Assembly: GCA_945883115.1 (NCBI GenBank)
Contig: CAMCXA010000001.1
Span: forward strand, 1-64,000
Length of the DNA: 64,000 nt
Source: Alsobacter soli
GTDB lineage: Bacteria; Pseudomonadota; Alphaproteobacteria; Rhizobiales; Beijerinckiaceae
Direction: 5' to 3'
Under the pieces are notes generated by a model. That model did no database searches and was not told the DNA's origin. It saw nothing but the letters and a program-made list of their open reading frames with translations. A program made the position numbers and the translations under genes. Of this stretch, positions 1 to 64,000 are shown in pieces; within the stretch, counting starts at the first letter, position 1, and each line of letters starts with the position of its first letter.

Positions 1-761
1 TAGGAAGCCACCTCTTTTTTCTGCTTGGGCATCGGCGTGTTCGGTTCGAACCGGCACAAATCCTTGTTCGGGCAGCGCCAGCATTCCGGCGCGCGTGCCT
101 TACATAAATAACGTCCGTGCAGGATCAGCCAATGATGCGCGTGCAGCGCATAAGCCGCCGGAATAACTTTTTCGAGCCCGCTTTCGATCGCCTCTGGCGT
201 TTTGCCGATGGCAAGCGGGATCCGGTTCGAAACCCGAAATACATGCGTATCCACCGCCATGGTCGGCCAACCAAAGGCCATATTCAACACGACATTGGCG
301 GTTTTCCGGCCAACGCCCGGCAGCTTCACCAGTGCGTCACGATCCTCTGGCACCTCTCCCTGATGATCCGCGATCAACGCCTTTGACAAGGCAATCACGT
401 TCTTTGCCTTGTTGCGGAACAGCCCGATCGTCTTCACATGCTCGCGGACTTCATCCTCCCCGAGCGCGACCATCTTTTCCGGCGTGTTGGCGATTTTGAA
501 CAAAGCGCGCGTCGCCTTGTTCACGCCCGCATCCGTCGCCTGCGCCGAGAGCACAACCGCGACAAGCAGCGTGAACGCGTTCACATGCTCGAGCTCGCCC
601 TTTGGCTCGGGTTCCGCAGCATGAAACCGCCGGAAAACTTCCTCTATTTGCTCCGGTGGCAGAGTGCTCGGCCCCTTCGCCGTTCTGCGCTTTGCCAAGG
701 CCTTTTTCGGCGCGGCAATCCGCCCCGCTTTGACTATTGTTTGTTTGGATGTTTTTGCCAT
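1..761 (-). CDS. nth: Endonuclease III (DNA glycosylase/AP lyase), 3' end at window edge
   Basis: This bifunctional base-excision-repair enzyme removes oxidised pyrimidines and nicks abasic sites. Reading the minus strand from ATG at 761 gives 253 residues, ending in KKEVAS followed by TA at the window edge, so the stop (or a further codon) lies one base outside. The helix-hairpin-helix LPGVGRKTANVV (residues 148-159) carries the catalytic Lys153, and VDTHV carries the catalytic Asp171. A C-X6-C-X2-C-X5-C [4Fe-4S] site occupies Cys220, 227, 230 and 236. The first 30 residues are a basic extension longer than in the E. coli enzyme. It is divergent from the DUF2244 gene. Confidence 0.96.
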   Translation of the reverse strand, partial: MAKTSKQTIVKAGRIAAPKKALAKRRTAKGPSTLPPEQIEEVFRRFHAAEPEPKGELEHVNAFTLLVAVVLSAQATDAGVNKATRALFKIANTPEKMVALGEDEVREHVKTIGLFRNKAKNVIALSKALIADHQGEVPEDRDALVKLPGVGRKTANVVLNMAFGWPTMAVDTHVFRVSNRIPLAIGKTPEAIESGLEKVIPAAYALHAHHWLILHGRYLCKARAPECWRCPNKDLCRFEPNTPMPKQKKEVAS

Positions 762-820
762 AGGGAATAGTTTATAGATATCATCACACTGTTTCCGCAA
801 GCCATCCGGTATTGATCATC

Positions 821-1318
821 ATGGCCGAACCTGATCCTCAAACACTTCTCGATGTCAGTCTCCGCCCGCACCGGTCGTTACAACTTGGCGGGTTCAGGCT
901 GGTGATGGTTTTGGTGGCTATCGCAAGTTTCATCGCGAGCATTCCCTTCATTGTGCTGGGGTTCTGGCCGGTTGCAGGGTTTTACGGTCTTGATGCCATC
1001 CTGCTCTACATTGCCCTGCGTTCCAGTTTCAACGCAGCCAAGAGCGTAGAACATCTGAATATCAGCCCCTTCGATATCCTGCTCCGGAAGGTTGATCCCT
1101 CGGGCGAGGTTCGGGAGTGGCATTTCAACCCGCTTTGGACGCGCTTGACGCGGGATGTCCACGATGAATTCGGGGTCCAGCGTGTCACTCTTGTTTCGCG
1201 TGGCGAGGCAGTCGCCATTGGCCAGTTTTTATCTCCTGACGAAAAGGACGCTCTGTGGCGGCGTTTGTCCGCGGCCTTGACGCAGGCCAAACGGGGCCCC
1301 GATTATTCAAAATCCTGA
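821..1318 (+). CDS. DUF2244 family membrane protein
   Basis: A 165-residue protein with two closely spaced hydrophobic segments (roughly residues 30-72) and a soluble C-terminal part rich in W, R and V. This matches the DUF2244 family of alphaproteobacterial integral membrane proteins, commonly found beside nth, as here. The function is unknown. I chose the ATG at 821; a TTG nine bases upstream is in frame but less likely. No strong Shine-Dalgarno sequence is visible. It lies divergent from nth, with about 60 bases between them. Confidence 0.8.
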   Translation: MAEPDPQTLLDVSLRPHRSLQLGGFRLVMVLVAIASFIASIPFIVLGFWPVAGFYGLDAILLYIALRSSFNAAKSVEHLNISPFDILLRKVDPSGEVREWHFNPLWTRLTRDVHDEFGVQRVTLVSRGEAVAIGQFLSPDEKDALWRRLSAALTQAKRGPDYSKS

Positions 1319-1390
1319 TCCGCGTTTTCGGGTGGTGCAGCCCTCCGCTTGGCCTATAATCGGCGATGCAACTCGGGGAGCATCCGGCAT

Positions 1391-2293
1391 ATGAAAACTT
1401 CAGTGACCCTGATCCAAGATGGCGAGGCAGAAAATCCGCTCCTCGGCGCCATGACCGATTATGACAAGGTTCGCCGCGCGCTCGCTTTCATTTTTGAAAC
1501 ATGGCGCGACCAGCCCTCGCTTGACGCCGTTGCCGACCATGTCGACCTCTCCACCGCCCATCTCAATCATCTGTTCCGTCGCTGGGCGGGCCTGTCGCCG
1601 AAAGCCTTCCTTCAGGCCATCACGATAGATCACGCCAGACGTTTGCTCCGCGACTCCGCCAGCATCCTCGATGCCTCGCTTGATCTCGGCCTGTCAGGGC
1701 CTGCGCGCTTGCACGATCTCTTTGTCACACATGAGGCCATGTCACCCGGGGATTGGAAGGCAGGCGGCGCGGGGCTTACGCTTCACTACGGATTTCATCC
1801 CTCTCCCTTCGGCGAAGCCATTATTGTCTGCACCGAACGGGGCATTGCCGGTATCGGCTTTGTCGATGAGGGTGACCGCGCAGCAGTACTCGCCGATATG
1901 GTGCGGCGCTGGCCCAAAGCGGGGTTCATTGAAAACAACGCCTTCACCGCCCCCTTCGCGGCACGCGCCTTCACACCTGATCTTTGGCGGCCTGACGCGC
2001 CGCTCAAAGTCATCTTGATCGGTTCGGATTTCGAGATCAGCGTCTGGAAGGCACTGCTCCATGTTCCTTTCGGTGCGGCGACCACCTATTCCGATATTGC
2101 GTCCCAAGTCGGCAAGCCGAAAGCGGCACGTGCCGTTGGCGCGGCAATAGGCAGAAACCCTATTTCCTTTGTGGTGCCCTGCCATCGCATTATCGGAAAA
2201 TCCGGTGCTTTGACCGGCTACCATTGGGGATTGACCCGCAAACGGGCGATCCTCGGCTGGGAGGCAGGGCAAATTTCGGGGCCTGATTCTTGA
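1391..2293 (+). CDS. AraC-type HTH fused to methylated-DNA--protein-cysteine methyltransferase
   Basis: An Ada-like protein of 300 residues. The N-terminal half (about residues 15-115) is an AraC-family helix-turn-helix region. The C-terminal half is an O6-alkylguanine-DNA alkyltransferase with the VPCHRI active-site loop, whose acceptor cysteine is residue 264. The zinc-binding phosphotriester-repair domain of E. coli Ada, with its four cysteines, is absent, so methyl-phosphotriester sensing of the classical kind is not expected. An in-frame TTG at 1349 extends the frame, but the ATG at 1391 is preceded by GGGGAG about ten bases upstream and fits better. It probably repairs O6-methylguanine; whether it also regulates transcription is inference. 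Confidence 0.85.
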   Translation: MKTSVTLIQDGEAENPLLGAMTDYDKVRRALAFIFETWRDQPSLDAVADHVDLSTAHLNHLFRRWAGLSPKAFLQAITIDHARRLLRDSASILDASLDLGLSGPARLHDLFVTHEAMSPGDWKAGGAGLTLHYGFHPSPFGEAIIVCTERGIAGIGFVDEGDRAAVLADMVRRWPKAGFIENNAFTAPFAARAFTPDLWRPDAPLKVILIGSDFEISVWKALLHVPFGAATTYSDIASQVGKPKAARAVGAAIGRNPISFVVPCHRIIGKSGALTGYHWGLTRKRAILGWEAGQISGPDS

Positions 2294-2341
2294 TTTAACA
2301 CAAATGAACGGTGATTTTCGCAAATTGCTGTACATCCGCTC

Positions 2342-2370
2342 CTTGAAGCGTGCGGATCACCCCCCTATAT
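2342..2370 (+). promoter_or_regulatory. Sigma-32 (RpoH) heat-shock promoter for dnaK
   Basis: CTTGAA begins at 2342. After CTTG there are 18 bases, then CCTATATACC starting at 2364. The alphaproteobacterial RpoH consensus is CTTG, 17-18 bases, CYTATNTNNG, so nearly every fixed position matches. It lies about 130 bases upstream of dnaK, where heat-shock control is expected. No CIRCE element is present. Confidence 0.75.
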
Positions 2371-2383
2371 ACCTGCCACAAAC

Positions 2384-2400
2384 GAGGCCGTTGCGGCCTC
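2384..2400 (+). other. Perfect hairpin in dnaK 5' leader
   Basis: GAGGCCG (2384-2390) and CGGCCTC (2394-2400) form a perfect seven-base-pair stem with a TTG loop, starting about 14 bases after the RpoH -10 element. It would therefore sit at the very 5' end of the dnaK transcript. No U-tract follows, so it is not a terminator. It could stabilise the mRNA, which is inference. Confidence 0.5.
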
Positions 2401-2501
2401 ATGCTTTCGGAGATCGGTTGTCGCGGAGAATGTTCTCGTCGCGTTGGCCAGAGTTGGTGCCGCTTCGGGGCCCGACGATCTCGCTAGGATAGGGGAAGAC
2501 C

Positions 2502-4424
2502 ATGGCTAAAGTAATCGGTATTGATCTCGGAACAACGAATTCCTGCATTGCGGTGATGGATGGTACCACACCGAAAGTGATCGAGAATGCGGAAGGCGCG
2601 CGGACGACCCCGTCTGTTGTCGCGTTCACAGACTCGGAAGAGCGTTTGGTCGGCCAGCCCGCCAAGCGGCAGGGCGTTACCAACCCTGAAGCAACATTCT
2701 TTGCGATCAAGCGTTTGATCGGCCGCACCTATGCCGACCCGATGACGCAGAAGGACAAGGGACTGGTTCCCTATGACATCGTCAAAGGCGGCAATGGCGA
2801 CGCATGGGTCAAGGCACGCGGTAAATCCTATTCTCCCTCGCAGATTTCAGCCTTCATTCTGCAAAAAATGAAGGAAACGGCCGAAGCCTATCTCGGTCAG
2901 GAAGTAACCCAGGCCGTCATCACGGTTCCTGCCTATTTCAATGACGCCCAGCGTCAGGCGACGAAGGATGCCGGCAAGATTGCGGGTCTGGAAGTTCTGC
3001 GCATCATCAATGAGCCGACGGCGGCAGCGCTCGCTTACGGCCTCGATAAGCGCAAGACAGGCACAATCGCCGTTTTCGATCTCGGCGGCGGCACTTTCGA
3101 CGTGTCCATCCTTGAAATCGGGGATGGCGTGTTCGAAGTGAAGTCCACCAACGGTGACACCTTCCTCGGCGGTGAAGATTTCGACATGCGCCTCGTCGAA
3201 TATTTGGCAGACGAGTTCAAGAAGGAGCAGGGCATTGACCTGAAAAAGGACAAGCTCGCTTTGCAGCGCCTCAAGGAAGCAGCCGAAAAGGCCAAGATCG
3301 AGCTTTCCTCTGCAGCCCAGACCGAAATCAATCTGCCCTACATCACGGCCGATGCGACGGGCCCGAAGCATCTTGCACTGAAACTCACCCGTTCGAAGTT
3401 CGAAGCTCTCGTTGACGATCTCGTTCAGCGCACCATTGAACCGTGCAAAAAGGCACTCAAGGATGCTGGCCTGAAGGCCGGTGACATCGACGAAGTGATC
3501 CTCGTCGGCGGTATGACCCGCATGCCGAAGGTTCAGGAAGTGGTGAAAAACTTCTTTGGCAAGGAGCCTCACAAGGGCGTCAATCCGGATGAAGTCGTCG
3601 CCATTGGCGCAGCCGTTCAGGCGGGCGTTCTGCAAGGCGACGTGAAGGACGTTCTCCTGCTTGATGTAACCCCGCTCTCGCTCGGCATCGAGACATTGGG
3701 CGGCGTGTTCACCCGCCTGATCGACCGCAACACCACGATCCCGACCAAGAAGAGCCAGATATTCTCGACCGCTGAAGACAATCAGACGGCTGTGACGATC
3801 CGCGTCTTCCAGGGCGAGCGCGAAATGGCGCAGGACAATAAGAGCCTCGGCCAGTTCGATCTCGTCGGTCTGCCGTCAGCTCCGCGCGGTGTGCCGCAGA
3901 TTGAAGTAACCTTCGATATCGACGCGAACGGCATCGTCAATGTGTCAGCAAAAGACAAGGCGACGAACAAGGAACAGCAGATCCGCATTCAGGCATCTGG
4001 TGGTCTGTCAGACGCCGAGATCGAAAAGATGGTCAAGGACGCCGAGGCCCACGCCGCCGAGGATAAAGAGCGTCGCGAACTGGTCGAAGCCCGCAATCAC
4101 GGCGAGAGCTTGGTGCATTCGACCGAGAAATCGCTGTCGGATTTTGGTGACAAAGTCGGTGCAGCTGAGAAGGGTGCGATCGAAACCGCGATGGAGGCTT
4201 TGAAGACGGCTTTGGCCGGCGAAGATCCTGAAGCCATCAAGGCACGCACGAATGATTTGATGCAGGCGTCCATGAAGCTGGGTGAAGCCATGTATGCGAA
4301 CCAGCAGGATCAGGGCGAAGGCGATGATGATGCTGGTTCTGATGCGCATGATGCCGACAAGGACGATGTGATCGATGCCGAATTCCGTGAAGTCGGCGAC
4401 GATGACAAGAAGAAGCGGGCCTGA
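2502..4424 (+). CDS. dnaK: Molecular chaperone DnaK (Hsp70)
   Basis: Hsp70 chaperone of 640 residues, the usual length. The N-terminus has the phosphate-1 loop [11 protein letters not shown]. The nucleotide-binding domain continues through the [12 protein letters not shown] and [10 protein letters not shown] motifs. The substrate-binding domain begins near residue 390 after the linker [13 protein letters not shown]. The C-terminal lid ends in an acidic-then-basic tail. It works with DnaJ (next gene) and GrpE (encoded at about 10 kb) in refolding proteins, and in this class also controls RpoH. A strong RpoH-type promoter precedes it and an intrinsic terminator follows, so dnaJ is probably only partly co-transcribed. 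Confidence 0.98.
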
Positions 4425-4469
4425 TAAGGCTCGGTCATGATTGCAAAATCTTTCCGAATCGATAAAACG

Positions 4470-4504
4470 CCCGGTGCCGAAAGGCGCCGGGTGCTTTTTG
4501 TTTT
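4470..4504 (+). terminator. Intrinsic terminator between dnaK and dnaJ
   Basis: A nine-base-pair stem (4470-4478 with 4483-4491, one G-U pair), a GAAA tetraloop and a T-rich tail (TGCTTTTTGTTTT) lie 46 bases after the dnaK stop. This would cut transcription between dnaK and dnaJ and give more DnaK than DnaJ. Confidence 0.85.
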
Positions 4505-4549
4505 GGATATAGCGCGATTGAGCCCTAATCGTTCGGTAATGGTCTGAAG

Positions 4550-5686
4550 ATGAGCAAGCGCGATTATTATGATGTTCTTGGCGTGGCGAAGACGGCGAGC
4601 GAAGCCGAGCTGAAGTCGGCCTTTCGCAAGCTTGCGATGCAGCATCACCCGGATCGCAATGCAGGCGATGCCGAGGCAGAGACAAAATTCAAGGAACTCA
4701 ACGAGGCCTATCAAATTCTCTCCGACCCGCAGAAGCGCCCGGCCTATGATCGCTATGGTCATGCGGCATTCGAGCAGGGCGGTGGAGGCGGGGCTGGGGG
4801 CTTCACCGGAGATTTCGGGGCCTCAATGTCCGATATCTTCGAAGACCTCTTCGGCGATCTCAGCGGCCGTGGACGTCAACGCCAATCCAACGGTCGCGAG
4901 CGCGGTGCAGATGTTCGCTACAGCGTTGAAATTTCATTGGATGACGCCTTTTCCGGAAAGACGGTCAGCGTCACAATTCCCACATCAATTTCTTGCGAAC
5001 CTTGCGGAGGAACGGGCGCAAAGGCCGGCTCCAAACCAAAGGCCTGCCCGACCTGTGGTGGTCATGGCCGTGTTCGCGCCAGTCAGGGGTTCTTTTCGAT
5101 CGAACGCACCTGTCCGCGGTGTCAGGGGCGCGGCGAGATCATCGATGATCCCTGCCGCCAATGCGGCGGTGCGGGGCGGACCAAGAAAGAACGCACGCTT
5201 TCCGTCAATATTCCCGCAGGCGTTGAGGATGGCACCCGGATCCGCCTGAGCGGCGAAGGCGAGGGGGGGCTGAGAGGCGGCCCCTCCGGCGATCTCTATA
5301 TTTTTCTATCAATTCAACCACATGCCTATCTCCGTCGCGATGGTGCCGATCTCTATTGCATGGTGCCTATTTCATTCACGGTGGCCGCCCTCGGAGGTCA
5401 CATCAATGTTCCCGTCATCGGGGGTGAGATGAAACAGGTCACAATTCCGGAAGGCACCCAGACAGGGCGCCAGATTCGGCTGCGGGGAATGGGAATGCCC
5501 ATCTTGCGTTCGCGCGAAAAGGGTGATCTCTATGTTCAGGTTGTCGTCGAGACACCGCAGAAATTGACGGCTCGCCAGCGAGAACTATTGCGTGAACTTG
5601 AAAACGATAGCGGCACGGACAACGCCGCCGATCAGGCTGGTTTTTTCGAAAAGATGAAGAGTTTCATTTCGGGTAATGATGATTGA
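4550..5686 (+). CDS. dnaJ: Molecular chaperone DnaJ (Hsp40)
   Basis: Type I Hsp40 of 378 residues that stimulates the DnaK ATPase and delivers substrates. The J domain (residues 1-70) has the HPD motif at residues 33-35. A Gly/Phe-rich stretch follows at about residues 76-92. Four zinc-binding CxxCxGxG-type repeats ([32 protein letters not shown]) start at residue 149. The C-terminal substrate-binding domains end in a standard tail. It lies 125 bases downstream of dnaK, separated by an intrinsic terminator. Confidence 0.98.
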
Positions 5687-5753
5687 CGAACTGAACGATT
5701 AAAGTGTCGCCTGCGTTATTTTCTAACCCCTTATCCCGATCTGGAGGCGATCA

Positions 5754-6530
5754 TTGCCAAGCTTGGGCGAAAAACGGCGCGGGAAACGCCATGACGGTTC
5801 AAAAGCAGCTTCTCAGAACACCAACGCCGCTGCCCGGTTTGGTCGTGCGCTTGCTGATAATGCCCGCTTCATCGGTACATGGTTCAACAAGCCCCTTCTG
5901 ACTGGGGCAGTTGTCCCGTCGGGTGCTGATCTCGCCCGGATGATGGCATGCTACGTTGATGCTGACCGCAGCGGCCCGATAATCGAGCTTGGTCCGGGGA
6001 CCGGCGTTATTACAGATGCTTTGTTGCAACGTGGTATCGCCGAAGAGCGACTCATTCTGATCGAGTTTGATCCCGATTTCTGCACGTTGTTACGCCACCG
6101 ATTTCCGAAAGCTTTGGTTGTTCAGGGCGACGCCTATGCACTTCAGAAAGCGGTTGATCCGCTTCTGTTCGGCACAGTTGCGGCGATTGTCTCGGGCTTG
6201 CCGCTGATCACAAAGCCTGAGTCCATACGTCTTCGCCTCCTGCGTGACGCATTCAATGTGTTGCAAAAGGGAGCTCCCTTCATTCAATTCACCTATGCGG
6301 TCATCTCCCCCATCCCGTTGCGCGCACGTGGTTTCATTGCTGAACGTTCCTCCCGTGTCTGGCGAAATATGCCGCCTGCACGCGTCTGGATCTATCGCCG
6401 ATTCGATGGCCCGCATATCCGTCAGACACGCCGTTCGGCCCTTGCTTTGATGCGTCGAATCAGGGAACGCACAGATCGCCTTGGTGCTGATTTGCGCTCG
6501 AAGGTGATATCGAAGCTTCCGCAAAGCTGA
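5754..6530 (+). CDS. pmtA: Phosphatidylethanolamine N-methyltransferase (PmtA type)
   Basis: SAM-dependent class I methyltransferase of 258 residues with motif [11 protein letters not shown] at about residue 79 and the downstream acidic residue in IEFDPDF. It resembles the Sinorhizobium/Agrobacterium PmtA family, which makes phosphatidylcholine by three methylations of phosphatidylethanolamine and is distantly like rRNA dimethyladenosine methylases. The position between dnaJ and pyrF is the same as in many rhizobia. The start is TTG at 5754, supported by GGAGG at 5743-5747, six bases upstream. An rRNA methylase role is less likely given the context. Confidence 0.8.
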
Positions 6531-6555
6531 TTGCGGATTTCTGGAGTCGCGATCA

Positions 6556-7260
6556 ATGCCGAAAATCGACCCGCGCGATCGCCTGATCGTTGCGCTTGAC
6601 GTGCCCGACCTCGCTTCCGCCGAAGCCATGGTTTCTCGTCTCGGCGACAGTGTCACCTTTTACAAAGTCGGGATGGAATTGGCATATAGTGGCGGTTTGT
6701 CATTTGTCCGCCGCCTTGCCGATGCCGGAAAGAAGGTCTTTCTCGATCTCAAACTCCATGACATTCCCAATACGGTCGAAAAGGCAACCGCACAGGTCGC
6801 CGATCTCGGTGCTAGCTTCCTCACAGTCCACGCTTTTCCCCAAACGATGAAGGCGGCGGTCAAAGGTCGTGGTGCGGGTTCACTGAAGATCCTCGCTGTC
6901 ACCGTGATGACCTCCTATGACGATGCCGACCTTGTCGAGGCCGGTTATGCACTCGGCGTGAAGGATTTGGTCGAGCGCCGCGCCAGACAGGCACACGCCA
7001 TTGGCGTCGACGGCCTGATCCTGTCCCCCGAAGAAGTCTCTGCCATGCGCGCACTCCTCGGCCCCGATATCACGCTGATCACACCCGGCATTCGCCCGTC
7101 CGGCAGCGCTGCCGGCGACCAAAAGCGCATCATGACGCCTGCCAACGCGATCGAGGCCGGTGCGGATTATCTGGTGATCGGCCGTCCTGTCACACAAGCA
7201 GAAGATCCAAAAGCTTCCGCCGAGGCAATTATTGCTGAAATTCGTTCCGTGGCCGGTTGA
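6556..7260 (+). CDS. pyrF: Orotidine 5'-phosphate decarboxylase
   Basis: The last enzyme of de novo UMP synthesis, 234 residues. The catalytic K-D-x-x-D array is visible as [12 protein letters not shown] (about residues 57-68), and the phosphate-binding segments TPGIRP and VIGRPVT lie near the C-terminus. GGAG stands about nine bases before the ATG. It starts 25 bases after pmtA and is probably in the same operon. Confidence 0.97.
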
Positions 7261-7321
7261 CCGCACGATCCGGATCGCGTTTTGTCGTGTTCGGAACATC
7301 AATTGAAGTAAGGGGGTCGGA

Positions 7322-8140
7322 ATGTCCGGCAATCGGCTGATCGTGGTCGGCGCTGGTGGCCGCATGGGGCGCATGCTCGTGCGGACCATTGCTGAAACAT
7401 CTGGCGCTGTGCTTTCCGGTGCCATTGAAGCGCAGGGGTCACCGTTCATCGGGCAGGATTCAGGCCTGCTCGCAGGCATTGGCGCAAACGGTGTTCTCAT
7501 AAGTGATGATCCCTTGCCGCTTTTTGCAGCGAGCGATGCCGTCATCGATTTTACCGTTCCCAAAGCCACCACAGACTTTGCCGCTCTGGCCGCGCAAGCC
7601 CGCATCGTCCATGTCGTTGGCACTACCGGTATGCAGCCGGCTGATCTCGCAAAGCTTGAAGCCGCCGCCCGTCATGCGGTGATCATCCGCTCGGGCAATA
7701 TGAGCCTCGGCGTCAATTTGCTGGCCGCCTTGGTCAAGCGCGTGGCACAAACGCTCGGCGAAGACTTCGACATTGAAATCCTCGAAATGCATCACCGCAT
7801 GAAGGTCGATGCGCCCTCGGGTACTGCCCTGCTGCTCGGTGAAGCCGCTGCTGCCGGGCGCAACATCCCGCTCGATGATGCCCATTCCGTCCGCGTACGC
7901 GATGGCCATACCGGTGCCCGCGAGCCCGGCACAATCGGCTTTGCGACGCTGCGCGGCGGCTCCGTGGTGGGCGATCACAGCGTGATTTTTGCAGGCGCTT
8001 CGGAGCGCATTACCCTCTCGCATCACGCCGAAAACCGTGAAATCTTCGCGCGCGGTGCCGTCCGCGCCGCCCTTTGGGGCCATGGCCGCAAGCCGGGCCT
8101 TTACTCGATGATGGATGTGCTTGGTCTGGGTGATATCTGA
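7322..8140 (+). CDS. dapB: 4-hydroxy-tetrahydrodipicolinate reductase
   Basis: NAD(P)H-dependent reductase of the diaminopimelate/lysine pathway, 272 residues. The N-terminal dinucleotide site is [12 protein letters not shown]. The substrate site and catalytic region appear as [15 protein letters not shown] at about residue 155. A G-rich Shine-Dalgarno sequence (AAGGGGG) precedes the ATG. It lies between pyrF and gpmA in a run of same-strand genes. Confidence 0.97.
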
Positions 8141-8163
8141 CCGCTGCTGATTGGGAGAAATCT

Positions 8164-8784
8164 ATGGATCGTTTGCTTGTACTTGTCCGTCACGGCCAGA
8201 GTGACTGGAACCTCAAAAATCTCTTCACCGGCTGGAAGGATCCCGACCTCACCGATAAAGGCATTGGCGAGGCGAAAGCCGCGGGCCAGCGCCTCAAATC
8301 CCTCGGCCTCACCTTCGACGTCGCCTTCACCTCCGATCTCACCCGCGCGCAGCATACCTGCCGTCTGATCCTCGGCGAACTCGGCCAACCCACGCTCACC
8401 ACAATCCGCGAGCAGGCACTCAACGAACGCGATTACGGTGAACTTTCGGGCCTCAACAAGGACGACGCCCGCGCCAAATGGGGCGAAGAGCAGGTGCATC
8501 TCTGGCGTCGGTCCTACGACGTCCCGCCTCCCGGCGGCGAAAGCCTCAAAGATACGGTCGCCCGCGTTCTGCCCTACTACTGTCAGGAAATTCTCCCCCG
8601 CGTTCTGCGCGGCGAACGCGTCATCGTGGCGGCGCATGGCAATTCGCTCCGCGCTCTTGTTATGGTGCTTGATGGCTTGACCCCTGCCACCATCCCGTCG
8701 ATGGAACTCGATACCGGCGTGCCGCTTGTCTACCGCCTCAAAACAGACTCCACCGTCGATACCAAACAGGTTCTGTCCGCCTGA
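8164..8784 (+). CDS. gpmA: 2,3-bisphosphoglycerate-dependent phosphoglycerate mutase
   Basis: Glycolytic enzyme of 206 residues that interconverts 3- and 2-phosphoglycerate. The phosphohistidine motif [10 protein letters not shown] is at about residues 7-16, the acid-base glutamate is in [10 protein letters not shown], and the second histidine is in AAHGNSLRA. It is shorter than the roughly 250-residue E. coli form, which is usual for alphaproteobacteria. Its stop overlaps the ATG of the following acetyltransferase by one base. Confidence 0.95.
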
Positions 8785-9293
8785 TGGAGATCCGCCTGCT
8801 CGATGCGGATGAAGCCCGCGCCCGCATTCCGGAACTCGCGCTCATCCTGCATGATTGTGTCGTCAAAGGCGCATCTGTCGGCTTCATGAACCCGTTCAGC
8901 ATGGCCGAAGCCATCGGCTTTTATGCTGAATGCGCGGAAAATGCCGCAAATGGCGAGGCATTTCTCTTCGCAGCTTTTGTAAACGGTCGCGCAGTCGGCA
9001 CCGTGCAGCTTATAACGAGCCGCAAGCCAAACCAGCCGCATCGCGGCGATATCATCAAAATGCTGGTGCATTCCATCCACCGCAATCAGGGCTTCGGCGC
9101 AGCACTTCTGAAAGCCGCCGAGGACGAGGCGCACCGCCGTGGTCTCACCCTTCTCACGCTCGATACGGCGGGCGTCGATGGCGAGCGGTTCTACGAACGC
9201 GCCGGCTATAGCCGCGCGGGCGTCATCCCCGATTTCGCCCTGTGGCCCGATGGTGGCTTCTGCGACACAGTGATCTACTACAAGAAAATATGA
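8784..9293 (+). CDS. GNAT family N-acetyltransferase
   Basis: A 169-residue acetyltransferase of the Gcn5 fold. The acetyl-CoA loop is in the segment with VHSIHRNQGFGAALL (about residues 93-107; canonical Q/R-x-x-G-x-G/A), followed by the C-terminal strand FYERAGYSRAG. The substrate is unknown. Its start overlaps the gpmA stop by one base (TGATG), and alkB follows nine bases later, so it is translated from the gpmA-alkB transcript. Confidence 0.8.
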   Translation: MEIRLLDADEARARIPELALILHDCVVKGASVGFMNPFSMAEAIGFYAECAENAANGEAFLFAAFVNGRAVGTVQLITSRKPNQPHRGDIIKMLVHSIHRNQGFGAALLKAAEDEAHRRGLTLLTLDTAGVDGERFYERAGYSRAGVIPDFALWPDGGFCDTVIYYKKI

Positions 9294-9302
9294 TAGGGGC
9301 TC

Positions 9303-9917
9303 ATGCTCGTTCAACCCGGCGTCCATTACTATCCCGGCTGGCTCTCGCGGGAAGGGCAGGAGGCGCTTGTCACAGAGCTTGAGACTGCACTGGAAATCGC
9401 GCCATGGTTCCAACCGACCATGCCGCGCTGGGGCACGCCCTTTTCCGTCCGCATGACCAATCTCGGGCCTCTCGGCTGGGTTTCGGACAAATCTGGCTAT
9501 CGCTATCAGGCGCTCCATCCCGACACCGGAAATCCATGGCCCCAACTGCCCGAATCCATCCGCGATCTCTGGCGTGATGTGGCCGATTATCCCCATCCGC
9601 CCGAAGCCTGCCTTGTCAATTATTATGGTGGCAAGGCCAAAATGGGCCTGCATCAGGATCGCGACGAGGCCGATTTCGACGCGCCCGTTGTCTCCCTGTC
9701 GCTTGGCGATGATGCCCTTTTCCGGATCGGCACTTTGGAGCGCGACGGACCAACCACATCGCTGAAACTGAAATCGGGCGATGTTCTCGTCTTCGGCGGA
9801 CCTGCCCGCCTTGCTTTTCATGGGATTGACCGGATTTATCCCGGATATTCAACCCTGCTCCGAGAGGGGGGCCGGATCAATATGACATTGCGGCGGGTCA
9901 CATACCCCGCCGCCTAA
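9303..9917 (+). CDS. alkB: DNA oxidative demethylase AlkB
   Basis: Fe(II)/2-oxoglutarate dioxygenase of 204 residues that removes 1-methyladenine and 3-methylcytosine lesions. The iron ligands are in HQDRDE (HxD) and in LAFHGIDRI. The 2-oxoglutarate-binding arginines are in RINMTLRR near the C-terminus, and the NYYGGKAKMGLHQD segment is typical of the family. It is the last gene of the gpmA-GNAT-alkB run and is convergent with grpE, whose stop is eight bases away. Confidence 0.95.
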   Translation: MLVQPGVHYYPGWLSREGQEALVTELETALEIAPWFQPTMPRWGTPFSVRMTNLGPLGWVSDKSGYRYQALHPDTGNPWPQLPESIRDLWRDVADYPHPPEACLVNYYGGKAKMGLHQDRDEADFDAPVVSLSLGDDALFRIGTLERDGPTTSLKLKSGDVLVFGGPARLAFHGIDRIYPGYSTLLREGGRINMTLRRVTYPAA

Positions 9918-9924
9918 CTCGTTC

Positions 9925-10542
9925 TCAGGCGGAAACGTCCAGTCCTGCCGCGCCGGTTGGCTTCGGTCCACCCTTCGAGACGCCGACAAGCGCCGGACGC
10001 AACGGCCTGTCACCGATCACATATCCCGCCTGCACAACCTGTGTAACAGTCCCATGCGGCAGGCTCTCATCCGGAATCTCAAACATCGCCTGATGACGGT
10101 TCGGGTCAAAGCGTTCGCCCTTCGGCTCAAGCTTTTTGACGCCATGGCGCTCAAGCGTCTTCAGAAGATCACGCTCGGTGAGTTCAATACCTTCGATGAG
10201 CGCTTTAAACGGCCCGTCAGCCGCCGCCGCAACATCGGCTGGAACACTCTCCAGCCCGCGCCGCACATTATCCGCGACCGAGAGAACATCCCGCGCAAAA
10301 TTTGTCACCGCGTAGAGCCTGCTATCGGCAATTTCTTTTTCTGTCCGCCGGCGGAGATTTTCCATATCCGCAAGCGTTCGTAACGCCTTGTCTTTCAGGT
10401 TCGCATTTTCTGCATTCAGCGCTTCAATCAGAGCGTGAATCTCTGCTTCCGTCTTCTCGGAAGCGGGAGGTGCCGTTCCTGCTGCTTTATCGGTTGCAGG
10501 CGTCTCGGGCGCTGCCGAATTCTGGGTGTCTTCATTACTCAT
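9925..10542 (-). CDS. grpE: Nucleotide exchange factor GrpE
   Basis: Nucleotide exchange factor for DnaK, 205 residues. A low-complexity acidic/Ala/Thr N-terminus is followed by a long coiled coil (about residues 30-90, including [17 protein letters not shown]) and the C-terminal beta domain with [21 protein letters not shown] short variable tail rich in Pro and Gly ends it. It lies downstream of glnD on the same strand, with 124 bases between them. Confidence 0.97.
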
Positions 10543-10582
10543 GGTGGGGCAATCAATTCTCGTTGCTAATAGGGTAGGGCGG

Positions 10583-10611
10583 ATATCATGTCTCAGAGGT
10601 TAAAAATCAAG
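10583..10611 (-). promoter_or_regulatory. Weak candidate heat-shock promoter for grpE
   Basis: On the minus strand CTTG (10611-10608) is followed after 17 bases by CATGATAT (10590-10583). The -35 matches RpoH sites but the -10 departs from CYTATNT at several positions. The position, about 40 bases before grpE, and the gene identity make it worth noting. Confidence 0.3.
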
Positions 10612-10666
10612 GTAGTAGATTGCCTTTTGCGCATGATTTACGCAAAAAATCTGTCATTTTTCGATG

Positions 10667-13420
10667 TTAACCCTCGAACAGATCCAATAAATGCCGTTTG
10701 ATAGCTGCTTGCCTGCCGCCATTCACAACTTTCCCGCCTGTCAGATCCGTCACATAAAACACATCGACGACTTTCTCCCCGAAGGTTGCGATATGGGCCG
10801 ATGTGATATTGAGGTTCAGCTTTCCGAGCGCTGTTGTCACTTCATACAGCAAACCGGTCCGGTCCAGTCCCGAAATCTCGATCACGGTAAAACGGTTCGA
10901 GGCGGTATTGTCGATCACAACATCGGGGATGACGTGGAACGCCTTCGAGGAAGCAGTTCGGGAAGGAGCGCGCGCCGCAACCGCTTCCGCAATCCGGATT
11001 TCCCCCTTCAATGCCCGCTCGATCCCCGTCGCGATCTTGTTGGCCCGTCGCAGTTCATCCTCGTCACGATCAAACGCCCGCGACACGAAGATCGTATCAA
11101 GCGCCAAACCGTCAGCCGTCGTAAAAATCTGCGCGTCAACGATATTCGCGCCTGCCGCAGCGCAAGCACCTGTAATGATGGCAAGCAGGCGCGGATGATC
11201 GGGTGCCGCAACAGTCAACTCGGTAACCCCGCGAAAACTGTCCGTTGCCACTTCCGTTGACATGGTGCGCATGTCGCGTTCCGCCGCCAGCAAGAATTGC
11301 GCGTGCTTTACGCGGCGTGGCAGATCCACTTTCAGCCAATAGGCCGGATAATGCCGCGCCACATAGGCATCAAGTTCCGGATCAGACCAATTCGGCAGGG
11401 CACGGCGTAATTCATTCTGCGACCGTTGCACCCTTTGCTCGCGGTTGATCGCAGAATGCCCGCCCGCAAGCACTATCTCCGTTTCCCAGAACAAGGTTCT
11501 GAGTAACTGCCCTTTCCATCCGTTCCAGACCCCGGGCCCGACGGCGCGGATATCGCACACGGTAAGAATGAGCAGCATCCGCAAACGCTCCAGCGTTTGC
11601 ACTGTCGCAGCAAAGGCCTCGATCGTACTGGGGTCGGAAAGGTCGCGGCTCTGCGCAACCGTCGACATATCGAGATGATGCTCGATGAGCCACGCTACCG
11701 CCTCGGTCTCCACCTCGTTCAGGCCCAGCCGCGGGCACACTTTCATCGCAACTTTGGCCCCGGCAATCGAGTGATCCTCGGGGCGTCCCTTGGCCACGTC
11801 ATGCAGAAAAAGCGCGACATAGAGGATCCGCCGGTTTCTGATCATCGGCATGATTTCATGCGCGACAGGCAATTCTTCCGCATGCCGCCCCGCCTCGATT
11901 TCCGTCAACGCACCAATAGACCGGATCAGATGTTCGTCGACCGTATAATGATGATACATATTAAACTGCATCATCGCGACGACACGCCCGAATTCGGGAA
12001 TGAACCGCCCGAGCAGTCCCGCCTCGTTCATCCGGCGCAATACGATTTCCGGCGCGCCTTTCGATATCAATATCTCCACGAAAAGCCGGTTTGCCTCGGC
12101 ATCCGATCTGAGCTTCGCGTCGGCAAGCCGGAGAGACTGGGTCACAAGCCGCGTGGCATCCGGATGGATCGCACGGTTGAGAATGGCGGCAAAATGGAAC
12201 AACCTGACCAGATTGACCGGATCGGACGCAAACACATCCTTCCGCGCAACCGTGATACGCTCATTCTCGATCACGAAATCCTTCGATTGCGCGATGGCGT
12301 GGCTCTTGCGACGGAATCGCTGAACAAAACGATCCAGCATCGGCGTTGGCTTGGTGTGTTGGGCTTCGAGTGCAGCACACACAATCGCTGTTAGATCACC
12401 GACATCCTTCGCGATCAGAAAATACCGCTTCATGAACCGCTCTACGCCCGACAAGCCACCATGGCTTGCATAGCCGAGGCGCTCGGCAATCACCCGCTGC
12501 ACATCAAAGGAGAGCCGTTCTTCGGCCCGTCCCGTCACAAAATGCAACTGGCACCGCACACGCCACAGAAATTCCTCGCAATGATGAAAGAGCTTCTGTT
12601 CCTCAAGGCTGAAAACACCAACCTTGACGAGATCATCGACGTCCTTGACGCGATAGACATATTTCGTGATCCAGAACAACGTGTTGAGATCACGCAAACC
12701 ACCTTTGCCGTCCTTCACATTCGGCTCGACCAGATAACGCGACGATCCAGCCCTTGAAACGCGCGTCTCGCGTTCCGCAAGTTTGGCCGCTACGAACTCT
12801 GCGGCCGTACCGGCCACGATTTCCTTGTCAAACCGTGCCCGAAATTCGACAAACAGCCTTTTGTCCCCTGTCAGATAACGCGCTTCCAGCAAGGCCGTGC
12901 GGATCGTCATATCCACTTTGCCTTCCTTGATACATTCATCCACCGTTCGGACGGAATGCCCTACCTTGAGCTTTAGATCCCACAATGCATACAGAATCAC
13001 TTCGACAATACTTTCCGACCAAGGCGTTACCTTCGTCGGCAAGATGAACAGCAGGTCGATATCGGAGCCGGGCGCGAGCGTTCCCCGTCCATAGCCCCCA
13101 ACCGCCACAAGACTGAGCCGTTCCGACGTTGTCGGGTTGTCGGCACGATACAAATGCTTGATTGTTGCGTTGAAAAGCGCCCGAATAATTCCGTCCATTG
13201 TCTCGGAAAGCATCCGGACGCATGCCAACCCATCTTTTCCGGCAAGCAATTTGCGTTCGGCATCCGTCCGGGCCGTTGCGAGCCGGTCGCGCAGAATCGC
13301 CACCATCGCCTGCCGCTTCAGTCCTGTATCACCGGAGCCGGTCGCCGCCTTTTCCAACACTTCGGACAGCGGGTCAGGCGCCTCGTGAAGAACCTTTGCG
13401 GATTCGGAACCTTTTGACAT
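10667..13420 (-). CDS. glnD: Bifunctional [protein-PII] uridylyltransferase/uridylyl-removing enzyme
   Basis: The nitrogen-status sensor that uridylylates PII proteins when glutamine is low and removes UMP when it is high. It has 917 residues. The nucleotidyltransferase domain shows GGYGRGTLAPGSDIDLLFI at about residues 109-127. The HD domain has FLHDVAKGRPEDHS near residue 520. Two C-terminal ACT domains begin with TVAAPDHPRLLAII and VIEISGLDRTGLLYEV. All catalytic motifs appear intact, so both activities are expected. It is divergent from the sugar ABC operon. Confidence 0.97.
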   Translation of the reverse strand: MSKGSESAKVLHEAPDPLSEVLEKAATGSGDTGLKRQAMVAILRDRLATARTDAERKLLAGKDGLACVRMLSETMDGIIRALFNATIKHLYRADNPTTSERLSLVAVGGYGRGTLAPGSDIDLLFILPTKVTPWSESIVEVILYALWDLKLKVGHSVRTVDECIKEGKVDMTIRTALLEARYLTGDKRLFVEFRARFDKEIVAGTAAEFVAAKLAERETRVSRAGSSRYLVEPNVKDGKGGLRDLNTLFWITKYVYRVKDVDDLVKVGVFSLEEQKLFHHCEEFLWRVRCQLHFVTGRAEERLSFDVQRVIAERLGYASHGGLSGVERFMKRYFLIAKDVGDLTAIVCAALEAQHTKPTPMLDRFVQRFRRKSHAIAQSKDFVIENERITVARKDVFASDPVNLVRLFHFAAILNRAIHPDATRLVTQSLRLADAKLRSDAEANRLFVEILISKGAPEIVLRRMNEAGLLGRFIPEFGRVVAMMQFNMYHHYTVDEHLIRSIGALTEIEAGRHAEELPVAHEIMPMIRNRRILYVALFLHDVAKGRPEDHSIAGAKVAMKVCPRLGLNEVETEAVAWLIEHHLDMSTVAQSRDLSDPSTIEAFAATVQTLERLRMLLILTVCDIRAVGPGVWNGWKGQLLRTLFWETEIVLAGGHSAINREQRVQRSQNELRRALPNWSDPELDAYVARHYPAYWLKVDLPRRVKHAQFLLAAERDMRTMSTEVATDSFRGVTELTVAAPDHPRLLAIITGACAAAGANIVDAQIFTTADGLALDTIFVSRAFDRDEDELRRANKIATGIERALKGEIRIAEAVAARAPSRTASSKAFHVIPDVVIDNTASNRFTVIEISGLDRTGLLYEVTTALGKLNLNITSAHIATFGEKVVDVFYVTDLTGGKVVNGGRQAAIKRHLLDLFEG

Positions 13421-13496
13421 GAAAAACCTGAAAATTCGTAGAAAAAGGCATTATTTTTGACGTCGTCTTTATTCGCTTCAGTGAACTCATGGGTTT

Positions 13497-13583
13497 GATG
13501 CCAATTCTTCGTCAACTGGCATCAGATGAGGGTAACTCGATATGATTATTTTTTCACCTTGCAAATTGCAAAAGACTGGCATC
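13497..13583. promoter_or_regulatory. Repeated TGGCATC motif and TTGCAA dyad upstream of sugar ABC operon
   Basis: GATGCCA at 13497-13503 faces TGGCATC at 13517-13523, and a further ACTGGCATC at 13575-13583 repeats the one at 13515-13523. Between them lies the dyad TTGCAA-A-TTGCAA (13559-13571). All sit in the 189-base gap between glnD and the importer operon, where a sugar-responsive repressor could bind. No regulator gene is adjacent. Confidence 0.4.
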
Positions 13584-13609
13584 TATTGCCTGATATACGT
13601 GCGTAACGA

Positions 13610-14386
13610 ATGACAAAATCGTCCGCCTCGGGAGGAACTTCGCCGTTGCCAGTGCTTGAACTTCGTAACATTTCCAAGAATTTCGGCGCAATTCGTGCGC
13701 TGAACGGCGTCGATCTCTCACTGGATCCCGGCGAGGTGCTCGGGCTCATGGGTGATAACGGCGCTGGCAAGTCAACAATAGTCAAAATCATTGCCGGAAA
13801 CTTTTTGCCAACCGGAGGTGAAATCTTCGTCGATGGTGAGCACGTCCAGTTCAGCAAGCCACTAGATGCGCGCCAGAAGGGTATAGAAGTCGTCTATCAA
13901 GATTTGGCACTTTGCAACAATCTCACAGCCGCCGCAAACGTGTTCCTTGGCCGAGAACTCAAGCGCGGCATCGGGCCGTTCCAGTTTCTCGATCATGCCC
14001 GGATGATCAAAAAGGCCGGCGAATTGTTCGTCGAACTGAAATCCGAAACCCGTCCGCGCGATCTTGTCGTGCAGATGTCCGGCGGCCAGCGTCAGGCAGT
14101 CGCAATTGCCCGCACACGCCTCACCGAACCCAAAGTTGTGCTCATGGATGAGCCGACGGCGGCGATCAGCGTGCGTCAGGTCGCGGAAGTGTTGGATCTG
14201 ATCCGCCGCCTGCGGGATGCCGGCCATGCGGTCGTATTGATCAGCCATCGTATGCCGGACGTGTTTGCAGTTGCCGATCGTGTCGCCGTGATGCGCCGCG
14301 GCTCAAAAGTCGCCGACAAACTCATTTCTAAATCCTCGCCTGAAGAAGTAACGGGCCTGATCACGGGAGCCATCGATGTCGCTTGA
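13610..14386 (+). CDS. Sugar ABC transporter ATP-binding protein (FrcA-like)
   Basis: Single-domain ATPase of 258 residues of the CUT2 class. It has Walker A GDNGAGKST, the signature MSGGQRQAVAIART, Walker B VVLMDEPTAA and the switch histidine in LISHRMPD. A single ABC domain, rather than the tandem one of RbsA, matches the fructose-type FrcA subgroup of rhizobia. The exact sugar cannot be told. Its end overlaps the start of the permease gene by 11 bases. The gene order ATPase-permease-binding protein differs from the frcBCA order of Sinorhizobium. Confidence 0.85.
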   Translation: MTKSSASGGTSPLPVLELRNISKNFGAIRALNGVDLSLDPGEVLGLMGDNGAGKSTIVKIIAGNFLPTGGEIFVDGEHVQFSKPLDARQKGIEVVYQDLALCNNLTAAANVFLGRELKRGIGPFQFLDHARMIKKAGELFVELKSETRPRDLVVQMSGGQRQAVAIARTRLTEPKVVLMDEPTAAISVRQVAEVLDLIRRLRDAGHAVVLISHRMPDVFAVADRVAVMRRGSKVADKLISKSSPEEVTGLITGAIDVA

Positions 14387-15404
14387 TGCGCGCCAGGCCA
14401 AGCCAGCCGCGAGCGTCGCGGTCGAGTCTGTCCTTGGCAACAAGGAAAAGACCATTTTTCAGCGTCTGCTGTCCGCACAATCCTTCTGGGTGACCATCGC
14501 ACTCGGCGTGATGGTTGTCGTCATGAGCATTTTGCAACCCGAGGCCTTTTCCTCCTGGGACAATTTTTACAACATCACCCGCAATTTCGCCTTTGTCGGC
14601 ATTATAGCGCTCGGAATGACCGCCGTAATCATCACGGGCGGGATTGACCTGTCGGTGGGTTCGATCATCGGGTTTGTTGGCGTTGCCACGGGCGTGATGC
14701 TGCAGGCCGAATATTCGTGGTGGCTCTCGAGCCTTGTCGGCCTTTCTGCAGGTTTACTCGTCGGTCTCGTCAACGGCTATCTTGTCGCCTATCTCAATCT
14801 ATCGGCTTTCGTTGTCACGCTTGGAACTCTTTCAATCGCTCGTTCGTTGGCAATCGTTTTGTCCGGCAATAAAATGCTCTATGAATTCGGCCCCGACGCC
14901 GATATTTTCAACTGGATCGGTGGGGGCGATATTCTCACCATCGCCAATCCGGTTTGGTTGCTGGTGGTCTCGACAATCATTTTCGCGATTATCTTGAACC
15001 AGACGGCGTGGGGACGTTATCTCTACGCGATTGGCGGCAACGAGCAGGCGGCGCAGGCGACAGGTGTTCCGGTGCAGCGCATCAAACTTCAGGCCTATCT
15101 CCTCTGCGCGTTCATGACAGCCATCGCCGCCGTCATGCTGACCGGCTATAATGGCTCGGCGATCAACGCGAACGGGACGGGTTATGAGCTGCGCGTTATC
15201 GCTTCCACCGTCATCGGTGGTGCTAATCTCATGGGTGGATCGGGCGGTGCCTATGGGGCGTTCATCGGTGCTGCTCTCATTGAAGTTATTCGCAACAGCC
15301 TGATCATGGCGGGTGTGGATTCGAATTGGCAGGGAACCTTCGTCGGTTCCTTCATCATTCTTGCGGTTCTGCTCGAGCAGGTCCGTGGGCGACGGCGCGA
15401 CTGA
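14376..15404 (+). CDS. Sugar ABC transporter permease (FrcC/RbsC-like)
   Basis: CUT2-family membrane permease of 342 residues with about ten hydrophobic segments starting near residue 38. The family hallmark GGIDLSVGSIIGF is at about residues 87-99, and GGANLMGGSGG lies in the C-terminal part. It forms the channel with the preceding ATPase and the following binding protein. It overlaps the ATPase gene by 11 bases, which suggests coupled translation. Confidence 0.88.
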   Translation: MSLDARQAKPAASVAVESVLGNKEKTIFQRLLSAQSFWVTIALGVMVVVMSILQPEAFSSWDNFYNITRNFAFVGIIALGMTAVIITGGIDLSVGSIIGFVGVATGVMLQAEYSWWLSSLVGLSAGLLVGLVNGYLVAYLNLSAFVVTLGTLSIARSLAIVLSGNKMLYEFGPDADIFNWIGGGDILTIANPVWLLVVSTIIFAIILNQTAWGRYLYAIGGNEQAAQATGVPVQRIKLQAYLLCAFMTAIAAVMLTGYNGSAINANGTGYELRVIASTVIGGANLMGGSGGAYGAFIGAALIEVIRNSLIMAGVDSNWQGTFVGSFIILAVLLEQVRGRRRD

Positions 15405-15469
15405 TCTTGATGCCTTGGGGATCGGCGCTTTTTAAACAAACAGGCAACAACTCTTGGAGGAATATCACG

Positions 15470-16474
15470 ATGAAAAAGATTCTCCTGACATCCGCGATTG
15501 TCGCGGGCGCTCTGCTTGCCGGTATTGGTGCCGGTAATGCGCAAGCCAAAAAATATGTCTTCGCACTCGTGCCGAAGAACATGAACAACCCGTTCTTCGA
15601 TCAGGCTCTTGCAGGTTGCAAAAAGGCCGAGAAGGAAGCCAATGGCGCGTTCGAATGCCTCTACATCGGCCCGGGCGAGCACGGCGGCGGTGAAGAGCAG
15701 GTCCAGATCGTCCAAGATCTGATCGCGAAGAAGGTTGACGGCATCGCCGTTTCGCCATCCAACGCAGCTGCAATGGGCAAGGCGATTGAAAAGGCGAAGG
15801 CCGCCGGCATTCCTGTTCTCACATGGGATTCGGACCTTCTCGACAAGGGCCTTCGCGCTGCCTATGTCGGCACCTATAACTATGACATCGGTGTCAACAT
15901 CGCCAAGCAGGTTCAGGCAATCAAGCCAAAGGGCGGATCGATCTGCATCCAGTCCGGCGGCGCAGCTGCTGCAAACCACAATGAGCGTATGCAGGGTATC
16001 CGCGACACGCTCGCTGGCAAGAAGAGCGACAAGGCTCCAGGCGAGAAGCTGACCGGCCAGAATGGCTGGAAGGAAGCTGATGGCTGCCCTGTCTATACCA
16101 ATGACGACTTCCTCGTCGCCAACCAGCAGATGGCTGACATTCTCGGCAAGTATCCGAACCTTGACGCCTTCACGCCAACCGGCGGTTTCCCGCAGTTTGC
16201 GCCTGAAGCCTACAAGAAGATCGCTGAAAAGGTGAAGGACAAGATCGCGTCGAAGGCACTCGCCCTCGTCGTTGCCGACACCCTCCCTGTTCAGATCGAC
16301 TTCCTGAAGGCTGGCCTGTCATCAGGTCAGGTTGGTCAGCGTCCATTCGAAATGGGCTACAAGTCCATGTTCTTCATGATGGACCTCAAGGCAGGCAAGA
16401 CAGTCACCGACCCGACCTATACGGGCCTCGACAGCTGCACACCGGATAACGTCGCCACCTGCATTGGCGGCTAA
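15470..16474 (+). CDS. Periplasmic sugar-binding protein of ABC importer
   Basis: A 334-residue periplasmic binding protein of the ribose/galactose-binding family (Peripla_BP_4). The signal peptide covers about residues 1-25, ending near GAGNAQA. The mature part opens with KKYVFALVPKNMNNPFF, the usual first strand of sugar-binding proteins, and has DGIAVSPSN and IPVLTWDSD further on. The ATG at 15470 follows GGAGG at 15456-15460; the frame is open further upstream, but only through the end of the permease gene. A strong terminator follows, closing the three-gene operon. The ligand is unknown; fructose, ribose or a polyol are possible. Confidence 0.88.
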   Translation: MKKILLTSAIVAGALLAGIGAGNAQAKKYVFALVPKNMNNPFFDQALAGCKKAEKEANGAFECLYIGPGEHGGGEEQVQIVQDLIAKKVDGIAVSPSNAAAMGKAIEKAKAAGIPVLTWDSDLLDKGLRAAYVGTYNYDIGVNIAKQVQAIKPKGGSICIQSGGAAAANHNERMQGIRDTLAGKKSDKAPGEKLTGQNGWKEADGCPVYTNDDFLVANQQMADILGKYPNLDAFTPTGGFPQFAPEAYKKIAEKVKDKIASKALALVVADTLPVQIDFLKAGLSSGQVGQRPFEMGYKSMFFMMDLKAGKTVTDPTYTGLDSCTPDNVATCIGG

Positions 16475-16497
16475 TCGTTCTCTGCGACTTCGGAAAG

Positions 16498-16523
16498 GGC
16501 GGGAGCAATCCCGCCTTTTCTTT
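16498..16523 (+). terminator. Intrinsic terminator of sugar ABC operon
   Basis: A perfect seven-base-pair stem GGCGGGA (16498-16504) and TCCCGCC (16509-16515) with a GCAA tetraloop is followed by TTTTCTTTT. It lies 24 bases after the binding-protein stop. Confidence 0.88.
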
Positions 16524-16584
16524 TCAGTCATTCAACGAAAATTTATGTGATACACAGAATAATCAAAAGCGCATGATGTTTTGT

Positions 16585-16613
16585 TTGACATAAAGAACAA
16601 AACGGATTATTAA
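16585..16613 (+). promoter_or_regulatory. Sigma-70-type promoter of sulfonate ABC operon
   Basis: TTGACA at 16585-16590 and TATTAA at 16608-16613 are separated by 17 bases, in an AT-rich stretch. Transcription would start near 16620, leaving an untranslated leader of about 155 bases. Confidence 0.65.
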
Positions 16614-16619
16614 AAATAC

Positions 16620-16775
16620 AAGCGCCGATTTGAGCAACAGCTTGCTGGGCGCGACGATGCTGGATTTTCGGGTCTTGCATCAACAAATGCAGCTAAAGCG
16701 TCGTGTGCGGGATCACTCCCGCCTCATCGCCTCCCGCTGTCTTGGATCAACCTTTCCAACCCTTGGGGGACTATT
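16620..16775 (+). other. Structured leader before sulfonate ABC operon
   Basis: The gap 16475-16775 holds the previous terminator, the promoter and this leader. The leader contains hairpin TGCAT/ATGCA (about 16676-16691) and a perfect hairpin GCGGGA-TCAC-TCCCGC (16707-16722). No U-run follows the second one. I recognise no known riboswitch family in it, and no open reading frame of note. Confidence 0.35.
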
Positions 16776-17750
16776 ATGTCATTCTTCAATCGCCGCCATG
16801 CTTTGGCACTCATCGCTGCCGCCTCGCTTTCTCTCGCCGCACTCGAAACCCGAGCTGCTGATCCCGTCAAAGAAATCCGGATCGACTGGGCGACCTACAA
16901 TCCCGTCAGCCTAATCCTGAAAGATAAAGGACTTCTCGAAGAGGAGTTCAAAGCCGACGGCATTACCATTCGCTGGGTGCAGTCCGCCGGATCGAACAAG
17001 GCGCTCGAATTTCTGAACGCCGGTTCCCTTGATTTCGGATCAACCGCCGGTGCCGCCGCCCTCATCGGAAAAGTCAACGGCAACCCGATCAAATCGGTCT
17101 ATGTGTTTTCCCGGCCTGAATGGACGGCGCTTGTCACCAAATCCGACGACATCAAAACCGTCGCCGACCTCAAAGGCAAACGCATCGCCGTGACGCGCGG
17201 TACAGATCCGCACATCTTTCTCGTCCGCGCTTTGGCCGAAGCCAATCTCACCGAGAAGGACGTGAAACTCGTGCTCCTCCAACACGCCGATGGCCGTCTC
17301 GCGCTCGAGCGCGGCGATGTCGATGCATGGGCGGGTCTTGATCCGCTGATGGCGAGCGCCGAAGTCGAAGGCGGTGCCCGCCTGTTTTATCGCAAGGCGG
17401 CCGCCAATAGCTGGGGCATCCTGAATGTTCGCGAAGCTTTCGCAAATGACAATCCAGAGATCGTCAAACGCGTCATCAGCGCCTACGAGAAAGCCCGCAA
17501 ATTTGCCGTCCAAAATCCGAAGGCACTCTCCGACGCCTTGGTCGGCGTCACAAAGCTCCCGGAAACCGTCATCGCACGCCAATTGGAGCGCACCGAACTC
17601 ACGCATGGCCCCATTGGCGCGCCGCAAACCGAGACCATCACCGCAGCGGGCTTGGCCTTGCAGAATGCCGGTGTTCTGGATGCGGCAGTCGATATCAAGG
17701 CAACAGTTGCAAATCTGATCGAGCCGAAATATCTCGCGGTCCAGCCGTAA
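16776..17750 (+). CDS. Aliphatic sulfonate-type ABC transporter substrate-binding protein
   Basis: Periplasmic binding protein of 324 residues of the SsuA/TauA/NrtA class. The signal peptide is residues 1-28 (basic MSFFNRRH, hydrophobic core, cut near ETRAA). The mature protein starts with IRIDWATYNPVSLIL, and the family region FLNAGSLDFGSTAGAAAL lies at about residues 80-97. It feeds the following permease and ATPase. No SsuD or TauD oxygenase gene is in the cluster, so the ligand (sulfonate, taurine or another small organosulfur or nitrogen compound) is uncertain. Confidence 0.82.
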   Translation: MSFFNRRHALALIAAASLSLAALETRAADPVKEIRIDWATYNPVSLILKDKGLLEEEFKADGITIRWVQSAGSNKALEFLNAGSLDFGSTAGAAALIGKVNGNPIKSVYVFSRPEWTALVTKSDDIKTVADLKGKRIAVTRGTDPHIFLVRALAEANLTEKDVKLVLLQHADGRLALERGDVDAWAGLDPLMASAEVEGGARLFYRKAAANSWGILNVREAFANDNPEIVKRVISAYEKARKFAVQNPKALSDALVGVTKLPETVIARQLERTELTHGPIGAPQTETITAAGLALQNAGVLDAAVDIKATVANLIEPKYLAVQP

Positions 17751-17771
17751 CCGAAACGAGGATCGTTCCTC

Positions 17772-18608
17772 ATGAGCGTTCATATCAACACAGGAACGGA
17801 AGCTGCGCAAACTGTGCCCACGACAGTGCGCGCTTCCCGCTGGCCTGATCCCCGTGTCCTTGCCGGGGTCGGACTCCCGATAGTGATCGCGCTTCTGTGG
17901 GAACTCGCTGTGCGCGTCGGCCTGTCCGATGGGCGTCTCATGCCGCCACCCTCCAAAATCTATGCTGCGATGGCGGCGCTTGCGGTTAGCGGCGAACTTC
18001 AAGTCCATATTGCCGCCACGCTTGCGCGCGTCGGCGCCGGCTTCGCATTCGGTGCCATTGCGGGCACCCTTACAGGCGCGATTGCCGGCGGGTCGGAAAC
18101 CATTCGTCGTGTCATTGATCCCTCCCTTCAGGCACTCCGGGCGGTCCCCTCAATCGCATGGGTACCCCTGTTCATCCTTTGGCTCGGCATCTTCGAAACC
18201 TCGAAAATTGCCCTTATCGCCATCGGTGTCTTCTTCCCCGTATATCTCGGCGTCGCGTCTGCCATTATCGGTATTGATCGCAAACTGCTCGAGGTCGGTC
18301 GCATCTTTCGTCTTTCCCGGTTCCAAACCGCCCGTCGTATTCTGCTCCCCGCCGTTCTGCCCGTCTGGCTCACTGCCCTTCGCGCAGGCCTCGGATTGGG
18401 CTTCATGTTTGTGGTTGCCGCCGAAATCATGGGCGCGTCCGAAGGCCTCGGTTACCTCCTTGTCGACGGCCAACAAATGGGCCGCCCCGATCAGATTGTC
18501 GGTGCCATTATCGCCTTCGCCCTTCTGGGAAAATTAGCTGATACGCTTCTAGTTCTGCTGACGCGTCCGCTCTTGGTTTGGCAGGATACAGCGAGGGCAC
18601 AGCTATGA
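17772..18608 (+). CDS. Sulfonate-type ABC transporter permease (SsuC-like)
   Basis: A 278-residue permease of the BPD_transp_1 superfamily with about six hydrophobic segments. The EAA-type loop appears as LEVGRIFRLSRFQTARRILLPAVLP at about residues 175-199. The region RAVPSIAWVPLFILWLGI is typical of SsuC/TauC. Its stop overlaps the ATPase start (ATGA), so the two are translationally coupled. Confidence 0.88.
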   Translation: MSVHINTGTEAAQTVPTTVRASRWPDPRVLAGVGLPIVIALLWELAVRVGLSDGRLMPPPSKIYAAMAALAVSGELQVHIAATLARVGAGFAFGAIAGTLTGAIAGGSETIRRVIDPSLQALRAVPSIAWVPLFILWLGIFETSKIALIAIGVFFPVYLGVASAIIGIDRKLLEVGRIFRLSRFQTARRILLPAVLPVWLTALRAGLGLGFMFVVAAEIMGASEGLGYLLVDGQQMGRPDQIVGAIIAFALLGKLADTLLVLLTRPLLVWQDTARAQL

Positions 18609-19396
18609 GCGTTCTCGAAATCAAACATCTGGATAAAACCTATTCGGATGGCACCCGCGCTCTGTCCGATGTGTCGCTCGACGTCGGTGCAGGTGAAATT
18701 CTCGGCATTGTCGGCGGGTCAGGTTGTGGCAAAACAACCCTTTTGCGGCTTGTTGCCGGCCTCGATCTCCCGAGCGAGGGGTTTATCAGCGTCGGTGGCG
18801 AACGTATTTCCGGCCCGCATCCCGCTGTCGGCATTGTTTTTCAGGAGCCCCGTCTGCTGCCATGGCTGACCGTCGCGGACAATGTCGGCTTCGGGTTACA
18901 CCATCTGCCCGTAGCGGAGCGGATCAACCGCATCGCCAATGCACTGGAGCGTGTCGGCCTCGCCTCCTATGGAAAACGTTGGCCACGCGAACTTTCCGGT
19001 GGGCAGCAGCAACGTGTCGCCATTGCCCGCGCCTTTGTGGCGCGTCCGAAAGTCCTCTTGCTTGACGAGCCTTTTTCCGCGCTTGACGCCTTCACTCGAG
19101 CCAGTCTCCATGAGCATTTGCTCCTCTTATGGGAGCAGGACAAACCCACAATCGTCATGGTCACGCATGACGTGGAAGAATCCGTCACGCTTTCGGATCG
19201 GGTCGTCGTGATGAAGCCGCATCCCGGTCGCGTTTTCGAGACGATTTCAGTCACGCTGGAACGCCCGCGCGATCATCTCACGGCCCCGTTCGAGAAGGTA
19301 AAACGGCGTATTCATGCCACACTGGATCGGTCAATGCGGCCGGAAAACACGCCTCAAGCCCCACGAAAAAGCGACTCCGGCGCGCTTTGGTGGTAA
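18605..19396 (+). CDS. Sulfonate-type ABC transporter ATP-binding protein (SsuB-like)
   Basis: ATPase of 263 residues with Walker A GGSGCGKTT, signature ELSGGQQQRVAIARA, Walker B LLLDEPFSALD and switch histidine VTHDVEE. The Q-loop region is VFQEPRLLPWL, as in SsuB and TauB. I start it at ATG 18605, which overlaps the permease stop as ATGA; an upstream in-frame start at 18578 lies wholly inside the permease. It energises import of the ligand bound by the first gene product. Confidence 0.9.
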   Translation: MSVLEIKHLDKTYSDGTRALSDVSLDVGAGEILGIVGGSGCGKTTLLRLVAGLDLPSEGFISVGGERISGPHPAVGIVFQEPRLLPWLTVADNVGFGLHHLPVAERINRIANALERVGLASYGKRWPRELSGGQQQRVAIARAFVARPKVLLLDEPFSALDAFTRASLHEHLLLLWEQDKPTIVMVTHDVEESVTLSDRVVVMKPHPGRVFETISVTLERPRDHLTAPFEKVKRRIHATLDRSMRPENTPQAPRKSDSGALWW

Positions 19397-19428
19397 CCGG
19401 TACTCGCTTTCAACCCAAGGACACAACA

Positions 19429-19938
19429 ATGGACGCTACAACCCTTCGCTCACTTCAGGCCCCCCTCAAAGACACCTATAAAGCTACCCCGGAACAAGCG
19501 ATGATCACGCTCAAAGCCCGCGGCGAGCTTGATGAAGCCCATATTGCCTGCAAGGTCGAAACCGGTCGTGCCCTCGCAATTGCCGGCCTTCACCCTGCAA
19601 CCGGTGGCTCGGGCCTTGAACTCTGCTCGGGAGATATGTTGCTTGAAGCGCTCGTTGCGTGTGCGGGCGTCACCCTCAAAGCCGTCGCCACGGCCCTCGG
19701 TATCACACTCCGCAAGGGCATCGTCCGTGCCGAAGGTGATCTCGATTTCCGCGGCACATTGGGCGTTGATCGCGATGCACCGGTCGGCTTCCGCGCCATC
19801 CGTCTGAACTTCGATCTCGACACCGACGCAACCGACGAGCAAACCGCAACCCTGCTCAAGCTCACCGAGCGCTATTGCGTCGTATTCCAGACGATCAACA
19901 CAAAGCCTGAACTGAGTGTCGCGATCAATCGGGACTGA
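19429..19938 (+). CDS. OsmC family protein in sulfonate ABC operon
   Basis: A 169-residue protein of the OsmC/Ohr superfamily, whose studied members reduce organic hydroperoxides with a cysteine pair. The fold signature SGDMLLEALVACAGVTLKAVA is at about residues 65-85 and contains the usual central cysteine. The second, C-terminal cysteine lies in ERYCVVFQTI. The ATG at 19429 has AAGGA at 19417-19421, seven bases upstream; an in-frame GTG at 19387 would overlap the ATPase gene. It is only 32 bases from the ATPase, so it belongs to the operon. A protective or sulfur-related role beside the importer is inference. Confidence 0.82.
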   Translation: MDATTLRSLQAPLKDTYKATPEQAMITLKARGELDEAHIACKVETGRALAIAGLHPATGGSGLELCSGDMLLEALVACAGVTLKAVATALGITLRKGIVRAEGDLDFRGTLGVDRDAPVGFRAIRLNFDLDTDATDEQTATLLKLTERYCVVFQTINTKPELSVAINRD

Positions 19939-20027
19939 CGCGGCGGTCGCATGGGATTGGGCGATTAGGCGTTTCCTCGATAAGCGGATAGAAGTCGCCC
20001 CAACATATCCCGACTGGAGTAGCGTCA

Positions 20028-20264
20028 ATGGCAGATGATGAAACGATAATCGTGCGCGACTGCAATGGCACTCAACTTTTCGAGGGTGACACGGTTCACA
20101 TCATCAAAGATCTCAAGGTCAAGGGTACCAATACAACCTTGAAACAGGGGACAAAAATCAAGGGCATCCGCCTCACCGATGTCGAGGATGAGATCGAGTG
20201 CCGCGTTGAAAATATCAAAGGCCTTGTGCTTAAAACGGCCTTCCTCAAGCGTGTGAACCCCTGA
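20028..20264 (+). CDS. PhnA C-terminal domain protein (YjdM-like), short form
   Basis: A 78-residue protein that matches the PhnA/YjdM C-terminal SH3-like domain: VRDCNGTQLFEGDTV, then KDLKVKG and LKQGTKIKGIRLT. The N-terminal zinc-ribbon of the full-length family (about 110 residues) is absent. Despite the old name, the family is not a proven phosphonate enzyme. GGAG stands about eleven bases before the ATG. It is convergent with ubiA, three bases away. Confidence 0.82.
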   Translation: MADDETIIVRDCNGTQLFEGDTVHIIKDLKVKGTNTTLKQGTKIKGIRLTDVEDEIECRVENIKGLVLKTAFLKRVNP

Positions 20265-20267
20265 GCC

Positions 20268-21218
20268 TCAGCCTGCAATCAGGTTGCGACCCACGCCATC
20301 GGCAATCAGTCCGGCAAAAAGAATCAGCCCTGCATTGCGATTGGAACGGAACAATGCCAGCGCGCCTTGCCCGTTTCCGATATCAATCCGGAGGCATTGC
20401 CACGCGAGATGCCCGCCGAACAGGATCAAACCGAGATAGGCGAGCGGTCCGGTGCCTGTACTGTAAAGCGCAATGGCAATACATACTGCGGTTACCGCAT
20501 AAAACCCTGACACCGCGATCTGCGTTCGTTGACCGAAAAGCAACGCGGTAGACCGAATTCCCGCAACCGCATCATCTTCAAGATCTTGGATTGCATAGAT
20601 CGTGTCATAACCCATCGTCCACGCCACAGCGCCCGCATAGAGCAGCAGGGCAGGGGCACTGAGGCTGCCGAACGTTGCCGACCACCCCATTAGCGCCCCC
20701 CACGAGAACGCCAACCCCAGCACAGCCTGCGGCCATGATGTGATCCGCTTCATGAACGGATAAATCGCCACCGGCACAAGCGAGACAAGTCCGAGCAGAA
20801 CTGAGAAAGAATTGAGGCTGAGCAGGACAGCCAACCCGACCAATCCTTGCAATAATGCAAAGACGAGGGCTGCCCGCACGCTGACCGCACCGCTTGCAAC
20901 GGGCCGCGACCGCGTTCTCTCAACCTTCCGGTCAAGCTCGCGGTCAACAATATCATTATACGTCGAGCCTGCCCCGCGCATCGCGATGGCACCCACGAGA
21001 AAGAGCATCAGATGGCCGATATCCGGGAGCGCTTTGTGTCCCGCAATGGACGCCAACCCCGCAGACCACCAGCACGGCAGCAGCAACAGCCACCACCCGA
21101 TCGGTCGATCAATCCGTGCGAGTCTGAGAAAGGGTTTCAGCCAGTCGGGCGCAAAACGGTCAACAAGATTTCCACGCGGCGCATCAGGAACCGTCTGTCC
21201 GGGCGAACTCTCCGGCAA
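20268..21218 (-). CDS. ubiA: 4-hydroxybenzoate polyprenyltransferase
   Basis: Integral membrane prenyltransferase of ubiquinone synthesis, 316 residues with about eight or nine membrane segments. The first aspartate-rich motif is NDIVDRELDRKVERTRSRP at about residues 107-125, and the second is YDTIYAIQDLEDD near residue 200. Helix 1 region LARIDRPIGWWLLLLP is typical. The frame has no ATG before the conserved region; the start used is TTG at 21218, one base after the stop of the upstream secreted-protein gene. The true start could lie slightly downstream. Confidence 0.93.
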   Translation of the reverse strand: MPESSPGQTVPDAPRGNLVDRFAPDWLKPFLRLARIDRPIGWWLLLLPCWWSAGLASIAGHKALPDIGHLMLFLVGAIAMRGAGSTYNDIVDRELDRKVERTRSRPVASGAVSVRAALVFALLQGLVGLAVLLSLNSFSVLLGLVSLVPVAIYPFMKRITSWPQAVLGLAFSWGALMGWSATFGSLSAPALLLYAGAVAWTMGYDTIYAIQDLEDDAVAGIRSTALLFGQRTQIAVSGFYAVTAVCIAIALYSTGTGPLAYLGLILFGGHLAWQCLRIDIGNGQGALALFRSNRNAGLILFAGLIADGVGRNLIAG

Positions 21219-21219
21219 C

Positions 21220-21702
21220 TCAAAGCGCGCCTTGCGGCAGCTTTACCGGCCCGCCGAGAATATCTCCCGTGCCTCCGAGTGGCCCTTGCTTGGCTGTCCC
21301 GCCCCCGGCGCGTTGTTGCATCTTCTTTTCATTCGCCGCAACGCCGCAGGCTTGGCTGCGCGCTTTTGAAATATCCGCCTGCTGGCCCTCGAGCGATGGC
21401 AACACATTCTCGGGCACGTGGCACCACGCGCCATCCTGTTCTGTCGCCTTGATCGCGGCGTTACTGAGCTTGGACAGCGAGGTGAACGCATTGCAAGCCT
21501 GTGCTGCCGTCGGCTTCTTTTTCTGAAAACCTTGAATATTCTGCACCACTTTGCCACGGTCGGCGAGAAGTTTGCCGAGCGCTGCACAAGGATCTGCTGC
21601 ATCTTGCGCAAGAGCCATCGATGTTCCCGCACTCAATAAAAGCGCGATTAATACCGGTTTGGCTGCACGACCAAGTCTGGAAGGAGATAAAAGAAACGCC
21701 AT
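21220..21702 (-). CDS. Secreted protein of unknown function with four cysteines
   Basis: A 160-residue protein with a signal peptide (basic start MAFLLSPSRLGRAAK, hydrophobic core, cut near MALAQ). The mature part has four cysteines, in DPCAAL, QACNAF, AWCHVP and QACGVA, which could form two disulfides, and a Gly/Pro-rich tail. I do not recognise the family. ATG at 21702 is preceded by AAGGAG-like bases on the minus strand less clearly than usual; the frame stays open to 21816. It lies immediately upstream of ubiA and probably shares its transcript. Confidence 0.6.
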   Translation of the reverse strand: MAFLLSPSRLGRAAKPVLIALLLSAGTSMALAQDAADPCAALGKLLADRGKVVQNIQGFQKKKPTAAQACNAFTSLSKLSNAAIKATEQDGAWCHVPENVLPSLEGQQADISKARSQACGVAANEKKMQQRAGGGTAKQGPLGGTGDILGGPVKLPQGAL

Positions 21703-21840
21703 TATCGGAACACCTGATTCGCTCGATCTCTGTTCATACCAGTCCGCCGCTTGCCGGATCAACTGAAGAAAGCAATGTTTTCGCTGAGGACTGGTTGTGA
21801 AGCACCCTTCAAACATTCTACACTGAACTCAAATCATCTC

Positions 21841-22593
21841 ATGAGTAGTAATTTGACTGATATTGATCACCGTACCCCACGCCTCTTTATCGACCATCCT
21901 CTGACACCTGCAGGCGAAGTGCCGCTTGATCGGGACCAGTCGCATTATCTCACCACTGTTTTGCGGCTTAAATCGGGCGATCCGATCAAAATCTTCAACG
22001 GCGTCGATGGCGAATGGCGTGCAACCGTCAACCGCCAGGACAAGCGCTCCGCCTCCCTCTCGATAACCGATCAGCTCCGGTCTCAACCCGGCCAGCCCGA
22101 CATTGATTTTCTGTTCGCTCCGCTAAAACAGGCCAGGCTCGATTATGTCGTCCAGAAAGCCGTCGAAATGGGAGCAAGCCGCATCATTCCGGTCATTACC
22201 CGCCACACACAGGTCACCCGCATCAACAGCGAGCGCATGCGCGCCAACGCCATTGAAGGGGCGGAGCAATGCGGCATTCTCCATGTCCCCGTAATCGGCG
22301 ACGCAATCTCCTTTTCTGCGCTGCTCGCGAATTGGGACCCCGCCCGCACCCTGATTGTCTGCGATGAGGCGCTCAAGCCCGAAAGCCCCTTGGTGACCCT
22401 AAAATCAATCCCGAAAGGCCCGCTCGCAATTCTTATCGGCCCGGAGGGTGGCTTTGCGGATGATGAACGTGCGAGCCTTTCGCGGCACGAACGTGTTATA
22501 CGTCTGTCACTTGGCCCGCGTATCCTCCGGGCAGATACAGCGGCAGTCGCAGCGTTTGCATTAGCGCAAGCGACATTGGGAGATTGGCAGTGA
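21841..22593 (+). CDS. rsmE: 16S rRNA (uracil(1498)-N(3))-methyltransferase
   Basis: SPOUT-class methyltransferase of 250 residues that methylates U1498 of 16S rRNA. An N-terminal PUA-like part (FIDHPLTPAGEVPLDRDQ) is followed by the knotted domain with KAVEMGASRIIPV, LIGPEGGF and the knot loop LSLGPRILRADTAA near the C-terminus. I chose ATG 21841; the frame is open about 90 bases further upstream. gshA follows 82 bases later, an order seen in rhizobia. Confidence 0.95.
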   Translation: MSSNLTDIDHRTPRLFIDHPLTPAGEVPLDRDQSHYLTTVLRLKSGDPIKIFNGVDGEWRATVNRQDKRSASLSITDQLRSQPGQPDIDFLFAPLKQARLDYVVQKAVEMGASRIIPVITRHTQVTRINSERMRANAIEGAEQCGILHVPVIGDAISFSALLANWDPARTLIVCDEALKPESPLVTLKSIPKGPLAILIGPEGGFADDERASLSRHERVIRLSLGPRILRADTAAVAAFALAQATLGDWQ

Positions 22594-22675
22594 CTCCGAT
22601 TGCCTTGTCTTGCGATCCTGCGTAAGCACGCTCTCCCGGTTGCCACATTCGGCACCTTCTGACTTTTGAGTGCCC

Positions 22676-24046
22676 ATGGCTCGTGATGTGAATGATATGA
22701 CCCCCGTTGAAGGTCGCGATGCGCTCGTCGCCTATCTTGAGGAGGGCTGCAAACCGCGCGGGCAATTCCGCATCGGCACCGAACACGAGAAATTCCCCTT
22801 CCGCCCGGGTTCTCTCGCCCCCGTCCCCTATGAGGGCAAAACCGGCATCCGCGCCTTGCTCGAAGGCATGCAGGAACGCCTCGGCTGGGAACCGATCATG
22901 GACCGTGACGCCCTCATCGGCCTGTTCGACCCGAAAGGCGGCGGCGCGATTTCCCTCGAACCGGGCGGGCAGTTCGAGCTGTCCGGCGCGCCCCTTGAAA
23001 CCTTGCATGAAGGCGCCGCCGAACTCGCGGGCCACCAGCAGGATGTGCTCGAAATCGGCGACCGCCTCGGCATCCGCTTCCTGCCCCTCGGCATGAGCCC
23101 TGTCTGGACGCGGGAGGAAACCCCCGTCATGCCGAAGCAGCGCTACAAAATCATGACCGCCTATATGCCGAAAGTCGGCAAACTCGGCCTCGACATGATG
23201 TATCGCACCTCGACCGTGCAGGTTAACCTCGATTTCTCCTCCGAATCCGACATGGTGAAGAAGCTCCGCGTCTCGCTCGCGCTCCAGCCTGTCGCAACCG
23301 CGCTCTTCGCCAATTCACCCTTCACCGAGGGCAAGCTGAACGGCTTCAAATCCCGTCGTTCCTCTATCTGGCTCGACACCGACAACCAGCGCAGCGGCAT
23401 GATCCCCTTCGCCTTCGAAAGCGGCATGAGCATTGACCGCTACGTCGAATGGGCGCTCGACGTCCCGATGTATTTCGTCAAGCGCAACAATGACTATGTT
23501 GACGTCTCGGGATCGTCCTTTCGCGCCCTGCTCGATGGCTCCAACCCGAAACTTCCCGGCGAGCGCGCCACGCTTGCCGATTGGGTCAACCACCTCTCGA
23601 CGCTTTTTCCCGAAGTCCGCCTCAAGCGCTATCTCGAAATGCGCGGCGCCGATGCTGGCCCCGCCGATATGCTCAACGCCTTGCCCGCACTCTGGGTCGG
23701 CCTGCTCTATGATGATACCGCGCTGAACGCCGCATGGGACGTCGTCCGCCATTGGTCGGAGGATGAGCGCCACACACTCCGCCGCGATGTCCCGCGTGAG
23801 GCCTTGCGGGCCCGTATCAAACGGATCGGCCTTCAAGACATTGCCCGTGAGATCATGTCCATCGCCCGCTCGGGCCTCTCCGCACGCCGCCACCTCGATC
23901 CGTCGGGCCGCGACGAGACCGTCTACCTCGACGTCCTCGAACCGATCGTCGAAACCGGCCTCACCCAGGCTGACCGCCTCATCACCCGGTTCAACCGCGA
24001 CTGGAAAGAGGATATCAGACCCGTCTTCGACGCCGTTACGTTCTGA
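22676..24046 (+). CDS. gshA: Glutamate--cysteine ligase (GCS2 class)
   Basis: Makes gamma-glutamylcysteine, the first step of glutathione synthesis. The protein has 456 residues, with the family motifs FRIGTEHEKFPF, ISLEPGGQFELSGAPL and MMYRTSTVQVNLDFSSE, as in the plant/alphaproteobacterial class rather than the E. coli class. It starts at ATG 22676; a GTG at 22670 is also in frame. gshB is not in the window. Confidence 0.95.
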   Translation: MARDVNDMTPVEGRDALVAYLEEGCKPRGQFRIGTEHEKFPFRPGSLAPVPYEGKTGIRALLEGMQERLGWEPIMDRDALIGLFDPKGGGAISLEPGGQFELSGAPLETLHEGAAELAGHQQDVLEIGDRLGIRFLPLGMSPVWTREETPVMPKQRYKIMTAYMPKVGKLGLDMMYRTSTVQVNLDFSSESDMVKKLRVSLALQPVATALFANSPFTEGKLNGFKSRRSSIWLDTDNQRSGMIPFAFESGMSIDRYVEWALDVPMYFVKRNNDYVDVSGSSFRALLDGSNPKLPGERATLADWVNHLSTLFPEVRLKRYLEMRGADAGPADMLNALPALWVGLLYDDTALNAAWDVVRHWSEDERHTLRRDVPREALRARIKRIGLQDIAREIMSIARSGLSARRHLDPSGRDETVYLDVLEPIVETGLTQADRLITRFNRDWKEDIRPVFDAVTF

Positions 24047-24163
24047 GGATCGTTACCTTCCGTTCACCATGCCGAGCGATCACCACGTCGCCAAAGCGGC
24101 ATTTTAGAACGTCATTAACCGCTTCCGCGCATGCTCTGCATAGATCAGACGCAGGAAGCCCCG

Positions 24164-24331
24164 ATGAACCGCAAGACCCTCGACCAGAAGCCCCCGCAAG
24201 CCGGCATGGCGATCCAGCATGTTGTTGTCATCACGATCCTCGCTCTGGCGATTTTCGGCGCGATCATCCCGATGGTTCCCGCCGCCAGCCATTATCTGGC
24301 GTCGCAATCCACCACCATAGCGTCCGACTAA
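24164..24331 (+). CDS. Small single-pass membrane protein, unknown function
   Basis: A 55-residue open frame with a polar, basic N-terminus (MNRKTLDQKPPQ), one hydrophobic segment of about 22 residues (VVVITILALAIFGAIIPMV) and a short polar tail. An AGGAAG Shine-Dalgarno sequence lies about seven bases before the ATG at 24164. It sits between gshA and the convergent MATE gene. I recognise no family; the membrane segment and the ribosome site are the only support. Confidence 0.45.
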   Translation: MNRKTLDQKPPQAGMAIQHVVVITILALAIFGAIIPMVPAASHYLASQSTTIASD

Positions 24332-24339
24332 GACCCGCT

Positions 24340-25725
24340 CTATTGCGCCTTGACCGGTGCTTGCCAGCGCCGCTCGACCCGGTTGATCACCTGATACGCA
24401 GCCCACACGCCGACAATCCCGAACGCAATCGCGCCAATCCCCTGTCCGAGAAAAGCACCTTCTGCGCCACCCCATTGCGCGCCCACAATCGCGAACGGAA
24501 CCGTCCCGATCGTTGCCTTGCCCCAGTTGAACACCGTCGCAAGCACCGGCGCGCCGAGATTATTGAACGAGGCATTGGCAACAAACAGCGCGCCATGGAA
24601 CATCCACGTCCCCGCCAGCACCACACAGAAATACCGCACGAGATCAGCCGCCCGTCCGGTTGCATGAAACACGGCGATCAATTGCTCCTGCGCAAGATAA
24701 AGAACAATCCACGCCACCATCACGCTCGCCGCTGAAAATATCAGCCCGTCCGTCAGTGTCCGACGCACGCGTTTAATGTTGCGTGCGCCCAAATTCTGCC
24801 CGAAAATCGGCCCAATCGCCGCTGAAAGCGCAAAAACCGTCCCGAATGCCACCGGCACGAGCCGGCTGATGATCGCATTGGCCGCAAGCGCCTCATCCCC
24901 GTAAGGTGCCAGCACGCTCGTCATATACGCACCTGCAACGGGCGAGGCGATATTCGTCAACACGGCCGGAACCGCAATGCCGACCATCGGCTTCAGATCC
25001 TCGACTGTCTCGAGAAAAGTCGGCTTCCGCATCAGATCGTGAATACGCACCACGCCGTGATACCCTACAAGGCAGAACACGACACGCGACAGAGTCACTG
25101 CAATCGCCGCACCATCCGTTCCGAGCTCCAATCCGAAAATCAGGATCGGATCGATGATCGCCGACGCAATCCCGCCGGAGAGCGTCACAAACATCGCCCG
25201 CCGCGCATCGCCCACCGAGCGCAACGTGCCCGAAAAACACATGCCCAGCGCCAGCAGAAAATTCGACGGCATGCAGATCATCAAAAACCGCCACGCCACC
25301 GCATGCGTCTCGCCGGTCGCGCCGAGCAACGTCAGAAGCGGATCCATCACCGCCATCATCAGAACCGCAATCAGGCTGGCAGCGACCAGGCTGATCGCCG
25401 TCGTGCTGCCTGCCAGCCGTCGTGCCCGCGGCTTGTCCCGTGCCCCGAGCGCCCGCGAGACAAGAGCCGAACTCGCTATCATCAGTCCCACATTGAACGA
25501 TGTCGACAAAAACAGAACCGTCGTGCCATACCCCACGCCCGCCGTGAAATTCACATTGCCGAGCCAGGAAATATAAAGCAGCGCCAAAAGATCGACCGCG
25601 AAGATCGACACCAGCCCGACCGCGCCACTTGCCGCCATCACGGCGACGTGTCGCATTGTCGAACCCGTCGTGAATTTGCCCTGTTCCGTCGGCCGTTCAG
25701 CCGCCGCAGTCGCGATATCGTTCAT
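24340..25725 (-). CDS. MATE family efflux transporter
   Basis: A 461-residue multidrug/toxic-compound exporter with about twelve membrane segments in two similar halves. The first half starts with GAVGLVSIFAVDLLALLYISWLG (the usual D-containing helix 1), and the second half with AVPAVLTNIASPVAGAYM. It exchanges Na+ or H+ for cationic compounds in this family; the substrate here is unknown. It is transcribed away from the HAD gene's neighbours and is convergent with the small membrane protein gene. Confidence 0.92.
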   Translation of the reverse strand: MNDIATAAAERPTEQGKFTTGSTMRHVAVMAASGAVGLVSIFAVDLLALLYISWLGNVNFTAGVGYGTTVLFLSTSFNVGLMIASSALVSRALGARDKPRARRLAGSTTAISLVAASLIAVLMMAVMDPLLTLLGATGETHAVAWRFLMICMPSNFLLALGMCFSGTLRSVGDARRAMFVTLSGGIASAIIDPILIFGLELGTDGAAIAVTLSRVVFCLVGYHGVVRIHDLMRKPTFLETVEDLKPMVGIAVPAVLTNIASPVAGAYMTSVLAPYGDEALAANAIISRLVPVAFGTVFALSAAIGPIFGQNLGARNIKRVRRTLTDGLIFSAASVMVAWIVLYLAQEQLIAVFHATGRAADLVRYFCVVLAGTWMFHGALFVANASFNNLGAPVLATVFNWGKATIGTVPFAIVGAQWGGAEGAFLGQGIGAIAFGIVGVWAAYQVINRVERRWQAPVKAQ

Positions 25726-25811
25726 GGTCTGGAATCCTGCTGCAGGGCTGCGTGATGTCCGAAGCTCTTACGCTGCCACCTGTTATAATGCGAGTGAAAA
25801 GGTCTTTTGGA

Positions 25812-26429
25812 TCAATCCGTTCGCACGCCATGGGCTTCCAACGCCTGCACAAGGCCCTGATACCCGTCAAAATGATGCGCCTTGAGCCCTGCACTTTTTG
25901 CACCGAGCACATTCTCAACGAGATCATCGGTAAAGAACGTCTCCGTAGCTGCAACCTTCAACGCCGTGCAGCAATGCATAAAACAAGCGGCGTCCGGCTT
26001 GGCCGCGCCAATCCGCGCTGAAACAAAAATTGCATCACCAAACAGTGGTATCAAATCGGGAAAAACCTCGTCCAGCGTGTCGCCGAGCAAATGGTCATTA
26101 TTGGTCAGGAGTGCAACGGGCAGTCTTTTCTTCACCCGCCCGACAAGTCCCAGAACATCATGGAAAGGCGGCATCGCTGCCTTCCGCGCCGCAACCCATT
26201 CCGCCCGACTGAGCGGATAATCCAGCCGTCGCCCGAATTCCTCAAGATAGGCCTGAGCAGAATACGCCCCGCGGTCTGATTGCTCCAGAAAATCCGTTTC
26301 CCAGATCGAAGCCCTGATCGAATCAGCCGCTTTCCCAGTTATCTCGGCGAGCGCCGCGATCCTGATATCAACATGATAAGCGCAGAGCACATCATCCATA
26401 TCGAATAAAAGCTGTCGGATTGGCTTCAA
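25812..26429 (-). CDS. HAD family hydrolase (subfamily IA)
   Basis: A phosphatase-like hydrolase of 205 residues. Motif I is LLFDMDDVL (about residues 7-15), where the second aspartate replaces the usual glycine of DxDGT. Motif II is ALLTNN, motif III includes the lysine of AAKPDAACF, and motif IV is TFFTDDLVENV. The substrate is unknown. The frame starts at TTG 26429, with GGAAA upstream, because the first ATG would cut into motif I. It is divergent from ispH. Confidence 0.82.
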   Translation of the reverse strand: MKPIRQLLFDMDDVLCAYHVDIRIAALAEITGKAADSIRASIWETDFLEQSDRGAYSAQAYLEEFGRRLDYPLSRAEWVAARKAAMPPFHDVLGLVGRVKKRLPVALLTNNDHLLGDTLDEVFPDLIPLFGDAIFVSARIGAAKPDAACFMHCCTALKVAATETFFTDDLVENVLGAKSAGLKAHHFDGYQGLVQALEAHGVRTD

Positions 26430-26522
26430 TGTTCTTTTTCCTGCAGGCGATACTGTTGCGCCGCTTGACCTTCGCGCAAGCTCCGCTCACAAACAGGCTT
26501 TGACGATGCAGCAGTTCGCCTC

Positions 26523-27491
26523 ATGATTCAACTATCCAAACCTCCTTTGACCGTCCTCCTATGCGCCCCCCGTGGATTTTGCGCAGGCGTCGTTCGCGCG
26601 ATTGATGCCGTCGAGCAGGCGTTGAAACTTCATGGTGCCCCCGTCTATGTCCGGCATGAAATCGTCCACAACCGGTATGTTGTCGATGATTTGAAACGGA
26701 AGGGCGCTGTGTTCGTCGAGGAACTGGATGAAATCCCCGATACAGACGCGCCGGTGATTTTCTCCGCCCATGGCGTACCCAAATCTGTCCCGGAAGCTGC
26801 GCGTCAGAGAAACTTCTTCGCGATTGATGCCACCTGTCCGCTGGTCACCAAAGTGCATCGGGAAGCCGAAATCCAGCATAAACGTGGGCGCAAAATTCTG
26901 CTCGTCGGCCATGCCGGCCATCCGGAAGTCGTCGGCACCTTAGGACAATTGCCGGCAGGTTCGGTTCTACTCGTCGAAACCATTGCCGACGTTGCTGCGC
27001 TGCCCGATCTCGACGATACCGAGCTCGCCTTCGTGACCCAGACAACACTCTCCGTCGATGACACCAGCGAGATCATCAACGCCCTGCGGCAGCGCTTTCC
27101 GGCGATTGTCGGGCCGCACAAGGAAGATATTTGTTACGCGACGACGAACCGTCAGGAAGCGATCAAAAAAGTAGCATTACTCGCCGATGCCGTGATTGTC
27201 GTTGGTTCGCCCAATTCATCGAATTCCCAACGTCTGCGCGAAGTTGCCGAGCGGGCCGGCGCAAAAAAGGCCGTCCTCCTGTTGCGGACAACCGAGATCG
27301 ACTGGTCAATGTTCGAGGGGATACGGACCTTGGCGATCACCGCCGGTGCGTCGGCCCCCGAAATACTTGTCGAACAAATGATCGATGCCTTCGCCGAACG
27401 CTGGTCGGTGACCGTCGAAACGGTCACGACAGCCGACGAGAGTGTGTTTTTTCCCTTGCCGCGCAATCTGCGCGGTGCTGCAGCGGAGTAG
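26523..27491 (+). CDS. ispH: 4-hydroxy-3-methylbut-2-enyl diphosphate reductase
   Basis: Final enzyme of the MEP isoprenoid pathway, an iron-sulfur protein of 322 residues that makes IPP and DMAPP. The three cluster cysteines are in RGFCAGV, DATCPLV and [11 protein letters not shown]. Substrate-binding histidines are in RHEIVHN and GHAGHPEV, and [10 protein letters not shown] completes the site. thrB follows three bases after the stop, then rnhA: the ispH-thrB-rnhA order typical of rhizobia. Confidence 0.97.
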
Positions 27492-27494
27492 AGC

Positions 27495-28460
27495 GTGGCG
27501 GTGTATACGGAAGTTTCGGACGAAGAACTCGCCGCCTTTATCAGTCTCTATGACATTGGCGGCGTCTTGTCGGTGAAGGGGATTGCGGAGGGCGTCGAGA
27601 ACTCGAACTTCCTGCTCCGCACCGAAGGCGGCACCTTCATTCTCACCCTCTATGAGAAACGCGTCAAAGCCGAGGATCTTCCTTTCTTCATCGCCTTGAT
27701 GGAGCATCTCGCGCAACACGGTCTGAATTGCCCCCAGCCGGTGCGTAACCGGTCTGGCGAGGCGCTGGGGCAGCTTGCCGATCGTGCCGCTGCAATTGTT
27801 ACCTTTCTGGAAGGCATTGGCGTCAACAGGCCTACGGTCCAGCATTGCGGCCCCGTTGGCGAGGTCCTCGCCCAGCTTCATCTTGCCGGCGCCGATTTCA
27901 AGGGATTTCGTGCCAATGCCCTCTCTGTTTCTGGTTGGCGCCCACTCTTCGATGCCGCGAAAGACGGCGCCGACACGGTTACGCCGGGCTTGCGTGATGC
28001 CACCGCCGCTGCCCTTGCCGACCTTGAACAAGAATGGCCGCAAGGGCTTCCATCGGGCGTGATCCACGCCGATCTCTTCCCCGACAATGTATTCTTCCTG
28101 AAGGGCGAACTCTCCGGCCTGATCGACTTCTACTTCGCCTGTAATGATTTTTACGCTTATGATCTCGCCATTGGTCTGAATGCCTGGTGCTTCGAGAAAG
28201 ATGGCTCCTTCAACATGACGAAGGGCAGGGCGATGATTGCGGGTTACCAATCGCTCCGCGTCTTAACGCCCGCCGAAGTCGCTGCCCTGCCGATACTCTG
28301 CCGCGGTGCCGCGCTGCGCTTCATGCTCACCCGCCTCGTCGATTGGCTGAATGTCCCACCGGGAGCGCTTGTCAGGCCGAAGGACCCACTCGAATATTAC
28401 CGCAAGCTCCGTTTCTTCCAGAGCGCCGACAAGGCAACGGATTTCGGTTACGTCGAATGA
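27495..28460 (+). CDS. thrB: Homoserine kinase (aminoglycoside phosphotransferase-like)
   Basis: Phosphorylates homoserine on the way to threonine; thrC lies near 37 kb. The 321-residue protein is of the APH/choline-kinase fold, not the GHMK fold of E. coli ThrB. The N-terminal lobe has [24 protein letters not shown], the catalytic loop is [13 protein letters not shown], and the metal-binding segment is LIDFYFAC. Its start is GTG at 27495, three bases from ispH. The stop overlaps the rnhA start as ATGA. Confidence 0.95.
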
Positions 28461-28936
28461 GTGTCAATCGCGTAACGATCTATACGGACGGTGCCTGTTC
28501 CGGCAATCCCGGCCCCGGCGGCTGGGGCGTGTTGCTGATCTATGGCGACACCCGCAAGGAAGTGTGCGGCGGCGAACAACTCACCACCAATAACCGCATG
28601 GAATTGATGGCAGCCATCATGGCGCTCGAGAGCCTCAAGCGGCCCTGCGCTGTCGATCTCTGGACGGACAGCCAATATGTCCGGCAGGGCATCACCTCAT
28701 GGATGCATGGCTGGAAGCGGAATGGCTGGCGAACAGCTGATAAAAAGCCCGTCAAAAACGCCGATCTCTGGCAGCGTCTCGATGAGGCGCGTCAGCGTCA
28801 CGATGTCAGTTTTCACTGGGTCAAAGGCCACGCCGGTCATGACGAGAACGAGCGCGTCGATGAACTGGCCCGTGAAGGCTTGGCCCCCTTCCGCAATGGC
28901 GGAGGGCCAGAAAAACGAAAGGGCGACACGGAATAA
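28457..28936 (+). CDS. rnhA: Ribonuclease HI
   Basis: Cleaves RNA in RNA-DNA hybrids. It has 159 residues, with the four acidic catalytic residues in [29 protein letters not shown] and NERVDELA, and the basic handle [19 protein letters not shown] 28457 overlaps the thrB stop by four bases. It is convergent with the peroxiredoxin gene. Confidence 0.97.
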
Positions 28937-28972
28937 ACCGCGCCGCCCTTCATGAATAATACCCGGTCCCGA

Positions 28973-29458
28973 TCAGAGCTGCTTGAGCAATTCTTCCGCG
29001 CCGGAGGCATTGGCTGTCGAAGGGGTCTCTTCGACATTGATCAACTTCACGACGCCATGATCGACCAGCATCGAGTAACGCTTCGAGCGCGTGCCCAAAC
29101 CAAATCCCGAGCCATCCAGCGCGAGCCCGATTGCCTTGGCAAAATCGGCATTGCCATCCGAGAGAAACTCGATCTTCCCCTTCGCATCATTATGCTTGGC
29201 CCAAGCGTCCATCACGAACACATCATTGACGCCCGTAACAGCAATCGCGTCGACGCCCTTGGCAAGGATCTCCGCGGCATGCTTCAGATAGCCCGGCAGA
29301 TGGTTGTTCTGGCAGGTCGGGGTAAACGCGCCCGGTACGGCAAACAGGACAACCTTGCGGTCCTTGAAGAGTTCGTCGGTCGTCTTCGGGGCGGGACCGT
29401 TCTCGGTCATGATCCGGAATGTTACTTCTGGGAGGCTCTCGCCGATAGAAATCGTCAT
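28973..29458 (-). CDS. Peroxiredoxin (Prx5/AhpE-like, thioredoxin fold)
   Basis: A 161-residue thiol peroxidase. The peroxidatic cysteine lies in VPGAFTPTCQNNHLPGY at about residue 49, with the threonine three residues earlier as the family requires. The sequence IAVTGVNDVFVMDAWAK and the C-terminal ASGAEELLKQL match the Prx5 subfamily. It reduces hydrogen peroxide and alkyl hydroperoxides, usually with glutaredoxin or thioredoxin. ATG 29458 has AAGGA eight bases upstream, so I prefer it to the in-frame ATG at 29467. Confidence 0.93.
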   Translation of the reverse strand: MTISIGESLPEVTFRIMTENGPAPKTTDELFKDRKVVLFAVPGAFTPTCQNNHLPGYLKHAAEILAKGVDAIAVTGVNDVFVMDAWAKHNDAKGKIEFLSDGNADFAKAIGLALDGSGFGLGTRSKRYSMLVDHGVVKLINVEETPSTANASGAEELLKQL

Positions 29459-29516
29459 ACGCTTCATCCTTGGGTCAGTGAAATGGGGCATCCGCAACAA
29501 GCGGAGACGTGGCTGT

Positions 29517-30377
29517 TTAGCGCGCTCTGCCCTGTTCGTCGAGACGGATTGACGTCTCTGTCGCTTTTGATCCGGCAACCGCCGTGAGTGTGAGCGTCAG
29601 ACCTGCCAAACTTCCCGCATCCGGCTTCTGTTCGACGGGAACGAGCCAGTCCAGTTCTGTACCGTCCGTCGCCCCGGACAGTACCGGCTGGCCGAAATAC
29701 CACCCTTTCGGCCCCTCGACGAAGAGGTCAGGCTCGCGTGATCCCGCTAATCGTGCCACCTTCACCCGAAGCACAGTCTCCTTCACGTCAGGCTCGATCC
29801 CGACAACACCCGGCAGAACACCATCGCCAAGCCGGGCGCTTTGCGGTACCGTCCCGAGTGCCGCTTCGACCCGCTCCCGATGTGGCGTCACCATTGCATC
29901 GGGCAACAGGGACAGTTCCCCCTCGCCCAGGGCGGGCACGCACAATTCCGCACAGATGCCATAATCGATCTTGAGCTTCAGTCTGGCGGGTTGCCCCGTA
30001 TCTCGGAGTGTCACGAGGACCGGCAGGATCACGCTCTCCGTGTAGCCGCTCGACGACCCCGATCCGTCCGCAAAGCGCACCGGCACTGGCCATCTCACAT
30101 CGACCGTCGCGACATTCTCGGAGCCCTGCCAATCGAACACCGGCGGTAGCCCTGAATCGCCCGGCTCGCGCCAATAGGTCTTGTATCCCGGATCGAGGTG
30201 AATCTGGATTCCAACAAGCCGGAGTCCCACTGGTAATGTTCCAGCGTCCAACATGTCCACAGTACTTCCAGTTTTGTTGGACTGCGCAAAAGTGCCTGAT
30301 GTCAGATAAGGGAGGCAAAAAATGAATGATACCAATAAGATAAAAACACGTTTTCGAAATAATTGCGCCTCGAACAT
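29517..30377 (-). CDS. Stand-alone DsbD-alpha-like periplasmic protein
   Basis: A 286-residue protein with a signal peptide (FRKRVFILLVSFIFCLPYL, cut near GTFAQ). The mature part matches the N-terminal, disulfide-exchanging domain of DsbD-type reductases (DsbC-like domain): IHLDPGYKTYWREPGDSGLPP, then YGICAELCVPA with a C-x3-C cysteine pair. The membrane domain (DsbD beta) and the thioredoxin-like domain (gamma) are missing. Such stand-alone forms occur in alphaproteobacteria; the electron donor is unknown. The frame is open to an ATG at 30452, and the start could be there. Confidence 0.75.
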   Translation of the reverse strand: MFEAQLFRKRVFILLVSFIFCLPYLTSGTFAQSNKTGSTVDMLDAGTLPVGLRLVGIQIHLDPGYKTYWREPGDSGLPPVFDWQGSENVATVDVRWPVPVRFADGSGSSSGYTESVILPVLVTLRDTGQPARLKLKIDYGICAELCVPALGEGELSLLPDAMVTPHRERVEAALGTVPQSARLGDGVLPGVVGIEPDVKETVLRVKVARLAGSREPDLFVEGPKGWYFGQPVLSGATDGTELDWLVPVEQKPDAGSLAGLTLTLTAVAGSKATETSIRLDEQGRAR

Positions 30378-30393
30378 CTCCAACGTTGGAGAT
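30376..30393. repeat. Perfect 18-base palindrome at start of DsbD-like gene
   Basis: ATCTCCAAC followed at once by its exact reverse complement GTTGGAGAT. It overlaps the ATG at 30377 or lies just inside the gene if the upstream start is used. It resembles a repressor operator or an RNA stem that would hide the start codon. Confidence 0.55.
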
Positions 30394-30504
30394 CCCGATT
30401 GGAATTGTCGAAAAATCAACCTCAATCTCGAAAAACATCCAAAATAGTGCATTTAAGGTGATAATCCTTCTTGAAATTGCCTGTTTTACGCGTACTTTAG
30501 ATTT

Positions 30505-31116
30505 ATGAACTATTCCAACGATTCCAGTAATTTCCAATCGCGTTTTCTAACCGGCATGTTCCTTGTGGCCATGCCCGGAATGATGGATCAGCGCTTTGAT
30601 CGCGCCGTCATCTATCTCTGCGCTCACTCCGATGATGGTGCTATGGGGATCATTATCAACAAGCCTGCGGAGGATATCGTCTTCCCGGAATTACTGCAAC
30701 AGCTTGAAATCATTCCAGAAAAACCATCAATATCGCTGCCGTCTCAAGCGGGCAACATGAAGGTTCTGCGCGGTGGCCCGGTTGAAACCAGCCGCGGCTT
30801 CGTCTTGCACTCCGTACCGGTCGAACCCATCGAGGGCTCTGTCACGGCGGGAGACGAGATCAGGCTCTCCGCCACCATCGACATCCTCAAGGCCATCGCC
30901 CGAGGCCAAGGTCCGGAGGATGCCATCTTCGCCCTCGGCTATGCCGGTTGGGCCTCGGGACAACTCGAATCCGAGATCCAGGACAATGGCTGGATGATCT
31001 GTCCGTTGGATCGAAAAATCCTTTTCGATCAAGAGTTTGACAGCAAGTACGTTCGAGCCTTGGGCTCGCTCGGGATCGATCCGGCGATGCTGTCGCCCCT
31101 CGCGGGCCATGCTTGA
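30505..31116 (+). CDS. YqgE/AlgH family protein
   Basis: A 203-residue member of the DUF179 (AlgH/YqgE) family. The hallmarks are FLVAMPGMMDQRFDRAVIYL at about residues 18-37, MGIIINKPA, the GGPV segment and GYAGWASGQLE. The structure of the family is known, but its function is not settled; the P. aeruginosa member affects alginate regulation. It is divergent from the DsbD-like gene and convergent with the GGDEF/EAL gene. Confidence 0.92.
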   Translation: MNYSNDSSNFQSRFLTGMFLVAMPGMMDQRFDRAVIYLCAHSDDGAMGIIINKPAEDIVFPELLQQLEIIPEKPSISLPSQAGNMKVLRGGPVETSRGFVLHSVPVEPIEGSVTAGDEIRLSATIDILKAIARGQGPEDAIFALGYAGWASGQLESEIQDNGWMICPLDRKILFDQEFDSKYVRALGSLGIDPAMLSPLAGHA

Positions 31117-31127
31117 TTGGCCTGGCT

Positions 31128-34022
31128 CTATCGCTCGGCGCGGTTGATCAGTTGCTCGATATCCTTGGCAGTCATCACGCCAGAGAACAAGCTTCCCGTG
31201 CCCATGTGGAACCCGATTTGATCAAACTCCACAGCGTCTGACTCCGTGTCGATTCCATCAGTTATAACACTGATTTCAAGGTCTTGCGCCAAAGTCACAA
31301 CGGCGCGAATAAGGGCTGGCCTCACTCCTGCCGTGTCGGCTCGGGTCATGTTTCTCGTCACTCGGATCGTATCAATGGGGAACCTATCTAGCAGTCCAAG
31401 GGAGGCATAGCCATGACCGAAGTCGCGGATGATGAGGCCAATCCCAAGATCCGATAAACTGCTCAGAGTCTGAAGCGTTTGTTCAGGATTTTCAATGAGA
31501 TAGCTTTCTGAAACTTCGATTTTCAGGGTTTCCGGCAAGGGCTGTGCCTTGCTTACGATAGTTTTGATCTCCTGCACGAAAGAACTTTCATGCATAAGAT
31601 TTGCTGGAATTGCGATCGTGACAAAGAAATTTCGCCAAACTGATGCCCCTCTCTGCCATTTGCACAAATCATTTGCTGCATGATTAAATATATAAAGTCC
31701 AATACTTTGCGCTAATTCAATCGAATCGCATCCATTGAGAAATTCATACTGGTCGAGGACACCAAAACCTTTACGATTCCATCGTGCATTTACTTCAAAG
31801 CCAACGATAGCACGGTCACGAAGTCTAATGACCGGCCTGTAATCCAGTTTGATCTGATCCCCGTCAAGTGCGTTTCTGAGATCAGCCTCGAAGGCGAGAG
31901 CCTCGCTTCCTTGCGCGCGCATTGCCGGACGGAACACATCAATTCTGTCACCGCCCAGCTGTTTTGAGTGCATCATGGCAATTTCAGCATTCCGAAGCAG
32001 GATTTCTGCCCGTGTTTCCTTGTTCTGGTCAGGAAGTGAGATGCCAACAGAAGCCGTGACAAGAACATTTTGCTCGTCAATCGAGATTGGCGCCGAAAGA
32101 CTGCGCCTGACAGCATGGACAAACGCCGTAATTGGCGCCGGCTCTGTTTCCGACAGGAGAAGGATCACGAAACGGTCAGCACCGATGCGGGCGAGCGAGT
32201 CTTGCGGTTGCAGGAAACGCGTCAGACGCCGCGTGATCGCAAGAAGCAGAGCATCCCCGCCGGAGAGGCCGATAGCAGTATTGGCATCCCGGAAGCGGTC
32301 AATATCGATGGCAACAACGGTCGGCCTGATTGGAACCCCAGCAACGCTGATTTTCAGCAGCATATCAAGGCGATCCAACAAAAGACGCCGGTTGGCTAAC
32401 CCTGTCAGGCTGTCATGAATCGCATCGTGGAGGATGCGCTCTTCAGCTATTTTGGCCTCGGTAATATCGGTCAAAGTACCGAGTATCCGTGAAACATCGC
32501 CCGCACGATCAGTGATCGGTCTGGCGCGCAAGCGGAACCAGTGATGGTTGCCGTCGGCAGCCTTAAATCGGAGTTCAGTGGCAATCCGTCCCTGTCTATG
32601 GTGAATAATACCGTCAATTGCGGTCTGAAACCGGTCCTTGTCAGCTGGAACGAGGTGCTCCATGAACTGCTTTGGCTGACCTTGGAGCGAATCTTTTGGG
32701 TATCCGAGCGCCAATTCTGCGTCGTTTCCGATCGAAAACTTATTGTTCTTCACCGACCAGTCAAAAACGACGTCTCCGCTCCCCGCCAGCGCAAGTGCAC
32801 GACGTGCAAGGTCCGGAATTTCCTTGTCGGTCAGGCTCCCGCTCGAGATAACCTGCTGCATGACTGTGAAACTGATCAGCATGACAATCAATACGAGGCC
32901 GCCAATCAGCGCATTGGCTGCGATGTCGGTATGCAAATAGCCGAGAAGGGCAAATCCCGCCGCAGTTACCCAAACAAACAAGATAAACCAGGTCGGCAAA
33001 AGCAACGTAGCACGGTCATTTGCATGAGTTGCGAGATAGATGATCAGCAAAAGTCCGATTGCGACAGTCGCGCCAATTGAAAGGCGTGCGATGCCGGAAG
33101 CCATCGCAGGGTCAACAACCGCAAGAACGATCAACCCACCCAAGATCGTCAGCCAAATGGCTGTGACATGGCTATATCTGACATGCCAGCGGTTGAGATT
33201 GAGATAAGCGAACAGAAACACAACAAGTGCGGCGGCGAGCATCGCATCGGCACCTGCCCGATATACACGCTCTCCCTCTGCGGTGACCCCTAGCGTTCTG
33301 CCGAGAAAGCCGAAATCGATCGCAACATAGGCAAGAACAGCCCAAGCGAGTGCTGCGGCAGATGGAAAAACCAATGTCCCTTTGACAAGAAACAAGATGG
33401 TCAGGAAAAGGGCCAACAGAGCCGCAATGCCTGCAATAACCCCACTGTAGAAGGTCAGGCCGTTCAGTTTATCTTTGTAGTCATCCGGATTCCACAGATA
33501 GAGCTGCGGCAGAGACAGGCTGGCCAATTCGGCCACATAGGTGACTGTTTCCCCGGGTTCGATGATGATCTCGAAGATATCTGCGTCGGAGAAATTTTGT
33601 CTCTCGGGTGGCTCTCCTTTGCTTGCCGTAATATCTGTAATCCGCGTTGCACCCAGATCAGGTTTCAGCAATCCGGAGTCGATCAGTCGGAAATGGGGTG
33701 CAACAAGCCATCGGCTCATCGACTGGTCAGTGTCATTTCTCAAAGCAAAAACAATCCAGTCCGGATGTCTTCCTTCGACTTTTGCCTTCACTGCAATGCG
33801 GCGCACAATACCATCCGCTCCTGCAGCCGTTGAAATCTGGATGTCGTCCCCTTCCGATCTATGTTTTTCCGCCATGGGCAGCACATTGATAGCGGCAACA
33901 CCCGGCTCGACAAGAATGGTTTCTACTGCTTTTGCCGACGTCGCGTTGAAAACGATCAACACGCCAAGGATCATAAGTTGGGAAAGGAAGGCTTTAACCG
34001 TCACGAATCCGGGTCCCGCCAT
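31128..34022 (-). CDS. Membrane 7TM receptor with PAS and degenerate GGDEF and EAL domains
   Basis: A protein of about 964 residues. The order is a signal segment (residues 8-32), a periplasmic beta-rich domain (35-180), about seven membrane helices (190-390), a PAS domain (405-525), a GGDEF-like domain (530-700) and an EAL-like domain (703-960). The layout is that of 7TMR-DISM receptors. GGDEF is replaced by GADRF (residues 614-618) and EAL by EVN (743-745). DDFGTGYSS appears as RDFGHGYAS, and the catalytic lysine of the DxxKID motif is Arg. Both enzyme sites are therefore probably dead, suggesting a c-di-GMP-binding or protein-interaction role. The start is uncertain: GTG 34004 is also possible. 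Confidence 0.85.
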   Translation of the reverse strand: MAGPGFVTVKAFLSQLMILGVLIVFNATSAKAVETILVEPGVAAINVLPMAEKHRSEGDDIQISTAAGADGIVRRIAVKAKVEGRHPDWIVFALRNDTDQSMSRWLVAPHFRLIDSGLLKPDLGATRITDITASKGEPPERQNFSDADIFEIIIEPGETVTYVAELASLSLPQLYLWNPDDYKDKLNGLTFYSGVIAGIAALLALFLTILFLVKGTLVFPSAAALAWAVLAYVAIDFGFLGRTLGVTAEGERVYRAGADAMLAAALVVFLFAYLNLNRWHVRYSHVTAIWLTILGGLIVLAVVDPAMASGIARLSIGATVAIGLLLIIYLATHANDRATLLLPTWFILFVWVTAAGFALLGYLHTDIAANALIGGLVLIVMLISFTVMQQVISSGSLTDKEIPDLARRALALAGSGDVVFDWSVKNNKFSIGNDAELALGYPKDSLQGQPKQFMEHLVPADKDRFQTAIDGIIHHRQGRIATELRFKAADGNHHWFRLRARPITDRAGDVSRILGTLTDITEAKIAEERILHDAIHDSLTGLANRRLLLDRLDMLLKISVAGVPIRPTVVAIDIDRFRDANTAIGLSGGDALLLAITRRLTRFLQPQDSLARIGADRFVILLLSETEPAPITAFVHAVRRSLSAPISIDEQNVLVTASVGISLPDQNKETRAEILLRNAEIAMMHSKQLGGDRIDVFRPAMRAQGSEALAFEADLRNALDGDQIKLDYRPVIRLRDRAIVGFEVNARWNRKGFGVLDQYEFLNGCDSIELAQSIGLYIFNHAANDLCKWQRGASVWRNFFVTIAIPANLMHESSFVQEIKTIVSKAQPLPETLKIEVSESYLIENPEQTLQTLSSLSDLGIGLIIRDFGHGYASLGLLDRFPIDTIRVTRNMTRADTAGVRPALIRAVVTLAQDLEISVITDGIDTESDAVEFDQIGFHMGTGSLFSGVMTAKDIEQLINRAER

Positions 34023-34119
34023 CTGGTTGAGCACGATCAAGATGCAGGCATTCTTGGTAATGGCAAGATGCAGGAAGGGCAAGGGAGCATATCGAAATAT
34101 CGCCGCTCTAAGCTGTGTC

Positions 34120-34695
34120 TCATCGGCTATCGTTGAGGCAGGCATAAAGGAAATGGTCCTGCCATACACCAGCAATACACAGATATTCTCGGGCATATCC
34201 TTCGCGTTCAAAGCCATTTGCTTCCAGCACGCGAATCGAAGCGATGTTGTTTGGAATACAGCCCGCCTCGATCCGCCGAAGTCCCAGCTTTTCAAATGCA
34301 AAAACCTTCATGACCCTCACCGCTTTGGTCATGATCCCCCTGCCGGCAAACGGTTGCCCCATCCAGTAACCCAGCGTCGCCGATTGCGATACGCCGCGCC
34401 TGACATTGCCCAGTGTCATCCCACCCATGAGAGAGCCGGTCGTCGGTTCAAAGATAAACAGCGTATACGCAAGATCGGCAATCATATCGTCATGGTAGCG
34501 CTTCATGCGGCGTCGGAACGATTGACGCGTCAGGTCATCAACTGGCCAAACCGGTTCCCACGGCGCCAAAAAGCTGCGACTTTCCTGCCTCAATTGAGCC
34601 CAGTCAACATAATCGTCCATCCGAGGCGCACGCAAAAGCAGGCCCTCTGAGCGAATCGAAGGCGTCGGATCAGGCATCGATGCGAGGCGGAACAT
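34120..34695 (-). CDS. GNAT acetyltransferase, RimJ/RimL type
   Basis: A 191-residue acetyltransferase. RimJ-type features are LLLRAPRMDDYVDWAQLR near the N-terminus, LGYWMGQPFAGRGIMTKAV (acetyl-CoA loop) and CIPNNIASIRVLEANGFEREGYAREY at the C-terminal end. It may acetylate a ribosomal protein N-terminus or another substrate. An ATG at 34695 with GGGGGAG five to six bases upstream is preferred to a TTG at 34713 that overlaps the M16 gene. It follows the M16 peptidase on the same strand. Confidence 0.88.
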   Translation of the reverse strand: MFRLASMPDPTPSIRSEGLLLRAPRMDDYVDWAQLRQESRSFLAPWEPVWPVDDLTRQSFRRRMKRYHDDMIADLAYTLFIFEPTTGSLMGGMTLGNVRRGVSQSATLGYWMGQPFAGRGIMTKAVRVMKVFAFEKLGLRRIEAGCIPNNIASIRVLEANGFEREGYAREYLCIAGVWQDHFLYACLNDSR

Positions 34696-34709
34696 TGCAG
34701 GCTCCCCCG

Positions 34710-36059
34710 TCAAACGCCGGTGACCGGTGCATCGGAGCGACCCGTTCGAGCCGTTCCTAACCGCGTCGTGAGTGTGTCATATGACATTAAGGGTTTGATC
34801 GGGCCGATTGCTGCGACCGAGGGGGCCGTCAAAAGCATTTTTCGGCCTGCAGCCCGAACGTCCTCAACTGTTATCGCGTCGATCATCCGCGCCAGCTCTG
34901 CTCGCGACAAAACACGGTCATAGGCGAGGATATGACGCGCCATTTGCTCCGTCCGACGACCCGGCGACTCAAGAGACGTCAAAATAGACATTTTCATCTG
35001 GGCCCGCGCTCTTGCGACCTCTTCCTCTGATGCCGTTTCAGCAGCAGCTTGCATCACATCAATCAAGACCGGCATGAACTCTTTGAGTTCCCGCTGACCC
35101 GTGCCGCCATAGATGGCAAATACGCCGGAATCCGAGAAGGGTGAAAAAAATGAGTTGATTTCATAGCATAATCCGCGTTTTTCTCGAATTTCTTGAAAGA
35201 GCCTTGATGACATTCCCCCACCGAGAAGGTTCGAGAAGACGTACAACGCGTAATGGCTATCATCACTATATGGCAGGCCTTCAAAGCCAAGCACGACATG
35301 GGCTTGCTCGAGTTTCTGGATTTTTCGCGCGTCACCGCCAATATACTGCGCCGATTCCGCGGCAATGGCGCGATCCGCCCCAACAGATTGAAGCAATTTC
35401 TCAATATCCGTGACGATTGCATCGTGCGAAACATCACCTGCTGCAGAAACCACGATGGAGGGGGTACGATAGTTTCGGGCTAGAAAGCCTTCGATTGATT
35501 GTTTGTTTTGTGCCGTTACCGTTTCTGGCGTGCCGAGAATACGTCGGCCAATTGAAGAGCCGCTGAAAGCTGTTTCCATCAGCATATCAAATACGATTTC
35601 ATCGGGTGTATCCTCATACGACCCGATTTCCTGAAGAATGACGCCTTTTTCCCGTTGAAGCTCTTCGGGATCAAATGCAGGTTCGGTCAGAATATCGCCA
35701 AGCACATCGAGTGCGACGGAAACATTTTCGCCCAAAATACGCGCAAAATAAGCCGTATACTCTGCATTCGTTTCGGCGTTGATTTCGCCGCCTCCGGCCT
35801 CGATCGTCTCGACGATCTCTCTGGCCGAGCGTTTTTTCGTACCCTTGAAGGCCATATGTTCGAGAAGATGGGCCAGACCATGTTCTTCTGCATGCTCATG
35901 CCGGGCGCCTGCGCCCACCCATATGCCGCACGCTGCAGTCGCAACATGTTCCATCGTTTCGGTTACTACCCGAACCCCGCTTCCAAGTGTTGTGAGTTTC
36001 ACAGCCTCGGTTGAGCGCTTTTCTGGAGTAGCCGCTTCAATGTCATTAAGGCTGGTCAC
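34710..36059 (-). CDS. M16 family zinc peptidase (mitochondrial processing peptidase-like)
   Basis: A 449-residue metallopeptidase of the M16B type. The inverted zinc motif HLLEHMAFKGT lies at about residues 64-74, with the downstream glutamate in the INAETNAEYTAYF region. The second half is the inactive M16_C domain with LLGGGMSSRLFQEIREKRGLCYEI. Alphaproteobacterial homologues are the closest bacterial relatives of mitochondrial MPP. Its GTG start overlaps the thrC stop by four bases (GTGA), a conserved thrC-M16 order. Confidence 0.93.
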   Translation of the reverse strand: MTSLNDIEAATPEKRSTEAVKLTTLGSGVRVVTETMEHVATAACGIWVGAGARHEHAEEHGLAHLLEHMAFKGTKKRSAREIVETIEAGGGEINAETNAEYTAYFARILGENVSVALDVLGDILTEPAFDPEELQREKGVILQEIGSYEDTPDEIVFDMLMETAFSGSSIGRRILGTPETVTAQNKQSIEGFLARNYRTPSIVVSAAGDVSHDAIVTDIEKLLQSVGADRAIAAESAQYIGGDARKIQKLEQAHVVLGFEGLPYSDDSHYALYVFSNLLGGGMSSRLFQEIREKRGLCYEINSFFSPFSDSGVFAIYGGTGQRELKEFMPVLIDVMQAAAETASEEEVARARAQMKMSILTSLESPGRRTEQMARHILAYDRVLSRAELARMIDAITVEDVRAAGRKMLLTAPSVAAIGPIKPLMSYDTLTTRLGTARTGRSDAPVTGV

Positions 36060-37483
36060 GAAACCGCTCCACGAGCCGCTCTGGCTTGGTGACGGATAAA
36101 GTCTTCAATTTCTTTCTGGTCATTCGGCAGTCTCGTCATCCGTTCCGTGCGCTGATAGAGATCACCAAGGTGCTCCGGCAGAGGAGGGCGAACCCCCGTC
36201 GCATGCTCGACTGCATCAGGAAACTTTGCCGGGTGCGCCGTGCCCAGAACAACCATGGGAGTAGCCGGGCTTTTCTCAAGTTCTGAACGTGCAGCAGCGA
36301 CACCAATCGCTGTGTGCGGGTCCAGCAAATAGCCTGCATTTTGCCACGAAAGCCGCATCTCGGCATCAACCTCGCGCTGCAAGACGGTGACCGCGGAAAA
36401 TTCGCGCTTGATCGTATCGAGCGCATGCGGCGCAATCGTAAATGCTTTCGATTGCGAAAGTTGCGCCATGAGTTGCCTGATTGCGCCACTGTCACGGTTA
36501 TATGCTTCAAACAGCAGCCGCTCGAAATTCGACGAGATCTGGATATCCATCGATGGCGAGGTGGTCGCAAGAACACCCGTCATCTCGTAGCGTCCCGATG
36601 TCAATGCACGCGCGAGAATATCATTGTCATTGGTAGCGATCGTCAGAAGCTTGATCGGAAGGCCCATCTTCTTCGCAACCCAGCCTGCTAGAATATCCCC
36701 GAAATTTCCTGTCGGCACAGAGAACGATACTTCGCGGTGTGGTGCGCCAAGAGAAACAGCGGAAGTGAAATAATACACGATTTGCGCGACAATTCGTGCC
36801 CAATTAATTGAATTGACGCCCGAAAGCCGCAGTGAATCTCGAAAATGGTGATGATTGAACATCGCCTTCACGAGCGCCTGACAATCGTCAAAGGTTCCGT
36901 CGACCGCGATCGCATGCACATTGTGTGCGTTCACTGTCGTCATTTGCCGCCGCTGGACTTCGCTCACGCGGCCATGCGGATAGAGGATGAACATATCCAC
37001 GCGGTTGAGTTCCTTGAAAGCATCAATTGCCGCGCCGCCTGTATCGCCCGAGGTTGCGCCAACAATGGTGGCTCGTTCGCCACGAACTTCCAGCACATGA
37101 TCCATCATGCGTCCAAGCAATTGCATTGCGACATCTTTGAAAGCGAGTGTTGGCCCATGAAAGAGCTCAAGAACAAAAAGATTGTCGCCAAGCTGGTTCA
37201 ACGGGCAGACGGCTGGATGCCGAAAAGTCGCATACGCATCGCGTACCATCGTGGAAAATGCTTTTGAATCAATATCATCAGCAAACCGACCCACAATGTT
37301 TTCTGCAACCTGCGCATAGGACTGACCAGCAAACGCCGCAATCTCGGAATGGGACACTATCGGCCATTCTTTTGGCCAGTATAAACCTCCATCTCGCGCA
37401 AGCCCCGCAAGCACGGCGTCGGAGAAGGTCAGTTCCGGGGCTTCGCCTCGGGTGGATTCATGAAGATGCTTTGGCGCAGTCAC
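36056..37483 (-). CDS. thrC: Threonine synthase
   Basis: PLP enzyme of 475 residues that converts O-phosphohomoserine, made by the ThrB at 27.5 kb, to threonine. The PLP lysine is in LFHGPTLAFKDVAMQLLG at about residue 115, and the phosphate loop is GATSGDTGGAAI. The length and LYWPKEWP-type N-terminus fit the long, E. coli-like class. The start is GTG at 37483 with GGAA about ten bases upstream. It shares an overlap with the M16 gene downstream. Confidence 0.96.
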   Translation of the reverse strand: MTAPKHLHESTRGEAPELTFSDAVLAGLARDGGLYWPKEWPIVSHSEIAAFAGQSYAQVAENIVGRFADDIDSKAFSTMVRDAYATFRHPAVCPLNQLGDNLFVLELFHGPTLAFKDVAMQLLGRMMDHVLEVRGERATIVGATSGDTGGAAIDAFKELNRVDMFILYPHGRVSEVQRRQMTTVNAHNVHAIAVDGTFDDCQALVKAMFNHHHFRDSLRLSGVNSINWARIVAQIVYYFTSAVSLGAPHREVSFSVPTGNFGDILAGWVAKKMGLPIKLLTIATNDNDILARALTSGRYEMTGVLATTSPSMDIQISSNFERLLFEAYNRDSGAIRQLMAQLSQSKAFTIAPHALDTIKREFSAVTVLQREVDAEMRLSWQNAGYLLDPHTAIGVAAARSELEKSPATPMVVLGTAHPAKFPDAVEHATGVRPPLPEHLGDLYQRTERMTRLPNDQKEIEDFIRHQARAARGAVS

Positions 37484-37591
37484 GATTCATCATTTCCAAT
37501 TTGTTGAATAACGGTAAGGGTAGGCTCAAGACGTGACAAGAGAAACATTACTGACAATTACGCTGTTTACGCCAAATCTGTTAAAATGCGT

Positions 37592-38332
37592 TCAGGTCGT
37601 AATGCCGCTATTCGGGCGCCAACTTTTGAGAAGTTGGAAGAGCGTCATCACAAACAAAACGAGAGCAAGGCCAAACCACGTCAACGCATATTGAAGGTGA
37701 TTATTGCTGAAGTTTAATACGGTGTGTCCACCTGAAGGCCACCCCCCCGGGACGGGCGTATCGTCCGCGTCGATCATGAACGGAGCCACATAAGTTAAGC
37801 CTTGCAGCGTTGCCATCCCGACGGGGTCGGCAGCAAACCAAAGTCGATTGGCACGGTCCGGTTCAGGCGTGAAAAGGCCCGGTGTTCTTGCGAATTTGAG
37901 GATCCCGGTCAGCGTGACGGTGCCTTCAACCTGACCCGCGATGCGCGTTTTCGGATCCTTTAACTGCGCGGGCACAAATCCACGATTGACCAACACACTC
38001 CCGCCGTCGGCAAGATCAAACGGTGTTAACACGAAAAGACCCTGTTGCTCGTCTCCACGATTTCCTTTCGCTACGGAAGCAAACAGATAGACTTCAAGCT
38101 CGTGCCGGAACGTTCCCGATATCATGACGGGACTGAAATCCAGTGCTGCAAAACTTGGCGCGTTCCATTCCGCTTGTGGAGGCAATTGTCGCGGAGGTGC
38201 CTTCATCATCGTTGCGACCTGTGAAATCAGGCGCTGCTTTTCATCAAGGCGAATAAGCTGCCATACTCCGAGCCCGACCAGAACGGTAAAGGCCAGAGCA
38301 ACTGCGATTCCGGGGAGAATGAATTTGCGCAA
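37592..38332 (-). CDS. SURF1 family cytochrome oxidase biogenesis protein
   Basis: A 246-residue protein with an N-terminal membrane segment (about residues 5-22, FILPGIAVALAFTVLVGLGVW) and a C-terminal one (YALTWFGLALVLFVMTLF), separated by a periplasmic domain with VLVNRGFVP and YVAPFMIDAD. SURF1 (Shy1) helps insert heme a into subunit I. No ATG exists before the conserved region. TTG at 38332 has GGTGGAG seven bases upstream and is the best start. It follows DUF983 directly. Confidence 0.9.
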   Translation of the reverse strand: MRKFILPGIAVALAFTVLVGLGVWQLIRLDEKQRLISQVATMMKAPPRQLPPQAEWNAPSFAALDFSPVMISGTFRHELEVYLFASVAKGNRGDEQQGLFVLTPFDLADGGSVLVNRGFVPAQLKDPKTRIAGQVEGTVTLTGILKFARTPGLFTPEPDRANRLWFAADPVGMATLQGLTYVAPFMIDADDTPVPGGWPSGGHTVLNFSNNHLQYALTWFGLALVLFVMTLFQLLKSWRPNSGITT

Positions 38333-38346
38333 AATATGCTCCACCT

Positions 38347-38724
38347 TCAGTCTGGGTTGATGATTTGTGCTGCCTTGTTGCGATATTGCGACGCAATCAG
38401 CAGTCCTTTGGCAGGGCGCATCAGCCCGAGACTGACAATCAGCATGAGCGGCAGAAAAATGGCCGCAAGCACCAGAAGCGGAGGCTCGTAATAGGCATCC
38501 GTAATTAATGCCGAGCCCAGCACAACCGCCCCCGCAATCATCATGATGAAAGCAGCTGGACCATCGGCTGAGTCGGCAAAACCATAATCCAGTCCGCACG
38601 CTTCACAACGTTGCTCAAGCGCCAGAAATCCTTTGAAGAGTGCACCTTCACCGCAATGAGGGCATCGTCCTTTAATGCCAACACGCAACAGGGGCGGGAG
38701 ATCGCGTAAATCAGGTTCGCTCAT
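38347..38724 (-). CDS. DUF983 family zinc-ribbon membrane protein
   Basis: A 125-residue protein with an N-terminal zinc ribbon (CPHCGEG and CEACGLDY, about residues 21-46) and two membrane segments. The DUF983 family regularly sits between coxC and SURF1 in alphaproteobacteria, so a part in oxidase assembly is likely but unproven. ATG 38724 has GGAGA six bases upstream; the annotated frame is open further to 38781. A terminator just upstream separates it from coxC. Confidence 0.85.
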   Translation of the reverse strand: MSEPDLRDLPPLLRVGIKGRCPHCGEGALFKGFLALEQRCEACGLDYGFADSADGPAAFIMMIAGAVVLGSALITDAYYEPPLLVLAAIFLPLMLIVSLGLMRPAKGLLIASQYRNKAAQIINPD

Positions 38725-38734
38725 CATGCGTCTC

Positions 38735-38762
38735 CAAAAAAGAAGGGCGGCCGAAGCCGCCC
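38735..38762 (-). terminator. Intrinsic terminator after coxC
   Basis: On the minus strand GGGCGGC-TTCG-GCCGCCC (38762-38745) is followed by TTCTTTTTT. It is a perfect seven-base-pair stem with a stable UUCG loop. It lies between coxC and the DUF983 gene, and the T-run abuts the DUF983 Shine-Dalgarno sequence. Partial read-through would set the level of the assembly genes. Confidence 0.85.
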
Positions 38763-38784
38763 GTTCTCGTTCATTTGCCAAATA

Positions 38785-39651
38785 TCAGTGAGCGCCCGCG
38801 GCGGCACCCCATTGCGAGCCCCAAAGGTAGATCGCAACAAAGAGGAACAGCCACACAACGTCAACAAAATGCCAATACCATGCGGCAAATTCGAACCCGA
38901 GATGCTGCTTCGGCGTGAAATGTCCCTTATAGGCTCGCAGTAGACAGACGGCGAGGAAGATCGTTCCGATCAGAACATGGAAGCCATGAAAACCGGTCGC
39001 CATGTAGAATGTTGCACCATAAATATTGCCACCGAACGAGAATGCAGCATGGCTATATTCATAGGCCTGAACGATTGAAAACAAGGCACCGAGTATGATC
39101 GTAATGATCAAACCTTGCTTCAAGCCCTCGCGATCATCGTTCAAGAGCGCATGGTGAGCCCATGTGACCGTCGTTCCCGACGTGAGTAGAATCAGCGTGT
39201 TCAGCAAAGGCAAATGCCATGGGTCGAACACCTCGATACCAGTCGGCGGCCAGTGACCGCCGGTGAATGCATTACGGAGGAATGCCTTTTCCTCACCTGC
39301 ATAAATGCTCGAGTCGAAGAAAGCCCAGAACCATGCCACGAAAAACATCACTTCCGACGCAATGAACATGATCATTCCGTAACGGTGATGCAGCTGGACA
39401 ACCCGTGTATGGTTCCCTTTGTGGGTCGATTCGTTCACAACGTCCGACCACCAGGCAATCATCGTGTAGATCACTCCGATAAAACCTAAACCGAGCAAAA
39501 CCGGACCGGCCTTCATGCCGCCAATGGCGAGGCCCTTCATGCTCATAATCGCGCCGACAGCGAGAATGAATGCGCTCAATGACCCCACAAATGGCCAAGG
39601 GCTGGGGTCAACGATATGAAAATCGTGGTTCTTTGCGTGCGCGTCGGCCAT
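38785..39651 (-). CDS. ctaE: Cytochrome c oxidase subunit III
   Basis: Membrane subunit of aa3-type oxidase, 288 residues with seven membrane helices. Typical motifs are YGMIMFIASEVMFFVAWFWAFF, with the buried glutamate, and the C-terminal YWHFVDVVWLFLF. The N-terminus has HDFHIVDPSPWPF. It is the last gene of the oxidase block before the terminator; ctaG lies upstream. Confidence 0.97.
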   Translation of the reverse strand: MADAHAKNHDFHIVDPSPWPFVGSLSAFILAVGAIMSMKGLAIGGMKAGPVLLGLGFIGVIYTMIAWWSDVVNESTHKGNHTRVVQLHHRYGMIMFIASEVMFFVAWFWAFFDSSIYAGEEKAFLRNAFTGGHWPPTGIEVFDPWHLPLLNTLILLTSGTTVTWAHHALLNDDREGLKQGLIITIILGALFSIVQAYEYSHAAFSFGGNIYGATFYMATGFHGFHVLIGTIFLAVCLLRAYKGHFTPKQHLGFEFAAWYWHFVDVVWLFLFVAIYLWGSQWGAAAGAH

Positions 39652-39699
39652 GTCCGTCTCCGATCTTAAAGTCTCAGTCCGCGTGACGCGGATCGCGGG

Positions 39700-40293
39700 T
39701 CATAATTGTGGTTTTTGCAGGTCTGTCAACGCTGCAACCGGCTTGGTAGCATTCTTTGATGCAAAGAAAGTGTAGGAAAGAGTAATTGTATCGAGCTTGT
39801 CCAGATCCCGCTCCTTGATAATGGCCGGATCAACAAAAAACACCACGGGTACTTCCACTGTCTCGCCGGGCTTTAGCCGCATATCGGTAAAGCAAAAGCA
39901 TTCAAGCTTGTTGAAATAGCTACCGGAAAGGTCCGGTTGTACGTTGAACGCGGCAACACCCACTGTTTCGTCCGCGCCATGGTTCGTGATTTTGTAGAAG
40001 ACTGTTGCCGTCTGCCCGATCTTGAGCGGGAGGCTTGGCGTCTCCGCTTCAAATGTCCATGGCAAACCGGTCGCGACATTGGCATCAAAACGGATTGTGA
40101 TGGCGCGTTCGAGAATGCCTTCGGCAGGTGCTGCCGCGGCCACCTGAGTTGTCCCGCCATAGCCGGTCAGTTGACAGAAAATTGAATAGAGCGGCGCGGA
40201 TGCAAACGCCAAACCGGTCATTCCCGCCACGAGTACGACGCATGCGATAAGCGTTTTCCGGATTTGTGCCGAGTGCCCGACGGTTTCCGTCAT
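39700..40293 (-). CDS. ctaG: Cytochrome c oxidase assembly protein CtaG (Cox11)
   Basis: Copper chaperone that delivers CuB to subunit I. It has 197 residues, one N-terminal membrane anchor (about residues 11-32) and a periplasmic immunoglobulin-like domain. The copper motif is ECFCFTD (C-x-C-F type, about residue 138). The upstream segment FYKITNHGADETVGVAAFNV is also conserved. It is seven bases downstream of coxF. Confidence 0.96.
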   Translation of the reverse strand: MTETVGHSAQIRKTLIACVVLVAGMTGLAFASAPLYSIFCQLTGYGGTTQVAAAAPAEGILERAITIRFDANVATGLPWTFEAETPSLPLKIGQTATVFYKITNHGADETVGVAAFNVQPDLSGSYFNKLECFCFTDMRLKPGETVEVPVVFFVDPAIIKERDLDKLDTITLSYTFFASKNATKPVAALTDLQKPQL

Positions 40294-40300
40294 GATCGTC

Positions 40301-40471
40301 TCACAGTGGCCGGTTGAAAACTGACGATCCGAGTTTCGCGATCGTCACGATAAAGAACAAAAGTGCAAATCCGCCCAAGATCAGGCCGAGAGCTTTTGAG
40401 CGCGAACGTTGCTGGGCTAGTTGCTCCGGCGTTAGAACCGGTGGCGTTGGGTGCTTTGGCTCGTTCATCAT
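40301..40471 (-). CDS. coxF: Small CoxF-like oxidase-cluster protein
   Basis: A 55-56-residue protein with a proline-rich N-terminus ([19 protein letters not shown]) and one membrane segment ([20 protein letters not shown]). It falls exactly between ctaB and ctaG, where alphaproteobacteria carry a small CoxF/CtaF gene. It is too short for usual size cut-offs and is easily missed. Start ATG 40471 overlaps the ctaB stop as ATGA; ATG 40468 is the next codon. Its exact role is unknown; oxidase assembly is likely from context. Confidence 0.8.
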
Positions 40472-41415
40472 ACGATCCCTTCAAGGTTCAGCATGATGGC
40501 CATTTTCTCGACCAATAGAACGGCGAACAAAAGGAAAAGATAGAGAATTGAAAATCCGAACAGCTGCATCGCGGCTTTCCGTGCAGCCTCGCCCTCGCGG
40601 CGCGCATGAACACGGAGTGCCAGAAGAATCATTCCAAGCCCGGACACAACCGACAAGACCGCATAAGCGATCCCGCCAAATCCCATGATAGCCGGCAGAA
40701 CACCCGCGGGCGCGAGGATGAGTGTGTAAATCAAGATCTGATGCCGAGTGGCCGTTTCACCGGCCGTGACCGGCAACATCGGAACACCAGCCTTTGCATA
40801 ATCACCTTTTTTAACGAGGGCCAATGCCCAGAAATGCGGCGGCGTCCAGATAAAGATGATGGCAAACAGGATAAAACTTACGATATCCACTGAGCCTGTC
40901 ACTGCTGCATAACCGATCATGGGAGGAAAGGCGCCCGCTGCGCCACCAATCACGATGTTTTGAGCCGTCCAACGCTTGAGCCACATCGTGTAAACGACGG
41001 CATAAAAGAAAATCGTAAAAGCGAGAAATGCAGCGGCAAAGAGGTTGGTCATGAGTCCGAGAAAGAGAACCGAACCGACGGACAGCGTCAATCCGAATGC
41101 CAGTGCCTCGTCTCTCGAAACACGGCCTGCCGGGATCGGACGAAGGGCCGTTCGTGTCATGACGGCATCAATGTCGGCATCATACCACATATTGAGGCAG
41201 CCCGCTGCCCCAGCCCCCACTGCAATTGCCAGCAAAGCCGCAAAGCCCACGACCGGATTGATATGTCCCGGCGCTAGCATCATCCCAACAAGTGCCGTGA
41301 AGACGACAAGTGACATTACCCTCGGCTTCAGTAGGGCAAAATAGTCTCCAGCCGATGCCGATGAAGGTCCGGCAATCTGAACAGATGGCATAAGGGCGTC
41401 GCTCGCGTGAGCCAT
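40468..41415 (-). CDS. ctaB: Protoheme IX farnesyltransferase (heme O synthase)
   Basis: Converts heme B to heme O, needed for heme A of the oxidase. It has 315 residues, with about nine membrane segments. The aspartate-rich site is [23 protein letters not shown] at about residues 94-116, and the second loop follows [12 protein letters not shown]. It lies between coxA (71 bases away) and coxF. Confidence 0.96.
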
Positions 41416-41486
41416 GTTGAACCTAAACTCTCAAACCACCAATGCCTGCCGCGACCAAAAGGGCCGCAGCAGGGTAATGATGTCGG

Positions 41487-43100
41487 TTAGTGATCATTTC
41501 CGCTGATACGCGGCAAGGTCTCGAACTGATGGTAGGGCGGAGGCGAAGACAGCGTCCATTCCAGCGTATTGGCACCGGCACCCCATGGGCTTTCGCCAGC
41601 CTTTTCCTTACGCAGAAAGGCGACAAGAATGCCGTAGAAGAAGATCAGCAAGCCGAATGCGAAGATGTAGGATCCGATCGACGAAATCCGGTTCCATCCC
41701 GCAAACGCTTCCGGGTAATCCACATAATGCCGTGGCATACCGGCGAGACCCGTAAAGTGCATCGGGAAAAACAGCACGTTTGCACCAACGAAAGAAACCC
41801 AGAAATGCAATCTGCCGATCCAGTCCGGGGTCACATAGCCCGACATTTTTGGGAACCAGTAATACCATGCCGCAAAGATCGAGAAGACCGCACCAAGCGA
41901 CAGAACATAATGGAAGTGAGCGACGACATAATAGGTATTGTGAAGGTTACGGTCGAGCCCCGCATTCGCCAGCACGACGCCAGTTACGCCGCCGACTGTG
42001 AACAGGAAGATGAACCCGACGGCCCACATCATCGGTGCCGTGAAGCGGATGGAGCCGCCCCACATTGTCGCGATCCAGGAAAAGATTTTCACACCTGTCG
42101 GAACCGCAATAACCATCGTCGCGAATACGAAATAACGCTGCGTGTTAAGCGACAGTCCAGCAGTATACATGTGATGCGCCCAGACGACGAAACCAACCGC
42201 CCCAATCGCAACCATCGCATACGCCATACCGAGATAACCGAAAATAGGCTTCTTCGAGAACGTAGAGATGATGTGGCTGACAATGCCGAAGCCCGGCAAA
42301 ATCATGATGTATACCTCTGGATGACCGAAGAACCAGAACAGATGCTGATACAGAATCGGGTCACCGCCACCCGCGGCATCAAAGAATGTCGTTCCGAAAT
42401 TGCGATCCGTCAGCAGCATGGTGATCGCACCAGCGAGAACCGGAAGCGACAAGAGCAACAGGAACGCGGTCACAAGCATGGCCCATGCGAACAGAGGCAT
42501 TCTGTGCATGGTCAGGCCAGGTGCACGCATATTGAGGATGGTGGTGATGAAGTTGATCGCACCAAGAATCGAGGATGCACCCGCCAGATGGAGCGAGAGA
42601 ATACCAAAATCAAGCGCCGGGCCGGGATGTCCTGCCACTGATAAAGGCGGGTAAACTGTCCAACCGCCGCCAAATCCGTTCGAGCCGGGCGCACCTTCAA
42701 CAAACATCGAAATCAGAAGGAGCGCGAACGCCGCGGGGAGAAGCCAAAACGAGATATTGTTCATCCGCGGGAACGCCATATCCGGTGCCCCGATCATGAT
42801 CGGCACAAACCAGTTGCCGAAACCGCCAATAAGTGCGGGCATGACGACGAAGAACACCATGATCAGACCGTGTCCGGTGACAAACACATTATAGGTCTGC
42901 GGGTTTGTAAACCACTGCATACCCGGCTCTTGAAGCTCGAGACGCATCATGATGGACAAAAATCCGCCAACCAGACCCGCTGTGAGCGCGAAAATCAGAT
43001 AAAGCGTGCCAATGTCTTTATGGTTGGTCGACATGACCCACCTGCGCCATCCGGTTGGATGGTCGGCGTGGGCCTCATGGTCAGCAGCTGCATATGCCAT
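41487..43100 (-). CDS. ctaD: Cytochrome c oxidase subunit I
   Basis: Catalytic subunit with heme a and the heme a3-CuB centre, 537 residues and twelve membrane helices. Conserved sites are [14 protein letters not shown] (heme a ligand), [14 protein letters not shown] (the His-Tyr CuB pair), AHHMYTAG (CuB ligands) and [15 protein letters not shown] (heme a3 and a ligands). The glutamate in HPEVY gives the A1-type D channel (with YP motif context). coxB lies 60 bases upstream. Confidence 0.98.
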
Positions 43101-43160
43101 TGTCGTTTTCCCGGATCGGTTGAAGTAAGGATTTGTTCAGATCGAGTAGAATTCAGTGAA

Positions 43161-44003
43161 TTAGTTTGCAGCAGAAGCGATTTTCAGGGTGTCAGCTTCT
43201 GAAGAAGCAAACTTCTTTTTCGCCTCCTCGAGGAACTGTGCGTATTTTTCTTCGCTGACAATGCGAACCGCAATCGGCATGAATGCATGATTCGAACCGC
43301 ACAGCCGCGAGCATTGGCCGTAGAAAATGCCTTCGCGTTCCGCTTTGAACCAAGTCTGGTTCAGGCGCCCCGGAACAGCGTCCATCCGCACGCCGAACGC
43401 TGCGAGCGCAAAATTATGGATCACATCCTGGCCGATAACCTGCACGACGATGTTCTTTCCGACAGGCAGGACAAGTTCATTGTCGACTGCCAAGAGCGCA
43501 GGCTGGCCAGCCTTATCCGCATCCTCACGCGAGAGCATGTAAGAATCGAACGCGAATCCGCCGCCCTGATCCTTCGGATACTCATAAGACCAGTACCACT
43601 GATGGCCGACGGCCTTCACCGTGATATCTGCCTTCGGCAATTCCACCTGCATTTTCAGCAATCTGAATGAAGGGATCGCGATACCCACAAGAATAAGTGC
43701 GGGAATGAGTGTCCAAGCGATCTCGAGGCCAACATGATGGGTTGTCTTTGAAGGCGTTGGATTGGCTTTCTCATTGAACTTCACAATCACGATAATCAAC
43801 AGAGCGAGAACAAAAAGCGTGATCAGTCCGATAACGACGTTTACCCAATCGTGCATAACGTAGATAAAGTCGGCAACCGCCGTGGCTGGTGTCTGAAAAC
43901 TCATTTGCCATGGCGTTGGTACACCGTCGCCTGCAAAAGCTGGGGTTGCGAGGCACATTGCAAGACTGGCCGTCAGAACAGCGTGAGTCCAAAATCGGGT
44001 CAT
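43161..44003 (-). CDS. ctaC: Cytochrome c oxidase subunit II
   Basis: CuA-carrying subunit that takes electrons from cytochrome c, 280 residues. A signal peptide (MTRFWTHAVLTASLAMCLATPAFA region) precedes two membrane helices and a periplasmic cupredoxin domain. CuA ligands lie in GQCSRLCGSNHAFMPI, with the first histidine in DVIHNFA. ATG 44003 was chosen because a signal peptide follows directly and GGAG lies upstream; the frame is open to 44138. This gene heads the oxidase operon. Confidence 0.96.
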   Translation of the reverse strand: MTRFWTHAVLTASLAMCLATPAFAGDGVPTPWQMSFQTPATAVADFIYVMHDWVNVVIGLITLFVLALLIIVIVKFNEKANPTPSKTTHHVGLEIAWTLIPALILVGIAIPSFRLLKMQVELPKADITVKAVGHQWYWSYEYPKDQGGGFAFDSYMLSREDADKAGQPALLAVDNELVLPVGKNIVVQVIGQDVIHNFALAAFGVRMDAVPGRLNQTWFKAEREGIFYGQCSRLCGSNHAFMPIAVRIVSEEKYAQFLEEAKKKFASSEADTLKIASAAN

Positions 44004-44355
44004 AACGCCTAAATCTCCTACACGTAGCGCCGCCGGCTTGTCCCGGCAGTCGGAAAATACGGCTCCAAAGCGGACCCGAAGAACCAACCTCATCGCGCCC
44101 GCATGATGCGGAACGCAGTTTTCAACGTCAAAAATCACAAACCCGCGCGAAGTGCAATCGTTTGGATGCTTAAATCTCGTGCGGCATAGTTTCCAACATT
44201 CAGATTAATGGATCGTTTCAACGGGTTGGTCCGGATTGGACAATCCCTCGATCACTCTGGGACACCATCGCATATTTTTGAGTCCCCGACGACTGGCACC
44301 TGAATTGAAAATTGGCTAGGGTGTGCAAATGGTCTTTGATCGGAGTGGATGTTTA
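44004..44355. promoter_or_regulatory. Divergent intergenic region between coxB and ialB-like gene
   Basis: About 350 bases that must hold the promoters of both the oxidase operon and the IalB-like gene. I see no clear -35/-10 pair. A 14-base dyad GGATTG-GA-CAATCC lies at 44233-44246. No open frame with support is present. Confidence 0.5.
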
Positions 44356-44859
44356 ATGCGTTTCTGGTTCAATTTGCGAGCCATAGGCTGCTTGATCGGG
44401 CTTTTGTGGATTACCCCCGCAGGTGCTGTCGGTGGAACTGTGAAGGCGACGTTCGGAGACTGGACGGTCAGATGCGAGCAACAACCGGGTGCGTCTGCCG
44501 AGCAATGTGCGCTCGTCCAGAATGTGAATGCCGAAGATCGCCCCGGTCTGTCGTTGGCGGTCTTGATCGTCAACGGAGCTGGCGGATCCGACCGGATTCT
44601 GCGGGTGATTCTGCCGCTTGGCGTTCTGATTCCATCAGGGCTAGGCCTGAGGATTGACGGGACCGATATCGGAAAAACGGGCTTTATTCGGTGTCTTCCG
44701 TCCGGGTGTATCGCCGAGGTCACGATGGGAGATGCATTGATCAACCAGTTCAAAGCAGGGCGAATGGCGCTTTTTATTGTTTTTCAAGGGCCCGATGACG
44801 GGATTGGCATTCCGATCACCTTGGCAAACTTTGCCGAGGGTCTTGCCGCACTACCGTGA
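44356..44859 (+). CDS. Invasion-associated locus B (IalB) family protein
   Basis: A 167-residue periplasmic protein with a signal peptide (MRFWFNLR, hydrophobic core, cut near PAGAVGG). The IalB hallmarks are ATFGDWTVRCE near the mature N-terminus, the cysteine in EQCALVQ and the pair in FIRCLPSGCIAEV. IalB was named in Bartonella, but the family is general in Hyphomicrobiales and its biochemical role is unclear. ATG 44356 has GGAG ten bases upstream; in-frame starts at 44323 and 44329 also exist. Confidence 0.88.
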   Translation: MRFWFNLRAIGCLIGLLWITPAGAVGGTVKATFGDWTVRCEQQPGASAEQCALVQNVNAEDRPGLSLAVLIVNGAGGSDRILRVILPLGVLIPSGLGLRIDGTDIGKTGFIRCLPSGCIAEVTMGDALINQFKAGRMALFIVFQGPDDGIGIPITLANFAEGLAALP

Positions 44860-44903
44860 GACATGCTTTGAGATGATAGAACTCGATCCCGGGGAATGAG
44901 AGA

Positions 44904-45473
44904 ATGATGATGAGAGCAGCAGTGGCAGGGTTCAGAAAATTTCCGTGGATTGTTATGGCAACGTTTGCGTTGGCGGGATGCGCCACATCTGATTCGGCTC
45001 CGCCGCAGGGCGGTGACAGTAGCAATCCGATTCGTAACCTTCTGATGTATGGCGGTACAACGGTTCCCGAGCCCATGAAGGAAATCAAAGTCGAGGACGA
45101 GATCGAATGCCCTGCCGTTGAAATTCGCGAGGGTGGCAGCACGCTGCGGAATGGCTCGGCGCAAGCAGTCAGCACCCAGTTCTCGATCCGCGGGCTCGCC
45201 CGTGAGTGCCGCGCAGACGGCGAATCGATCATCATCAAGGTCGGCGTCGAGGTCTTGGCTATTATCGGCACAGCCGGTCGTCCCGGCACAGCGTCTGCGC
45301 CGCTGAGCATCGTCGTGAAGCGCGGCGACAAGACCCTCGTGACACGCACCAAGTCCGCAAGCGTCAATATCCCGGCTGATGAAGGGCAGGCGCTCTTCAC
45401 CGTTATAGAGGACGGCATCAAGGTACCAAAATCCGGTGCCGAGCTGTCGATCACGGTGGGGCTGGGTCGGTAG
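44904..45473 (+). CDS. Putative lipoprotein of unknown function
   Basis: A 189-residue protein with a type II signal peptide; the lipobox ALAGC puts the lipidated cysteine at about residue 26. The mature part contains KVEDEIECPAVEIREGGSTLR and a second region with LARECRADG and beta-rich repeats ending in ELSITVGLGR. I recognise no specific family, but similar proteins occur in alphaproteobacteria. It lies 44 bases after the IalB-like gene and just upstream of the glycine-cleavage promoter. Confidence 0.7.
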   Translation: MMMRAAVAGFRKFPWIVMATFALAGCATSDSAPPQGGDSSNPIRNLLMYGGTTVPEPMKEIKVEDEIECPAVEIREGGSTLRNGSAQAVSTQFSIRGLARECRADGESIIIKVGVEVLAIIGTAGRPGTASAPLSIVVKRGDKTLVTRTKSASVNIPADEGQALFTVIEDGIKVPKSGAELSITVGLGR

Positions 45474-45481
45474 AACGACGG

Positions 45482-45510
45482 TTGACACCGCGTCAGAACC
45501 TTCATAGGCT
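45482..45510 (+). promoter_or_regulatory. Sigma-70-type promoter of glycine cleavage operon
   Basis: TTGACA at 45482-45487 and TAGGCT at 45505-45510 are 17 bases apart. Transcription would begin near 45517, directly before the first aptamer of the glycine riboswitch. Confidence 0.6.
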
Positions 45511-45525
45511 CTAAATGTCTTACGA

Positions 45526-45725
45526 TCTCTGCGGAAGACGCTGTCGGGTGCATGATCGCACTCTGACAGGGCCGAAGGCGCAACCGCCCCGGAAACGCTC
45601 AGGCAAAAGGACCGCAGAGAGCTGACACTCTGGAAAGCAGATTGCTGATTTTCAGCAATCTCACCGAAGGGCGTAACCTCGGAGCCTCGGCTCACGCGGG
45701 AAATCTCTCAGGTACTCGGACAGAG
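45526..45725 (+). promoter_or_regulatory. Tandem glycine riboswitch
   Basis: Two glycine aptamers in tandem lie before gcvT. Aptamer 1 spans 45526-45620; its P1 helix pairs TCTCTGCGG (45526) with CCGCAGAGA (45612). It has the conserved CCGAAGGCGCAA and GCTCAGGCAAAAGGACCG segments. Aptamer 2 spans 45628-45725, with P1 CTCTG/CAGAG, ACCGAAGGGCGTAA and TCTCTCAGG. This is the classic cooperative architecture that turns on glycine cleavage when glycine is abundant. The 58 bases to the gcvT start would hold the expression platform; I see no terminator there, so translational control is possible. It fills most of the gap 45474-45783. Confidence 0.95.
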
Positions 45726-45783
45726 GGGGCGCCAGGCAGGCCATGTGGTCTGATGCTGGCGTTGCTCTGACCCGGGGAATCCG

Positions 45784-46929
45784 ATGACCGAAATCTTGTC
45801 TGACGCGCCAGTTCTTCACACAGCCCTCCATGATCGCCATGTCAGTCTCGGTGCCCGGATGGTGCCGTTTGCGGGCTATGATATGCCCGTCCAGTACCCG
45901 ACCGGTATTCTCGCAGAGCATCAATGGGCGCGAACCCATGCCGGACTGTTTGACGTCTCCCATATGGGGCAGGCCTTTCTGGTCGGTCCCGATCACGAGA
46001 CAACGGCGCGGGCACTGGAGGCCCTTGCCCCAGCTGATTTTCTGAATCTTCGCCCCGGTCAGCAGCGCTATTCGCAGTTTCTTACCCAAGATGGCGGCAT
46101 TATCGACGATTTTATGGTCACTCGGTCTGCGGATCCGGATGAGAATGGAACGCTGATGCTGGTCGCGAATGCCGGTCGAAAGGAGGTAGATTTCGCCCAT
46201 CTCGCAGCGCATCTGCCGCCATCAGTCAAATTGATGCTCGCGCCGCACCGCGGCTTGCTGGCTTTGCAGGGCCCGGAAGCCGCACGCGTTCTCTCGCGCC
46301 ATTGTCCCGCCGCATCAGACATGCCCTTCATGACGGCGATTTCCACAAGCTTCGATGCCATTCCCTGTCTCGTATCGCGCTCAGGCTATTCCGGCGAAGA
46401 CGGGTTTGAAATTTCTGTGCGAAATGACAAGATCGCGGTCGTGAATGAACGGCTTCTAGCCGCGCCCGAGGTAAAGCCAATCGGTCTGGGTGCCCGCGAC
46501 TCCCTTCGTCTCGAGGCAGGTCTATGCCTCTATGGCCACGATATCGACACGACGACATCTCCCGTCGAGGCCGGCCTGCAATGGTCGATCCAGAAACGGC
46601 GTCGCGAGGAAGGCGGATTTCCCGGTGATGCGCGCATTCAACGTGAGCTGTCAGATGGCCCATCCCGTCGGCGCGTTGGCATCCTCCCCGAAGGCCGGGC
46701 CCCGGCGCGGGAAGGAACCGTGATCACGGATCTCGCGGGTAACACCATCGGAACCATCACTTCGGGCGGCTTTGGCCCCACCCTCAATGGCCCTCTGGCC
46801 ATGGGCTATGTCGACAGCGCTCATGCCGCACTCGGCACCAAGGTCAATTTGGTTGTTCGTGGCAATCCCTTGCCAGCAATCATTTCTGCCATGCCCTTCG
46901 TTCCCACCCGTTATTTCCGTTCTGCTTGA
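45784..46929 (+). CDS. gcvT: Glycine cleavage system T protein (aminomethyltransferase)
   Basis: Transfers the aminomethyl carbon from lipoyl-GcvH to tetrahydrofolate. It has 381 residues. Folate-binding features are the segments FDVSHMGQ (about residues 57-64), GYSGEDGFEI and GARDSLRLEAGLCLYGHDI, which contains the catalytic aspartate region. First gene after the glycine riboswitch; gcvH follows 16 bases later. Confidence 0.96.
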   Translation: MTEILSDAPVLHTALHDRHVSLGARMVPFAGYDMPVQYPTGILAEHQWARTHAGLFDVSHMGQAFLVGPDHETTARALEALAPADFLNLRPGQQRYSQFLTQDGGIIDDFMVTRSADPDENGTLMLVANAGRKEVDFAHLAAHLPPSVKLMLAPHRGLLALQGPEAARVLSRHCPAASDMPFMTAISTSFDAIPCLVSRSGYSGEDGFEISVRNDKIAVVNERLLAAPEVKPIGLGARDSLRLEAGLCLYGHDIDTTTSPVEAGLQWSIQKRRREEGGFPGDARIQRELSDGPSRRRVGILPEGRAPAREGTVITDLAGNTIGTITSGGFGPTLNGPLAMGYVDSAHAALGTKVNLVVRGNPLPAIISAMPFVPTRYFRSA

Positions 46930-46945
46930 AAACCGAGGAGCTTCC

Positions 46946-47320
46946 ATGTCCGAGACCCGTTACTCAAAAGATCATGAATATATCCGCGTCGAGGGAGATG
47001 TCGGTGTTGTCGGCATTTCCGATTATGCCCAGAGCCAGCTTGGCGATGTGGTCTTTGTTGAATTACCAGCCACCGGCAAGGCCTTGTCCAAAGGCGCCGA
47101 GGCAGCCGTCGTCGAAAGCGTCAAGGCGGCAAGCGAAGTCTATGCTCCCGTGTCGGGCGAGGTCACTGCCGTCAATTCGGCACTCGAGAAAGCCCCCGGT
47201 ACGATCAATGAAGATCCGCAGGGCGAAGGCTGGTTCATGAAAATCAAGCTCTCCAACCCGTCCGAACTCGGCGATCTGATGAGCGAGGCCGATTACAAGA
47301 CCTATCTCGCGTCACTCTAG
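46946..47320 (+). CDS. gcvH: Glycine cleavage system H protein
   Basis: Lipoyl carrier of the glycine cleavage complex, 124 residues. The lipoylated lysine is in VVESVKAASEVYAPVSG at about residue 64. The ATG at 46946 follows GAGGAG (46935-46940). The frame is open much further upstream inside gcvT, which is not used. Confidence 0.97.
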   Translation: MSETRYSKDHEYIRVEGDVGVVGISDYAQSQLGDVVFVELPATGKALSKGAEAAVVESVKAASEVYAPVSGEVTAVNSALEKAPGTINEDPQGEGWFMKIKLSNPSELGDLMSEADYKTYLASL

Positions 47321-47331
47321 AGGAGATTGCG

Positions 47332-47811
47332 ATGGCGGATATCTATTCGGCAATGATTTCATGGTCCCGGGGCGAGCAGGATTTTCCGGGAAACCGCTAT
47401 AGCCGACGTCATGAATGGCGGTTCGACGGAGGTGTGGTTGTGCCCGCCTCGTCGTCGCCGCTTGTTGTGCCGGTTCCCTTATCCGCTTCGGATGCAGTCG
47501 ACCCCGAAGAGGCGTTCGTCGCCTCGCTCGCAAGTTGTCACATGCTGTTTTTTCTGAGTTTTGCAGCGAAAGCGGGCCTGATTATCGATACTTACACCGA
47601 TAATGCCATTGGCGAGATGGGCAAGAATGCCGTGGGTAAGCACTATGTCGCCCGCGTTGTTTTGCGCCCGGAATTGACGCTTAGCGGTTCGAAAAGACCG
47701 ACATCGGAAGAAATCGAGGCCTTGCATCATCGCGCCCATGACTTCTGCTTCATCGCCAATTCCGTTCTTTCCGAAATTGTGATCGAGCCACCGCCTCCCG
47801 TCTTCGTTTAA
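47332..47811 (+). CDS. OsmC family protein in glycine cleavage operon
   Basis: A 159-residue OsmC-superfamily protein between gcvH and gcvPA. The fold motif [23 protein letters not shown] is at about residues 57-79, with the usual central cysteine, and the second cysteine lies in [11 protein letters not shown]. This cysteine pair suggests peroxide reduction; the nearest relatives annotate as OsmC or Ohr-like. GAGGAG stands right before its ATG and it is 11 bases from gcvH, so it is part of the operon and under the glycine riboswitch. Its link to glycine cleavage is unknown. Confidence 0.85.
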
Positions 47812-47828
47812 GCCCAAAGGAACCTCCG

Positions 47829-49175
47829 ATGCGCTATCTTCCACTTTCCGATACTGATCGCACCGATATGCTCGCCAAAATCGGCGTCAAGCATATTGAC
47901 GAGCTCTTCGCTGATATCCCGGCCGACAAACTCCAGCATCATCTGCCGCAATTGCCCGTTCACAAGGGCGAACTCGAGGTCGAACGGCTTCTGGGCCGCA
48001 TGGCGGCGCGCAATGTTCCGGCGTCAACAGTTCCTTTTTTCGTTGGTGCCGGTGCCTATAAACACCATGTTCCCTCAACGGTGGATCATCTGATCCAGCG
48101 GTCGGAATTTTTGACGAGTTACACGCCCTACCAGCCTGAAATAGCCCAGGGAACCTTGCAATATCTCTTCGAATTCCAGACGCAGGTTGCAGCCCTCACC
48201 GGAATGGAAGTAGCGAACGCGTCCATGTATGACGGCTCGACAGCCTGTGGCGAGGCGGTTCTGATGGCCCATCGTGTCACCAAGCGGAACAAGGCGATCT
48301 TGTCGGGCGGGCTTCATCCCCACTACGCCGAAGTCGTCCGGACCTTGTCGCGCATGGCTGGCGACAAGGTTGAAACACTCCCGCCCGATTTGAAAGCATC
48401 GGAAAATCTACTCGACAAAATTGACGATACTGTTTCCTGTGTCGTGATCCAGACGCCTGATTTCTTCGGCAATTTACGCGATTTACGGGCGATTGCCGAG
48501 AAATGCCATGCGAATGGCGCCTTGCTGATCGCCGTCTTCACAGAAATCATGTCGCTCGGCTTGATCACCCCCCCGGGCGAGATGGGAGCCGATATCGTCG
48601 TGGGTGAAGGGCAATCCATCGGCAACGGCCTCATCTATGGCGGCCCCTATGTCGGTCTGTTCACAACCAAATCAAAATATATCCGGCAAATGCCCGGCAG
48701 ATTATGCGGGCAGACCGTCGACGCCGATGGTAATCGCGGCTTTGTGCTGACCCTCTCGACCCGCGAACAGCACATCAGGCGCGACAAGGCCACCTCGAAT
48801 ATCTGCACCAATTCCGGGCTCTGTACGCTGGCCTTCACAATCCACATGTCCTTGCTCGGCCAGACCGGTTTGAAGCGCGTTGCCGAAATCAACCACGCCA
48901 ACGCCGTTCACCTCGCTGATCTGCTTTCCGGCCTCAAGGGCATCTCCGTTCTCAATGACAGTTTCTTCAACGAATTTACGGTCCGGCTGCCGGGTAATGC
49001 CGCCGATACCGTTGAGCGATTGGCAGCACACAGCGTCATGGCGGGTGTTCCCGTGTCGCGGCTCTTGCCCGGCTCGGGTCTCGATGACCTGCTGATCATC
49101 GCCAATACGGAAGTGAATACGGATGAGGACCGCGCTGCACTCGTCAGCGGATTGAAGGAGATTTTCTCATGCTGA
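47829..49175 (+). CDS. gcvPA: Glycine dehydrogenase (decarboxylating) subunit 1
   Basis: The N-terminal half of P protein, encoded separately, 448 residues. It opens with [18 protein letters not shown] and contains [34 protein letters not shown] and [12 protein letters not shown], as in other GcvPA proteins. It forms a heterotetramer with GcvPB and lacks the PLP lysine itself. Its end overlaps gcvPB by seven bases. Confidence 0.97.
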
Positions 49176-50746
49176 ATCGTCAGGGACGTCCCACAACACC
49201 CGGCACCAGTGACAGTGCCGCGCCCCACACCTTCACCGGTAACCGCGCACTGGATCAGACAGAGCCGCTCCTTTTCGAAGTCGGCCGATTGGAGACCACC
49301 GGTGTCGATTATGAAGCGCCGAAAAAGGTCAAAGCACGTCTGGGCGGATTGGCGCGAAAAGGTGAGATCGGCCTTCCGGGCCTCTCTGAGCCGGAAGCGA
49401 TGCGCCATTATGTCAGGCTGAGCCAGAAGAATTACGGCATTGATACCGGCCTTTTTCCGCTTGGTTCCTGCACGATGAAGCACAATCCCCGCCTTAACGA
49501 GCGCATGGCGCGCCTGCCCGGCTTTGGTGACGTGCATCCGCTCCAGCCTGTCTCGACCGTGCAAGGCGCCCTCGAACTCATGCATACGCTTGCCCATTGG
49601 CTCACTGAGTTGACGGGCATGGACGCGGTGGCCCTATCCCCCAAAGCGGGTGCGCATGGCGAATTATGCGGCATGATGGCGATCAAAGCCGCCATTGAAG
49701 CAAAAGGCGAAGCCGAGACCCGCCGGATTGTCCTTGTCCCGGACTCGGCCCATGGCACCAACCCCGCAACCGCTGCCTTGCTGCAATTCGAGGTGCGCCC
49801 CGTTCCGGTCCGCGAAGACGGCACCGTTGATCCCGAGTCAGTCAAAGCCTTGCTCGGGCCGGATGTTGCGGCGATCATGCTCACAAATCCCAATACGTGC
49901 GGGCTGTTCGAGAAGGATATCGTCGCCATCGCCGACGCAATGCACGATGCAGGGGCCTATTTCTACTGCGACGGGGCAAATTACAACGCCATTGTAGGCA
50001 AGGCGCGCCCGGGCGATCTCGGTGTCGACGCCATGCATATCAATCTGCACAAGACATTCTCGACGCCCCATGGCGGTGGTGGCCCGGGTTCCGGCCCCGT
50101 CGTTCTCTCCGAACGCCTGGCACCTTTTGCACCGGTTCCGTTCGTCCGTCATACCGATCAAGGTTTTGAACTTGTCGAAGATACGCATCAGGCAGAAAAA
50201 CATGGTGCGCACTCGTTCGGCCGGATCACTGCCTTTCAAGGCCAGATGGGCATGTTCGTCCGGGCTTTGTCCTACATGTTATCGCACGGCGCGGACGGCG
50301 TCAGGCAAGCCTCTGAGGATGCTGTTCTGAATGCCAATTATATCCGCGCGGGACTTGCCGATCTGATGTCACTTCCCTTCGGCAACAAGCCCTGCATGCA
50401 TGAAGTCTTGTTCGATGACCATTGGCTCAAGGACACAGGTGTCTCCACGCTCGATTTTGCCAAGGCGATGATCGACGAGGGATACCACCCGATGACCGTC
50501 TACTTCCCGCTTGTTGTGCATGGCGCGATGCTGATTGAGCCCACGGAAAGCGAAAGCCGCGCATCGCTCGATCTTTTCATTGCAACCTTGCGCGATCTCG
50601 CAATGGCAGCCAAGCGTGGTGATAAGGAGCGCTTTACGGGCGCGCCTTATTTCGCGCCCGTTCGTAGGCTCGATGAAACGCGAGCTGCGCGGAATCCCGT
50701 TTTGAAGTGGATGCCACCTGAACCCATTTCTGAGGCTGCAGAGTAA
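49169..50746 (+). CDS. gcvPB: Glycine dehydrogenase (decarboxylating) subunit 2
   Basis: The PLP-carrying half of P protein, 525 residues. The PLP lysine is in [20 protein letters not shown] at about residue 295. [10 protein letters not shown] and [19 protein letters not shown] are further family motifs. Together with GcvPA it decarboxylates glycine and passes the aminomethyl group to GcvH. An N-terminal stretch of about 25 residues precedes the conserved part. A strong terminator follows. Confidence 0.97.
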
Positions 50747-50749
50747 ATA

Positions 50750-50779
50750 AAAAGGGCCGGTCAAACCGGCCCTTTTCAT
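50750..50779. terminator. Bidirectional intrinsic terminator after gcvPB
   Basis: AAAAGGGCCGGT (50750-50761) pairs perfectly with ACCGGCCCTTTT (50765-50776) around a CAA loop, so it has A and T runs on both sides. It serves gcvPB on the plus strand and the cytochrome c gene on the minus strand. Confidence 0.9.
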
Positions 50780-50799
50780 ATCTTGATATTCGGTTCGCG

Positions 50800-51348
50800 T
50801 TATTGCGGCAGCGGTGCCGGCGTATCTGCCAAAGACCTGAGATAGGCAACCAGATCCGCACGCTTCGCTGCATCTGCAAGACCCGCATAGGCCATGGCCG
50901 TGCCCGGCATGTAAGCCTTCGGGTTGGCAATGAAGCCGTCAAGCTCCGCATAACCCCATTTCTCGCCTTTCGCCGCACGCTCTTTCAGAGCAGCTGAATA
51001 ATTGAAGCCCGCAACCGCACCCTTCGCACGGTCCACGATTCCATACATCGCCGGCCCAACCTTGTTCGGTTGGCCCTTTTCGAAATTGTGGCAGGCGAGA
51101 CAGGCCTTTACACCAGCGGCACCCTTTGCAGGGTCCGCAGAAGCAAGCCTCACGGCAATTGGTTCGACGACAGGTGCGGCAGCACCGGCACTCGCCGCTG
51201 GGGCCTCGGAGGCACCCGGCAATTCATAGCCAGCGACCTCGACCTTTGGCGGCGCGAAGATCATGTCGGCCACAATGCCTATACCCATCACGAAAAGAAG
51301 GATGCCAAGCACGGCACCGGCGATTTTGTTAAACTCAAAAGAATCCAT
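50800..51348 (-). CDS. Membrane-anchored cytochrome c (CycM-like)
   Basis: A 182-residue class I cytochrome c with an uncleaved N-terminal membrane anchor (about residues 8-31), an Ala/Pro-rich linker and a heme domain. The heme site is ACLACHNFEKG (CxxCH, about residue 84), and the methionine ligand is in YMPGTAMAYAG. CycM-type proteins carry electrons from the bc1 complex to aa3 oxidase, which fits the oxidase genes in this window. It is divergent from kdsB. Confidence 0.92.
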   Translation of the reverse strand: MDSFEFNKIAGAVLGILLFVMGIGIVADMIFAPPKVEVAGYELPGASEAPAASAGAAAPVVEPIAVRLASADPAKGAAGVKACLACHNFEKGQPNKVGPAMYGIVDRAKGAVAGFNYSAALKERAAKGEKWGYAELDGFIANPKAYMPGTAMAYAGLADAAKRADLVAYLRSLADTPAPLPQ

Positions 51349-51481
51349 TCCGCAGCTCCGAAACCGTCGCGACAGGTGAAACCAATCTGGCCAATCCCCG
51401 ACGCCCTTTTTTACAACCTCTCGATTAACCGCTTTGCGGCACAGTTGGCAACTCGTATAAGCATTTTTTAGCTGATACTTT

Positions 51482-51508
51482 TTGACACCTTTGCTTTTTC
51501 GTTACTAA
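51482..51508 (+). promoter_or_regulatory. Candidate promoter of kdsB
   Basis: TTGACA (51482-51487) is followed after 15 bases by TACTAA (51503-51508). The spacing is short, so the call is tentative. It is the best match in the gap between the cytochrome c and kdsB genes. Confidence 0.35.
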
Positions 51509-51531
51509 AACGTCGCGCAGGAGCGCCGCAA

Positions 51532-52278
51532 ATGTCCGATCCCGTCATTCTCATCCCCGCCCGCATGGCTTCCACCCGCCTGCCAGGCAAGCCGCTCGCC
51601 GATATTTGTGGCGAGCCGATGATCGTCCATGTCTGGCGTCGTGCGATGGAGACGGGTCTCGGGCCTGTCGTTGTCGCCACCGATGATCATGCGATCCTGC
51701 ACGCAATTGAGGCCGTCGGCGGCATTGCCGTGATGACCCGCCACGATCATCCCTCCGGTTCCGACCGCATTTTTGAGGCAGTAGAAGCCTTTGATCCCGA
51801 AGGCCACCACGATATCGTCATCAATGTGCAGGGCGATCTCCCGACAATTGATCCCGCCATCATCCAGAAAGCAGTGCTGCCGCTCTCGGTCCCGGCGGTT
51901 GATATAGCGACACTTGCCGTTGAGATTTCACGTCCCGAGGAACGCACCGATCCCAACGTCGTCAAGGCCGTCGGAACACCCGTCGGGCCGGATACGCTCC
52001 GCGCGCTCTATTTCACCCGCGCAACCGCGCCCTCCGGCGAGGGGCCGCTCTATCATCACATCGGCCTTTACGCCTATCGCCGTTCCGCCTTGCAACGATT
52101 TGTCGCACTCCCGCCATCGCCGCTCGAGGTCCGCGAACGCCTCGAACAGCTGCGTGCGCTCGAAGCCGGTATGCGAATCGATATCAGCCTTGTTGACGAC
52201 TTGCCGCTCGGCGTCGACGCCCCCCACGATCTCGAAAGAGCCCGCGCCGTCATCGGTGCCCGCCGCAAAGGACATTGA
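51532..52278 (+). CDS. kdsB: 3-deoxy-manno-octulosonate cytidylyltransferase
   Basis: Activates Kdo as CMP-Kdo for lipid A-core synthesis, showing a Gram-negative envelope with Kdo. It has 248 residues; the nucleotide loop is [16 protein letters not shown] at about residues 5-20, and INVQGDLP and HIGLYAYRR are also typical. AGGAG lies eight bases before the ATG. pheA follows within six bases. Confidence 0.97.
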
Positions 52279-52283
52279 CCACC

Positions 52284-53135
52284 ATGAGTTCTTCCCGCTT
52301 GATCGCCTATCAGGGCGAACCCGGAGCCAATTCGGACATTGCCTGCCGCGACGTCTATCCCGGGTGGACGCCCTTGCCCTGCGCGTCCTTCGAAGATGCC
52401 TTTGCCGCGATCATCGATGGCAGCGCCGAACTCGGCATGATCCCGATCGAAAACTCGATTGCCGGTCGCGTTGCCGATATCCATCATTTCCTGCCGCAAT
52501 CCGGGCTGCACATTATCGGCGAATATTTCCTGCCGATCCATTTCCAATTGCTGGCCGTGAAGGGCGCAAAGATTGAGGATTTGAAAAGCGTTCACAGCCA
52601 TGTGCATGCACTCGGCCAATGCCGCAAAATCATCCGCAAATATGGGCTCAAAGCCGTGATCGCGGGCGATACTGCAGGTTCTGCGCGCGAAGTCTCCGAA
52701 TGGGGTGACAAAACTCGCGCCTCTTTGGCCACGGCTTTAGCGGGCAAAATCTACGGACTTGAGACGCTGGCCGAGAATGTCGAAGATTCGGAAAACAACA
52801 CCACGCGCTTCATCGTACTCTCGAAGGATCCGAAATGGGCCAAGCCGAAGAATGGCCCAACAGTGACGACCTTCCTCTTCCGCGTCCGCAACGTGCCAGC
52901 AGCGCTCTACAAAGCACTCGGCGGCTTCGCCACCAATGGCGTTAACATGACGAAGCTCGAAAGCTATATGGTCGACGGCTCCTTCTCCGCCACGCAATTT
53001 CTGGCGGATGTGGATGGGCATCCGGATGACGCCAATCTGAAACTGGCATTGGAGGAGTTGGAGTTCTTCTCGCGCGAAGTAAAGATTTTAGGGGTATATC
53101 CGGCGCATCCGTATCGGGTGAAGAATATTGGGTGA
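52284..53135 (+). CDS. pheA: Prephenate dehydratase
   Basis: Makes phenylpyruvate for phenylalanine synthesis. The 283-residue protein is monofunctional, with no chorismate mutase domain. The catalytic region includes AYQGEPGANSDIACRD, IPIENSIAGRVADIHHFLP and the NTTRFIVLSK motif. A C-terminal ACT domain (from about residue 195, RVRNVPAALYKALGGF) would bind phenylalanine for feedback control. ATG 52284 is used; a TTG at 52275 is in frame. It lies next to kdsB as in rhizobia. Confidence 0.96.
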   Translation: MSSSRLIAYQGEPGANSDIACRDVYPGWTPLPCASFEDAFAAIIDGSAELGMIPIENSIAGRVADIHHFLPQSGLHIIGEYFLPIHFQLLAVKGAKIEDLKSVHSHVHALGQCRKIIRKYGLKAVIAGDTAGSAREVSEWGDKTRASLATALAGKIYGLETLAENVEDSENNTTRFIVLSKDPKWAKPKNGPTVTTFLFRVRNVPAALYKALGGFATNGVNMTKLESYMVDGSFSATQFLADVDGHPDDANLKLALEELEFFSREVKILGVYPAHPYRVKNIG

Positions 53136-53165
53136 GTGGTAAATTTTAGCAATTGATCCGATTAT

Positions 53166-54659
53166 TTATTTAGTCTGACTCCATGCTTTATATTGTTTCT
53201 CATAGTCGCTATGAGGCCACCAATGAATATCTTCCGGCAGTTCGAACGCCGTATTAAATTTTACTGTCGGATTTAGCCACGAATGCTGAAAGGTTGTATT
53301 GGTTAAGCCTTTCGAATCTTCAAACCAGCTTGCGATCAAAATTGATCCTGAAAATGACGTGCCATTTAACGTTGCTAAACTAAAATCCGTACTAAAAATT
53401 TCACACATTGAGAATTGAACATTATATAATTTGGCATGCGTCATCGACGTGTCAGAAAAATGAGATTTTGAGATATGGGCCCCTGATAAGTTTGCGTATT
53501 CGAGATTTTGGGATGTGATGACGCTATCATAGATGTATGAATTTGAACCGTTTAATCCTTCAAAATTGCAATTTTCAAAACGGCTATCAGAGATTGTTCC
53601 ATTCTGAAAATTAGCTTCTTGAAAGCTAGCATGCGCTGAATAAATGTTGCTCATTTTGCAAAAACTTAAATTTGCATAAACAAATGTCGAGTGGCTAATG
53701 TTTGTTTTTTCGAATCTACAAAACATCAATTCTGAATAATCGAACAATGCAAATTCAAAATTTAGACCGTCAAAATTGGCTCCTGAAAGTTTACAGTGGG
53801 TCAAATCTAATCGAAATTGACGTCTGTCCTTCGTGCCTTGTCTTAACTTATTTTCATATTTTAGCTGGTCCATTGAGCGCCTTCCGATGACATTAATTGC
53901 CGCTTGAATATCAACCCGGACAGCTTTAGGTGGATTTTCAAAATCTGGCTTCGCAAATTCATTGGGATCTGAGTCTTGGAAATCAGAATCGACATATCCT
54001 GTATTTTCTCTGATGTAAGCGCATAGAGTTTCGATAATTGGCCAATGAAGTTCCTCATGCTCCCTTGCTATTTTTTCAAGTAAGTAGATGCCACCGAGAC
54101 GAACTTCTATATTTGGTTCGGTGTGAATAATTGTTTCAAGGGGACGAGTCTCCCCTCCTTCTGACAGATTTTTGAACGCAACCTGAACGGACAATCCACC
54201 GACGGGTTGGGTCTTTTTGATTTCACGCATTGCGCCTAGGTGCTCTACGGCTTTTGCCATCGTTGTAGTATGCAAATTGTCTTGTGCAATTTTCGCTTGT
54301 CTTGTTGCTATTCGATTTTGCTTATCCGAAATGATCGTCCGCCAGATCAAGAATGGGACGGCCAAAATGCCACCAAGGCCAAGCAATAATTTATTGATGG
54401 AATCGGCGGGGGACGTCTCGCTGGCATCAACACGTTGTGTCGCATCTAAAATGTTGACGGCAAATACAATCTTGAAAGGAATAACAAATACAAAATAGAG
54501 CCCAAAAACGAGGAGATATAGTATGAGAATAAATGAAATGGCATAAATAATAGCGGATACCGTGTCATGCGGATTTTTCAAATAGTCGAAATGCAAAACC
54601 TTCCAGCCTAACGCGCGGCCAAAAAAGCGATTACCTTGTTGCGTTTCTTTTTCGCTCAT
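53166..54659 (-). CDS. Membrane-anchored pentapeptide-repeat protein
   Basis: A 497-residue protein with two hydrophobic segments (about residues 36-68 and 90-107), a linker region and a C-terminal pentapeptide-repeat helix (about 285-460). Repeats of the A(N/D)L/F-type are seen in LSGANFDGLNFEFALFD and LEYANLSGAHISKSHF. A segment IEVRLGGIYLLEKIAREHEELHW (about 184-206) is shared by many membrane pentapeptide proteins. The gene is clearly more AT-rich than its neighbours, which suggests recent transfer. The function is unknown. Confidence 0.85.
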   Translation of the reverse strand: MSEKETQQGNRFFGRALGWKVLHFDYLKNPHDTVSAIIYAISFILILYLLVFGLYFVFVIPFKIVFAVNILDATQRVDASETSPADSINKLLLGLGGILAVPFLIWRTIISDKQNRIATRQAKIAQDNLHTTTMAKAVEHLGAMREIKKTQPVGGLSVQVAFKNLSEGGETRPLETIIHTEPNIEVRLGGIYLLEKIAREHEELHWPIIETLCAYIRENTGYVDSDFQDSDPNEFAKPDFENPPKAVRVDIQAAINVIGRRSMDQLKYENKLRQGTKDRRQFRLDLTHCKLSGANFDGLNFEFALFDYSELMFCRFEKTNISHSTFVYANLSFCKMSNIYSAHASFQEANFQNGTISDSRFENCNFEGLNGSNSYIYDSVITSQNLEYANLSGAHISKSHFSDTSMTHAKLYNVQFSMCEIFSTDFSLATLNGTSFSGSILIASWFEDSKGLTNTTFQHSWLNPTVKFNTAFELPEDIHWWPHSDYEKQYKAWSQTK

Positions 54660-54665
54660 GGAAAT

Positions 54666-54685
54666 ATCTTTCCCCTAGGGAAGAT
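54666..54685. repeat. Imperfect palindrome upstream of pentapeptide gene
   Basis: ATCTTTCCC and GGGAAGAT face each other around CTA, with one extra T in the left arm. It sits seven bases upstream of the start of the pentapeptide gene and could be an operator. The surrounding 105-base gap is AT-rich and shows no gene. Confidence 0.35.
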
Positions 54686-54764
54686 TAAGCCTGATTTTTC
54701 CGATGGCGGCAATTAATTTTGTTCGCTTCGAAAGATCGAAGTTCCAAATTGATATTTTATTTAA

Positions 54765-54992
54765 ATGGGAGCGATGGGTGCTCTAATGTGTATCGAAATC
54801 GATGACGAAAGAGTAATCCATATCGTCTACGAATTAGCCCAACGGCTGCAAATATCCGTTGAAGAAGTCGTTGTCCGCGCTTTGGAGATGTCGCTTGCAG
54901 CCGAGATGGATGGTTCGACACGCGCCGCTAGCGCGGCTGACAATCAGAAAGACCTTCTGTCCTCCTCAGGGGGAAGGTTAGGCGATAGCTGA
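54765..54992 (+). CDS. Small ribbon-helix-helix-like protein
   Basis: A 75-residue frame. A short strand (CIEIDDERV, about residues 9-17) is followed by two helices (IVYELAQRLQI and VEEVVVRALEMSL), which resembles the ribbon-helix-helix of VapB/Arc-type antitoxins. No toxin gene is next to it, and the C-terminal tail is short and polar. ATG 54765 is used; 54774 and 54786 are also in frame. Translation is not certain, and it may be an orphan antitoxin. Confidence 0.5.
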   Translation: MGAMGALMCIEIDDERVIHIVYELAQRLQISVEEVVVRALEMSLAAEMDGSTRAASAADNQKDLLSSSGGRLGDS

Positions 54993-55004
54993 CGGCTTTT
55001 GCTC

Positions 55005-55634
55005 TCACTTCGTCCCGTACATCCTATCCCCCGCATCGCCCAGGCCCGGCACGATATAGCCGTGGTCGTTCAAATGGCTGTCAATCGCCGCCGTCCATAT
55101 GGCCACATCGGGATGCGCCTTGGTGAATTTCTCTACGCCTTCGGGGGCGGCCAGCAGGCAGACAAACCGGATATCGGTCACGCCGCGCGCCTTGAGCCGG
55201 TCCACTGCTGCAATCGCCGAATTGGCGGTCGCGAGCATCGGGTCCATCACGATCACAAGGCGTTCGGCAACGTCGCTCGGTGCTTTGAAATAATACTCCA
55301 CCGCCGTCAGCGTTTCAGGATCGCGATAGAGCCCGATATGCGCCACCCGCGCCGATGGCACGAGATTGAGCATTCCGTCGAGAAACCCGACGCCTGCGCG
55401 CAAGATCGGCGCAAAAACCAGCTTCTTGCCGGCAATCATCGGCTGCATGGTCTTTTCCAGCGGTGTTTCCACCTCTACCAGTTCCAGCGGCAGATCGCGC
55501 GTTACCTCATAGGCGAGCAGCATTCCGATCTCGTTCAGCAATTGCCTGAAATTTGTTGTCGAACGGCTTTTGTCGCGCATCAGCGTCAATTTGTGCTGAA
55601 CCAGCGGATGCGAAACCACGGTAACACCCTTCAT
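55005..55634 (-). CDS. upp: Uracil phosphoribosyltransferase
   Basis: Salvages uracil to UMP with PRPP. It has 209 residues, with the PRPP loop [20 protein letters not shown] at about residues 128-147 and the uracil-binding C-terminal [16 protein letters not shown]. Phosphopentomutase lies upstream on the same strand, so the two nucleoside-salvage genes probably share a transcript. Confidence 0.97.
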
Positions 55635-55763
55635 GACACCCTCCTGAATGAATTTCTAGACTTGAGGTGTAGCTGAGGCGTGGACGAAAGACGACGCCGA
55701 AACGGCATTTTTGATCGCCCTGCCATTCTTTTCCACCCTTTTGACTCTCAAGCGCTCGCCGCT

Positions 55764-56981
55764 TCAGAGAAAAGGCAGTCCCGGGGCCCGTACCGGCAGT
55801 CCAAGCCAACGGGCTACCGTCTCGCCAATATCGGAGAAACTCTCCCGACGCCCGATATTCTTCGCCGTCACTCCCGGCCCGAACGCCAATACGGGCACGT
55901 TTTCACGCGTATGGTCTGTGCCGTGCCATGTCGGGTCATTGCCATGATCCGCCGTCAGGATCACAAGATCCCCCTCTTTCAAGAGGTCCGGCAATTCCGC
56001 CAGCCGCCGGTCAAAAGCCTCGAGTGCGGCGGCATATCCCGGAACATCGCGGCGATGCCCGAATTCACTGTCGAAATCAACAAAATTGGCAAAAAGCAGC
56101 CCGCCATCGGCCAATGACGAGATCGAGGGCAGCATCGCATCAAAGAGAGTCAGATTACCCGCCGCCTTCACTTCGTGGCCGGAATTGCGGTGCGCGAAAA
56201 TATCGCCGATCTTGCCAATCGTCACAATTTTTCGCCCCGCTTCCGCGGCCCGATCAAGGATCGTTCCGTCCTTTGGCGGAATTGCAAAGTCTTTCCGGTT
56301 CCCCGTCCGCACAAACCCGTCCGCCTCGTTGCCCACAAAGGGGCGGGCGATCACACGTCCGATTTTCAATGGATCCACAAGATGGCGGACGATGACACAG
56401 AGCGTGTAAAGCCGTTGTAACCCGAAACTTTCCTCATGCGCCGCGATCTGGATCACACTATCGGCCGACGTGTAGAAAATCGGCTTGCCCGTTCTCACAT
56501 GCTCGGCACCAAGATCCTCGATAATTACGGTGCCGGAAGCATGGCAATCGCCGAGAGTCCCCGGCAATTTGCCCTCCGCCATAATCGTATTCAGGAGATC
56601 GGGCGGAAAACTGCGTTTCAAATCCTTGAAATAGCCGAAGGCGAAATCGGCGGGTGCTCCCGCCATTTCCCAATGCCCCGAAACTGTATCCTTGCCCTGC
56701 GAAACCTCTTTGGCGACACCCCACACGCCTAAAGGCGCGGCAGCGCCTTTGAAAAGCCCCGTTTTGCCGGTCGCCAGCGTGCAAGCCTGCGCCAATCCGA
56801 GACTTTCCATGAAAGGCAAGGAGAGTGGTCCCGCCCGCAAACCCTTCTGGTCGCCAAGACCTTCCGCACAGGCTTTCGCGATATGGCCAAGCGTATCGGC
56901 ACCCGCGTCGCCATAGCGTGCGGCATCATCCGCACCACCGCAGCCGACAGAATCAAGCACGATCAGAAACGCACGAGCCAT
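55764..56981 (-). CDS. deoB: Phosphopentomutase
   Basis: Converts (deoxy)ribose 1-phosphate to 5-phosphate in nucleoside salvage, 405 residues. The alkaline-phosphatase-like metal site shows [21 protein letters not shown] at the N-terminus and [19 protein letters not shown] at about residue 340. It follows the yejF gene by two bases, so it may be read from the yej transcript. Confidence 0.96.
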
Positions 56982-56983
56982 GC

Positions 56984-58615
56984 CTAGCTCCCGACGCTAT
57001 TGGAATCGTGCGGTCTGAAATCCAGCGCTGCCGCGAGCAAAGCACGCGTATACGCGTCTTGCGGGGCATTGAACAAGGCACCGGTTTCACCCTGTTCCAC
57101 GACTTTTCCGTCCCGCATCACGATAATGTGGTTTGCAAGGGCCTGGACGACACGAAGGTCATGGCTGATAAAAAGATAGGACAAACGTCTTGTCTCCTGC
57201 AATCCGCGCAGCAGGTCGACAATCTGCGCCTGTATGGAACGATCCAGCGCCGAGGTTGGTTCATCGAGAACAATAAATTTTGGCCCGAGCACAATCGCGC
57301 GGGCAATCGCGATCCTCTGTCGTTGCCCGCCCGAAAACTCATGCGGATACCTGTCCATCATATCGGGATTGAGCCCGACATCGACCAATGCTTTGGCTAC
57401 AATCTCGCGTTGATCAGCGAGACTGCGTATTCCTTCCTGAACCGTCATTCCCTCGGCCACAATGTCGGCAATCGACATCCGGGGCGAGAGCGATCCATAC
57501 GGATCTTGAAATACCACCTGCATCGAACGCCTGAGCGGGCGCAGCGCATTCTGGCTCAGCGCATCAATTGCTTTCCCGAGAAAAACGATGGGTCCTTCGG
57601 AGTGGACAAGCCTCAGCAGCGCAAGTCCCAATGTCGTCTTGCCCGAGCCCGACTCCCCGACCACGCCGATTGTCTCGCCTTCCCGGATCGTGAGCGACAC
57701 GCCGTCAACCGCTTTGATATGGCCGATTGTTTTCCGCAACAGACCGCGCTTGATCGGAAACCAGACCTTCAGATTGTCCGCCTGCATTACGACAGGTGCA
57801 TCAATCGCCACCGGATTCGCGCGGCCTTTTGGCTCGGCCGCCAGTAATTTCTGCGTATAGGCATGTTGCGGACGCGTTAAAACGTCTGCCACCAATCCTT
57901 CTTCCACAATCTTGCCGTCCGTCATCACGCAAACACGATCCGCAATTGCCTGCACAATGCCGAGATCATGCGTGATAAACAGCATCGCCATGCCGGTCCG
58001 CTGCTGCACCTCTTTCAGAAGCCGCAAAATCTGCGCCTGAACAGTCACATCGAGCGCTGTCGTCGGCTCGTCGGCAATCAGCAAATCAGGCTCGTTGGCA
58101 AGCGCCATGGCGATCATCACCCGCTGCCTCTGCCCTCCCGAGAGCTGGTGCGGGAACGACTCAAGCCGTGATTCAGGATCGCGAATGCCAACCTGCTCGA
58201 GCAATTCGATGATCCGCCCGCGCGCCTTTTGCCGCGAAATACCCTGATGGATCTCGAGAATCTCGCCAATCTGCCGCTCGATCGTATGCAGCGGATTAAG
58301 CGACGTCATCGGCTCCTGAAACACCATGGTGATCGCGTTGCCCCGTATGCGGCAGAGCCCGTCCTCATCCATTCCGAGCATATCCTGCCCATTGAACAGG
58401 ATTTCCCCTGTAGGATGCGAGGCTGCGGGATAGGCCAGTAATTTCAGGATTGAAAGCGCCGTTACCGATTTCCCCGACCCCGACTCGCCAACAAGCGCCA
58501 GCGTCTCGCCCCTCTTGATCGAAAACGACACACGATCGACAACACGCACCGCATTGCCACTATTCGTGAAAGCAACCGAGAGATCAGAGACGGAGAGGAG
58601 GGGGGAGGGGGTCAA
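56984..58615 (-). CDS. yejF: Microcin C/peptide ABC transporter ATP-binding protein (YejF-like)
   Basis: A 543-residue ATPase with two ABC domains. Walker A motifs are [13 protein letters not shown] (about residue 38) and [13 protein letters not shown] (about residue 315); signatures are [14 protein letters not shown] and [14 protein letters not shown]. It powers uptake by the YejA-YejB-YejE complex. The only start in frame at its head is TTG 58615, which overlaps the PIN-toxin stop by four bases. The Shine-Dalgarno sequence is weak. Confidence 0.92.
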
Positions 58616-59115
58616 AATGCAGTCTCAAACAAATGGTTGACAACATCCAAAGTGGGACGAAGTACTTTTAACTGTTTCGATTTTTGGAGAAAGTCGGCGC
58701 CATCGTCTTGCAACTCGTAAGAACCTTCAATTCTAAGATCGGATGTTAAAAAGTGGTCACATCCTGAGTTAAACGCCGTCGAGAGATGAATGGCATCAGG
58801 CAATTTCAACGAAACATGGTTAGCCCTCAAACGCGACGCATGAAACAGTGTTTCTCTATTGATTGGTCCAACCGATAGAACCGGGCCGTCAACAATGATA
58901 TTCTCATAGATCGCAACAAGGTCGGCATCTTCCTCGCGCATTGGCCGGACGAGAACTTCAGAAAACGTCAATTCCGATGTCACGATAAACGGGGATTTCC
59001 GACCCGGACGCATCATAAGTTCGGTCAGTCCATCGCAGATTTCTTGGCTAAAACGCCTCTCAATGGTGCTGATAAACACGTTGGCGTCCAAATAGATTTT
59101 TGTGGCCGCCACCAT
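58612..59115 (-). CDS. PIN-domain toxin (VapC-like)
   Basis: A 167-residue PIN-domain protein, probably an endoribonuclease of a type II toxin-antitoxin pair. The four acidic residues are in IYLDANVFI, TSELTFSEVL, KLPDAIHLSTA and FLTSDLRI, so the active site looks complete. ATG 59115 shares one base with the stop of the upstream antitoxin gene (TGATG); GTG 59127 is also possible. The pair lies within the yej operon, between yejE and yejF. Confidence 0.85.
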   Translation of the reverse strand: MVAATKIYLDANVFISTIERRFSQEICDGLTELMMRPGRKSPFIVTSELTFSEVLVRPMREEDADLVAIYENIIVDGPVLSVGPINRETLFHASRLRANHVSLKLPDAIHLSTAFNSGCDHFLTSDLRIEGSYELQDDGADFLQKSKQLKVLRPTLDVVNHLFETAF

Positions 59116-59351
59116 CAACGATCCCACTCATCCCGAAGCGCCCTGATTTCCGCCACGGCGTCCTCTACTGTGCGGACAGTTTCTTGACGGGTCGCCCGAT
59201 AGGCGTCGATCATGGCCAGCACGTCTTCCGTGCTTTTCTGAGGGGGTTCGACGAGGATTGTCACCTGAACTTGGGCTCCGATTGGTAGCCCTGCGCGAAG
59301 GTCCTCCGGCAGTTTTTCAGCCGGGTAATGGTCTCTCACGATCCGGTTCAT
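59115..59351 (-). CDS. Antitoxin partner of PIN toxin
   Basis: A 78-residue protein with the C-terminal stretch VEDAVAEIRALRDEWDR, typical of antitoxins that bind PIN toxins, and an N-terminal region that may bind DNA. ATG 59351 has GAGGAG about nine bases upstream; an earlier start at 59414 is less likely. It overlaps the toxin start by one base. It lies 37 bases downstream of yejE. Confidence 0.75.
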   Translation of the reverse strand: MNRIVRDHYPAEKLPEDLRAGLPIGAQVQVTILVEPPQKSTEDVLAMIDAYRATRQETVRTVEDAVAEIRALRDEWDR

Positions 59352-59388
59352 GATCTGCTCTCCTCGCTGGCTGAGACGTAGCACAGCC

Positions 59389-60543
59389 TCACAAAAATGT
59401 CTTCCTCGGGTCAAACGCGTCCCGCACCGCTTCGCCGATAAAAATCAGCAATGACAACGTCACAGCGATCACTGCAAATCCCGTCAAGCCAAGCCAGGGC
59501 GCGGCGATATTGGCTTTTCCTTGCAATAGCAATTCACCCAGCGAGGCACTGCCCGGCGGCAATCCGAACCCGAGAAAATCCAGCGATGTCAGCGTCGTGA
59601 TCGAGCCATTCAGAATGAACGGCAGAAAGGTCAGCGTCGCCACCATCGCATTGGGCAGCACATGCTTCACCATAATCTTGCCGTCGCTCAAGCCCAGCGC
59701 CCGCGCAGCCCGCACATAGTCGAAGTTCCGCGCACGCAGAAATTCTGCCCGCACCACATGGACGAGTGCCACCCATGAAAACAACAGCAAAATCCCGAGC
59801 AAGGTAAAGAAGGACGGTGCAAAGAAATTCGACAGGATCATCAAAAGATAGAGCGACGGAATGGCCGACCAGATCTCGATAAATCTCTGGAAATAAAGAT
59901 CAATCCGGCCGCCGAAATATCCCTGCAACGCTCCCGCAAAAATGCCGATCACGGAAGAAATCACCGCAAGGATCAGCCCGAACAAGACTGAAATCCGAAA
60001 ACCATAGATGATCCGCGCCAGCACATCCCGCCCACCATCATCGGTGCCGAGCCAATTCCACTCAATATCTCTGCATCCCGTACCGCCGAATTTCTGCGCC
60101 GTCTTCGCGCAAACCTCGTCCGGTTGCAGCCATGTCGGCGGGGCTGGTGCCGGGCTCGGCAGATCTAGATTGATCGTGTTAGACGCAAACCGGACGATCG
60201 GCCAGACCGCCCAGCCATTCGCCGCAATCTCGTCGCGGATCAACGGATCACGATAATCCGTCTGCGCGAGAAACCCGCCGAATTTCTCCTCCGGATAATC
60301 GATTGCCACCGGAAACAGCCATTCGCCCTTATACGACACCATTAATGGCCGGTCATTCGCGATCAGTTCGGCACACATGCACAGCACGAACAGCACGCTG
60401 AAAAGCCAGAACGAGGCATGTCCCCGCCGGTTAGCCCTGAAATTCTCGAGTCTGCGGCGATTGATCGGTGACAGGCGCATCCAGCCCTTGCTGGGCAAAG
60501 GCGGGGCAAGGGCAGGGGAGATCGACGGGGCAACCTGCATCAC
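59389..60543 (-). CDS. yejE: Peptide ABC transporter permease (YejE-like)
   Basis: A 384-residue inner-membrane permease of the OppC/DppC type with an N-terminal extension and about six membrane segments. The substrate-import region LGTDDGGRDVLARIIYGFR (about residues 163-181) and the coupling loop FDYVRAARALGLSDGKIMVKHVLPN (about 277-301) are typical. The start is GTG 60543 or ATG 60540, overlapping the yejB stop. A toxin-antitoxin pair follows it. Confidence 0.94.
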   Translation of the reverse strand: MMQVAPSISPALAPPLPSKGWMRLSPINRRRLENFRANRRGHASFWLFSVLFVLCMCAELIANDRPLMVSYKGEWLFPVAIDYPEEKFGGFLAQTDYRDPLIRDEIAANGWAVWPIVRFASNTINLDLPSPAPAPPTWLQPDEVCAKTAQKFGGTGCRDIEWNWLGTDDGGRDVLARIIYGFRISVLFGLILAVISSVIGIFAGALQGYFGGRIDLYFQRFIEIWSAIPSLYLLMILSNFFAPSFFTLLGILLLFSWVALVHVVRAEFLRARNFDYVRAARALGLSDGKIMVKHVLPNAMVATLTFLPFILNGSITTLTSLDFLGFGLPPGSASLGELLLQGKANIAAPWLGLTGFAVIAVTLSLLIFIGEAVRDAFDPRKTFL

Positions 60544-61661
60544 GCCTCCCGTGTCTCGAAATCGATCCGCGGATCAATCCACGTATAGGTCAGGTCGGAC
60601 AGGAGATTGACGACCAATCCCAGCAGCGAGAAAATATAAAGCGTTGCAAAAACAACCGCATAATCCCGGTTCACAATCGACTCGAACGAGAGCAGCCCAA
60701 GCCCGTCCAACGAAAAGACCGTCTCGATCAGCAAGGATCCCGCAAAGAACGCCCCGATAAACGCCCCCGGAAACCCCGCAATCACGATCAGCATCGCATT
60801 GCGGAACACATGACGGTAAAGAACCTGATTTTCCCGAAGCCCCTTCATCCGCGCGGTCAGCACATATTGCTTGCGGATTTCATCGAGAAACGAATTCTTC
60901 GTGAGCAAGGTCGAGGTCGCAAAGGCACTGAGCGCCATCGACAGGATCGGTAACGCCAGATGCCGCGCATAATCGAAAATTTTCTCCCACCACGGCATCG
61001 CCGAGAACCCGTCCGATACCAGCCCCCTTAACGGGAAAATCGGCGCGAAGGACGAGCCCTCGCCAAACAGGACGATCAGCAGGATCGCAAACAAAAACCC
61101 CGGCACCGCATAGCCGACAATGATCACGGACGAGGTCCACACGTCAAACCGCGAGCCGTCCTGCATCGCCTTTCTGATCCCGAGCGGGATCGAAATGGCA
61201 TAGGATAACAGTGTCATCCACAACCCCAGCGAGATCGACACCGGCAGCTTTTCCTTGATCAAGGTCAGGATCGGCACATCACGGAAATAGCTCTTGCCGA
61301 AATCGAACCGCAGATAATTCCACATCATCGTGAAAAACCGCTCATGCGCCGGCTTGTCGAACCCGAACTGCGCCTCGAGTTGCTTGATGAATTTCGGATC
61401 AAGCCCCTGAGCTCCGCGATATTTTGATGATCCGCCCTCATTGCCGCCACCCTGCTGGGTTTGGCCGCCTGACGCGAAATCGCCGCCCGATCCGCCTGAA
61501 ATCCGCGACGTGGCCGACGAATCTGCACCCTGCTGCAATTGCGCGATAATTCGCTCCACTGGCCCGCCCGGCGCGAATTGTACCACCACAAACGACACCA
61601 GCATGATCCCGAACAAGGTCGGAATCATCAGCAGTAGCCGTCTGACGATATAAGCGAGCAT
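60540..61661 (-). CDS. yejB: Peptide ABC transporter permease (YejB-like)
   Basis: A 373-residue permease with about six membrane segments. It starts MLAYIVRRLLLMIPTLFGIML, typical of OppB-type subunits, and has a Ser/Gly/Gln-rich insertion (about residues 45-75) in the first periplasmic loop. The coupling loop includes KQYVLTARMKGLRENQVLYRHVFRNA. It pairs with YejE to form the channel. Confidence 0.95.
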   Translation of the reverse strand: MLAYIVRRLLLMIPTLFGIMLVSFVVVQFAPGGPVERIIAQLQQGADSSATSRISGGSGGDFASGGQTQQGGGNEGGSSKYRGAQGLDPKFIKQLEAQFGFDKPAHERFFTMMWNYLRFDFGKSYFRDVPILTLIKEKLPVSISLGLWMTLLSYAISIPLGIRKAMQDGSRFDVWTSSVIIVGYAVPGFLFAILLIVLFGEGSSFAPIFPLRGLVSDGFSAMPWWEKIFDYARHLALPILSMALSAFATSTLLTKNSFLDEIRKQYVLTARMKGLRENQVLYRHVFRNAMLIVIAGFPGAFIGAFFAGSLLIETVFSLDGLGLLSFESIVNRDYAVVFATLYIFSLLGLVVNLLSDLTYTWIDPRIDFETREA

Positions 61662-61681
61662 CGTTTCGTGTATCCTTCGGG

Positions 61682-63538
61682 CTATTTTGACGCTGCGGTT
61701 TTTAAAGCCTTCGCTTCGTCATACCACCAGATCACGGGGAAGGCCGAAGCGCCATAGGTCGGCATGGTTTCAGGATGGGAAAACCGGTCCCAGCGCGCCG
61801 TGCGCGAGAAACCATAAGTCCATTGTGGTACCACAAACTCGTATGCCAGCAGCACGCGGTCCAGCGCCTTCGTCGCCGCAATCAGCTCGGCGCGGTCTTT
61901 CGCAAAAATGATCCGGTCGATCAGCGCATCCACCGCCTTGTCCTTGATCCCCATCGTGTTCCGCGAGCCCTTCACATCCGCAGCCGCCGATCCGAAATAC
62001 TCGCGCTGTTCGTTGCCCGGCGAGAGCGATTGCCCCCAAAGATCGGTCGTTATGTCATAATCGAACTCGCGCATCCGGTTTTCATATTGCGCCGCATCGA
62101 CAACCCTGACCGTCACCCCGATCCCGAGCCGCTCCAGTGAGGGCTTCCAGAACAGTAAAATCCGCTCGAATGTCGAATCATAGGCAAGCAACTCCACCAC
62201 CATCGCCTCGCCCGATTTTGCGTTCGTGCGCTTGCCGTCACGGATTTCCCAGCCCGCTTCTTTCAAAATTTTGTCGGCTTCCCGCAAATTGTCACGCACC
62301 AATTGCGGCGTCCCGTTCACCGGATTGGTAAACGGCGTCGTGAATAGGGATGCCGGAACAAGCGCCTTCACACTCTCGAGAATATCCTTCTCCAACCCCT
62401 CCGGCACGCCGTCGGAGGCAAGCTCTGTCCCTTGATAATAGCTCTTGATCCGCTTATAGGCGCCGTAAAACACGGTCTTGTTCATTTCCTCGAAATCAAA
62501 AGCGAGGTTGAACGCCCTACGCACGCGTTGGTCCTGAAATTTCTCCCGCCTTAAATTGAAAACAAACGCCTGCATCCGCCCCGAAGCACGCTCGGCAAAT
62601 TCCTCGCGCACGATACGACCGTCTTTGACAGCCGGAAAATCATACGCCGTTGCCCAATTCTTCGCGCTGTTCTCCAGTCGGAAATCATATTGATCCCCCT
62701 TCAGCGCCTCGAGCTGCACGGTCGTGTCGCGGAAATATTCATAACGCACTTCATCAAAATTGTTTGTCCCGACATTCAACGGCACCGCCGCGCCCCAATA
62801 ATCTTTCACCCGCTCATAAGACGCTGTCCGCCCCGCCGTGAATGATTTGAGCCTGTAGGCCCCCGATCCCATTGGCGGCTCGAGCGTTGTTTGCGTGATA
62901 TCACGCGCCTTGCCGTCCGCCCCTTTGCCTTCCCACCAATGCTTCGGCAGAATGATGAACTGCCCGACAATCTGCGGCAATTCGCGATTTCCCGGTGCGT
63001 CGAAGGTAAATGTCACATCCCGCTCGCCGGTTTTCTCGGCCTTCGTCACGTGCGCGAAATAAAACGCATATTGCGGGCTGTTGGCCTTCAACGCATCAAA
63101 CGAGAAAACCACATCCTCGGGCATCACCGGTTTGCCATCCTGCCACCGCGCTCCTTCTCTGAGCCGATAGGTGACGGACGCATAATCCGCCGGATAACGC
63201 ACCGCTTCCGCAAGCAGTCCGTAGGCGGTCGAAACCTCGTCCAAGGCTGGTGACAGCAGCGTCTCGTATACGAGCCCCACGCCCGCTTCCAGCTGCCCTT
63301 TCACCCCCGCGACAACAGGGTTGAAATTGTCAAAACTACCCGCCGCAGCAAGCCTCACCGTCCCGCCCTTCGGCGCGTTCGGGTTCACATACTCGAAATG
63401 CTTGAACTCTTTCGGATATTTGGGTTCGCCCATCAGCGAAACGCCGTGCCGCCACTGCGCCTCCTCTGCAGAAGCTCGCGGCATGCCGCAGATCAGGGCG
63501 AGAACCACACCAAGAACGCTGAACGCAAATCGACCCAC
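61682..63538 (-). CDS. yejA: Extracellular solute-binding protein (YejA-like)
   Basis: A periplasmic binding protein of the family 5 (peptide) type, 618 residues from GTG 63538. The signal peptide runs to about SAEEAQW. The mature region has YVNPNAPKGGTVRLAA, GVGLVYETLL and WQDGKPVMPEDVVFSFDALK, as in YejA/MppA-like proteins. GTG 63538 is preceded by GGGAG eight bases upstream; an in-frame ATG at 63631 would add about 31 residues but lacks such support. yejABEF systems import peptides, including microcin C in E. coli. Confidence 0.93.
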   Translation of the reverse strand: MGRFAFSVLGVVLALICGMPRASAEEAQWRHGVSLMGEPKYPKEFKHFEYVNPNAPKGGTVRLAAAGSFDNFNPVVAGVKGQLEAGVGLVYETLLSPALDEVSTAYGLLAEAVRYPADYASVTYRLREGARWQDGKPVMPEDVVFSFDALKANSPQYAFYFAHVTKAEKTGERDVTFTFDAPGNRELPQIVGQFIILPKHWWEGKGADGKARDITQTTLEPPMGSGAYRLKSFTAGRTASYERVKDYWGAAVPLNVGTNNFDEVRYEYFRDTTVQLEALKGDQYDFRLENSAKNWATAYDFPAVKDGRIVREEFAERASGRMQAFVFNLRREKFQDQRVRRAFNLAFDFEEMNKTVFYGAYKRIKSYYQGTELASDGVPEGLEKDILESVKALVPASLFTTPFTNPVNGTPQLVRDNLREADKILKEAGWEIRDGKRTNAKSGEAMVVELLAYDSTFERILLFWKPSLERLGIGVTVRVVDAAQYENRMREFDYDITTDLWGQSLSPGNEQREYFGSAAADVKGSRNTMGIKDKAVDALIDRIIFAKDRAELIAATKALDRVLLAYEFVVPQWTYGFSRTARWDRFSHPETMPTYGASAFPVIWWYDEAKALKTAASK

Positions 63539-63599
63539 GGCACCATCTCCCAAACGAGTGAACAACCGCAATGATCCTGCACAAAAGTGTCGATTCTGG

Positions 63600-64000
63600 C
63601 TAGAGCGGCGTTCTCTGCCGGAACGCCGCACTCAACGTTCCCTCATCGAGATAATCAAGCTCCCCGCCAACCGGCACACCATGCGCGAGCCTTGAGACAA
63701 CGGGCCCATAGGGTGCCAGCAATTCGGTAATATAATGCGCCGTCGTCTGGCCATCGACCGTCGCATTCAGTGCCAGAATGACCTCGCCGATACCACCCGC
63801 CGCAACCCGCTCGATCAGCGCCTTCAGATTGAGTTCGCCGGGCCCGACACCATCGAGCGCCGAGAGCACGCCTCCGAGCACATGATACCGCCCGTTCACC
63901 ACATGCGCCCGCTCGAGCGCCCAGAGATCGGCAACATCCTCCACCACCACCAGCACGCTGCGGTCGCGCCGCGTATCACGACACAGATTGCACGGCGTCA
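63600..64000 (-). CDS. recR: Recombination protein RecR, partial (5' end outside window)
   Basis: The C-terminal part of RecR, which with RecO and RecF loads RecA at gaps. The frame continues to the window edge, beginning [14 protein letters not shown], which is the end of the zinc finger. The TOPRIM domain follows with [31 protein letters not shown] and the C-terminal motif [16 protein letters not shown]. The missing part would be about 65-70 N-terminal residues. Confidence 0.95.

What the first reader, a model, noticed from the sequence alone, without database searches (positions are those of the whole stretch)
47332..47811. OsmC-family gene inside a glycine-riboswitch-controlled gcv operon
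An OsmC gene with the usual two cysteines lies between gcvH and gcvPA, with short spacers and its own Shine-Dalgarno sequence, under one promoter and riboswitch. Seen: position, spacing, motifs. Known: OsmC/Ohr proteins reduce organic hydroperoxides. Inference: it may protect the lipoyl groups or the folate and PLP chemistry of the cleavage complex from oxidation, or handle a thiol by-product.
Basis: partly seen in the sequence, partly recalled or inferred. Interest (0 to 1): 0.55.

Follow-up and report, generated by a model that had tools for sequence, protein, structure and literature searches.

The report
Peroxidase gene built into glycine-cleavage operon
A bacterial gene for an OsmC-type peroxide-destroying enzyme sits right behind the gene for the lipoyl-carrying H protein of the glycine cleavage system, under the same glycine-sensing RNA switch, and this order recurs in many families of one bacterial order, which suggests that glycine breakdown directly feeds peroxide removal.

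Summary
A 159-aa OsmC-family gene (47332-47811) lies between gcvH and gcvPA in a gcvT-gcvH-osmC-gcvPA-gcvPB operon behind a tandem glycine riboswitch. It is not a strain oddity: in a 397-genome draw from the same order, 62 genomes besides the window's carry a homologue; 61 were examined and 46 show this order; with one further relative, 47 genomes in 11 families. It is patchy: a homologue in 0 of 11 congeners, linkage in 0 of 38 homologue-bearing same-class genomes outside the order. The protein is VCA0330-like (PDB 2d7v), with invariant cysteines and Glu59/60.

Best explanation: a lipoyl-dependent hydroperoxide reductase recharged by the dihydrolipoyl arm of GcvH. [quoted passage not shown] Lipoyl is then the reductant rather than the thing protected. 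Activity and GcvH contact are inferred, not shown. The listings of ten searches of the held library showed no description of this bacterial operon.

The parts
45522..45624 (+). glycine riboswitch aptamer 1 (RF00504)
   Evidence: cmscan 59.5 bits, gathering 32
45626..45727 (+). glycine riboswitch aptamer 2 (RF00504)
   Evidence: cmscan 38.5 bits, gathering 32
45784..46929 (+). gcvT, aminomethyltransferase
   Evidence: NF010093 512.8 bits, cut-off 459
46946..47320 (+). gcvH, lipoyl carrier H protein (SVKA motif, K60 presumed lipoyl site, recalled)
   Evidence: TIGR00527 147.7 bits, cut-off 115.85; motif position
47321..47325 (+). Shine-Dalgarno-like AGGAG of osmC, 6 nt before the ATG
   Evidence: sequence
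47332..47811 (+). osmC-family gene, VCA0330-like subfamily; C69 and C139 presumed peroxidatic and resolving cysteines
   Evidence: PF02566 48.0 bits, cut-off 27.5; 2d7v E 4.4e-53; VIA Z 20.6, rmsd 1.7 over 153 residues
47829..49175 (+). gcvPA, glycine dehydrogenase subunit 1
   Evidence: NF001696 593.6 bits, cut-off 364
49169..50746 (+). gcvPB, glycine dehydrogenase subunit 2 (overlaps gcvPA by 7 nt)
   Evidence: NF003346 682.5 bits, cut-off 441
50750..50776 (+). probable intrinsic terminator: hairpin whose 3' arm ends in four T
   Evidence: sequence; 50736-50800 folded (-21.4 kcal/mol); not among the hits of the stricter scan

Best explanation
The gene encodes a two-cysteine, lipoyl-dependent hydroperoxide reductase that works together with GcvH. 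Proposed cycle: C69 reduces a hydroperoxide and becomes a sulfenic acid; C139 resolves it to an intramolecular disulfide; the dihydrolipoyl arm of GcvH reduces that disulfide and is left as lipoyl-GcvH. GcvH is re-reduced either by glycine cleavage itself (P and T proteins) or by dihydrolipoamide dehydrogenase running from NADH. The glycine riboswitch makes the peroxidase together with the complex when glycine is plentiful. SHOWN here: gene order, riboswitch, conservation and patchiness, conserved residues, predicted fold. PUBLISHED for relatives: peroxidase chemistry, reduction by lipoylated proteins, and the H- and L-protein route in Trichomonas. INFERRED: that this protein has the activity and that its donor in the cell is GcvH.
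For: Order gcvT-gcvH-osmC-gcvPA in 47 of 60 fetched loci, 11 families, gcvPB in view in 45 of the 47; also in 5 of the 80 best matches kept from a capped named-genome scan, all titled Hyphomicrobiales, Rhizobiales, Microvirga or Bauldia (L090 is probably the same contig as L159). osmC directly follows gcvH: median gap 4 nt, range -4 to 74, six 4-nt overlaps, n = 52 loci, one probable duplicate. Glycine riboswitch in 23 of 24 osmC-bearing loci scanned; in the 24th (L076) the contig begins about 140 nt before the gcvT match. C69, C139, E59, E60, H27, H70, H132, H136 invariant in 140 of 140 sequences, R25 in 139. Unlinked homologues have no recurrent neighbour: the commonest neighbour family is in 4 of 87 loci, by simple ORF calling. 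OsmC and GcvPA distances over 53 linked operons correlate, r 0.74, like gcvH and gcvPA, 0.69. Passages: Ohr/OsmC disulfides are reduced by lipoylated proteins; Trichomonas OsmC receives electrons from lipoate via GDC L and H proteins. Fold shared with Ohr crystals titled as interacting with dihydrolipoamide, 6ebg and 6ebd. The genome has two genes over the lipoamide dehydrogenase cut-off.
Against: I found no experiment on this subfamily; 2d7v is titled 'unknown function'. Relatives use other lipoyl systems (PDH, SucB, AhpD), so GcvH need not be the donor. The linkage is missing in 15 of the 61 other genomes of the order whose homologue was examined, no congener has the gene (0 of 11), and 0 of 38 homologue-bearing genomes outside the order are linked: glycine cleavage does not need it. 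Shared gene order partly reflects shared ancestry. No sharp residue marks the linked proteins, and at positions 76 and 79 the window's protein looks like the unlinked type; one tree puts it beside unlinked proteins. A Shine-Dalgarno-like motif by a loose pattern is found before osmC in only 35 of 52 linked loci. No complex model was made.
Confidence: 0.6

Rival explanations
1. A general organic-hydroperoxide reductase, reduced by any lipoylated protein of the cell (E2 subunits and GcvH alike); its place in the gcv operon only sets its expression.
For: Xylella Ohr works with PDH and SucB (PMC8945050 passage). Homologues elsewhere are mostly not linked to gcvH: 0 of 38 same-class genomes outside the order, 75 of 80 kept loci in the named collection unlinked. 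The window genome also has a true Ohr on contig 30.
Against: The only recurrent genomic context I saw is directly behind gcvH. Linked genomes often keep a true Ohr too: 27 of 47, against 4 of 20 hand-picked genomes of the order without a homologue, so it is not a plain Ohr substitute; this does not separate the two readings.
Confidence: 0.22
2. It protects or repairs the complex: it removes peroxides near the H protein so that lipoyl thiols, the T protein or PLP are not oxidised, without GcvH being its dedicated donor.
For: Same position and co-regulation; peroxidase family.
Against: In the passages read the donors of the family are lipoyl thiols themselves, so protection and donation are hard to separate; the gcv operons of the 10 congeners fetched do without the gene.
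Confidence: 0.1
3. It is not mainly a peroxidase: it acts on a sulfur or one-carbon by-product of the T-protein reaction.
For: A different, distant OsmC group sits directly behind a DmdA/GcvT-family gene in L236, L242 and L251, and Pelagibacter osmC lies by bhmT and ordL, downstream of a SAM riboswitch (PMC5069961 passages): one-carbon or methyl-transfer surroundings in each case.
Against: Both cysteines, an Arg and the Glu of the peroxidases are conserved; I know of no such by-product.
Confidence: 0.05
4. Hitch-hiker: an insertion with no functional tie to glycine cleavage.
For: No homologue in the 11 congeners; gcvH and gcvPA are direct neighbours in the 10 fetched.
Against: Same slot and tight spacing behind gcvH in 47 genomes of 11 families, with the catalytic residues intact.
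Confidence: 0.03

Closest known systems
Trichomonas vaginalis hydrogenosomal OsmC with the incomplete glycine decarboxylase complex, Nyvltova et al. 2016, PMID 26794804 (paper not held; known from one passage of the review PMC7946386, and its title in reference lists)
   Same: OsmC-family peroxidase said to be fed by lipoate through GDC L and H proteins
   Different: Eukaryotic organelle with an incomplete complex; here a bacterial operon with gcvT, gcvH, gcvPA and gcvPB, the gene encoded next to gcvH behind a glycine riboswitch. Sequence relation of the two OsmC proteins not tested.
Ohr of Xylella fastidiosa, lipoyl-dependent peroxidase (Cussiol et al. 2010, original not held; described in passages of PMC5962072 and PMC8945050)
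   Same: Fold, two cysteines, a Glu ten residues before the peroxidatic Cys, lipoyl proteins as donor (inferred for ours)
   Different: 16% identity to 1zb9 in the structural alignment; described donors are PDH and SucB; no TIGR03561 match for ours
VCA0330 of Vibrio cholerae (PDB 2d7v), titled as of unknown function
   Same: 54% identity, same fold over 153 residues; the cysteines, Arg and Glu are shared (alignment)
   Different: No function given; gene neighbourhood not examined here
Pelagibacter ubique osmC-bhmT-ordL region with SAM-V riboswitches (PMC5069961, passages)
   Same: An alphaproteobacterial osmC among one-carbon genes and behind a metabolite riboswitch
   Different: Other pathway, other riboswitch; no GcvH named there

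Membership tests
OsmC/Ohr superfamily (Pfam PF02566) | profile score above the curated cut-off | tested here: met
   48.0 bits against 27.5
OsmC/Ohr superfamily (Pfam PF02566) | two conserved cysteines | tested here: met
   C69 and C139 in 140 of 140 aligned sequences, some of them near-duplicates
OsmC/Ohr superfamily (Pfam PF02566) | catalytic Arg and Glu close to the peroxidatic Cys | tested here: inconclusive
   E59 and E60 invariant, E59 ten residues before C69; R25 conserved in 139 of 140; distances not measured, and the active site lies at a dimer interface that was not modelled
OsmC/Ohr superfamily (Pfam PF02566) | OsmC/Ohr fold | tested here: met
   AlphaFold2 monomer, best of five models mean pLDDT 90.6, the others 77.5-84.2; VIA Z 14.5 to E. 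coli OsmC 1nye_F (rmsd 2.8, 136 residues), 13.4 to P. aeruginosa Ohr 1n2f_A (rmsd 2.3, 132 residues)
Ohr proper (TIGR03561) | NCBIfam model | tested here: not met
   No match at E up to 0.001
OsmC proper (TIGR03562) | NCBIfam model | tested here: not met
   No match at E up to 0.001; only TIGR03563 at 20.1 bits against a cut-off of 166.15
YhfA group | lacks the Arg and Glu near the peroxidatic Cys (PMC8945050 passage) | tested here: inconclusive
   Glu59/60 invariant and R25 nearly so, which speaks against YhfA, but residue positions in space were not measured
VCA0330-like subfamily (2d7v) | full-length similarity | tested here: met
   E 4.4e-53; 54% identity, rmsd 1.7 over 153 residues, Z 20.6
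lipoyl-dependent peroxidases | hydroperoxide reduction with lipoylated protein plus Lpd | not testable with these tools
   Needs an enzyme assay
glycine cleavage operon under a glycine riboswitch | RF00504 upstream of gcvT, with gcvT, gcvH, gcvPA and gcvPB | tested here: met

The most novel reading that the evidence does not exclude
In these bacteria peroxide is a terminal electron acceptor of glycine cleavage: OsmC re-oxidises dihydrolipoyl-GcvH directly, so glycine oxidation by P, T and H runs without the L protein and NAD+ and burns hydroperoxides as it goes, a glycine-fuelled peroxidase switched on by the glycine riboswitch.
Probability: 0.25. Interest if true: 0.7.

Novelty: new variant of a known kind. 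Interest (0 to 1): 0.45.

Why it matters
Which lipoyl protein feeds a given bacterial OsmC-type peroxidase is rarely known (my reading of the passages). A conserved gcvH-osmC pair behind a glycine riboswitch names one candidate donor and makes the question testable with three purified proteins (GcvH, Lpd, OsmC). It would tie one-carbon metabolism to peroxide defence in a bacterial order, and give a function to a subfamily whose one close solved structure, 2d7v, was released in 2006 under the title 'unknown function'.

Tried and rejected
Gene unique to this strain: rejected at the level of the order, though no congener has it (0 of 11). Own promoter or terminator: none seen by a weak scan. Substitute for Ohr: rejected, since the window genome and 27 of 47 linked genomes have a true Ohr, against 4 of 20 genomes without a homologue that I picked by hand (related genomes are not independent). 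Riboswitch brought in with osmC: rejected, since 12 of 12 osmC-less operons scanned (9 same genus, 3 same family) have it too.

Number of origins: not resolved. A quick tree of 142 OsmC rows needs 6 changes of linkage and puts the window beside unlinked proteins. The AU test does not reject one linked clade (p 0.19; p 0.09 without the window; 135 rows, 7 long-branch or duplicate rows dropped). A careful 53-row tree puts the window among linked proteins; p 0.68 for the window with 10 linked kin, p 0.45 for the rival grouping. In the GcvPA tree (79 rows) osmC presence needs 9 changes.

Specificity residues in OsmC and GcvH (e.g. position 12, W in 80% of osmC-bearing and Y in 96% of osmC-less operons) are confounded by ancestry and were not used. 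Neighbours of unlinked homologues gave no recurrent partner. No GcvH-OsmC complex model was attempted. Not examined: the region of G378, the second hit of G058, the further hits of G031 beyond L014 and L015, and the second hit of G551.

Full report
WHAT IS THERE. The window holds a glycine cleavage operon: gcvT (45784-46929), gcvH (46946-47320), an OsmC-family gene (47332-47811), gcvPA (47829-49175) and gcvPB (49169-50746), each gcv gene above a curated NCBIfam cut-off. Two glycine riboswitch aptamers stand in tandem before gcvT. osmC starts 11 nt after the gcvH stop, with AGGAG 6 nt before its ATG. A strong hairpin ending in four T follows gcvPB. The consensus scan gives no sign of a separate unit for osmC, though such scans are weak.

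WHAT THE PROTEIN IS. It passes Pfam OsmC (48.0 bits, cut-off 27.5) but no NCBIfam cut-off. Its one sequence match in the PDB at E up to 0.001 is VCA0330 of Vibrio cholerae, 2d7v, titled as of unknown function. An AlphaFold2 monomer from 40 sequences has mean pLDDT 90.6 in the best of five models. It matches 2d7v (Z 20.6, rmsd 1.7, 153 residues) and, further off, E. coli OsmC (1nye_F, Z 14.5) and several Ohr enzymes (Z about 13), among them crystals titled as interacting with dihydrolipoamide (6ebg, 6ebd). In 140 homologues (53 beside gcv genes, 87 not; some near-duplicates), C69, C139, E59, E60, H27, H70, H132 and H136 never vary and R25 varies once. E59 stands ten residues before C69, the spacing of Glu51 and Cys61 in Xylella Ohr (PMC5962072 passages). 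Whether R25 takes the place of the catalytic Arg was not measured.

HOW WIDESPREAD. Among 60 relatives (own included), 9 have a homologue at E up to 0.001, and 0 of the 11 congeners. In the 10 congeners whose gcvH locus was fetched, gcvPA follows gcvH directly. In a draw of 397 genomes of the order (own included), 63 (own included) have a homologue at E up to 1e-20. I fetched 60 regions: 59 of the 62 other genomes of that list, and G031. Of these 60 loci, 47 show gcvT-gcvH-osmC-gcvPA, 45 of them with gcvPB in view, in 11 families; 13 do not. Two more of the 62, fetched later, are unlinked; G378 was not examined. So 46 of 61 examined other genomes are linked; with the window at least 47 of the 397 have the arrangement. 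Of 38 homologue-bearing same-class genomes outside the order, 0 have gcvH or gcvPA within about 5 kb, some on short contigs. L090 of that set is probably the same contig as L159. In 52 linked loci the gcvH-osmC gap has a median of 4 nt (range -4 to 74; start codons chosen by a simple rule), while the osmC-gcvPA gap exceeds 150 nt in 7.

EVOLUTION. OsmC distances follow GcvPA distances across 53 linked operons (r 0.74, Mantel p 0.001; gcvH-gcvPA 0.69), so in its carriers osmC behaves like an ordinary operon member; any vertically inherited gene would show some such correlation. Whether it entered the operon once and was lost often, or entered more than once, is not resolved: trees disagree on the window's place and AU tests reject neither view.

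RIBOSWITCH. 23 of 24 linked loci scanned have a glycine riboswitch; the exception (L076) is cut off by its contig end. 12 of 12 osmC-less operons of close relatives have it as well. The switch belongs to the operon, and osmC came under it.

MECHANISM. From passages read: Ohr/OsmC enzymes form an intramolecular disulfide that thioredoxin and glutathione systems do not reduce and that lipoylated proteins do; in Corynebacterium glutamicum AhpD is the preferred route (PMC8945050; for Ohr also PMC5962072). [quoted passage not shown] the original, PMID 26794804, is not held). GcvH is the lipoyl carrier encoded next door here. The simplest reading is that this OsmC uses dihydrolipoyl-GcvH as reductant, with electrons from glycine itself or from NADH through Lpd, of which the genome has two genes over the cut-off. 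The activity and the partner are inferred.

RIVALS. A general lipoyl peroxidase placed here only for its expression is the strongest rival, because relatives use several lipoyl systems and the homologues I examined outside the order stand alone. A true Ohr coexists in the window genome and in 27 of 47 linked genomes, against 4 of 20 hand-picked genomes of the order without a homologue, so it is not a plain replacement. A non-peroxidase role has only the hint that distant OsmC relatives also sit in one-carbon surroundings.

NOVELTY. Ten searches of the held full-text library joined OsmC or Ohr with gcvH, gcvT, glycine cleavage, glycine decarboxylase, glycine riboswitch, lipoyl, dmdA and related terms. 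I saw listings (several capped: 20 of 95, 5 of 603, 10 of 15) and passages of seven papers; none described this bacterial arrangement. Subscription papers are mostly outside that library. The biochemical idea is known from Trichomonas; the operon and its glycine control I could not find described. I rate it a new variant of a known kind.

Noticed in passing
L242:3872-5441, L251:4977-6601, L236:3811-5435: A distant OsmC group lies directly behind a GcvT-family gene that matches the DMSP demethylase model (L242 535.7 bits over the cut-off 410; L251 374.4 and L236 364.1 below it), followed in L242 and L251 by an enoyl-CoA hydratase gene and in L251 by an acyl-CoA synthetase gene: perhaps an OsmC partner in DMSP or related demethylation.
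   Followed up: partly
window 19387-19938 (+): A second OsmC-superfamily gene in the window, weakly like the OsmC-related (seleno)protein model (28.9 bits, cut-off 95), beside a gene that reads like an ABC transporter ATPase.
   Followed up: partly
L210:2646-3227: In relative G031 the RNase P RNA gene lies about 110 nt before the glycine riboswitch of the osmC-bearing gcv operon.
   Followed up: no
L178, L183, L189, L190, L192, L197, L200: In seven linked operons the osmC-gcvPA gap is 161 to 557 nt instead of about 15; six of these loci are in one genus (g132). What fills the gap was not looked at.
   Followed up: no
window 47332-47811 and homologues: Four histidines (H27, H70, H132, H136) are invariant in all 140 sequences of this OsmC subfamily; their role, perhaps at the active site or a metal site, is unexplained.
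   Followed up: no
window 44323-44859 (+): IalB-family (PF06776) gene upstream of the operon, 110.3 bits, cut-off 22.1.
   Followed up: no
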